DNA of 33,126 bases from positions 1 to 33,126 of the forward strand of contig JAFSAT010000006.1 of assembly GCA_017442185.1 (NCBI GenBank), read 5' to 3'. The notes below the pieces were generated by a model that did no database searches, was not told the origin of the DNA, and was given only the letters and a program-made list of their open reading frames with translations. A program made the position numbers and the translations under genes. This DNA is from Bacteroidaceae bacterium (lineage in GTDB: Bacteria; Bacteroidota; Bacteroidia; Bacteroidales; Bacteroidaceae). Every line of letters begins with the position of its first letter. Positions within the stretch are counted from its first letter, which is position 1. Below are positions 1 to 33,126 of this stretch, piece after piece.

Positions 1-1
1 A

Positions 2-2116
2 GTCAAAGATGATGGTAACGGGAATATAAAAGAATATGGTTTTTATTGGGGACTAACCGATAATACAGAACATAAAGTAAAAATTAGTACTATTGATGAG
101 ACTAAATTCTCATATACACTTAAATCTTTGGAGTCTAAAGCTATATACTATTATAAAGCGTATGCGATAAACGAAAAAGGTGAGAGTACTGGTGAGATTA
201 AAACTTTTACAAGCCTTGATAAAGATGCAATAGAGGGTGTTGCTACAGTAATAACCAATGACGCTACAGACATCACTATCAACAGTGCCACACTTAACGG
301 TGTTATAACAGACAGCGGCGACACAAAGGTCATTCAGCGTGGATTCTATTTTGGAACATCCGAGAGTTCAATGACAAAGAAAACCGTAAATACAACTGAT
401 AGCATTATATCGCTGCATGTTACAGACCTTGCGGATGGTACAACTTATTATTACAAAGCATTTGCGGTTAACAGCAAGGGAGAAAGTTGTGGCAGTACAA
501 ACTCATTTACGACACTCGAGGGCATGATGCCTGTTGTTGTAACTAATGAGGCTACAGATGTCTCATACGAACAAGCAGTTTTAAATGGTACAATAATAAC
601 ACTTGGAGATTATGAAATTTTAGAATGTGGCTTTTATTATGGTACAGATGAAAACTCTATGACCAAAATCGTAGGAAGCAGAAATGATAACATTATTAGT
701 GTAACTACTGATAACTTATCAACAAACACGGTATATTATTATAAAACATATGTCGCAACAAAGAAAGGAGAAGTATACGGCGATATTCTAGCATTTTCCA
801 CCTTGGATGAAAATGTCGTGTTACCATGGGATGGAACCGTTGCGTCCTCTTTTGCAGGAGGTAGTGGAACTTATATTGATCCATATCTTATAAAAACACC
901 AAACCAATTAGCATATATTTCTGTTGCTGGAACTAGCTTCGCTTACTATAAAGTAATGTATAATCTAGATTTAAACAATAAGTCATGGAAACCAATAAAT
1001 AACTTTAATGGGAACTTTGATGGAAATGGAAAGACCATTTCAAATCTATATATTAATGGTTCGCAAGACAACATTGGTTTATTCAGGAGTGGCCATGGCT
1101 CAATAAGCAACCTTACTATTGAAAATATAAACATCAAGAACACCTCAAACAATAATACAGGTGTGTTATTTGGAACTTTTTCTGGAGAAATTGACAATTG
1201 TCATATAAAAATCGGCAATGGTTCTATCGTAGGCAATGAGAATGTTGGTGGTATGATTGGATATGCAGATTTACATGATATAAAAATCACGAACTGCACA
1301 ACTACTTCTAAATCTACGAATGCTAGCATATTAGGTAATACAGCAGTTGGAGGTATTGTTGGTTTGCTTTATGGTTACGAATACGGAAGTGACGAAAAAT
1401 TAGAACCTTTAACAAATTGCAAGGTAAACTTATATATAAAAGGAGAGAATAAGATCGGAGGTTTGATCGGTTGTTTGGATGAAGTAAGATGTTACTCATT
1501 AAGTATTGCCAATTGTTCCTATGATGGTACTATATATGGAGTTAACAATATCGGTGGAATCATTGGTTCTGGATATGAACATGATTATCCAGGTATAAGC
1601 AAACTTTATTTAACTTCTGTAAGGAGTATAACAAGTATTTCCGCAACAGAGGGCTATACAGGTGGTCTTATTGGAAGTTGCAGGAATCTCGATGTTTACA
1701 TTTTATCCAGTTATTCAGACGTTGATTTTATCAAATCATCTAAATTTTGTGGTGGATTAATCGGTCATGTTTTTTGTAGAAATTCTGAATTTCATTCATC
1801 ATATTCGGTTGTACAATTTAATGAAAATGTTGATAAAGGAGTAAGTGGTGGTTTTCTCGGCTATCTTGATGATGGCAAACTTATAATGACGCATTCTTAC
1901 ACTAATTATACATCTTCTGGCGGTAGCAGTCCTCATGGAGACTTAAGAGTAAAGGACTCTTATCAAAATTGCAGCAACAATGAAATCATAACATATATGC
2001 AGAATTCTTATTCAGAATATCTATCCAATTGGAACTTTAATAACACATATACTTGGAACGGTACTATAGATGGAGTTTCAAAGAGTGTTGTATGTCCACG
2101 ATTAAGCTGGGAATAA
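2..2116 (+). CDS. FN3-repeat / GLUG-repeat surface protein, 5' end outside window
   Basis: The reading frame is open to the left edge, so the protein starts upstream; the TTG at 128 is not a convincing start. About 704 residues are visible. The first part holds at least three fibronectin-III-like repeats, each with a GFYFGT/GFYYGT strand, a TTYYYKA(F/Y) strand and a closing FTTL. Then comes GTYIDPYLIKTPNQL, a WKPI...F.G.FDGNGKTI.NL block, and repeated GGxIG/GGLIG motifs, which are typical of GLUG-type repeats in Bacteroidales surface proteins and adhesins. The visible C-terminus ends PRLSWE with no clear sorting tail. The DNA is AT-rich compared with the tilS-to-tsaB region. Binding or adhesion at the cell surface is an inference from domain type. 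Anchoring cannot be judged because the N-terminus is missing. Confidence 0.8.
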   Translation, partial: VKDDGNGNIKEYGFYWGLTDNTEHKVKISTIDETKFSYTLKSLESKAIYYYKAYAINEKGESTGEIKTFTSLDKDAIEGVATVITNDATDITINSATLNGVITDSGDTKVIQRGFYFGTSESSMTKKTVNTTDSIISLHVTDLADGTTYYYKAFAVNSKGESCGSTNSFTTLEGMMPVVVTNEATDVSYEQAVLNGTIITLGDYEILECGFYYGTDENSMTKIVGSRNDNIISVTTDNLSTNTVYYYKTYVATKKGEVYGDILAFSTLDENVVLPWDGTVASSFAGGSGTYIDPYLIKTPNQLAYISVAGTSFAYYKVMYNLDLNNKSWKPINNFNGNFDGNGKTISNLYINGSQDNIGLFRSGHGSISNLTIENINIKNTSNNNTGVLFGTFSGEIDNCHIKIGNGSIVGNENVGGMIGYADLHDIKITNCTTTSKSTNASILGNTAVGGIVGLLYGYEYGSDEKLEPLTNCKVNLYIKGENKIGGLIGCLDEVRCYSLSIANCSYDGTIYGVNNIGGIIGSGYEHDYPGISKLYLTSVRSITSISATEGYTGGLIGSCRNLDVYILSSYSDVDFIKSSKFCGGLIGHVFCRNSEFHSSYSVVQFNENVDKGVSGGFLGYLDDGKLIMTHSYTNYTSSGGSSPHGDLRVKDSYQNCSNNEIITYMQNSYSEYLSNWNFNNTYTWNGTIDGVSKSVVCPRLSWE

Positions 2117-2140
2117 ATTATTAACTTAAAATTCAATATT

Positions 2141-2377
2141 ATGTGCATATTAACAGAAGATTATTTGAAAAGTAAAGGATTTAAAAAAGAAAGAAATTCT
2201 TTTTGTTTGCCAATTGAAGATATTACTTTTAAGGTTATAAAAAATGGAGATTTATTTTTACCCTCTTTAATATTAAGAAACGAAAATGCTATTCCGTTCC
2301 GTTACATAAGAGATATAAAAGATTTAGAAGATTTAATAGAAGCTATTAAGAAGATTTTCCCATTCATAGCATATTAA
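2141..2377 (+). CDS. Small hypothetical protein, 78 aa
   Basis: I do not recognise this gene. It begins 24 bases after the FN3/GLUG gene on the same strand and ends just before a strong hairpin, so it could be the last gene of that transcript. The product is lysine- and isoleucine-rich. It has a short beta-like stretch around ITFKVIKNGDLFLPSLIL and a charged helix near the C-terminus (IKDLEDLIEAIKKIF). There is no signal peptide or clear membrane segment. The AT-rich composition matches the upstream gene, which supports a shared origin. It may be an accessory or immunity-like orphan, but nothing in the sequence proves a role. Confidence 0.55.
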   Translation: MCILTEDYLKSKGFKKERNSFCLPIEDITFKVIKNGDLFLPSLILRNENAIPFRYIRDIKDLEDLIEAIKKIFPFIAY

Positions 2378-2382
2378 TTTTG

Positions 2383-2408
2383 AGAGAGAACTTTTAACGG
2401 TTCTCTCT
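2383..2408. terminator. Hairpin between convergent transcripts
   Basis: A perfect 9-bp inverted repeat, AGAGAGAAC at 2383-2391 and GTTCTCTCT at 2400-2408, has an 8-nt loop. It lies between the stop of the 78-aa gene and the stop of tilS on the opposite strand. No long T-run follows, so termination is inferred from position and stem quality. Confidence 0.6.
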
Positions 2409-2465
2409 GTTAGTATTTCTTGGAGGTTTCTCAAGAAACTGTTTAAAGTAATTCAAATATTATGT

Positions 2466-3788
2466 TTATGGTTCCTCTATCCTGTGCCATGTGAGGCGCA
2501 GGATTTTTTTTGTCTCTTTTGTGCAGCAGCATGATGCGGCGGGACGTTCATCTACAAGCCACACAATGCTACCCGTAGCATCTGTTATCACCAATTGTCT
2601 CTCTTTCTCTATTATGGTGCGTTTGCGGTCGGTGAGATAATCGCTAACAGATTTTGTTCCGCGCATCCCAAATGGTGCAAAGCGGTCGCCCTTGCATGTG
2701 CGACGCAGTGTGAGCGGAAGATGCAGGTTATCGGCATCAAGGCAGGCGATGTTGCGTGAGCGTGGAATCTCTCCGTCGAAGTTAACACACTCTACCAGCA
2801 AATTACCGTTTGCAGTCTCCACTATTCCCGATAGAGGAAGCTCTATGGATTCGTGCACTATACGCTCTCTCTTCTCTATTATGAGCGCCTCTCTGTCCTT
2901 CACCACTATGTACTCTTCACTTGTGAAACGTCGTCCGCTATCACCATCTGCAGAGGCGAAAATATCTCTTGTTTGAGCACTGTTGAAGCCGAGTGGCGAT
3001 AAAATCTCGTGGAGAATAGTTCTTGGTGCTTTCTCTCGCATCAGCGCCTTTATGATAATGCTGTTGCCTTTTTTTACACGTGCAACAGCCTCTGTAACTG
3101 CATTGTTGTAAATCTCTTCTGCTTCGGCGATGCGCTCTGCTGTGGCAGCAATGCTCTCTATTGCCGAGGGGTTTATCTCTTGCATCAGTGGCAGCAGTTG
3201 CAGCCGTATTTTGTTGCGCGTAAAGTCGGTTTTAAGATTGGTGCTGTCTGTGACAAAGTTTTGATGCTCATTTTTTAAGAAGTGCAGAATGTCGTCTCGT
3301 CCTACATCGAGCAGCGGTCGCACAATATATCCGTTTTTCGGGCGTATGCCGTGCAGACCTTTAATCCCTGTGCCGCGTATCAAGTTGAGCAACACAGTCT
3401 CGGCGCTGTCGTTTCTATGATGGGCTACGGCTATGGCGCAGGCATGTTGCTTGCGGCGCTCCTCTTCAAAGGCAGCGTAGCGTTGCTCCCTTGCTGCCAT
3501 CTCTATCGAGATATTGTGTGCATCGGCATATTTGGCTGTGTCGAAATTTACTATGGTGAGTGTTATATCCAGCTTTTCGCACAGTTCACGTACAAACTGT
3601 TCATCGCGTGTACTCTCCTCGTTGCGCAGGTGAAAATTGCAATGTAATGCGCAACATTTATACCCCAGACGTTGCAGCACAAGCAGTAGTGCCACAGAGT
3701 CGGCACCTCCGCTGAGTGCAACCAGAACTGTGGCTTTTTGTGGCAGCAGTTTATGTCTCTCTATGAATTTTGCAATTTTCTTTATCAT
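2466..3788 (-). CDS. tilS: tRNA(Ile)-lysidine synthase TilS
   Basis: TilS is a cytosolic ATP-dependent enzyme that attaches lysine to C34 of the CAU-anticodon tRNA-Ile, changing both its identity and its codon reading. The PP-loop signature SGGADS is at residues 26-31, followed by an ALHCNFHLRNEES segment and AVAHHRNDSAETVLLNLIRGTG, both typical of TilS. The C-terminal region (PLTLRRTCKGDRFAPFGM, then VSDYLTDRK) matches the TilS C-terminal domain. At 440 aa it is the usual length for a full-length TilS. It is divergent from the tRNA-Cys gene. A possible -7 box, TATCTTCG, reads leftward at 3814-3807 without a good -33 element. Confidence 0.95.
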   Translation of the reverse strand: MIKKIAKFIERHKLLPQKATVLVALSGGADSVALLLVLQRLGYKCCALHCNFHLRNEESTRDEQFVRELCEKLDITLTIVNFDTAKYADAHNISIEMAAREQRYAAFEEERRKQHACAIAVAHHRNDSAETVLLNLIRGTGIKGLHGIRPKNGYIVRPLLDVGRDDILHFLKNEHQNFVTDSTNLKTDFTRNKIRLQLLPLMQEINPSAIESIAATAERIAEAEEIYNNAVTEAVARVKKGNSIIIKALMREKAPRTILHEILSPLGFNSAQTRDIFASADGDSGRRFTSEEYIVVKDREALIIEKRERIVHESIELPLSGIVETANGNLLVECVNFDGEIPRSRNIACLDADNLHLPLTLRRTCKGDRFAPFGMRGTKSVSDYLTDRKRTIIEKERQLVITDATGSIVWLVDERPAASCCCTKETKKILRLTWHRIEEP

Positions 3789-3865
3789 CGCAGCTCTTTA
3801 TGGTTGCGAAGATAGGGGATAAACTTGTAAATCCGCTCTTTTTGCAGAAAAAAATGGTATCTTTT

Positions 3866-3896
3866 TTTGTTCTTAGAAAAAATGTTGCTATCTTTG
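3866..3896 (+). promoter_or_regulatory. Bacteroidetes-type promoter of tRNA-Cys
   Basis: TTTG at 3866-3869 and TATCTTTG at 3889-3896 are separated by exactly 19 nt, matching the Bacteroidetes sigma-ABfr consensus (TTTG, 19 nt, TAnnTTTG). Transcription would begin near 3903, about 27 nt before the mature tRNA 5' end. Confidence 0.8.
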
Positions 3897-3929
3897 CAGA
3901 CGCAAAGGCATTAGTGTGTCGATGTAACC

Positions 3930-4001
3930 GGTACCTTGGATGAGTGGCTTAGTCAGCGGTCTGCAAAACCGTCCACAGCAGTTCGAATCTGCTAGGTACC
4001 T
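3930..4001 (+). tRNA. tRNA-Cys (anticodon GCA)
   Basis: The acceptor arms GGTACCT (3930-3936) and AGGTACC (3994-4000) pair over 7 bp. The discriminator is T at 4001, as expected for tRNA-Cys. The anticodon loop CTGCAAA sits on a 5-bp stem and puts GCA at positions 34-36. The T arm is AGCAG-TTCGAAT-CTGCT. CCA is not encoded. No integrase or repeated 3' end was seen nearby. Confidence 0.97.
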
Positions 4002-4006
4002 CAAGG

Positions 4007-4031
4007 GTCTCCTGACAAGGAGGCTCTTTTT
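4007..4031 (+). terminator. Intrinsic terminator after tRNA-Cys
   Basis: GTCTCCT (4007-4013) pairs with AGGAGGC (4018-4024) over 7 bp, with one G-T pair and a GACA loop, followed by TCTTTTT. It lies directly downstream of the tRNA and ahead of the GTG start at 4062. Confidence 0.75.
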
Positions 4032-4061
4032 GTTTTACTCTCTTTTACAGTTAGTTTTATT

Positions 4062-4526
4062 GTGGCAGATAATTTTTTGGAAAAACGGCAGGAGGCTTAC
4101 AAAATACAAATCTCGGGAAGGGTGCAGCGTAAGCCCGGTGCAGATATACAACAGCTGTTGTTAAAATGTGCAGCTAATGTGCAATATAATGGCTCTTATG
4201 TTGTACGTGATGACCAACTTAAAGGATTGGTTGCTGCGGCTGCTCTTGTCGGAGATTCCGATTCTTTCTCTTTTTCTGTATCAGTTGGTGATGAGGCTGA
4301 AAACTTTTTGAATGACTTGTCGTGCGAAATGCCGGCAGCGGCCTGTGTGACTATACAGAGTAATGAGGGCGATGCTCCTACTGTTTTTGTGAGGTTGGGT
4401 ATGGTGCTGCAAGCTATGATGCTTAGGGCGGCCGAAATGGGCTTGCATGCTCATATTGTGGAGTGTGGAGTGTGTGACGGCAGAGCATCGGCTGTGCTTG
4501 CAGTGGGGCGGCCCGATTGCAAATAA
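4062..4526 (+). CDS. Short nitroreductase-like protein
   Basis: A 154-aa cytosolic protein starting at a GTG codon. It begins MADNFLEKRQEAY. Near the end it has the helix FVRLGMVLQAMMLRAAEMGLHAHIVE, which resembles the dimer helix of nitroreductase-family flavoproteins (pattern D-LGI--Q-ILL-A-E-GLG). The usual N-terminal FMN-binding RRS-type motif is not evident, and the protein is shorter than typical nitroreductases (about 170-220 aa), so it may be a divergent or degenerate member. Substrate and activity cannot be inferred. It follows the tRNA-Cys terminator and is convergent with the alkaline phosphatase gene. The family call is tentative; an unrelated conserved protein is possible. Confidence 0.55.
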   Translation: MADNFLEKRQEAYKIQISGRVQRKPGADIQQLLLKCAANVQYNGSYVVRDDQLKGLVAAAALVGDSDSFSFSVSVGDEAENFLNDLSCEMPAAACVTIQSNEGDAPTVFVRLGMVLQAMMLRAAEMGLHAHIVECGVCDGRASAVLAVGRPDCK

Positions 4527-4536
4527 TATTATAGTA

Positions 4537-4580
4537 TACGCATCGGTCGATTGCATTATCTTGCAATTGACCGATGCGTA
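4537..4580. terminator. 19-bp hairpin between convergent genes
   Basis: TACGCATCGGTC and its continuation to 4555 pair with 4562-4580 (ending GACCGATGCGTA). The stem is 19 bp with one G-T pair and a 6-nt loop. It lies between the plus-strand nitroreductase-like gene and the minus-strand phosphatase gene, so it probably terminates both transcripts, although neither side has a long T-run. Confidence 0.7.
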
Positions 4581-4611
4581 GTATCTCATAGGTATAGGTT
4601 CAAAGAGTTTT

Positions 4612-5979
4612 TTAATACTTTGCTGCCTTTTTTATTATTTTGGGAACGTCTGTATTGTCTATTACTCCGTGAAATTCCTTTGCTCCTGCACCTATTGCAA
4701 AGAGTGGAACGTATGAGCCTGAGTGGTTGCCGCTTGCCCACGATATAAGTGCATTATGTGAGACTATCTGTTTGGCTGCATCGGCTATGGAGGATAGTTT
4801 CGAGTCTCGTCGGCTTTTATCGGTGGTGCTGTATGCTTGCTCGTATAGTGCACGCAGACGATGCGTCTCCTCTTTGCTCACCGGACACTCTTTCCATAGT
4901 CCGAAATTCTCTTGCAACATTGTTTTTACATCCTCCCATGATAGCTCTTTTGAATGGCTTGCAGATTTCAGCATGGTTGCCATTTTGTCTGCACTCACTT
5001 TCTGGCCGCTGAGGGCTTTAAGATTAAGAGCATACGCACCGCTGTAACCCAATACTATACCTCCTGTTTCGTGGTCCGCAGTCACTATTATAAGTGTTTC
5101 GTCTTTATGCTTTTTGTAAAATTCGTATGCAACCTCTATTGCAGCATTGAAATCCTTTACCTCGTGCATCATGGTTGCTGCATCATCGGAATGTGATGCG
5201 TAGTCAATCTTTCCGCCCTCTATCATAAAGAAGAAACCTTTTTTGCTCTTTTGTGATAGGAAATCTATGCCGGCTTCTGTTATTTGGGCAAGAGTGAGGT
5301 CGTCGCTCTCTCTGTCGATGCTGTAAGGCAGTTCCGTTGCAACCTCCTTTTGATAGAGCATCATTTTGTCCGCAGTTTTTTTCAGGGTCTTATATTCATT
5401 GTAGCCGCGCACTATTGTGTAGCCTTGCTCTTGGGCCTTTGTGTAAAGTTCGCTGCGCTCCTCGTTGTTGCAAATGGGGTCGCCTCCTGCATAGAAGCAG
5501 TATCCGGCTGTAAGCATCTCCTGTGCTATCTGTGGGTAGTTGTTGCGGCTCTTTTGATGTGCATAAAAAGCACCGGGGGTTGCATGGTTAATAGGCACGG
5601 TTGTTGATATTCCCACTGCATACCCTGCTTCTTGCGCAGCATGGGCTATGCTGTATACAGGTGTCCCGTCGGGGGTGGTGCCTAAATAGCCGTTATTGGT
5701 TTTGTTTCCTGTTGCAAGCGCTGTTCCCGATGCGGCAGAGTCTGTGACACCGTTGCTTGCCGAGAAGGTGGTGACAAATGCTGTGTGTGGAAACTGTGTG
5801 AAGCGGAGAGGTTGCGGACGTCCTATCACTCCATTTATCTCACCTATATATAATTCTGTTCCAAGGACGTGCGAAGGCCCCATTCCATCGCCAATGAAAT
5901 AAAATACATACTTGGGGTTCTTTGCAAATGTTGTTGCGGCAATAAGCAACAGCAGCATCAGTGATAGTTTCTTTTTCAT
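4612..5979 (-). CDS. Secreted alkaline phosphatase (PhoA-type)
   Basis: A metal-dependent phosphomonoesterase, exported and probably periplasmic. I chose the ATG at 5979 (455 aa) over an upstream ATG at 6027: it gives a clean signal peptide (MKKKLSLMLLLLIAATTFA), lies 31 bases after the serpin stop and avoids overlapping that gene. The metal-site motif GDGMG (D31), the nucleophile in TDSAASGTALATG (S81), EGGKIDYASH with a following DD, TADHETGG, and a late GNHSG histidine are all present. These are the family's metal and phosphate ligands. It is the last gene of the long minus-strand cluster, directly after the serpin and just before the 19-bp hairpin. A role in phosphate scavenging is inferred, and no Pho-box was identified. 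Confidence 0.92.
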   Translation of the reverse strand: MKKKLSLMLLLLIAATTFAKNPKYVFYFIGDGMGPSHVLGTELYIGEINGVIGRPQPLRFTQFPHTAFVTTFSASNGVTDSAASGTALATGNKTNNGYLGTTPDGTPVYSIAHAAQEAGYAVGISTTVPINHATPGAFYAHQKSRNNYPQIAQEMLTAGYCFYAGGDPICNNEERSELYTKAQEQGYTIVRGYNEYKTLKKTADKMMLYQKEVATELPYSIDRESDDLTLAQITEAGIDFLSQKSKKGFFFMIEGGKIDYASHSDDAATMMHEVKDFNAAIEVAYEFYKKHKDETLIIVTADHETGGIVLGYSGAYALNLKALSGQKVSADKMATMLKSASHSKELSWEDVKTMLQENFGLWKECPVSKEETHRLRALYEQAYSTTDKSRRDSKLSSIADAAKQIVSHNALISWASGNHSGSYVPLFAIGAGAKEFHGVIDNTDVPKIIKKAAKY

Positions 5980-6010
5980 TGTTGTGCTATTTTTAGTGTC
6001 AATATATGTT

Positions 6011-7294
6011 TTATTCTTGCGGTGCACCTGCTTTACCTATGAATAGGATGTTGCTCTGCGATGCTTCTGTATATGTTATCATGTAGATGAAAGGACGGTC
6101 GAGTACAACGCTCTCTTTTCGCATGGCAGGTCTTGCAGACATCAGCTCCATCACTGCTGCTGTAACTGCGGCTGCTTCGGCGCCATTTTCATTCACTTTG
6201 ACATAGCATTTTTGTACGACATCGTTTATTAACAGTGGAGCTGCGGAGATTAAACTGAAATCGGCCTTTTTGTCGAATGCGTCTGTCATGCCCAAGGCTT
6301 TGAGTGCATCCTTCAGGCTTGTGTCATACTCTACCTTAAATCTTGGAAGAGCCAATGACACATTTACACCTCTTTCCATTCTTTTGCGCCACTCGGTGTA
6401 GTGTTGTCCCATGAGTGTGGTTGCCTCTGACAGGCTTAACCCTTTTGCCGGAAGTGCAAAAAGCATCTCAAAGCGTCCGTCGCCGAAGGGCTTAGAAACA
6501 ATTTGTATACTGTCGTTGCCAAAATATCCTGTGCGGAATGTTTGGTTCATCATTTGTACCTTCAGGGTACTACCGTCTGCTGTTGTAAAGTCTGATTCGG
6601 TGGTTGCGTCTTTTATAAATGGTTTGCTCCACAATCCTTTGAAGTATAGGGCGTTGAGCAGAAGCATCATGGTTTGCTCATCAAGTTTGTCTAATATTGA
6701 TGTTATTTTCCCGTTGGTGTTGTCGGAGCACCATGAATTTATGCTGTCGAGTGTGGCTGCGTCGAATGGTAGATTTTTTACCTGTGCATCATAATAAGTT
6801 ACGTTTGCCTTTATGAATGTGGGCTTAACTGTTAACGGCTTGTTTATCCATATTGAGTTTGCAATGGATAGTTTTGTCTCCTCGCTATTTGAGATAAGTG
6901 CAGAAATCAAAGCTCTTTGTCTCTTGTTGAGTGAGTCGGGTGTGCAGTTTGTGATGCCAAGTATTTCCATCATCTGCTTCAGCGTGTTGCCGGAAGCGCC
7001 ATTGGCTGTCATGGAGAGCGCCCATGAGGCACTTGCAGGCGAGATGCAGAGATTCTCTTTTGGCTCGTTCTTGCATACTATGTCGAACAGTTTTAATGCA
7101 AAGCCATTGTCGTCGGCAGTGAATGTGCTGTAATCCACCGGTTGATGCTTTATTTGTGTGGCTGCACTCTTTTCCATTTTTTCGTACTTGCTGTTATTTG
7201 TATCACTGCTTTTACCGTCATTTGTTGTGCGTTGGGTGTTGCACGAAACGATGGTTGCAAACAGCAAAGGCAATATGTATTTCAAATTGAACAT
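6011..7294 (-). CDS. Serpin-family protease inhibitor, lipoprotein
   Basis: A serpin-fold protein (427 aa) with a lipoprotein signal: hydrophobic stretch, then ATIVSC with Cys18. Classic serpin segments include NLCISPASASWALSMTANGASGNT near residue 80, a NALYFKGLW strand and a C-terminal DRPFIYMITY strand. The hinge reads VNENGAEAAAVTAAV. Its small residues at P12-P10 are what inhibitory serpins need for loop insertion. Counting from E369 as P17 puts P1-P1' at M385-S386. No acidic cluster follows the lipidated Cys, so surface export is not indicated. It lies between rseP and the phosphatase gene with short gaps, so it probably shares their transcript. The target protease is unknown; host or competitor proteases are possible. 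Confidence 0.92.
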   Translation of the reverse strand: MFNLKYILPLLFATIVSCNTQRTTNDGKSSDTNNSKYEKMEKSAATQIKHQPVDYSTFTADDNGFALKLFDIVCKNEPKENLCISPASASWALSMTANGASGNTLKQMMEILGITNCTPDSLNKRQRALISALISNSEETKLSIANSIWINKPLTVKPTFIKANVTYYDAQVKNLPFDAATLDSINSWCSDNTNGKITSILDKLDEQTMMLLLNALYFKGLWSKPFIKDATTESDFTTADGSTLKVQMMNQTFRTGYFGNDSIQIVSKPFGDGRFEMLFALPAKGLSLSEATTLMGQHYTEWRKRMERGVNVSLALPRFKVEYDTSLKDALKALGMTDAFDKKADFSLISAAPLLINDVVQKCYVKVNENGAEAAAVTAAVMELMSARPAMRKESVVLDRPFIYMITYTEASQSNILFIGKAGAPQE

Positions 7295-7313
7295 GTTCGA
7301 TTATCTCTTTACG

Positions 7314-8678
7314 TTAGAATACAAAACGGTCGAGGTCGTTCCAAAAAGCAAGGACAAACAGCCCGAGGAGCATAATCATGCCCACCATCTGTGCATTTTC
7401 GAGGAACTTGTCGCTGGGTTTCTTGCCTGTGACAACTTCTGCAATCAAGAAGAGTACGTGTCCTCCATCGAGTGCGGGTATTGGCAATATGTTCATAAAG
7501 GCGAGTATAAGAGACAACATCGCTGTCATCAGCCAAAAACGGTGCCAATCCCATACAGGGGGGAACATGCTTCCTATTGTTCCGAACATTCCAACGGATT
7601 TTGCACCCTCTTTGGAGAAGATATATTTAAAGTCGCTGACATATCCTGCCAACACATTGCAACCATAAACAACGCCGGCCGGGATAGCTTGGAAAAAGGT
7701 ATACTCGTGTGTTACAGGAGTGTAGTCGGGCAGGCCGGGCATCACGCCTAACACAAATGTGCTGTCTGCCTTGGCGTTGAGTGTTACAAGGGTGTCGCGG
7801 CACACTGTCACTGTAAAATCTCTTTGGTTGTTCTCTTTCATTTTGTTAAGGGCGGTGGTAAGTCCTTGCCACGATGATACGCTGTAACCGCCAATGTCAA
7901 CCACTCTGTCGCCCTTGACTATTCCTGCCAAGGCTGCTGTACTGCCCGGAGATACACTGTCGAGCACTGCGGGAACACGAAAGTCGATAAAAGGTTCGTC
8001 GTTGCCCATGTGCAAAAGTCCGAAAGTGTCGGGTATTGCAACAGTTGCTTCTTTGCCGTTACGTAATACTGTAACCTCGCTGCCATCGGCGATGGCACGC
8101 AAAAGGTCGGCATTTAAACGGTGCATGTCGACACCATCAACGCGCAATATTATATCGCCGTCCACAAAGCCCAGGCGCTCGGCGTTGTCGTTAAATTCCA
8201 TTCCATATTCGGCTTTTTGTATGTCGTAGTAGCTCTCACCCCATGTGAACAACACCATAGAGTATATGAACAGTGCCAACAAAAAGTTAAACATCACTCC
8301 TCCAACCATGATGAGCAGACGCTGCCATGCCGGCTTTGCACGAAATTCCCAAGGTTGCATAGGTTGTTGCATCTGTGCTGTATCCATAGACTCGTCTATC
8401 ATACCCGAAATTTTACAATAACCGCCCAAAGGAATCCATCCTAATCCATATTCTGTTTCGCTTTTGGTGGGGCGTGTCTTAATAAGTGCTTTGTCGGCCG
8501 GATTGCTGTTCTTGGAGGGTATCATGAAGAGCGACAGCCCCCAATCGAAAAATAGATAGAATTTCTCAACTCTTACTTTGAATATTCTTGCAAAAAGAAA
8601 ATGTCCGAATTCGTGTATCAAAATCAAGAGGCTCAATGCCATTATCAGCTGCAGTGCTCGTATAAGAAATACTTCCAT
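7314..8678 (-). CDS. rseP: RseP-type site-2 zinc metalloprotease
   Basis: An inner-membrane intramembrane protease that typically cleaves anti-sigma factors or remnant signal peptides. The active-site HEFGH (residues 22-26) lies in the first hydrophobic helix. The C-terminal NILPIPALDGGH supplies the third metal ligand, an Asp. Two PDZ-like segments lie between: one around EFNDNAERLGFVDGDIILRVDG and one around DSVSPGSTAALAGIVKGDRVV. Hydrophobic helices follow near VMFNLLALFIYSMVLF and at the C-terminus. At 454 aa it is the normal length. It sits 42 bases after dxr, as in many bacteria. An ECF sigma operon lies elsewhere in the window, but its membrane protein lacks obvious features of an RseP substrate. 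Confidence 0.95.
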   Translation of the reverse strand: MEVFLIRALQLIMALSLLILIHEFGHFLFARIFKVRVEKFYLFFDWGLSLFMIPSKNSNPADKALIKTRPTKSETEYGLGWIPLGGYCKISGMIDESMDTAQMQQPMQPWEFRAKPAWQRLLIMVGGVMFNFLLALFIYSMVLFTWGESYYDIQKAEYGMEFNDNAERLGFVDGDIILRVDGVDMHRLNADLLRAIADGSEVTVLRNGKEATVAIPDTFGLLHMGNDEPFIDFRVPAVLDSVSPGSTAALAGIVKGDRVVDIGGYSVSSWQGLTTALNKMKENNQRDFTVTVCRDTLVTLNAKADSTFVLGVMPGLPDYTPVTHEYTFFQAIPAGVVYGCNVLAGYVSDFKYIFSKEGAKSVGMFGTIGSMFPPVWDWHRFWLMTAMLSLILAFMNILPIPALDGGHVLFLIAEVVTGKKPSDKFLENAQMVGMIMLLGLFVLAFWNDLDRFVF

Positions 8679-8720
8679 ATCTTTTTTTATCTGTTTTTTA
8701 TGAAATTTTTGCTTTCAACG

Positions 8721-9881
8721 TTAAATCCAACTTTGTGCCATCTTGCGCACCTCGGCGTCGGTTGCCAGATAGTCGTCGAGACGGGGCTTTTGGCAGAAGT
8801 TTGCACTCTGCATTGCTCGCTCTATCAGGCGGCTCATGTCGGTGAATTTTATTCGGTCGGCAAGGAACGCTGCAACACCCACTTCGTTGGCGGCATTCAC
8901 CACACACGGCATATTGCCACCCATTGCAAGCGCATCGTATGCGAAACGCAGATTGGGGAATATGTCAAGATTGGGCTTCTCAAATGTCAGTTCTCCAAGT
9001 GTGTTAAAGTCGAGGCGGGGAAACGATGATGAAAGGCGTGTGGGGTAGGATAGTGCATACATTATGGGCAGGCGCATGTCGGGAGTGCCCAACTGTGCTT
9101 TGACAGCGCCGTCGGCAAACTGTATCATGGAGTGTATTACCGATTGCGGATGTACCACTACCTCAATATCTTTGGCCTCGACGCCAAACAGCCATTTTGC
9201 TTCCATTACCTCGAATCCTTTGTTCATCATGGTTGCAGAGTCTATGGTGATTTTTGCTCCCATGCTCCAATTGGGGTGGCGCAGTGCCTGTTCTTTTGTA
9301 ACAGCTTCCAGCTCTTTTGCCGTAAATGTGCGGAAAGGGCCACCCGAGGCTGTCAGGATAAGTTTTTCTATTTTGTTGCCACTCTCGCCTGCCAAACACT
9401 GAAATATGGCAGAATGTTCAGAGTCGACGGGTAATATCGGCACTTTATTCTCTATGGCCAGATGTGTAATAAGTTCTCCTGCCACAACCATGGTCTCTTT
9501 GTTTGCAAGAGCAATGGCTTTGCCTGCCTTTATTGCCTCTATCGTAGGGCGCAGTCCCGAGAATCCTACCATTGCTGTCACTACAATGTCGATAGGCTCT
9601 GCCTGCACAATCTGGCAGATTGACTCGTAGCCTGCATACACTTTTACCGGCAGGTTGGCGAGTGCTTCTTTCAGTGTCTCGTATTTTGTTTCGTCGGCTA
9701 TGACAACTGCTTCGGGTTTGAATTTGCGTGCTTGTGCTATCAGCTCTTCGACACGTGTGTTTGCTGTGATTGCGTATACTTCAAAGCACTCGGGGTGCTC
9801 TTCGACAACCTGAAGTGTTTGTGTTCCAATGGAGCCTGTCGAGCCTAATATTGCTATTTGTCTTTTTTTGTCTGTCTTCAT
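8721..9881 (-). CDS. dxr: 1-deoxy-D-xylulose 5-phosphate reductoisomerase
   Basis: Dxr converts DXP to 2-C-methyl-D-erythritol 4-phosphate with NADPH, the second step of the MEP isoprenoid pathway, in the cytosol. The NADPH-binding GSTGSIG lies near residues 13-19. The signatures ALANKETMVVAGE, PVDSEHSAIFQCL and SATMMNKGFEVMEAKWLFG, plus VHPQSVIHSMIQF, contain the metal ligands (D/E/E) and the substrate-phosphate loop. At 386 aa it is full length. It sits between the M23-like gene (21 bases away) and rseP, the arrangement usual in Bacteroidales. Confidence 0.97.
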   Translation of the reverse strand: MKTDKKRQIAILGSTGSIGTQTLQVVEEHPECFEVYAITANTRVEELIAQARKFKPEAVVIADETKYETLKEALANLPVKVYAGYESICQIVQAEPIDIVVTAMVGFSGLRPTIEAIKAGKAIALANKETMVVAGELITHLAIENKVPILPVDSEHSAIFQCLAGESGNKIEKLILTASGGPFRTFTAKELEAVTKEQALRHPNWSMGAKITIDSATMMNKGFEVMEAKWLFGVEAKDIEVVVHPQSVIHSMIQFADGAVKAQLGTPDMRLPIMYALSYPTRLSSSFPRLDFNTLGELTFEKPNLDIFPNLRFAYDALAMGGNMPCVVNAANEVGVAAFLADRIKFTDMSRLIERAMQSANFCQKPRLDDYLATDAEVRKMAQSWI

Positions 9882-9902
9882 TATTGTTATATATGTGTTA
9901 CA

Positions 9903-10787
9903 TTAGAATGCGATGTATTTGTTTGGGTCGAGTGGCGAACCTCTGTGCCACAGCTCAAGATGGAGGTAGGGCTTTAATGGGTTCTCTATATTCTCTTCGC
10001 TGCCATAGCCAAGGGTGGCAATCACCTCTCCGGCAACAACTTTGTCTCCAACTTTTTTTAGCAGATTGTAGCAGTTTCGGTATACGGATATTAAATCCTC
10101 GTTGTGTTGCAGCACAAGCATATATCCGTCGTTGGCTGTGTAGTCGCTCATAATCACGGTGCCATCCCAAATTGCAAGTACACTTTCATTGGGGTTCTCG
10201 GCTATATCCACGCCGTAGTGTCCGTTTTTGGGGTCGAAGCCTTTTATGAGCAAACCTCGCGTTGGGCGGTAGAAATTGATGCCTTGAAGCGAGCCTACGC
10301 TTGTGGCTTGTGATGTGAGACTGTATTTCTCGGTCTGTTCAAATTCCTCGGCAAATTCTTGCTCCAGAGGGGTTATGTCTATCGGGTATTTTCCCATTTG
10401 TGGCAATGTGTCGGCAACTATTGTTGTATCTGCAACCTCTATCTTTCCCTCCATTATGGCTTTTATATTGCCAAGGTAGCGTTCTTGCTTGCCTACCTCC
10501 TCTTTGAGGGAGTCTATCGTGAGTGCATAATTCACAAGGCGCTCACGTGTGCGCTCACTCACATATCCCGGAAGGTATTCGGCCACGGGTGTGAAAGCAA
10601 ATATCAGATATACAGTGCTTGCCACCAGTAGCAGCGAAAAAAACAGTGATATTATTACCCAAAAGGGTGAGACGTAGAAGCCCAATACATTGTCTAACTT
10701 ATTCTCGTTGTGTATGGTGAGGCGATATTTTCGCATCATTCGTTGTTTCAGGCCTTTGTTCTCTTTTCTCTCTCTCTTATTCTCCAT
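9903..10787 (-). CDS. Membrane-anchored M23/LytM-fold protein, catalytically degenerate
   Basis: A 294-aa protein with a basic cytosolic N-terminus, one membrane helix (about 43-66), a helical, coiled-coil-like stretch (about 75-115) and a C-terminal LytM/M23 domain (about 165-294). The domain keeps HYGVD (H190, D194) and H276 in PYLHLE, which correspond to the three zinc ligands. Compared with LytM, the catalytic His of the HxH motif is Tyr (Y274), and the His expected in the YxH segment is Asn (N238, VYRNC). This resembles degenerate LytM activators such as EnvC or NlpD rather than active endopeptidases, though those usually lose zinc ligands as well. It probably acts in the periplasm on division or cell-wall enzymes. 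It is co-directional with rimM and dxr at gaps of about 20 bases. Confidence 0.88.
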   Translation of the reverse strand: MENKRERKENKGLKQRMMRKYRLTIHNENKLDNVLGFYVSPFWVIISLFFSLLLVASTVYLIFAFTPVAEYLPGYVSERTRERLVNYALTIDSLKEEVGKQERYLGNIKAIMEGKIEVADTTIVADTLPQMGKYPIDITPLEQEFAEEFEQTEKYSLTSQATSVGSLQGINFYRPTRGLLIKGFDPKNGHYGVDIAENPNESVLAIWDGTVIMSDYTANDGYMLVLQHNEDLISVYRNCYNLLKKVGDKVVAGEVIATLGYGSEENIENPLKPYLHLELWHRGSPLDPNKYIAF

Positions 10788-10805
10788 AATTGCATTATGT
10801 TTCTT

Positions 10806-11315
10806 TTATAGTGAAACAAGTCCTTGTGGCAGCTCAAATGTGATAGAGCGTTTCTTGGTGTCTATATTCAATATGAAATCTTCTATGGCCGGGACGAGCA
10901 GCTCTTTCCCATCTTTCTCTATCACGAACAGGGTGTTCAGCGTAGTATCATCAATATCTGTGATTTTGCCAAGATTGCCCATTGTCGTATCTATGGCTGT
11001 GAATCCTCGAAAGTAGTTCCATGAGTAGTTTTCGCTCCTTTCGACCCATTCGCGCGGTATGTATGCCTCGTGGTTGGTGAGTATGCGCACCTGTTCGGCG
11101 CTCTCCATGCGCTCTATCTTTACAATGAGTGTGTCATTGTTTTTCTGTTTTGTGTATTCGAAAAAGAATGGGACTAATATTCCGTCAATATCGGCTGCCA
11201 CAAAATCGCACTCTTCGCCAAGTGTCATGCTGTCACTCTGAAGGCCTATCTCGCCACGTGTGCCGTGGGGCTTCAGGAATTTTCCGAAATATATAAAATC
11301 TTCTTTTTTGAGCAT
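10806..11315 (-). CDS. rimM: 16S rRNA processing protein RimM
   Basis: RimM assists 30S subunit maturation, binding ribosomal protein S19 and the 16S 3' head region. The N-terminal half has the family opening IYFGKFLKPHGTRGEIGL. The C-terminal PRC-barrel half reads FRGFTAIDTTMGNLGKITDIDDTTLNTLF and LLVPAIEDFILNIDTKKRSI. It has 169 residues, the usual length. In many bacteria rimM neighbours trmD and rpsP; here it sits between murA and the M23-like gene, which I recognise as a Bacteroidales arrangement. Confidence 0.95.
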   Translation of the reverse strand: MLKKEDFIYFGKFLKPHGTRGEIGLQSDSMTLGEECDFVAADIDGILVPFFFEYTKQKNNDTLIVKIERMESAEQVRILTNHEAYIPREWVERSENYSWNYFRGFTAIDTTMGNLGKITDIDDTTLNTLFVIEKDGKELLVPAIEDFILNIDTKKRSITFELPQGLVSL

Positions 11316-11329
11316 CTTGTATTCTGTTT

Positions 11330-12634
11330 TTATGAACGTGTGATTCCGGCTCCCAGATTATTAAGGCGCTGCTCAAGATTTTGGTAGCCTCGGTCGATTT
11401 GTTCGATGTTGTCGATACGGCTTTTTCCGTCGGCGCTCATTGCTGCAATGAGCATTGCTATTCCTGCACGAATATCGGGTGAGCTCATCGAGCGTGGTTT
11501 GAGGGTGAATCGGTGATCGTGCCCTATGACCACTGCACGATGTGGGTCGCACAGAAGTATCTGCGCTCCCATGTCTATCAGTTTGTCTACAAAGAACAGG
11601 CGGCTTTCAAACATCTTTTGATGTATCAATACGCTGCCTTTTGCCTGTATGGCTGTTACGAGCAGCACGCTCAAAAGGTCGGGGGTCAGCCCCGGCCATG
11701 GTGCATCGCTCAGTGTCATTATTGAGCCGTCGAGGAACGACTCTATTTCGTAGTGTTCCTGTGAGGGTATATAGATATCGTCGCCTCTCTGTTCAAGGTA
11801 TATGCCCAAACGTCGGAAACTGTCGGGTATTACACCTAAATTTTCAAATGAGACATCTTTTATCGTTATTTCGCTGCTTGTCATTGCTGCCATTCCAATG
11901 AAACTGCCAACCTCTATCATGTCGGGAAGGGCGCGATGAGTGCATCCGCCCAATGTTTTTACGCCCTCTATTGTGAGCAGATTGCTTGCTATGCCTGATA
12001 TTCTGGCACCCATTCTGTTCAGCATTTTGCACAGTTGTTGAATGTATGGCTCACATGCGGCATTGTATATCACCGTAGTTCCTTCGGCGAGCACTGCTGC
12101 CATTATTATGTTTGCGGTACCTGTAACTGAGGCTTCGTCGAGCAGCATGTGGCAGCCTTTCAGCTTCTTGGCTTTTACGATGTATGTCCCCATCTCCTCG
12201 TCGAAGCTGAAGTCGGCGCCCAACTTCTTAAGGCCTATAAGGTGGGTGTCTATTCGGCGGCGTCCTATCTTGTCGCCTCCCGGACGCGACATCGCGGCCT
12301 TTCCGAAGCGTGCCAACAATGGGCCTGTGAACATTACCGAACCGCGCAATTTTGCGCATCCGTCTATGTATTCGTTACTTTCGAGATAGTCGAGGTTTAT
12401 GTTTTTTGCCTGGAATGTGTAGTTGCCCACTCCGTTTCTCGACACTGTTACTCCCATGTTTATCAACTGTTGTATCAGATTGTTAACGTCGGCAATGTCG
12501 GGTATATTCTCTATGGTGACTTCTTCCTCTGTCAGCAGGGTTGCACAAACTATCTGAAGTACCTCGTTCTTGGCACCTTGCGGTGTTATTTGCCCGTTAA
12601 GTCTGCGTCCTCCCTCTATTATGAATGATGCCAT
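11330..12634 (-). CDS. murA: UDP-N-acetylglucosamine 1-carboxyvinyltransferase
   Basis: MurA transfers enolpyruvate from PEP to UDP-GlcNAc, the first committed step of peptidoglycan synthesis, in the cytosol. Family landmarks are KNEVLQIVCATLLTEE (Lys22 and Asn23), LARFGKAAMSRPGG, RRRIDTHLIGLKKLGA, TANIIMAAVLAEGTT and IDRGYQNLEQRLNNLGA. The active-site loop reads RPGGDKIG, so the catalytic Cys of E. coli MurA (Cys115) is Asp121 here; the codon at 12274-12272 is GAC. Cys-to-Asp enzymes are active but not alkylated by fosfomycin. At 434 aa it is slightly longer than E. coli MurA (419 aa). It lies between DUF4290 and rimM with gaps of 32 and 14 bases. Confidence 0.96.
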   Translation of the reverse strand: MASFIIEGGRRLNGQITPQGAKNEVLQIVCATLLTEEEVTIENIPDIADVNNLIQQLINMGVTVSRNGVGNYTFQAKNINLDYLESNEYIDGCAKLRGSVMFTGPLLARFGKAAMSRPGGDKIGRRRIDTHLIGLKKLGADFSFDEEMGTYIVKAKKLKGCHMLLDEASVTGTANIIMAAVLAEGTTVIYNAACEPYIQQLCKMLNRMGARISGIASNLLTIEGVKTLGGCTHRALPDMIEVGSFIGMAAMTSSEITIKDVSFENLGVIPDSFRRLGIYLEQRGDDIYIPSQEHYEIESFLDGSIMTLSDAPWPGLTPDLLSVLLVTAIQAKGSVLIHQKMFESRLFFVDKLIDMGAQILLCDPHRAVVIGHDHRFTLKPRSMSSPDIRAGIAMLIAAMSADGKSRIDNIEQIDRGYQNLEQRLNNLGAGITRS

Positions 12635-12666
12635 TTTTTACGTCTTAAAGTGTTGTGTTTCTGCTG

Positions 12667-13278
12667 TTAGAACTTCTTTTTAAAAACTTTCTTGCGCTTT
12701 TGGTGATTTTTGGATGCTTCGTTTTTGTTTTGATGGGTGGTCAGATGTATATCTCCTTCGGAGATGTTTATCTTTCCTTCCGAGAAGTAGCGCAGGTCTT
12801 CGAATATTCGTTTATCTTCCACTCCGTCTTTGTTCCATGCTATATAGTTTTTTTTCATTTGTATAAGAAGCAGCTCGACAAAGGCGTCGCGCTCTTCGCC
12901 CTCCTCCATTGTGCAGGCATGGGCTATCATCTTCTCTACAATGCGTCCGTAGTGGCGGTTCTTTATCTCCCCTGATTGGTAGGGGATTCTCTGCGGCGGC
13001 TCGGTGAAGGTCTCTTTCTTTATAACTTCGACAGGGTAGTCTATGTCGAGCATAAAATCGGACATTATGGCTATATGATCCCATAGTTTGCGTTTGTAGT
13101 CGGGAAGTTCGTTCCGCATGTTGGGGAACATGCTTCCCATGATGTTCACTATTGTCTCGGCGCAGCGTTGACGCTCTTCGCGATTCTCAATGGTGAGTGC
13201 GTGGTCTACCATTTTCTGAACCGAGCGGCCGTATTCGGGCAGGGGGAGCCTCTTTTGTTTGGTATTGTATTCCATCAT
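12667..13278 (-). CDS. DUF4290-family protein
   Basis: A 203-aa cytosolic protein of unknown function. The opening MEYNTKQKRLPLPEYGRSVQ and the following KMVDHALTIENREERQRCAETI match the Bacteroidetes DUF4290 family. A similar KMIAHACTMEEGEERDAFVELL segment near residue 115 suggests an internal duplication of a helical unit. The C-terminal 25 residues are strongly basic (KNHQKRKKVFKKKF), which could mean RNA or ribosome contact; this is inference. Two start codons are in tandem (ATG ATG) and either may be used. It sits between tsaB and murA with 32-base gaps. Confidence 0.88.
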   Translation of the reverse strand: MMEYNTKQKRLPLPEYGRSVQKMVDHALTIENREERQRCAETIVNIMGSMFPNMRNELPDYKRKLWDHIAIMSDFMLDIDYPVEVIKKETFTEPPQRIPYQSGEIKNRHYGRIVEKMIAHACTMEEGEERDAFVELLLIQMKKNYIAWNKDGVEDKRIFEDLRYFSEGKINISEGDIHLTTHQNKNEASKNHQKRKKVFKKKF

Positions 13279-13310
13279 GATACTATGGTGTTTCTTTGAT
13301 TTTTCTTTTC

Positions 13311-14003
13311 TTAAAGCAGTTTCTTGGGCTTGGTGGCCACAAAGTCTTTCAGATAGAATGGTTCGAAATAGGCAATATCTTCGAAGCGTTCATCGAGCCA
13401 TGCGCGTTCTGCAAGAGGCATCATCCAACGGGCTTTTGGTGAGTGGTATTCATCAAGAAAGTGTGCGCCGGGATGCTGTATGAGTGTTTTGCATTTTGGG
13501 GCGCCGTTTCCGAAGAAATATACAGGGTGTTTGTCCAATATCTCGGCAAAACTGTCTGCATCTACTATTACTGCGCTTGTGGGTCGCACGGCGTTGAGAG
13601 CGCGGTCGTACACTGTGGCGTATACCTCGCTGCGACGTGCGTCTATCATAGGGCACAGCAATGCTTCGTCGGGGATGTCGTCGCGGAAAAGGACGGGAAC
13701 GCTCATTATGGCTGTGGTTGGCAAGGCTATGAGTGGCAGATTGCGTCCGTAGCATACTCCTTTTGCCGTGGACGATGCAATGCGCAGGCTTGTGTAGGAG
13801 CCGGGGCCGCAACTTAGTGCTACTGCCTCTATCGTGCGTCCGCGGTCGTCGGCGTATGCTATGGCCTCTTCCACAAATGGGGCAAGCACTGTTGCATGGG
13901 AACGCTCTTCGCTGTTGTTTCTCTCAAAGAAAATCTCGCCGTCCTCGCTCAGTGCCACCGAACAGGCACCCGACGAGGCTTCTATATTTAATATAACCGC
14001 CAT
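13311..14003 (-). CDS. tsaB: tRNA threonylcarbamoyladenosine factor TsaB
   Basis: TsaB is the non-catalytic partner of TsaD (with TsaE) that makes t6A37 in ANN-decoding tRNAs. The N-terminus MAVILNIEASSGACSVAL and the segment SHATVLAPFVEEAI...ALSCGPGSYTSLRI match the ASKHA-fold TsaB family. CGPGSYTSLRI is the diagnostic motif (usually GPGSFTGLRI). At 230 aa it is the expected length. It is the first gene of the minus-strand run, so the promoter for the whole cluster should lie at 14004-14213. TAnnTTTG-like boxes reading leftward are TATTTTTG at 14076-14069 and TAATTTTG at 14085-14078. Neither has a good -33 element. Confidence 0.95.
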   Translation of the reverse strand: MAVILNIEASSGACSVALSEDGEIFFERNNSEERSHATVLAPFVEEAIAYADDRGRTIEAVALSCGPGSYTSLRIASSTAKGVCYGRNLPLIALPTTAIMSVPVLFRDDIPDEALLCPMIDARRSEVYATVYDRALNAVRPTSAVIVDADSFAEILDKHPVYFFGNGAPKCKTLIQHPGAHFLDEYHSPKARWMMPLAERAWLDERFEDIAYFEPFYLKDFVATKPKKLL

Positions 14004-14213
14004 CTTTTATATCTTGTTGTTATTGTTTGGTATGAGACATGCGTGTGTGCACATTTACTCATATTCTGCAAAAATAACAAAATTACGGCAACGATTCTAA
14101 TAAATAATGTTTTTTAATATTGTCTTTGACTTAAATTCTGCCTGTTGCATCACCAAACACTCTGTATTATTCTCTTGTGACTTTATTCTTGTGTTTGATG
14201 TTTATATATGCAA
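14004..14213. other. Intergenic region between tsaB and the TPR gene
   Basis: This 210-base AT-rich stretch separates the conserved tsaB cluster from the TIR/TPR insert. I see only the two possible leftward -7 boxes described under tsaB, no clear hairpin and no small gene. It is probably the left junction of the inserted TIR module. Confidence 0.5.
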
Positions 14214-15530
14214 TCAGTTAGCGACTTGATAATCGGTAAAATCATGTAATAGCAATTCGTACAAAGCAGTAGGTACTACTACATGTTCAATCATTACTCC
14301 CAACTTGTCTGTCGTAATATTTAGTGTGTCTGTTTTATAATCATCAGATAACAGTATTATACGTTTTGTTTTTCCTTTATATTTGTATATACTGTCCGAC
14401 AAGAATGGTGTTCTTTGTGAGAATTCCCAATCATTACAGCGAAGTAATATACGTGAGTCTGTAATACCCTCTTTAATAAAAGAAGATTCCGTGGATAAGG
14501 CTGTTGTAGGTGTAAGTTTTACAAGAAATGTTAATCCCTCTTTTTGAAAAGATTTAAAATCATCATATGTTATACTGCTTTTTGCGTCAGGCTCATCTAT
14601 TGACATATATGCGTCAATAAGGAATTTGGGGAATTTCTCACTTGTTGTATGATTATTTTTTAAGATATTTTTCATTATTTGTTTTGTTTCCTGATAACCA
14701 AATACATGGTCATATTCTATAAGAAAAAATGTAGTGAAATTCCATTTCATACGATAAATATCCTCTATCAGAGTATTTGTATTTATGGCAGTTGTCCACA
14801 ATCCCAAATGCATTCTTTGCATAATGTCTGTTTTTTCAGCCTCGAACATCCCATAACTTTTAGGATGTTCTATCTTATAGTTTATATATGATTGGGCTAC
14901 ATCGTCTATTTGAGGGTTTAACAAGAAAAATCTTTCTTTATTTTTCAATCGTTCTATGGAGTCACTAATCATATAAGATTCATATCCCAATGCAACCATA
15001 TTACATACATAATCTAAAAAATAGTCATAATAGATTTTCAATTGTTCTTCTCCTGAGCCTGAATCTAAAAAATAATTCCATAAACTTTTAATTATGCCGG
15101 GTTCCTCGAATACTTTATTCTCTTTTAAAACTAATTCAAATTTTTCAATAGCTTTATCAGTTTTTCCTTCTTTTCCGTATAATATAGCTCGATGAATATC
15201 TGTATACTTAGAACTTTCAAATTCATCTATAAATTCATCTAAATGGCTGTGTGCTTTAGAATAGTTGCCCATCTGTTCATATAGTGCAATAATTCCGCTT
15301 CTTGCTCTTCGTCTTTCGTTTTTTGAAGTTGCGTTCTTGTAGGCTTCTTTGAATATCTCAAGAGCTTTTTCTGAATTTGGCTCCTGTGATACTTGAATCA
15401 TTAATTCATGGTACCGTTGTGATTTAGCATTTTCTATACTGTCTGAATACCTGATTAAAATAACAATAACAGCAAATATGATGATAAGAAAAAGGCAACC
15501 ATAATTATGCTTTTTGTCTGGATTTTTCAT
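14214..15530 (-). CDS. Membrane-anchored TPR-like protein, partner of the TIR protein
   Basis: A 438-aa protein with a short cytosolic N-terminus, one membrane helix (about 11-27, CLFLIIIFAVIVILIRY) and a helical repeat region (about 30-150) with TPR character: EKALEIFKEAYKNA, IALYEQMGNYSKAHSHLDEF, ILYGKEGKTDKAIEKFELVL. The C-terminal third (from about residue 330) is a mixed domain with ITDSRILLRCNDWEF and KTKRIILLSDDY. It is weakly reminiscent of a PDZ-like fold but I do not recognise it. The start follows the TIR stop by one base (TAACATG), indicating translational coupling. The gene is visibly AT-rich against the tsaB cluster. It may be a sensor or scaffold for the TIR protein; this is inference from pairing and topology. 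Confidence 0.8.
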   Translation of the reverse strand: MKNPDKKHNYGCLFLIIIFAVIVILIRYSDSIENAKSQRYHELMIQVSQEPNSEKALEIFKEAYKNATSKNERRRARSGIIALYEQMGNYSKAHSHLDEFIDEFESSKYTDIHRAILYGKEGKTDKAIEKFELVLKENKVFEEPGIIKSLWNYFLDSGSGEEQLKIYYDYFLDYVCNMVALGYESYMISDSIERLKNKERFFLLNPQIDDVAQSYINYKIEHPKSYGMFEAEKTDIMQRMHLGLWTTAINTNTLIEDIYRMKWNFTTFFLIEYDHVFGYQETKQIMKNILKNNHTTSEKFPKFLIDAYMSIDEPDAKSSITYDDFKSFQKEGLTFLVKLTPTTALSTESSFIKEGITDSRILLRCNDWEFSQRTPFLSDSIYKYKGKTKRIILLSDDYKTDTLNITTDKLGVMIEHVVVPTALYELLLHDFTDYQVAN

Positions 15531-15531
15531 G

Positions 15532-16542
15532 TTATCTGTTAAACCTAATTGTTTTACTGCTATATTTATTTCGAATTACATCTTTCCAAAATGTCTTATC
15601 ATTCAGATTTTCAGATATGAGCCTAGAGTGTTGAATAGGGTATAGTACACGTTCTATTGTGCATCCAAGTCCAATACCTGCAACTACTGCAATTCCTGTG
15701 GCAATATATGTTATATAGGCTTTCCCTCCATGTGGCTTAACTTTTGATTTTGTTATTTCATAGGCTAATCCGACAGCAACACTCCAAAAACCGATACCAT
15801 ATAATTGCTCTGTGTTTAATTGGGCGTTTATTACTGTGGGAACGCTGCCAATATTCAAGTGACTGATGGAATCATTTTTAATATTATAAGTTATAATCTC
15901 ATTTGGCAGTAGGTAATAACAAATGCCATCTTCTACAATTATATTGTTAGCAACTGTTTCTATTTGTGTATCATGACTTAAGAAGAAATTATCATAAATA
16001 TACATTCCAATCCCACTAGCGAGTGTTATAATTGCATAAATTGTCAATATAATTGTTGGCACCGCAAAAAAGTCACGCCAAGTTTTTTCTTCTTGAAGAA
16101 AAATGGTTAGTTTGTCATCAAATGTTTCAGGATGATATTCTATAGAGTTCTTAAGAAATATTTTTTGATTTTTTATTTCTTCCGGGAAATCAAGTTCTTC
16201 TATTTTGATGTTATCGAATAAAACAGGAATAAATTTCAATTTCAAAGCCAATGCCTGTTTTATCTCTTCATAGTAATAATCTATATTAGCTTGGTTATTT
16301 TTTTCTACTTTATTATTTTCTGCAATACTGTTTTTAGATAATAAAAGTATAAATGCTTTGGAACTCATTAAAGCTGTGCTAATTTTCTCAGAAAAATCGC
16401 CCTCGTGTATACTATGTGTGTCAAGAAATATTCTATTTTCATCATATCCTTTTAATTTCAAGATTTCTCTTACAAGATGAGCACGGTCCGTGCTATCGGA
16501 GCGTCGATAACTTATAAAGATATCATATTTATATTTTCTCAT
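15532..16542 (-). CDS. TIR-domain membrane protein
   Basis: 336 aa. Residues 5-150 form a TIR domain: YDIFISYRRSDS (box 1), RIFLDTHSIHEGDF followed by ISTALMSSKAFILLLSKNS, then YYYEEIKQAL with E93 (or E92) at the position of the catalytic glutamate of NAD-cleaving TIR domains, and FIPVLFD. After it come probable membrane helices at about 158-182, 245-262 and 276-298, with a 60-residue segment between the first two. This predicts a cytosolic TIR tethered to the inner membrane. Bacterial TIR domains often hydrolyse NAD or make cyclic ADP-ribose signals in anti-phage defence, but membrane TIR proteins are less characterised. It lies just downstream of a SUMF1-domain remnant and is coupled to the TPR gene. 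Confidence 0.88.
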   Translation of the reverse strand: MRKYKYDIFISYRRSDSTDRAHLVREILKLKGYDENRIFLDTHSIHEGDFSEKISTALMSSKAFILLLSKNSIAENNKVEKNNQANIDYYYEEIKQALALKLKFIPVLFDNIKIEELDFPEEIKNQKIFLKNSIEYHPETFDDKLTIFLQEEKTWRDFFAVPTIILTIYAIITLASGIGMYIYDNFFLSHDTQIETVANNIIVEDGICYYLLPNEIITYNIKNDSISHLNIGSVPTVINAQLNTEQLYGIGFWSVAVGLAYEITKSKVKPHGGKAYITYIATGIAVVAGIGLGCTIERVLYPIQHSRLISENLNDKTFWKDVIRNKYSSKTIRFNR

Positions 16543-16564
16543 ATTGCAGTATCTTTAATCAAAA

Positions 16565-16702
16565 TTACTCGATATTCTCTCTTATAACTACTCTTAGTCC
16601 TAGTCCGCTGGTTTTTTTACTATACTTTGAGGGGTACCGCCTTGCCACTCGGCAGTTTTTTGCTTTATGCCACCAACTGCCACCGCGACGGATAAAAATG
16701 TT
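16565..16702 (-). pseudogene. C-terminal remnant of a SUMF1 / formylglycine-generating-enzyme-like gene
   Basis: The minus strand encodes 45 codons then a TAA at 16567-16565. The peptide contains IRRGGSWWHKAKNCRVARR and ends SGLGLRVVIRENIE. This is the C-terminal signature of SUMF1/FGE-like domains (RGGSW, R-A-R, GFR-V). In-frame stops lie immediately upstream (16705-16703 and 16708-16706), and I could not find the rest of the domain between here and the peptidase gene. It is therefore a decayed fragment. It lies 22 bases before the TIR start, on the same strand. The remnant suggests that a SUMF1-protein gene once stood upstream of the TIR/TPR pair. Confidence 0.75.
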
Positions 16703-16765
16703 TTATTACCATCAGAAGCAGGTATATTTTATTATACTCACTATGCCTGTTGATGAAATCAACTC

Positions 16766-18808
16766 TTATTTCAGTTCCATCTCTTCGAGAAGGTGTGATG
16801 CTCCCCCTATGCGGTCTACCACAAAGAGCACATATCTTATGTCTACCGAGATGTTGCGGCAAACAGATGGGTCAAACTCAATGTCGCTCATTGTGGAGCG
16901 CCAGGTGCGGTCGAAGTTTATTCCTATCAGTTCGCCACGGCTGTTGAGCACCGGTGAACCGGAATTTCCTCCCGAGGTGTGGTTGTCGGCTTGAAAGCAC
17001 ACAGGTACGCTGCGGCGTCCGTTTATTTCGATGCCCCAACGTCCATAGTCTTTCTTTGCGTGTATGTCGCGCAGCTCCTGCGGAATATTATAGTCGTAAA
17101 TCTCGGGGTTGTCTTTTGCAATTATGCCGTCGAGCGTGGTGAGGTGTGTGTGATACTCGCCATCGACATTTTCGTAGCCTGTTACCTCTCCGTATGCCAC
17201 TCGCAGGGTGAAGTTGGCGTCGGGATAAAAGGCACGCTCTTTGTCCCATTCGCGCAGTGCCTGCATGTAGCTGCGGTACCATTTCTCTATCTCCGGCACA
17301 TTGCTCAGATTGCGGAAAGCGTAGTTGCGACTCTCTTGTGCTATATTCTCGAACATTTTTGCAAAGGCAGCAAGCTCATCGGTTAGAATATCGGCTTTGC
17401 AGGGGAGAGTGTCGCCAAGGAGCTTTGTATTTGTGTATATGTGGTCGATGTAAGCCCCTGCGCTGCCGTGTGCCGCTATTGCTTGTTTGAGTGTATCGGG
17501 AATACGTTCCTGTGGCATGCGTTGCATAAATTCTTGCAGCATGCAGCGGGCGATGGCTTGGTCAATCTCTTTGTTGTAGCCTTTCAGATAGATGTTTTGT
17601 ATGTTTGTCATTTGCTGCTCATCGTCTGAGCGTGCGAGTAGGGCCGCCATTCGGTAGGCCTCGATGCTGCCCACCGACTCGTTGAAAAGTTCACGCGCAA
17701 AGTAGTGGGGGATAATCTTCTCGTATGCAGCGTGCATGCTGTCGAGCAGAGTGCTGTATTTAGGGTTGTTTGCGGCCCATGCTGCAAAATCTCTCTCATA
17801 CTGTTGCTTCTTTGCCACAGTGCCCAAGCGTTGCAGACCCAAAGACTCTCCTTGCCATTTTTTCCAAGCATTGGCTATTGAGGCGTGTTTGGCCGCGTAT
17901 GCTATGCGCACTGCTGCGTCTTTTGCTTGTGCTGCCGATATTATTTCGAGCCGTTGTGTGCGCAGAGCTATCTTCATGGGGTTGGACGTTTCGGCAACAT
18001 ATCTTACAGCGTCTGATGTTACATATTCCTGTGTGTTTCCCGGGAAACCGTATATCATTGTAAAATCTCCCTCTTTTATTCCATTTGTGGAGATTTTAAA
18101 GTGACGTTTGGGACGATAGGGACGGTTCTGTGCCGAGTAGTCGGCGGGTTGATTGTCGGCATCGGCATATACTCTGAATATCGAGAAGTCACCTGTGTGG
18201 CGCGGCCACATCCAATTGTCGGTGTCTCCGCCAAATTTGCCTATCGACGATGGTGGAGCACCCACCAAGCGCACATCGCGGAATGTTTGATAAACAAACA
18301 GATATTGGCGGTTGCCATAGTACATGCTTTCTATTGTGGCACGCATGCCCTCTCCTTTGGCTGTGGCATCGGCTTTTATTGCTTCGGGATTTTCGCCTGC
18401 TGCCATGCGTTCGGTAATATCCTCCATGCTCACAAGCAGGCTCACTGTGAGGCCGGGCACAGGCAGCTCTTCCGATTGTGATTTTGCCCAATAGCCGTAG
18501 GTCAGATAGTCGTGCTCCACAGATGATAGCTTTTGTATGGAACTGTATCCGCAATGGTGGTTGGTAAGAAGCAACCCTTGTGACGAGATAAATTCGCCTG
18601 TGCATCCTCCTCCAAACTGCACCACAGCATCCTTGAGCGAGGCTTTCTCTGTCGAATATACGTCGTCGGCTTTCAAGCGGAAGCCTTTGCTGCGCATATC
18701 TTTTATGCGCTCTTTGATGAGGTTCGGGAGCCACATACCCTCGTCGGCGTGCATGGTGTTACAGAGTGTGAAGCAGGCCAATGTGCAAAGTATCAGTTTC
18801 TTTATCAT
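16766..18808 (-). CDS. S46 dipeptidyl peptidase, DPP11-type
   Basis: A secreted serine exopeptidase that removes dipeptides from peptide N-termini. The ATG at 18808 (680 aa) gives a signal peptide (MIKKLILCTLACFTLCNTMHA); an upstream in-frame ATG would add 23 residues and was rejected. Catalytic-triad motifs are LLTNHHCGY (His), DNWMWPRHTGDFS (Asp) and GGNSGSPV (Ser616). The residue 18 positions after this Ser is Arg634 (NFDRTW). In S46 enzymes Arg here marks DPP11 (Asp/Glu at P1) and Gly marks DPP7 (hydrophobic P1). The protein probably feeds peptide catabolism in the periplasm. A leftward TATTTTTG at 18849-18842 with TTG 22 bases further upstream is a plausible promoter. It ends about 60 bases before the SUMF1 remnant. 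Confidence 0.94.
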   Translation of the reverse strand: MIKKLILCTLACFTLCNTMHADEGMWLPNLIKERIKDMRSKGFRLKADDVYSTEKASLKDAVVQFGGGCTGEFISSQGLLLTNHHCGYSSIQKLSSVEHDYLTYGYWAKSQSEELPVPGLTVSLLVSMEDITERMAAGENPEAIKADATAKGEGMRATIESMYYGNRQYLFVYQTFRDVRLVGAPPSSIGKFGGDTDNWMWPRHTGDFSIFRVYADADNQPADYSAQNRPYRPKRHFKISTNGIKEGDFTMIYGFPGNTQEYVTSDAVRYVAETSNPMKIALRTQRLEIISAAQAKDAAVRIAYAAKHASIANAWKKWQGESLGLQRLGTVAKKQQYERDFAAWAANNPKYSTLLDSMHAAYEKIIPHYFARELFNESVGSIEAYRMAALLARSDDEQQMTNIQNIYLKGYNKEIDQAIARCMLQEFMQRMPQERIPDTLKQAIAAHGSAGAYIDHIYTNTKLLGDTLPCKADILTDELAAFAKMFENIAQESRNYAFRNLSNVPEIEKWYRSYMQALREWDKERAFYPDANFTLRVAYGEVTGYENVDGEYHTHLTTLDGIIAKDNPEIYDYNIPQELRDIHAKKDYGRWGIEINGRRSVPVCFQADNHTSGGNSGSPVLNSRGELIGINFDRTWRSTMSDIEFDPSVCRNISVDIRYVLFVVDRIGGASHLLEEMELK

Positions 18809-18841
18809 TTGTGTAGTTTTTGTGTGTTTGTGAAATTTTGT

Positions 18842-18874
18842 CAAAAATACACTTTTTACCGATAAATAAAGCAA
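18842..18874 (-). promoter_or_regulatory. Possible promoter of the S46 peptidase gene
   Basis: On the minus strand TATTTTTG (18849-18842) matches TAnnTTTG, and TTG (18874-18872) lies 22 bases upstream, slightly more than the usual 19-21. The leader to the ATG at 18808 would be about 30 nt. The spacing makes this moderate evidence only. Confidence 0.4.
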
Positions 18875-18893
18875 CAAAAGGGGTGAAATTCTC

Positions 18894-19979
18894 TTATTTT
18901 CGCTGCTTACGCATTTTGATGAGGCTTGCAGCGGCTGTCAGCAGGATTATTATGCTTATAACGTAGGCCCAGGCGTGTCTTTCGCGCGAGACAGCGCTTA
19001 TTGTGTAGTCGTCCGGGATAAGGCGCTCTCCTGTGAGTGCATATATGACCGTTCCGTTGTTGTCGAGTGCGCCCTCTCCTGCGGAAATTATCTCTCCCGG
19101 CATTTGGAGGCCGTATTCCACTTTCAGCAGAAAGATATTCATGCGCTCTGTCAGCTGTTTTTCAAGTTCTTTGCCATATTGTGTCTTGTCGTCGAAGAAA
19201 ATATCGTATGCAGTGCTGTTGAAAAAGTCTCGTATAAGATTATTATAATTGTAGATTGTCTCAGGTGCATTGTAATTCTGTTTAGACATGTGGGCTGCAA
19301 AGGAGTCGTACATGTTGATAAATTCATCTTTTGTCACAGGAGGGTTCTCTATGGCATCATAGTTGCTTATAATGTAGTTGAACAGATGTTTGTATATATT
19401 GTCGTTCAGCCAGCGTGTTATTTTAGGCTCAATATCTTCTATCATTTGTGCCGCTTCTGCTCCGCTTAGTCCTGCTGCAAGATCAGGCTCTCCGGTGAAC
19501 CAATATTTTATGGCAGCTTCGTCGGCATAGGGGGTTGTGGGCAGCATGAACGAGTCTTTCAAACTGAAGAATGTTTCACTGAATGTAAAATCAGTGTAAA
19601 ACCATCTGAATTGTTTTTTTAAATGTGCCTCGGATTTCAAAGGAACGCCGTTCATCAGCAGCGGAGTGTGGCTGCTCATCTCTTCTGCCGAATCAAATAT
19701 CTGTATAAAGGTTGTTGTTACAGTATCAGCGTTAATCTCGGTGTGCGAAGTGTGCATAGAGTCTGCCGACAGACATTCGGGCAATGGAAGCGACCATTTT
19801 ACATTGTTGTTCCAGAGTTTCTCGCGTGTCTCCTTTGTCATTTGGTTGCTGTAACTGACCTCGCGTCGGCAGGTGCCGTCGCTGTTTACTATCGTGAGCA
19901 TTTTAACATCGTATTCTTTACACGAAACAATAAGAAGCATCACTGTTAAGGCTGTTGTCAATATGCTAATTCTTTTCAT
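18894..19979 (-). CDS. Lipoprotein with C-terminal membrane helix, third gene of the ECF operon
   Basis: 361 aa, not recognised as a named family. The N-terminus is a lipoprotein signal (MLLIVSC, Cys20). The first part reads like a beta-rich domain beginning YDVKMLTIVNSDGTCRREVSY. A long helical middle follows (about 160-270), and one membrane helix (about 332-352, AWAYVISIIILLTAAASLI) ends in KMRKQRK. Lipidated Cys plus a C-terminal helix with positive-inside charge predicts a protein held at both ends, most likely in the inner membrane. It overlaps the preceding 125-aa gene by 14 bases, so it is co-translated with the sigma-factor operon and may be its sensor or target. Confidence 0.78.
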   Translation of the reverse strand: MKRISILTTALTVMLLIVSCKEYDVKMLTIVNSDGTCRREVSYSNQMTKETREKLWNNNVKWSLPLPECLSADSMHTSHTEINADTVTTTFIQIFDSAEEMSSHTPLLMNGVPLKSEAHLKKQFRWFYTDFTFSETFFSLKDSFMLPTTPYADEAAIKYWFTGEPDLAAGLSGAEAAQMIEDIEPKITRWLNDNIYKHLFNYIISNYDAIENPPVTKDEFINMYDSFAAHMSKQNYNAPETIYNYNNLIRDFFNSTAYDIFFDDKTQYGKELEKQLTERMNIFLLKVEYGLQMPGEIISAGEGALDNNGTVIYALTGERLIPDDYTISAVSRERHAWAYVISIIILLTAAASLIKMRKQRK

Positions 19980-20343
19980 AAATCATTTTTTTTAGTTGTG
20001 AATAACTTATTCCATATTCGGTTTTGTGGTTGTTGTAAATGTTTCTCAGTGTGCAGCATTGCGGAATATTGCTGTAAATGCTGCGTTTGGGTTGTTGACT
20101 GCCGTTGTACACAGATTTTGTGTTGCGGTGCGTCACGATAAACAGACTTATAATTAAGACGGCTGCAGTCGAAAGGAGTGTTTGCAATGCTCTTGTTGCC
20201 ACATGCTCCCATTGTAGTGGTCTTTTCTCTCTCTTCTCTCTTTCGGGTAGTTCGTCGATTATTTTATCGAAGAACTGCTCCTCGTTCTCAATCAAGGGCT
20301 GTTTCCCTTTGATACTTTCAAGTATTCTATCCATATTATTCAT
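19966..20343 (-). CDS. Small single-pass membrane protein, possible anti-sigma factor
   Basis: 125 aa with an acidic N-terminal helix region (IENEEQFFDKIIDELPEREKRE), one membrane helix (about 50-70, ALQTLLSTAAVLIISLFIV) and a short polar C-terminal part. It overlaps the sigma-factor gene by 8 bases and the lipoprotein gene by 14. Topology and position fit an anti-sigma factor, with the cytosolic N-terminus binding the sigma factor. The zinc-binding HxxxCxxC motif of ZAS anti-sigma factors is absent, and no FecR or RseA signature is visible. The role is therefore inferred from context only. Confidence 0.7.
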   Translation of the reverse strand: MNNMDRILESIKGKQPLIENEEQFFDKIIDELPEREKREKRPLQWEHVATRALQTLLSTAAVLIISLFIVTHRNTKSVYNGSQQPKRSIYSNIPQCCTLRNIYNNHKTEYGISYSQLKKMIYEKN

Positions 20344-20887
20344 AGCCTGATTGTTTTAATATCTCTTTTATATTCTGACGCGCCGCATAGAGGTTGCTTT
20401 TCACCTGTGTGGCACTTAGTCCTGTTATTTTTTCTACTTCGTGCGATGACAGTCCCTCCAACAGGCATAGTGTGAATACAATTTTTTGTTTGGGGCTTAG
20501 TCCGTATGCGAGGGTTTTTGTTATTGCCACCCACTCTCTGTTTTCGAGACGTTCATGAGGGTCGGCTTCTCGGGCATAGTCGTGGAATATTTTTTCGTCA
20601 TCGGGCAGCGGGCTGTGGGGATGGGTGCTTTTCAATTTGTCTAAACACAGGCGTGCGGCGATGGTATATATCCACGTGGTAAGGCTCTGCTGCATGTCGT
20701 AGTGTTCGATGTTGAGCCACAATTTTATGAGTGTCTCCTGAACAATGTCTTTAGCTTCGTCCTCGTCGTGCATCATCTTAAGTGCCAATGAGAAAATCAT
20801 GCGTCCGTAGTGTCGGACTATGACGCTGAAAGCCTCTTTGTCTCCCCTTTTGCTTCGTTGTATTATCTGTGGGTCGATGGGTGTCAT
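20336..20887 (-). CDS. ECF-type RNA polymerase sigma factor
   Basis: A 183-aa sigma-70 family protein with only regions 2 and 4, the ECF layout. Region 2 spans roughly 12-90: VRHYGRMIFSLALKMMHDEDEAKDIVQETLIKLW, then TTWIYTIAARLCLDKLK. Region 4 spans about 125-180: LSPKQKIVFTLCLLEGLSSHEVEKITGLSATQVKSNLYAARQNI, including the -35-recognising helix-turn-helix. It is the first gene of a three-gene overlapping operon with a membrane protein and a lipoprotein, the usual sigma/anti-sigma/sensor arrangement. Upstream, TTTAGTTC is repeated in tandem (20893-20908). A leftward TATTTTTG lies at 20949-20942, without a clear -33 partner. Confidence 0.92.
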   Translation of the reverse strand: MTPIDPQIIQRSKRGDKEAFSVIVRHYGRMIFSLALKMMHDEDEAKDIVQETLIKLWLNIEHYDMQQSLTTWIYTIAARLCLDKLKSTHPHSPLPDDEKIFHDYAREADPHERLENREWVAITKTLAYGLSPKQKIVFTLCLLEGLSSHEVEKITGLSATQVKSNLYAARQNIKEILKQSGYE

Positions 20888-21041
20888 TTTTCTTTAGTTC
20901 TTTAGTTCTCTGTGATGTATACGACGGAGAAGTAAAAAAGTCAAAAATAATGTGCAGAAATATGACTGTTTTTCAGAATGTGTTGAAAGGAGTGTTTAAA
21001 TTTCTTTCAAATATTATCTCAGTATCATGAACTGATTTTAC

Positions 21042-21112
21042 TTGCCTGTTTTTTTATTTTTAAATAGCGTATAGCGAGCTGTGTAACCTCAAAAAATGAA
21101 AAAAACAGGCAA
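21042..21112. repeat. Inverted repeat in the ECF upstream region
   Basis: TTGCCTGTTTTTTT (21042-21055) is perfectly complementary to the end of 21091-21112 (AAAAAAACAGGCAA), and T/A-rich pairing continues for several more bases. The spacer is about 29-35 nt and contains TAGCGTATAGCGAGC. It lies between the 127-aa gene stop (21178) and the sigma-factor start (20887), both minus-strand, so it could act as a terminator/attenuator. Nothing else is recognisable in the remainder of 20888-21177. Confidence 0.55.
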
Positions 21113-21177
21113 AAAAGAGCTGTAAAATTTCAAGGTAAAAAACCTAAACAGCTTGTTATATTAGTGTGAGAGGCAGC

Positions 21178-21561
21178 CTATTCTTTCTCTTCGTGAGGAT
21201 TCTGTGCATAATATTCGTTCCATTGGCGGAGCACCTCCTGCCAATCTGTGACTTCGCCGTTTGCAACAGCTTCGGCCTGCTTGAGTGTCTCATCGTGCAG
21301 ACGTTTCTCGGCGTGTCGTTGTTTCATGGCTTCTATGGTGGCTTCGTCCAGAATATGTATGCGTCCGCGACGTATACACTCCTGAAGGTCGTCATATTCA
21401 AAGGCTTTCCCCTGTATGTTAAAGTCGGAGATGTTGAAGTCAAATACAGTGCGCAAAGTGTGGCGTACCATCTTTTGTTGGTGTCGTGTGCCGGAGGCTT
21501 TGCGACGCAACAACTTGCCTATTATCTCAATTTCGCGTTGTGAGAATTTTTTTCTGCCCAT
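21178..21561 (-). CDS. Conserved-looking cytosolic protein, 127 aa
   Basis: Not assigned to a named family. The protein is soluble and mostly helical, with a basic N-terminus (GRKKFSQREIEIIGKLLRRKAS) that could bind nucleic acid. A middle segment, KMVRHTLRTVFDFNISDFN, then EYDDLQECIRRGRIHILD, is followed by an acidic C-terminus (WNEYYAQNPHEEKE). There is no signal peptide. Base composition resembles the housekeeping genes rather than the AT-rich inserts, which suggests a genome-resident gene. A leftward TATCTTCG box at 21592-21585 may be its -7 element. The start ATG is the only good one. Confidence 0.72.
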   Translation of the reverse strand: MGRKKFSQREIEIIGKLLRRKASGTRHQQKMVRHTLRTVFDFNISDFNIQGKAFEYDDLQECIRRGRIHILDEATIEAMKQRHAEKRLHDETLKQAEAVANGEVTDWQEVLRQWNEYYAQNPHEEKE

Positions 21562-21615
21562 TATAATTAAAATATTTGTCTCTGCGAAGATAGCAATTAG
21601 CGGTCGAAAAATAAT

Positions 21616-21649
21616 AAATCCGGCATAACAATTTTGTTAAGCCGGATTT
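21616..21649. terminator. Nested hairpin downstream of the 49-aa gene
   Basis: AAATCCGGC (21616-21624) pairs with GCCGGATTT (21641-21649). Inside, TAACAA (21626-21631) pairs with TTGTTA (21634-21639) around a 2-nt loop, with an A-A mismatch between the two stems. It lies about 65 bases after the 49-aa ORF stop on the minus strand and touches the half-repeat at 21648. It probably ends the secreted-protein transcript. Confidence 0.65.
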
Positions 21650-21682
21650 AGAAGCTGTTTGAATTTATATCGTCAATTTTTT
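21648..21682 (+). repeat. Solo half copy of the MITE-like repeat
   Basis: TTAGAAGCTGTTTGAATTT followed by ATATCG and a T-rich run is nearly identical to the left end of the 105-bp element at 23363-23397. No matching right end was found in the next several hundred bases, so only one end is present. Confidence 0.65.
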
Positions 21683-21714
21683 TATAGAGCAAAAATAGGA
21701 TGTTTGTTTATTTT

Positions 21715-21864
21715 TTACTCCCATAAATTACCCCAATGTCGCTTGGGCGGTGCGCCTGCTACAACATCATCCTTCCCTGTTTCGGGCAGGCTTTGAGAGG
21801 TTGCCACAATATTGCGACACTCTAAATTTATTATCATCAGCGAAGGTTTTATATACTTCTTCAT
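21715..21864 (-). CDS. Unlisted small protein, 49 aa
   Basis: A complete ORF from ATG at 21864 to TAA at 21717-21715, beginning 11 bases after the stop of the 488-aa secreted-protein gene. The peptide starts MKKYIKPSLMIINLE, passes through VATSQSLPETGKDDVVAG and ends PPKRHWGNLWE. It resembles a pattern I associate with very small Bacteroidales proteins: MKK-Y-P opening, central gly/ser/ala-rich stretch, tryptophan and acidic end. Their function is unknown. No signal peptide is convincing. It may be an exported or modified peptide, or a chaperone-like appendix of the upstream secreted protein. Support for being real: full frame, tight spacing, downstream hairpin. Confidence 0.7.
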   Translation of the reverse strand: MKKYIKPSLMIINLECRNIVATSQSLPETGKDDVVAGAPPKRHWGNLWE

Positions 21865-21875
21865 CCTATTTAAAA

Positions 21876-23342
21876 TCATCTGATTAATACTTTTTTTCCG
21901 TTAATAATATAAATCCCCTTTGTAGGTGTAACATCGCTGCGCCTGCCATCGAGCAAATATATGCCCGAAACATTGGTGGGCGAATCGGCTGCAATATCGG
22001 CGATAGAGGTGGTGCCATTGCCATGTTGCACTCTGAACGATACCTCATTCCGGGCTGAGGCGGGAATCTCGATGTATGCACGCATAGGAGGTACAGTGCC
22101 GTTGTTGCCGACAAGAACAAAACTGCCGTCGGCAGCGTCGTAAACATAGTAATTCCGGGCTGCGGTTGAATTTAAATTCATCTTGGAAAATGTTCCGCGC
22201 ATAGTGACTGCACCGGCCGATACATCATTCATTGTCGCCGAAGACTCTATTTTTGCAACCGACACACTCTCAAATGGGCGCATATCGGTCGGACACTTAA
22301 TAAGATAGGGGCGATTGGGTTGCATGCTGTTTGCTTTGCTGAAGCAGATTGTGGCATTTGCTTCGTCAAACGAGCTGAGTTCCTCTATTATCACTCCTGC
22401 ACTCTCAAGTTCGGCTACTTTCTCGGGCGACACTGCAAAAGGCAGGCACACGGTTGAGAATAAACCGCCCTTGAACATGCGGTCGAATGAGGCCGAAGCG
22501 CAATTCACACTTTTGCTTGCGTAAAAGTCTCCTTGGTCATCGTAGAGCGAAAGAGCGTCACATGTATATTCCCCGTCGCACTCAACTACATTTCCGCCTG
22601 AAATCTGCATAGATGCCGATGTGCCGCTTTTAACATAGCAAAGAGCATTTTTGTTGGGTAGTACCAATTCGCAACCAAGCTCATCTGCACCGCAAAGGCT
22701 TAATTCGGCAAATACATCGTTTGCTGAAAGCTCATCGGCAATGTTGTCGACCACCCACGAGGGAATGTACCCCGTCAGCATATCCGGTGCCAGCGATTTT
22801 TCGGTGGCAAACGGCGATGCTCCAACCACACAATAGGACGAGGCGTCGGCCGGCTTTATGTCGCTGTTTCCATCAATTGTCAGCACCGTCCCACGTACAT
22901 ATATGGGGTGAATACCCTCGGACATATTTTCATCCGTCAGATAATAGGCACGCAGCACCTCGCCACTGTAACCCTCGATGCGGTCGGCTTCGGTGGTGAT
23001 TACAACTACACGCCACCAGCCGTCGTCCTGCAAGCGATAATTTACAATATGCTTGAAGTTTTTGACTCCTCCACGACCAATCGTATGCGGACAGCGGTCG
23101 CCAAATTCAAAGGGGTTTAGTCCGCCTGTATCGTCGAGTGTCATTCCCTCGGGCAGAAGTATCTCAAACTGGAAGGCCCAGATATCGGCCGAAGCATTGT
23201 TCATGTTGATGCTGAACGAGCATCCGTCGGCAGATGTTGCACCCCGTTGAGCCTCGAAAGGCACCACCTGCAACACATCTTCGGCGTGCATGGTAAGCAA
23301 TGCGAATTGTGCAAGGAATATAAGAATTATCTTTTTATTCAT
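21876..23342 (-). CDS. Secreted cohesin-like-domain protein with C-terminal sorting-type tail
   Basis: 488 aa with a signal peptide (MNKKIILIFLAQFALLTMHA). Residues about 21-175 look like a cohesin/carbohydrate-binding-type beta-sandwich: VVPFEAQRGATSADGCSFSINMNN, then WAFQFEILLPEGMTLDD and GIHPIYVRGTVLTIDG. The middle (about 270-440) is a further beta-rich region containing GLFSTVCLPFAVSPEK and PYLIKCP, common in Bacteroidales surface proteins. The end, GIYIINGKKVLIR, resembles the conserved tail of proteins exported by the type IX system. It follows the dockerin gene, from which it is separated by a 105-bp repeat, and precedes the 49-aa gene. The ligand is unknown. Confidence 0.82.
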   Translation of the reverse strand: MNKKIILIFLAQFALLTMHAEDVLQVVPFEAQRGATSADGCSFSINMNNASADIWAFQFEILLPEGMTLDDTGGLNPFEFGDRCPHTIGRGGVKNFKHIVNYRLQDDGWWRVVVITTEADRIEGYSGEVLRAYYLTDENMSEGIHPIYVRGTVLTIDGNSDIKPADASSYCVVGASPFATEKSLAPDMLTGYIPSWVVDNIADELSANDVFAELSLCGADELGCELVLPNKNALCYVKSGTSASMQISGGNVVECDGEYTCDALSLYDDQGDFYASKSVNCASASFDRMFKGGLFSTVCLPFAVSPEKVAELESAGVIIEELSSFDEANATICFSKANSMQPNRPYLIKCPTDMRPFESVSVAKIESSATMNDVSAGAVTMRGTFSKMNLNSTAARNYYVYDAADGSFVLVGNNGTVPPMRAYIEIPASARNEVSFRVQHGNGTTSIADIAADSPTNVSGIYLLDGRRSDVTPTKGIYIINGKKVLIR

Positions 23343-23362
23343 AATATTAAACAGTTTTTAAT

Positions 23363-23473
23363 TTAGAAGCTGTTTAAATTTATATCGCTAAATTTTTGAA
23401 TATAAAAAATGGCGAAACAAACAATACAGTTTCTCTTAAGAAAATATTTTTTGGAAATTTGAACAGCTTCTTA
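23363..23473. mobile_element. 105-bp MITE-like element with 16-bp terminal inverted repeats
   Basis: The left end GAAGCTGTTTAAATTT (23366-23381) and the right end AAATTTGAACAGCTTC (23455-23470) are inverted repeats with 15 of 16 matches. TTA flanks both ends (23363-23365 and 23471-23473), consistent with a 3-bp target duplication. The right TTA is also the stop codon of the dockerin gene read leftward. The interior is AT-rich and non-coding. A parent insertion sequence is not visible in the window. Confidence 0.65.
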
Positions 23474-24946
23474 CTCATCAAGAACAATTTCCACAATACC
23501 CATTGCATCGGTGACGTTGAAAATATCATCATCGTTCATGTCCGACACCTCCTCGATGAACACTTCGGTCTTATCCTTGAGCACATGAGTGACAAGGTTC
23601 ATCACATCGGTCACATTTACCACATTGTCGCCGTTTGTGTCTCCACGTTTGTATATTGCGATGCGACCGTTGCGTGTGGAGACAGCGAGTGTGTTACCAT
23701 CGTTCTCCACAACCGACACTTGATTTATTTTAGTGCGTTCCGAGAGTCCTGTTTCATAGTCCTCGGGGACAGATACCTTGAAGCGCAGAAGTTCGGTGTT
23801 TCCGGCCGGCATTTTGCCGCCAATGAGTGAGAATTGGTAGCAAGTGTCGTCCTCCGCTGTGCAAGATACAGTGTAGCCCTTGGCTCGGTCGTTTATGTAA
23901 ACCTCGTCAAGGTCGGGCACAAGGTCGGGTGGGAATGTCAGTTGGAAACTCATGTCACACAGCGTGTCGAGGCTGGTCAGATAGAAGGGTACCTCAAGCG
24001 TGTCGCCGGGTTTGCCGATTACAGTCATCATATAAAAGGCATATTTGTTATTCTCGGGCATTTGCGGTTCGCTCGGATTATAGGGGTCAAATTTAAAGTG
24101 AGCCACAAAGTGAATGTTACTCTTCTGCATTGTATAGGAGAATTGTGACAGCGAGGTGTAGAGTGTATCGGCTACATACCAACCAAGGAATCGGTAGCCC
24201 TCGTTGGCAGTGGCCTTTATTGTGCAACTTGTTCCCTCCAAAAGACGTGTGGCTGTGGACGAGACGCTGCCCCCATCCTCGGCTACGCTAACCTTTACAT
24301 TGTGTCGCAGAATGGGGTCGGTGGGTTCCGAGGGGTTCGACGGGTTAAATACAATTTTGAAATGTGCCGTCAGCGTTTCGTTGGCTGCAGTGGTGGTGTA
24401 GCTGAACGAACGGCTCGTTGACACAGTGTCGCCTGCCGAATTTGTCCAGCAGTCGATGACATAATCTGTTTCGCACGACGCGCTGATGTTCACTTTTTGT
24501 CCGGCTTGATATTTTCCGCCACCGCTCACGCTGCCGCCTTTTCCGGCGGCAAGCGTAAGACGAAAATATTGTATTGAAGATGGCTCTTGCGGCTCAGAGG
24601 GACTGCTTGGATTGAAGAAAATCTTAAAATGCGCTGTCAACGTTTCGTCGCCTTCGCCCTTTTTGAAATTGAACGACCCGGCCGACGATACGGTGTTGCC
24701 CTCCTCGTCGGTCCATTTTTCAAACACATAGCCCGCGGCAGGCGACACACGCACTCCTACGCTTGTTTCGGGTGCATAGCGTCCGCTGCCATACACAGTT
24801 CCACCCTCGGCAGGCATGGCCTTAAGTGTCAGCTTGCGCGGCGCGACACCCGGCTCTGCCGGATTTGTGGGGTTAAAATCCTGTCCCCACGCTGCAATGC
24901 CGCACAGCAGCATTGCAAGCAGGGTCAAATATCTTATTCTTTTCAT
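23471..24946 (-). CDS. Secreted protein: three InlB-type repeats, cohesin-like domain, dockerin
   Basis: 491 aa with a signal peptide (MKRIRYLTLLAMLLCGIAAWGQ). Three beta-repeat units of the divergent InlB-B type (about 37-109, 127-200, 214-285) share GG-V-G-G, G-Y-F-W, and a closing ETLTAHFK or NIHFVAHFK. Each unit is preceded or followed by a proline linker of the form FNPxNPxEP (four copies). Then a cohesin-like sandwich (about 300-430) and a type I dockerin (about 434-491) with two calcium loops, GDTNGDNVVNVTDVMNLV and DMNDDDIFNVTDAMGIV. It lies 13 bases after the BspA-like gene and so is its likely co-transcript. Surface or extracellular assembly is inferred. Its stop codon abuts the MITE-like repeat. 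Confidence 0.87.
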   Translation of the reverse strand: MKRIRYLTLLAMLLCGIAAWGQDFNPTNPAEPGVAPRKLTLKAMPAEGGTVYGSGRYAPETSVGVRVSPAAGYVFEKWTDEEGNTVSSAGSFNFKKGEGDETLTAHFKIFFNPSSPSEPQEPSSIQYFRLTLAAGKGGSVSGGGKYQAGQKVNISASCETDYVIDCWTNSAGDTVSTSRSFSYTTTAANETLTAHFKIVFNPSNPSEPTDPILRHNVKVSVAEDGGSVSSTATRLLEGTSCTIKATANEGYRFLGWYVADTLYTSLSQFSYTMQKSNIHFVAHFKFDPYNPSEPQMPENNKYAFYMMTVIGKPGDTLEVPFYLTSLDTLCDMSFQLTFPPDLVPDLDEVYINDRAKGYTVSCTAEDDTCYQFSLIGGKMPAGNTELLRFKVSVPEDYETGLSERTKINQVSVVENDGNTLAVSTRNGRIAIYKRGDTNGDNVVNVTDVMNLVTHVLKDKTEVFIEEVSDMNDDDIFNVTDAMGIVEIVLDE

Positions 24947-24959
24947 GATACGGCGGTTT

Positions 24960-27900
24960 TTATTTTACAACAACCTTTGTTGCTCCGGCTGTTGTGCGTA
25001 CAATGTATGTGCCGGCAGACAAATTGACAGCTCCTTCTCCGTTAAATGTGGCTACGGTGCGTCCATCGGTGGCTATAATGCTTATTGTACCCTTGGCACC
25101 GCTCACCTGTATGCGTCCGCCCTCGGTGTCGACGGTGATGCCCATGCTCTCAAGTTCGGCAACGGATGTTGTCTCGGGGGCTTTGGTAATACCAAGCACA
25201 AAGCGGTTTGTGTATGTTCCGGCATCGGCAGTGAAGGTGTAGTCTCCGTCTGCAAAATTGTGTGTTACGCCGGTCTCTTTGTCAAAGAGCACAACCTCGC
25301 GTGCATTGCTACGTTGCTGCTTGAATGTGTATGTGCCATCTTGCGCTACGATTATACCAAGCAACACATTGCCACCGTTGTAGGGGCGCTCGTTTATAGC
25401 ATATTCGGTGCCGTCGCCGCCAATCGTGTAAAGCTGCGGGCAATCGCCCTCGGTGGCAAAGAATTTGCTTGCGTCGCATGTTGTCTCGTACTCTTCAGAT
25501 GCCGATTCGTTGAATACCACACGTGTACGGTCGTCGCTCTTGCCGTTACTCAATAAGATATCCACAAGCTGACGGTTGCTTGCTGCGCTTGCCACATTGT
25601 GTGGGCGTATGCTCTGCTGATTCTCTATGACACTTGTTGTTTGGCGACCCGTTTCGGGGAACGAAATGGAATTTATATTCTCGGGACACTGAACAAAGAA
25701 GGCCTCATTGGGTGCAATGGCATAGTCGTCGTCGATTATCGAATAGGCATTGTACTTTTTGTTGTATACATCGTATGTGGTGATGGGTGCGATAAAATTC
25801 AGAGTGTGTATATTGTAATAGCATTGCCAGGGGTTGCCCACAAGATTCCATCCGCGGTTGGATGCTTTTTCACTTGCGTTCTCGTCGAGAGCTTTTACAA
25901 ATTCTTCGTTTGAGACTACATTTTGTTTGCTCTCATTCTCGAGTGCAGTGAATTTCAGGTAACAACTTGCGTTTGCTTGCACTATAAAGCCTGTTCCTGC
26001 TGTTATAATGGCATCCTCGGCATAGTTTTTCCAGTTGCCCGATGCTCCGTTGGCGGCACGTGTGGCACCGTCGTAATAACGGAACACAAATTTAGTTCCC
26101 TCGACACTTGGAGTAACATCGCTTATCTTGAAGTCGAAAGGCAGCGACACAAAATACCAATACTTGCCTGTAACGTAATACTCATGTGTATATCTGCCGA
26201 GGATTTTGGTGGCGTCGTTGTTCACAAGTATGCGGGCGTATGCGTCGCTGCTTGTGCCATTATAGTAGTTGTACGACACAGTGTGCAGTGTGTCTATCAG
26301 CTGTGCGGCATCGCCGTTAAGTTTTATGGAACCGCCGCTCTTGATGGTTAGGTTGGGCTTTCCGTCGAAGCGTTCGCGAGCGTTCATCACAAGGTTACTG
26401 TTAAGTACCCAATCTTTTATATCGCCTGTGTTGAAACCCTCTATCTTATAGTTGTACCAATATTCGTCCAATTTATATGAGTTTACAAGGAAAGAGGGAA
26501 CCTTAATAACCACATCGGATGGGCAACCGCTAAGGAAGTGGGATTTATAGTTACCGCCAACCACTGTGGGCGACCTGAACACAAGTGTCTTTAGGTTGCT
26601 GCAATCCTCTATTTGACTATAATAATAATTTGCAGAATAGAAGTCGGTTGGGAATTCGGCGTAAACAAGGCTGTCGCAATATTTAAACGCTCCACTTTTA
26701 TTAGTACTATTAGTACCTTCAACAGAGCACCCGGCAGGAATTATCAGTGAGTCTATTGTGCAAGAATTAAATGCTCCTGCTGAAATTGTTTTCAAGGTCT
26801 TAGGGAAGCGTGTATTTTTGTTATCAAACCCTCCAAAAGCAAAATCTCCTATGTATTCTAAATTCTTTGGTATTGGAATATTCAGTTCCCAACACCTTCG
26901 GAACGCATTCGAATTAATTCTAGTAAGTTTATCTGGCAATGATATGTATGTCATATTGTAGCAGTAACAGAAACAATATTGAGGCACAGAGGTTAAATTG
27001 TTGGGGTAGTGTGCATTTTTTAGCTGAGTACATTCGTAAAATGCGTAGGTTCCTATGCTTGTCATATTATCGGGCAGGATGGCTTCGCTTATCATGGAAT
27101 TGTAAAACGCCTTCTCTCCAATAGTCTTGAGCGATGCAGGAAATGTTACTTTATCAATGTATGATTGGTAAAAAGCACTGTTTCCTATGCTCTCCAATGT
27201 GTTTGGTAAAACTATTTCGTGTAAATAGCGCCAATCGCCGCTATTGTTATCAAACTGATTGGCAGGGATTGATGTTACCTCGGCTTCGCTAAGGTCAATG
27301 GAGTAGAGATTCACCATCATGGATATTTTTGCCCAATCATCTGCGTTCATCTTACCCTTAATCTTTATGCGGCGCACATCTTTTATGTGGTCTACATTAT
27401 AAAGAACCTCGGTGCCAAGGCTGCCCGGCTCTAAAAGGCTCACTTCAAAATAGGGTGTCTTTTCAATGCCGATGTCGCGGATTCTAAACCTAGAAGAATT
27501 TTCAGCATAATTATTAAAAAATCTCCACTCTATTACATGTGTGCCCGGTGCAAGTTTGTCGAAAAAACGGCTGTATTTATAACCGCTTTCATATTCAAGC
27601 ATGTTTCTGGATAACTTATGCACCAATGTGCCGTCGATATATACCTCTGCTTCTGCTCCGCGACTGTCGTACAGCATATAAGAGAGTGTGGCATTCTCGT
27701 CGTTCTTTACAATGGCTTTAAGAGTGTATGTTTCTAATGGAGTAGGCTCATCAATATATAGATAATCGTCATAATAATAGCTGCCATCATTGAATTTCCA
27801 ATTCTTCTCGCTGTCATTTGTGAAGAATATCGGGTAGTCGCTCCAACTGCGAGCTACATATTTAGATGAGAGCAGCAATCCGCCCTCAATGTTGTCGGCA

Positions 27901-28547
27901 GCTTCGTTCAGCAGTTCTGTGCTGCTTGCAGGGTCGTTATATACCTTTTCAAAATTATCAACAATGTAGAAATATGAGTCTGTTATTGTAAGCAGCGCAT
28001 CATATAGACGTCTCTTTGCAATGTAATATTCTGCAGCCTCTTTCTCTATGAATTTCCATGTTATGTTACCCTCTGTAAGGTTGGGCACAATGCGGTCGTC
28101 TGCAGCATCGCCGGGGTAGCCCACAAATTGATTCTCTTTATAATAGCTTGTATTTGCCGGGGCACGCTGTATGGTGTAACCATCGGCAGTGCCGGCAATA
28201 GTGAAGTAACATTCTCTGTTTACCGATGATCGGCTGAACATAGCTGATGATTGAGCATAGATATAATACTTATTATTGCTGAACTGCAATGTATATGAGC
28301 CGTCGCTCATGGCACTTACGTCTACTGCCACAACCTTGGCATATTTTCCCACTCCGGGATAGGATGTGCTTACAGTACTGCGTGTTAAAAACTTCTCGGC
28401 ACCTACGTTGTAAAGATAATAGGTCTTTCCACTCTCTACCGAGGAGGCCTTGGGGAATGTGGGCGCAGTGCGCTCGGCTGCCCACACGTTTGTGAACAGG
28501 AAAAGGCTTGCCACTAACATAGCAAGACTGAATTTGATTTTACTCAT
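24960..28547 (-). CDS. Secreted BspA-like leucine-rich repeat protein
   Basis: 1195 aa using the ATG at 28547, which gives a signal peptide (MSKIKFSLAMLVASLFLFTNVWA); an earlier ATG would add 18 residues and weaken it. Residues about 38-170 hold a GKTYYLYN-type domain common in Bacteroidales surface proteins. Residues about 407-682 are LRR_5/BspA repeats, with recurring LP--L--IG--AF---- units (for example LPNTLESIGNSAFYQ, LPDNMTSIGTYAFYE). The C-terminal ~75 residues end IVRTTAGATKVVVK, after GTISIIATDGRTVATF and NLSAGTY, resembling a type IX secretion sorting domain. BspA proteins bind fibronectin, fibrinogen or other cells in known cases; the ligand here is unknown. First gene of a secreted-protein operon. 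Confidence 0.88.
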   Translation of the reverse strand: MSKIKFSLAMLVASLFLFTNVWAAERTAPTFPKASSVESGKTYYLYNVGAEKFLTRSTVSTSYPGVGKYAKVVAVDVSAMSDGSYTLQFSNNKYYIYAQSSAMFSRSSVNRECYFTIAGTADGYTIQRAPANTSYYKENQFVGYPGDAADDRIVPNLTEGNITWKFIEKEAAEYYIAKRRLYDALLTITDSYFYIVDNFEKVYNDPASSTELLNEAADNIEGGLLLSSKYVARSWSDYPIFFTNDSEKNWKFNDGSYYYDDYLYIDEPTPLETYTLKAIVKNDENATLSYMLYDSRGAEAEVYIDGTLVHKLSRNMLEYESGYKYSRFFDKLAPGTHVIEWRFFNNYAENSSRFRIRDIGIEKTPYFEVSLLEPGSLGTEVLYNVDHIKDVRRIKIKGKMNADDWAKISMMVNLYSIDLSEAEVTSIPANQFDNNSGDWRYLHEIVLPNTLESIGNSAFYQSYIDKVTFPASLKTIGEKAFYNSMISEAILPDNMTSIGTYAFYECTQLKNAHYPNNLTSVPQYCFCYCYNMTYISLPDKLTRINSNAFRRCWELNIPIPKNLEYIGDFAFGGFDNKNTRFPKTLKTISAGAFNSCTIDSLIIPAGCSVEGTNSTNKSGAFKYCDSLVYAEFPTDFYSANYYYSQIEDCSNLKTLVFRSPTVVGGNYKSHFLSGCPSDVVIKVPSFLVNSYKLDEYWYNYKIEGFNTGDIKDWVLNSNLVMNARERFDGKPNLTIKSGGSIKLNGDAAQLIDTLHTVSYNYYNGTSSDAYARILVNNDATKILGRYTHEYYVTGKYWYFVSLPFDFKISDVTPSVEGTKFVFRYYDGATRAANGASGNWKNYAEDAIITAGTGFIVQANASCYLKFTALENESKQNVVSNEEFVKALDENASEKASNRGWNLVGNPWQCYYNIHTLNFIAPITTYDVYNKKYNAYSIIDDDYAIAPNEAFFVQCPENINSISFPETGRQTTSVIENQQSIRPHNVASAASNRQLVDILLSNGKSDDRTRVVFNESASEEYETTCDASKFFATEGDCPQLYTIGGDGTEYAINERPYNGGNVLLGIIVAQDGTYTFKQQRSNAREVVLFDKETGVTHNFADGDYTFTADAGTYTNRFVLGITKAPETTSVAELESMGITVDTEGGRIQVSGAKGTISIIATDGRTVATFNGEGAVNLSAGTYIVRTTAGATKVVVK

Positions 28548-28996
28548 GGTTTTTGTTTTTGGGTGAAATGAAAAATGGCGGTTTAGTTGGTGAAAAAACA
28601 AGAAGGACGTAAATTGTCCGCTGTTTGCTTATCAACCAACCAGGTACCGCCAAGTAACCTTTCACCCGATAAGCATCGACAATCTACGCCCAACGTTGGA
28701 CGCAGACTCTTATCTTGCTTATTCCCGGTGATGAAATTGGCGGTTTCAGTTGGTGAGAACAAGAAGCAAAAGTCTTAATATTTCGGATAATGAACAAATG
28801 CTCAAGGAACAAAATTGTTCGCTGCTCCGAATATATATAAGTCTATATGTGTGTATTTACGTTCTTCTTAAAGAACAGGCCTCATGAGGTATGCTCTTTA
28901 ATAAAATATATGACTGTCCGGTTCGTGAAAAATATATTTTGAGGGTTAAACACTTTATAATATTATGTTATACTTTTTGCTTAAAGTGCAAAGCTA
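28548..28996 (-). promoter_or_regulatory. Repeat-rich leader region of the BspA-like gene
   Basis: The only full TAnnTTTG match reading leftward between the gene and ugd is TAGCTTTG at 28996-28989. It would give a leader of about 430 nt, though no -33 partner is clear. The leader holds two direct copies of TGGCGGTTT-(C)AGTTGGTGA...ACAAGAAG (28575-28605 and 28738-28766), and a third diverged inverted copy at 28634-28653. It also holds a nested inverted repeat: CGTAAATTGTC (28608-28618) with GACAATCTACG (28678-28688), and TGCTTATC (28626-28633) with GATAAGCA (28668-28675). Palindromes CCAACGTTGG (28690-28699) and CCTCATGAGG (28880-28889) are also present. I do not match it to a known riboswitch. 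No gene is visible. Confidence 0.5.
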
Positions 28997-29150
28997 AGCA
29001 AAAAAAATATAATTTTATGGAATGAACTGTTAAAAATCAATCTGTTTTGCTCTATTTTGCTATATTATAAATATATAATGAATTTTTTCTTAATAGAGAC
29101 TGAATAAATTCAAATATATATTCTCAGAAAAACGATTTTCGGTAAAAACA

Positions 29151-29181
29151 TTGTTCATATAACGTAAAAGAATTACTTTTG
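29151..29181 (+). promoter_or_regulatory. Bacteroidetes-type promoter of ugd
   Basis: TTG at 29151-29153 and TACTTTTG at 29174-29181 (TAnnTTTG) are separated by 20 nt, within the normal range. The leader to the ATG at 29262 would be about 75 nt and contains the palindrome TTTTATCGATAAAA. The rest of 28997-29150 is AT-rich with no feature I can name. Confidence 0.7.
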
Positions 29182-29261
29182 CATTAAGACGCACTCTCAG
29201 AAATACGACAGTGCCGATGCGTTTTTTATAAGTTTTATCGATAAAACATAAAATAAACAAA

Positions 29262-30584
29262 ATGAGGATTGCAGTAGCAGGAACAGGATATGTGGGACTT
29301 AGCATAGCGACATTGTTGGCACAGCACAACGAGGTGACGGCAGTGGACATCGTACCAGAAAAGGTTGAAATGCTTAATAGCAGAATCTCACCCATTCAGG
29401 ATGACTATATTGAGAAATATCTTGCCGAAAAGGATTTGAATCTTACTGCTACACTCGACGCGGCTGCTGCATACGGCAACGCCGACTTTGTTATCATAGC
29501 AACCCCCACTAACTACGACCCTCAAAGAAACTTTTTCGATACGTCGGCAGTAGAGGCGGTGATTGACCTTGTGCTCGACACGAACCCCGATGCTGTGATG
29601 GTGATAAAAAGTACCATCCCTGTGGGCTATTGTCGCAGTTTGTATGCAAAATATGCGCCACGCTTCGCATGCGACCACCGACTGAAAGGGAAAACCTTTA
29701 ATCTGCTCTTCTCGCCCGAATTTTTGCGCGAGAGCAAGGCGCTTTACGACAATCTCTATCCGAGCCGTATAATAGTGGGTACACCTAAACTGATAGACAA
29801 ATATCCCGAAGAGGATGAGGCTATCTTAGCCATAGCCAACCGCGAAAAATTGCAGCAAGATGCACGCACATTTGCCGCGTTGTTGCAACAAGGAGCCATA
29901 AAAAAAGATATTCCCACGCTCTACATGGGGTTGAAAGAGGCCGAGGCGGTGAAACTGTTTGCGAACACCTATCTGGCCTTGCGTGTGAGCTATTTTAACG
30001 AACTTGACACCTACGCCGAACTTAAGGGGCTTGACTCCGCAGCCATAATAAATGGGGTGGGGCTCGACCCACGCATAGGCGACCATTACAACAACCCATC
30101 GTTCGGCTACGGTGGATATTGTCTGCCCAAAGACACAAAACAGCTGCTTGCCAACTATCAGGATGTCCCACAGAATATGATGAGTGCTATTGTCGACAGC
30201 AACCGCACCCGAAAGGATTTTATTGCCGACCAGGTGCTGCACATGGCAGGGTATTACGACTACTGCAATCGCGGCAGTTATAATGCTTCGCACGAACATC
30301 CATGCACAATAGGGGTGTTCCGCCTTACCATGAAGAGCAACAGCGACAACTTCCGCCAATCATCCATACAGGGGGTTATGAAGCGTATTAAAGCAAAAGG
30401 TGCCGAAGTAATCATATACGAACCGGCATTGGATAACAACAGCACATTCTTTGGCAGCAGAGTGGTTAACGACATTGAGGAATTTAAAAAATGTTCGCAG
30501 GCTATCATTGCCAACCGATACGACACTCTGCTCGACGACGTTCAAGATAAGGTGTATACAAGGGATATATTCAGAAGAGACTGA
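29262..30584 (+). CDS. UDP-glucose 6-dehydrogenase family protein
   Basis: A cytosolic NAD-dependent enzyme that oxidises a nucleotide sugar (UDP-glucose to UDP-glucuronate, or a relative such as UDP-ManNAc) for capsule, O-antigen or exopolysaccharide. The Rossmann motif GTGYVG is at residues 7-12. [17 protein letters not shown] and [19 protein letters not shown] follow. The catalytic Cys287 is in [15 protein letters not shown]. Length is 440 aa with a natural end at DIFRRD. The substrate cannot be fixed without alignment; UDP-glucose is likeliest by overall similarity. It has its own strong promoter and stands alone here, not inside a visible capsule cluster. A phage- or plasmid-type remnant begins immediately after its stop. 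Confidence 0.93.
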
Positions 30585-31095
30585 GACCGTTGTTTGCGTT
30601 ACACGCCTTGACCTTGCTTGCGATGATAATAAGAACCAATCCAAACGCCTAATTCGTGCCATTCGTGAAGAGGCACTTATCCCCATAGTCAATGGCACAA
30701 AGATAACAGATAGGAATAAACTTCTTGAAGATATTCTATACATTGGCATTGGTTCTTGTCGCAGAATTAAGGAGTACAGCCTCATCGTCCAGCAGAAGAA
30801 TGGCGATTTACGCCTCTCTGCCTACAACAAGAAACGAGAAATCGAAAGCAACAGTGGTAAACAGTATATCGCTGAAGCCAATGGCAACCCCAAGCACCTT
30901 TCTCGCCTTGAAATACGTATCAATGGCGATGTGTTGAACGAATGGTTTAATCGTGAACGTATAGAGTACAACCCCTTGCTGTTCTGTAACGAGGATTTTC
31001 TGTTGCTTATGTTCCTTACCTTTTCAAGCAGGGTCTTACGCTTCCAAACAGCAAAAGGCAGACAGTCGCTCGATGTTCTTGATATTGTTGCGTAG
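30585..31095 (+). pseudogene. N-terminally truncated replication-initiator-like gene
   Basis: The frame ending at TAG 31093-31095 makes protein-like sense only after the ugd stop, starting at TVVCVTRLDLACDD. No ATG of its own is in front of this; the nearest in-frame ATG lies inside ugd. The about 170 residues contain RLDLACDD, RLSAYNKKREIESNSGKQYI and HLSRLEIRINGDVLNEWF. These resemble Rep proteins of small Bacteroidetes plasmids or ssDNA phages, which have the pattern R-D-ACD ... YNK--E ... R-E-R----. Because the N-terminus is missing, it is probably a decayed remnant of an integrated small replicon. The family call is by eye and could be wrong. Confidence 0.55.
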
Positions 31096-31210
31096 GGTAT
31101 TAGTAAACCACCCTATGAATACATATATTATTACTCTAATTTATTGATATTATTGAGGATAATCTATATAAAACCTATGTATGAAATATATAGCAATGTA
31201 TCAAACTAAA

Positions 31211-31258
31211 AATGTATCAATATAACCTAAAATATGGTCGTATTGATACATTCTTTTT
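31211..31258 (+). terminator. Terminator after the Rep-like remnant
   Basis: AATGTATCAATA (31211-31222) is perfectly complementary to TATTGATACATT (31241-31252). The stem is 12 bp with an 18-nt loop, followed by CTTTTTG. It would end the ugd/remnant transcript on the plus strand. The remaining bases of 31096-31361 are very AT-rich, with no gene or clear site. Confidence 0.6.
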
Positions 31259-31361
31259 GTGTTATTCTAATTTAAAAAGTTATAATAATATGTTTTGAAA
31301 TTGTATTCCTTTATTGTAGTATAACACTGTTTATTTCACAAAAAGACTGCTTGTGCTAATT

Positions 31362-32753
31362 TTAGTTCTTTAATTCTTTACGAATTCTTTTTCTTATTTC
31401 TTCTCGCTCCTCGCTATATTGGTATTGAAAACTTGCTATTTTGCGTTTTTGTTCTTCTTCTTTGTCCTTTTCTATTTTAGCTCGTAGTTTAGCGCATTTT
31501 TCTTCCATAATTCTACGCCTTTCAATTTCTTTTGTGTCTTTAGCAGTGATTGGATTTTGGGTTATTATTGCTGTTTCTTCTAAATTTCTTAATTTGTTTA
31601 TTATATTATAGATTCGATTACCCTCTTCGTATTTGGTAAATATTAGATTTATTTTTTGTGAAAAGATTTCAAGTTCCAACAATCCAACTTCCAAAATAGC
31701 ATTAAACTTGTTATCAGTTATTCTTATTTCAGGGGTAGAATCGCAATGGCGAATCAAACTTCTTCTTTCAGATTCTAATGAGGTAAACATTTTGTTATAG
31801 CAAGTATCAATAACAGTTTGTTTATATGATAGTATAACATCCTCATAACCAATAACTACAAAATCTTTCTTATTGGATAAAATTAAAAAGGTATCATACA
31901 ATAGAATTTGTATATTTCTGCCTAATAGGGGTATTAAGGGTTTTTTACTAACCTTTGGAGTGTTAATTCCGTTATCTACCAAAAGACATTCTTCGTTAAT
32001 GTTAATAGCTTGCTTGTTGTCAAATTGTTTGTTAATTTCAAAATATACATAACCTTTGAACTTGGGATACTCTGTATATTGGTAATCATTACTGATTGCT
32101 ACAACAGGTTCCTTGTAAGGTTTTAATGATTGATTTTCTGGATATTTTAATTTGATTTTATTTATTTCTTCCAAGGAAGATTTTATTATATCTTGGCAAT
32201 ATTTTACTTTTTGTTCACTTAATGTATTTGCGATTAGTGCATTTTGATAATGTATTATTTTCTTCTGCAAGTTAATAATTTCAGGATGAATCTTATTGTT
32301 GTTATCTATTATCTCATAATAATTACTCCTTATACTATTATATGCCTTATCTTGTACACAAGATATGATATTATTTAGCCATTCATTGTCTTTGTTGTCA
32401 ATATTCACCAATTCTATTTTTTCTTTTTCTTCATGTTTTGTAAATGACTCAACAACTAAACTGATTATCACACCCCAAATAATAATTGGGATAATTAATA
32501 ATGGTAGTGTCAAGAAACATTCAAAAGCAAGACTTATCAGTGGTATAAAAAGTGGTATTAATGCTATTCCAATAATAATAAGTATTACAGCGAAAGTTTT
32601 ACTTATTGGTTCACTATCATTGTTGTACGATGTGTTAGGTATAGAGTCTGCTACTGCAAAAGGAGCTACAATACTCCACGCAATCAATGTGGAAATAAGA
32701 TTTGTTCCCCATTTTGTATTTCTTTTACTAAAAGGGTCGTTTCTTCTAGCCAT
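31362..32753 (-). CDS. Membrane protein with coiled-coil C-terminus, partner of an XRE regulator
   Basis: 463 aa from the ATG at 32753 (MARRNDPF); a TTG 48 bases upstream is a poorer start. Two or three membrane helices lie near the N-terminus: about 18-35 (NLISTLIAWSIVAPF) and a long hydrophobic run of about 53-102 that should cross twice. The large remainder is cytosolic and lysine/glutamate-rich. A middle part, NIQILLYDTFLILSNKKDFVVIGYEDVIL, is faintly like a PH-type beta domain. The last 70 residues form a strongly charged helix (about 410-463). I do not recognise a family. The sequence is AT-rich and lies just downstream of a small XRE gene on the same strand, which suggests an autoregulated accessory pair. 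Confidence 0.75.
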   Translation of the reverse strand: MARRNDPFSKRNTKWGTNLISTLIAWSIVAPFAVADSIPNTSYNNDSEPISKTFAVILIIIGIALIPLFIPLISLAFECFLTLPLLIIPIIIWGVIISLVVESFTKHEEKEKIELVNIDNKDNEWLNNIISCVQDKAYNSIRSNYYEIIDNNNKIHPEIINLQKKIIHYQNALIANTLSEQKVKYCQDIIKSSLEEINKIKLKYPENQSLKPYKEPVVAISNDYQYTEYPKFKGYVYFEINKQFDNKQAININEECLLVDNGINTPKVSKKPLIPLLGRNIQILLYDTFLILSNKKDFVVIGYEDVILSYKQTVIDTCYNKMFTSLESERRSLIRHCDSTPEIRITDNKFNAILEVGLLELEIFSQKINLIFTKYEEGNRIYNIINKLRNLEETAIITQNPITAKDTKEIERRRIMEEKCAKLRAKIEKDKEEEQKRKIASFQYQYSEEREEIRKRIRKELKN

Positions 32754-32810
32754 ATATTTAGTATTAGTAAGGTTGCTAATTTTGATAAAGTAAATTATCA
32801 ATTTTATTAA

Positions 32811-33095
32811 CTATTTAAGCAAGTTATCTAATTCGCTCCTGCAGTTGAATTGATATATCTTTCCTCTTATCTTAATAAATCCCTCTACAGCCTCATCGCC
32901 CATAGGTTCAAAAAGGGATTTTACACTAACACCAAGAGCAACAGCCATTTTCTCAATGGTATCTAACCTTGCGTTACCATACATCGCTCTCGTTAGACTT
33001 GAAGCGTCAATATCCATGTCGCTTGCAAGGTCTTTAAGTTGCTTGCCTTGTTGCTTGCAAAGGCGTTTTACATTTTCTGCCAATATCTTTTCCAT
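32811..33095 (-). CDS. XRE-family helix-turn-helix regulator
   Basis: A 94-aa DNA-binding protein. Residues about 5-62 form an HTH_3/XRE domain: NVKRLCKQQGKQLKDLASDMDIDASSLTRAM...LDTIEKMAVALGVSVKSLF. A short C-terminal extension, VEGFIKIRGKIYQFNCRSELDNLL, is a beta-hairpin-plus-helix tail I associate with Bacteroidales XRE proteins. It starts 31 bases from the window edge, so its promoter is at or beyond the border. The next gene begins 57 bases downstream on the same strand (10 bases if the TTG start is used). It probably represses its own operon; this is inference from size and position. Confidence 0.88.
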   Translation of the reverse strand: MEKILAENVKRLCKQQGKQLKDLASDMDIDASSLTRAMYGNARLDTIEKMAVALGVSVKSLFEPMGDEAVEGFIKIRGKIYQFNCRSELDNLLK

Positions 33096-33126
33096 GTCTA
33101 TCCTATTTTGGGTGCTAATATACTAA

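Follow-up and report, generated by a model that had tools for sequence, protein, structure and literature searches.

In TIR domains a glutamic acid has a catalytic role, and among solved structures the TIR domain described here is closest to the NAD hydrolases SARM1 and tir-1. Passages of two studies (eLife 2020 e52696; eLife 2021 e70394) describe TIR, FGE/SUMF1 and TPR domains as combining in MoxR-vWA, STAND or death-like-domain conflict systems, and in the part of a third report that concerns RyDEP (PMC13232231) phage relatives of the RyR domain are described as binding cADPR signals. Here we analyzed a pair of genes for a TIR-membrane protein and a TPR-like protein in a stretch of 33,126 nucleotides from a Bacteroidaceae bacterium (the window; Table 1). 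No PADLOC 2.0.0 model fits the pair, and no publication on it was found among the matches listed (titles and abstract openings). We lean, with slightly better than an even chance, towards a membrane sensor/TIR-output pair, a co-translated module whose TPR partner would trigger NAD+ cleavage by a SARM1-like TIR domain.

Table 1. Features of the gene pair and its surroundings (positions in the window).
Feature	Position	Strand	Basis
Flanking TsaD/TsaB-family gene	13311..14003	-	PF00814 E 5.6e-21
TPR-like protein with N-terminal membrane helix, 438 aa	14214..15530	-	ORF; equal-length homologue in G687
Best TPR-like repeat, residues 113-138	15117..15194	-	TPR_2 E 3e-4, below curated cut-off
N-terminal membrane helix of TPR-like protein, residues 11-29	15444..15500	-	hydropathy 2.62
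TIR-membrane protein, 336 aa	15532..16542	-	ORF; TIR_2 E 1.1e-10; full-length homologue in G687
Membrane helix, residues 277-295	15658..15714	-	hydropathy 1.74; conserved columns
Weakly hydrophobic stretch, residues 246-264, possible further membrane helix	15751..15807	-	hydropathy 0.96
Membrane helix 1, residues 158-176	16015..16071	-	hydropathy 2.08
TIR domain, about residues 1-145, SARM1/tir-1-like	16108..16542	-	Pfam, alignment, PDB sequence search
Codon of candidate catalytic E93	16264..16266	-	sequence and alignment
3' end of TIR-SUMF1 (FGE-sulfatase) gene, remainder absent here	16565..16702	-	frame reading; congener match
Flanking S46 peptidase gene	16766..18877	-	PF10459 E 2.6e-204

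Reading of the frames and the sequence bore out the coordinates, strand and lengths first given for the two genes as well as their TAACATG junction, in which one nucleotide separates stop and start (TAA-C-ATG, both genes on the minus strand). The AT-rich island described for them is equally real, with a GC content of 0.31 (14-16 kb) vs 0.47-0.51 in the flanking two-kilobase stretches (12-14 and 17-19 kb). Promoter and terminator scans of the pair region gave nothing above shuffles, and with regard to mobile-element boundaries positions 13900-17000 hold short repeats only (16-24 nt, 75-88% alike), none of which reads as flanking the island. The flanking gene at 13311..14003, which we take to be TsaB, is matched over nearly its full length in 42 of the 44 genomes of the genus, weakly in one and not at all in one; in the congener stretches examined it is not a neighbour of the S46 gene, and no empty site could be reconstructed.

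Among 393 genomes of the order, the C-terminal half of the TIR protein was found in two, the window's own and G687, which belongs to a different family, and a full-length match to the TPR protein occurs in the same two. In G687 the genes are again adjacent, in the same order and with a gap of 2 nt, and encode proteins of 329 and 438 aa; the TIR homologue is 45% identical along its entire length, membrane part included, and the TPR homologue has the same length as ours and is 25% identical (E 3.4e-42). These likenesses support the view that the two genes form a conserved unit. The proposed co-occurrence of the two membrane proteins stands as adjacency in both carriers, whereas a constant co-occurrence reaches no further than these two of the 393 genomes searched. 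The pair is real but rare, and its rarity and low GC content fit horizontally moved conflict genes. G687 also contains a TIR/TPR hybrid scrap.

An origin from phages or plasmids was not supported by searches of phages, plasmids and viral contigs: neither protein had a match in the phage collection, the island DNA had none in plasmids, the plasmid records gave one match to the TIR protein that covers the TIR domain only, and the viral contigs held one TIR-only locus from which the pair is absent. The ten nearest other ORFs of the window gave no PADLOC match at E<=0.001 and ten further ones weak matches only (of a QueC-like gene and of an ORF of 94 aa where the window ends), so that the pair has no known defence system beside it.

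In the TIR protein, TIR_2 covers residues 8-117 (E 1.1e-10, 42.4 bits vs a curated cut-off of 28), and all 19 matches of the domain at E<=0.01 in a PDB sequence search are SARM1 or tir-1 (best E 8.7e-13). The candidate catalytic glutamic acid E93, reported earlier as intact, proved to be conserved as well: of the 142 TIR stretches aligned, 137 have a glutamic acid in its column and, among the matches listed, it aligns with a glutamic acid of two tir-1 chains. Judged from its sequence, the domain appears to have both the fold and the glutamic acid of a catalytic TIR NADase and is predicted to cleave NAD+. Three lysines and arginines precede helix 1 and none follow it (four and one in the G687 homologue), a charge bias that places the TIR domain in the cytosol. 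The conserved AVVAGxGLGCTIE motif lies in the helix of residues 277-295, as seen in the alignment with the G687 homologue, and in the hydropathy scan of that homologue no peak matching the stretch of residues 246-264 is listed.

The TPR-like protein is matched weakly by TPR models (best E 3e-4, under the Pfam cut-offs). The match in topology with the TIR protein that had been proposed was not borne out, as the charge bias at its helix is slight and points in opposite directions in the window and in G687 (K+R three before and two after in the window, one and three in G687) and thus does not set its side of the membrane. A second hydrophobic stretch at residues 410-428 has a hydropathy of 1.57 here and 1.22 in G687. 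A PDZ domain at the C-terminus, guessed by eye from TIR-TM-PDZ relatives, was not supported: the score of 16.6 in a profile comparison fell within the range of 40 column shuffles (maximum 18.6), one TIR-TM-PDZ relative compared over the whole length showed no match, and Pfam gave nothing in the last 120 aa. TPR-S, which is probably among the Pfam models, is not listed there at E<=1 for the protein or at E<=0.1 for its homologue.

The SUMF1 scar described in front of the pair is the tail of a TIR-SUMF1 gene, being 84% identical over 44 aa (73% over 136 bp of DNA) to the intact congener copy L148:958-2523(-), whose protein shows TIR_2 and FGE-sulfatase in Pfam. In a search of 30 loci it reached E 2e-23, the best of 20 shuffled copies E 0.004; in Pfam FGE-sulfatase is absent from the piece at E<=1 and a Magi-toxin match is sub-threshold (0.02). 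The further claim that a third component was lost is too strong. The TIR-SUMF1 gene is one of its own, and its TIR-TM-SUMF1 counterpart in G687 is found 5.6 kb upstream of the pair, unjoined to it, so that the truncation of a neighbouring TIR module fits instead. TIR-TM-SUMF1 genes have a two-gene arrangement that parallels the pair: in the loci examined, the next genes close after them encode a hydrophobic N-terminus in 16 of 16 cases vs 96 of 254 in the control, and membrane TIR genes without SUMF1 resemble the control (11 of 33). The idea that every TIR-SUMF1 gene is followed directly by a TIR gene was rejected, as none of the 21 ORFs close downstream had a TIR score; the gene after the G304 copy, by eye ending in a TIR start, is cut by the contig end and gave nothing in Pfam at E<=0.001.

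According to our preferred reading, both genes would be co-translated as a single membrane module, in which a cytosolic SARM1-like TIR domain is anchored in the inner membrane through the C-terminal helices of the same protein and the membrane-anchored TPR-like protein serves as its partner and sensor. The trigger perceived by this partner, most likely an invader-related or envelope event, would bring TIR domains together and so lead to cleavage of NAD+, either as a drain or for an ADP-ribose-type signal. On this reading the pair would be of the conflict kind, probably directed against phages. In its favour are the recurrence of the pair in G687, the SARM1/tir-1 likeness and conserved glutamic acid of the TIR domain, the charge pattern of the relatives, the parallel arrangement of TIR-TM-SUMF1 genes, and the low GC content and rarity. 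Against it we count that there is just one independent second occurrence of the pair, in G687, as well as the ambiguous charge bias and the second hydrophobic stretch of the TPR protein, its TPR signatures under the cut-offs, the lack of known defence genes among the nearest ORFs and the control-like next genes of membrane TIR genes that have no SUMF1.

The pair is part of a group of membrane TIR proteins in bacteria that has so far been described little. Including the pair's own two TIR proteins, a membrane helix directly follows the TIR domain in 90 of 130 ORFs with an N-terminal TIR; lysines and arginines are more frequent before than after this helix in 80 of the 90, the bias of a cytosolic TIR and an outer C-terminus, with ten ties and no reverse case, and 87 have at least 100 residues past it. 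The window protein, with its N-terminal TIR followed by a helix with the positive side inside, fits this group; cytosolic TIR, helix and long outer part would lie in one chain in the Bacteroidota and Clostridia set, the partner part here on a second. RyR genes occur in 28 of 80 loci of TIR relatives (26 of the 67 that have a TIR-helix protein and 2 of the 13 that lack one) and PrsW in ten of the 80; near the G687 pair there are a RyR protein and a PrsW-RyR fusion, and 41 of 63 RyR stretches share with RyDEP four ligand residues at the same spacing. No RyR gene was seen in the window, which lies on contig C3; the two RyR matches of its genome are both on contig C40, near a Cas7 gene. It is conceivable, if rather unlikely, that these proteins are a large family of transmembrane TIR receptors in Bacteroidota and Clostridia with a Toll-like topology (outer sensor, one helix, inner TIR), which sense the envelope or invaders and make ADP-ribose-type signals read by RyR proteins, partly RyR-fused PrsW proteases, and that the window pair is a split, two-protein receptor. 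If so, bacterial membrane TIR proteins would be receptors, beyond cytosolic signal makers, in parallel to the layout of Toll-like receptors, and the link between TIR signal and RyR could be tested inside a single gene cluster (G687, L169).

We hold it unlikely that labour is divided as in Thoeris, the TIR protein sensing and making an ADP-ribose-type signal and the TPR protein being a signal-activated, membrane-damaging effector. Two genes for a TIR and a membrane protein would suit this, as would the Thoeris type III protein ThcB4, which NCBIfam ranks first for the TIR domain (E 3.3e-10, residues 8-69), though at 39.4 bits it stays far under the cut-off of 220. The TPR scaffold that Burroughs and Aravind reportedly proposed in 2020, with a predicted role in reading signals derived from NAD+, also counts in its favour. 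Yet the TIR protein sits in the membrane itself, by a part that is conserved, and for the TPR protein PADLOC gives no family at E<=1 and Pfam lists no SIR2, macro or TPR-S model.

Somewhat less probable is stress signalling in place of defence, in which membrane TIR proteins would report the state of the envelope through an ADP-ribose-type messenger to RyR proteins, some of them fused to PrsW. The RyR and PrsW counts, the G687 cluster and the two RyR genes of the window genome all agree with it, but the latter lie on another contig near Cas7, away from the pair, the gene beside the G687 RyR, by eye like a sigma factor, gave nothing in Pfam at E<=0.001 (partial sequence), and the rarity of the pair suits conflict genes better. 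It is very improbable that the island is what remains of a decaying TIR cluster, its pair no longer functional: the gene in front is reduced to its last ~44 codons, no promoter rose above chance and G687 holds the hybrid scrap, but both genes are open and as long as their distant counterparts in G687 (336 vs 329, 438 vs 438 aa), where stop and start are joined just as tightly.

Compared with known systems, the preferred sensor/TIR-output pair shares with Thoeris a TIR with a conserved glutamic acid, the two-gene size and the ThcB4 match; it differs in its membrane-bound TIR protein, which the ThsB model matches at residues 7-67 only, neither ThsB nor ThcB4 matching it at full length. The earlier note had seen no ThsA, cyclase or SAVED/STING partner, and Pfam and PADLOC agree for both proteins and the ten nearest ORFs: the latter gave no PADLOC family, ThsA included, and no cyclase gene, Pfam lists no SAVED, STING or cyclase domain in either protein, and the SAVED_TIR models of PADLOC match the TIR stretch only, so that the marks of a CBASS or Pycsar TIR effector are missing. 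The likeness to SARM1/tir-1 is confined to the TIR part, in a protein that is bacterial, membrane-anchored and begins with its TIR. With membrane TIR-SUMF1 two-gene units (L183, L193 and others) the pair has in common the N-terminal TIR, the membrane helix and a close downstream gene with a hydrophobic N-terminus; those units carry an FGE domain in the TIR chain, and their partner is mostly an exported-type protein of 200-248 aa, to which the TPR profile has no match. Pfam found no MoxR-vWA, STAND or death-like domain in the ten nearest ORFs, whereas the domain vocabulary of the conflict systems, as described in the passages cited above (eLife 2020 e52696; eLife 2021 e70394), is common to the pair. 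RyDEP is, in the part of the report concerned (PMC13232231), a phage protein against Thoeris, and the likeness to it lies in the RyR genes found near many TIR relatives.

The TIR-membrane gene and the TPR-membrane gene are joined by a TAA-C-ATG junction, with one base between the TIR stop and the TPR start, and lie in an AT-rich island with a GC content of 0.31 at 14-16 kb versus 0.47-0.51 in the 2 kb on each side of the island. The earlier note was right about this gene pair, which proved to be a real and rare unit. Judged by its sequence, the assignment of a TIR domain is certain (Pfam TIR_2, 42.4 bits with a cut-off of 28). The TPR assignment is weaker, as TPR_2 stays under its cut-off (E 3e-4) and the PDB matches of a profile from two homologues are mostly PPR/TPR repeat proteins, most of them without any single stretch passing alone.

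Features of the island and its flanks, and the cluster around the second pair in G687, a genome from another family of the order
Feature	Location	Strand
S46 peptidase gene	16766-18877	minus
3' scrap of TIR-SUMF1 gene	16565-16702	minus
TIR-membrane gene	15532-16542	minus
TPR-membrane gene	14214-15530	minus
TsaB-like gene	13311-14003	minus
G687 cluster (20 kb)	L169:1-19901 (G687 C16)	

In congeners the flanking gene of the TsaD/TsaB family, which we take to be TsaB, adjoins DUF4290 in 40/40 loci, none of which gave a match to the pair or the S46 gene (some stretches being short), and its other neighbour is presumably a yicC-like gene in 5/6 loci examined in detail. The S46 gene has surroundings of its own there. 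Gene order is thus broken where the island lies, and the congener loci give no empty site. For the ten nearest other ORFs of the window, PADLOC gave nothing at E<=0.001 and Pfam either no family or an ordinary one (DXP reductoisomerase, M23, RimM, EPSP-synthase family, DUF4290, TsaD family, S46 and ECF-type sigma factor). Another ten ORFs yielded a partial match to QueC and, for a 94-aa ORF (32811-33095), two weak ones; this ORF weakly matches a PADLOC control-protein model and, together with a 479-aa ORF, occupies a second AT-rich stretch (31362-33095, GC 0.29-0.30).

The pair was searched in family, order, phylum and G687-family genome samples, which overlap one another. The TPR protein has matches in 8/301 family genomes, full length in the window genome only, and in 10/393 order genomes, of which the window genome and G687 alone gave full-length matches. 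The C-terminal half of the TIR protein (197 aa) was found in the same two of 393 order genomes, and its profile in 1/395 phylum genomes (the window genome) and 1/149 G687-family genomes (G687). The two genes of G687 (329 and 438 aa) are adjacent with a 2-base gap, and their products share 45% (TIR, over the whole length including the membrane part) and 25% (TPR) identity with those of the window. Scanning contigs with the one TIR protein as query returned nothing, and with a TIR alignment as query 80 loci were kept of 188. Among the ORFs of 250 loci only the window and G687 match both protein profiles at full length, the other matches being a hybrid scrap in G687 and a single weak match of the TPR profile (L164, E 0.0015). 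The pair is absent from the viral contigs, phages and plasmids searched. By these searches it is conserved but rare. The proposed co-occurrence of the two genes held wherever the pair occurs, which amounts to one independent recurrence. The hybrid scrap, a 150-aa ORF (L169:13661-14113), starts with 163 bp that share 96% identity with the TIR gene at 17178 of the same stretch and includes 255 bp sharing 94% with the middle part of the TPR gene, which suggests recombination and that a second TPR copy once stood behind a TIR gene.

At E<=0.01 the TIR profile matched 19 PDB sequences, every one of them SARM1 or tir-1 (best E 8.7e-13). E93, noted earlier as the candidate catalytic Glu, aligns in both tir-1 alignments examined with the glutamate of KEL, which we take to be the catalytic residue, and it is indeed conserved: 137 of the 142 TIR stretches of at least 91 aa, from 163 distinct TIR ORFs, have E in this column. 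Four positions before it stands W in 110/142 and Y in the window TIR. In a tree of the 142 TIRs the window and G687 proteins are sisters with weak support (0.49) within a clade of eight (0.85), whose members differ in size (237 to 544 aa) and C-terminal parts, so that TIR modules seem to be joined to varied partners. Clear helices of the window TIR protein lie at residues 158-176 and 277-295, with a weak one at 246-264, and the charge before and after the first helix (3/0, and 4/1 in G687) predicts the TIR domain inside. Of the N-terminal TIR ORFs, 90/130 carry a helix no more than about 60 aa from the TIR; in these 90, K+R before exceeds after in 80, with ten ties and no reverse, and 87 continue for at least 100 residues beyond the helix. 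For the TPR protein the bias (3/2 in the window versus 1/3 in G687) and a second hydrophobic stretch near the C-terminus give no defined side.

The SUMF1 piece claimed in front of the pair is real as well. Although the 43-aa scrap peptide has no FGE-sulfatase match in Pfam at E<=1, it is 84% identical over 44 aa (E 2e-23; DNA 73% over 136 bp) to an intact 522-aa protein of the same-genus genome G304 with TIR_2 (4e-11) and FGE-sulfatase (2e-43), which identifies it as the tail of a TIR-SUMF1 gene; 20 shuffled peptides reached E 0.004 at best. The 30 loci searched had been collected from 13 genomes by their FGE-sulfatase matches. In the window, the TIR start follows the scrap stop by 22 bases. 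In G304 the next gene begins 14 bases on and encodes a different protein; it is cut off by the contig edge, and the idea that it bears a TIR was dropped, since Pfam gave nothing for the cut gene at E<=0.001. The two FGE-sulfatase and four TIR_2 matches of the window genome (94.5% complete), the window TIR included, do not coincide in position, so an intact TIR-SUMF1 gene was not found there. Among 31 TIR+SUMF1 ORFs, 21 are followed within 120 bases by a same-strand ORF of at least 120 aa. Nineteen have a membrane helix by the same distance rule (about 60 aa from the TIR), 16 of these with the next gene within 60 bases, and that gene has a hydrophobic N-terminus in 16/16 cases versus 96/254 next genes of non-TIR ORFs in the 80 TIR-relative loci; other membrane TIR genes show no excess (11/33). 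Nineteen of the 21 partners were read, leaving aside a 1025-aa one and that of G304; 18 have 200-248 aa and one 140 aa, most begin like signal peptides, and six scanned gave no Pfam family above cut-off. A membrane TIR with a predicted exported or anchored partner thus recurs, clearly for the SUMF1 type only.

Checked against a defence-system database as had been proposed, the pair has no match in the 2023 library (PADLOC 2.0.0) and is uncatalogued there. Most likely it would act in conflict islands as a sensor/effector pair built on a membrane TIR. A gene with a C-terminal TIR match lies beside a large gene that is NTPase-like by eye in the window genome (L305:1370-6909) and in another genome, G186 (L309:6157-12156), possibly a further conflict pair.

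The wider group of membrane TIRs with RyR neighbours is a more far-reaching lead than the pair. The G687 cluster holds an RyR protein, an M48 peptidase, a TIR-TM-SUMF1 protein, two further SUMF1-domain proteins, a BspA-type LRR protein, the pair, a kinase-transglutaminase-TIR protein, a TIR protein with a weak PDZ match and a PrsW-RyR fusion; its first gene looks sigma-factor-like by eye, but Pfam gave nothing at E<=0.001 for the piece of it scanned, so that this resemblance is not confirmed. An RyR profile from eight seeds matched 28/80 TIR-relative loci (1295 kb) versus 0/46 congener control stretches (477 kb), a rough comparison as the control taxa differ, and 26/78 loci without the seed sources L170 and L193. 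RyR occurs in 26/67 loci with a TIR-helix protein and 2/13 without; the loci are mainly from Bacteroidales and Clostridia, and 45 genomes have 0 to 6 matches each. PrsW was found in 10/80 loci, three of them seed-giving. The window genome's own two RyR genes lie on a different contig (C40, L303:3020-7870); they encode adjacent small proteins, and a Cas7 gene and a repeat-like stretch lie upstream of them. The preprint PMC13232231, in the parts consulted, makes no mention of bacterial TIR-RyR gene clusters; it describes phage RyR-domain proteins that bind or cleave 2'/3'cADPR via H75, W78, H100 and D117. The H..W motif is present in 63 RyR stretches; all four of these ligand residues recur with equal spacing in 41 of them, 13 more have T as the third, and nine have other residues.
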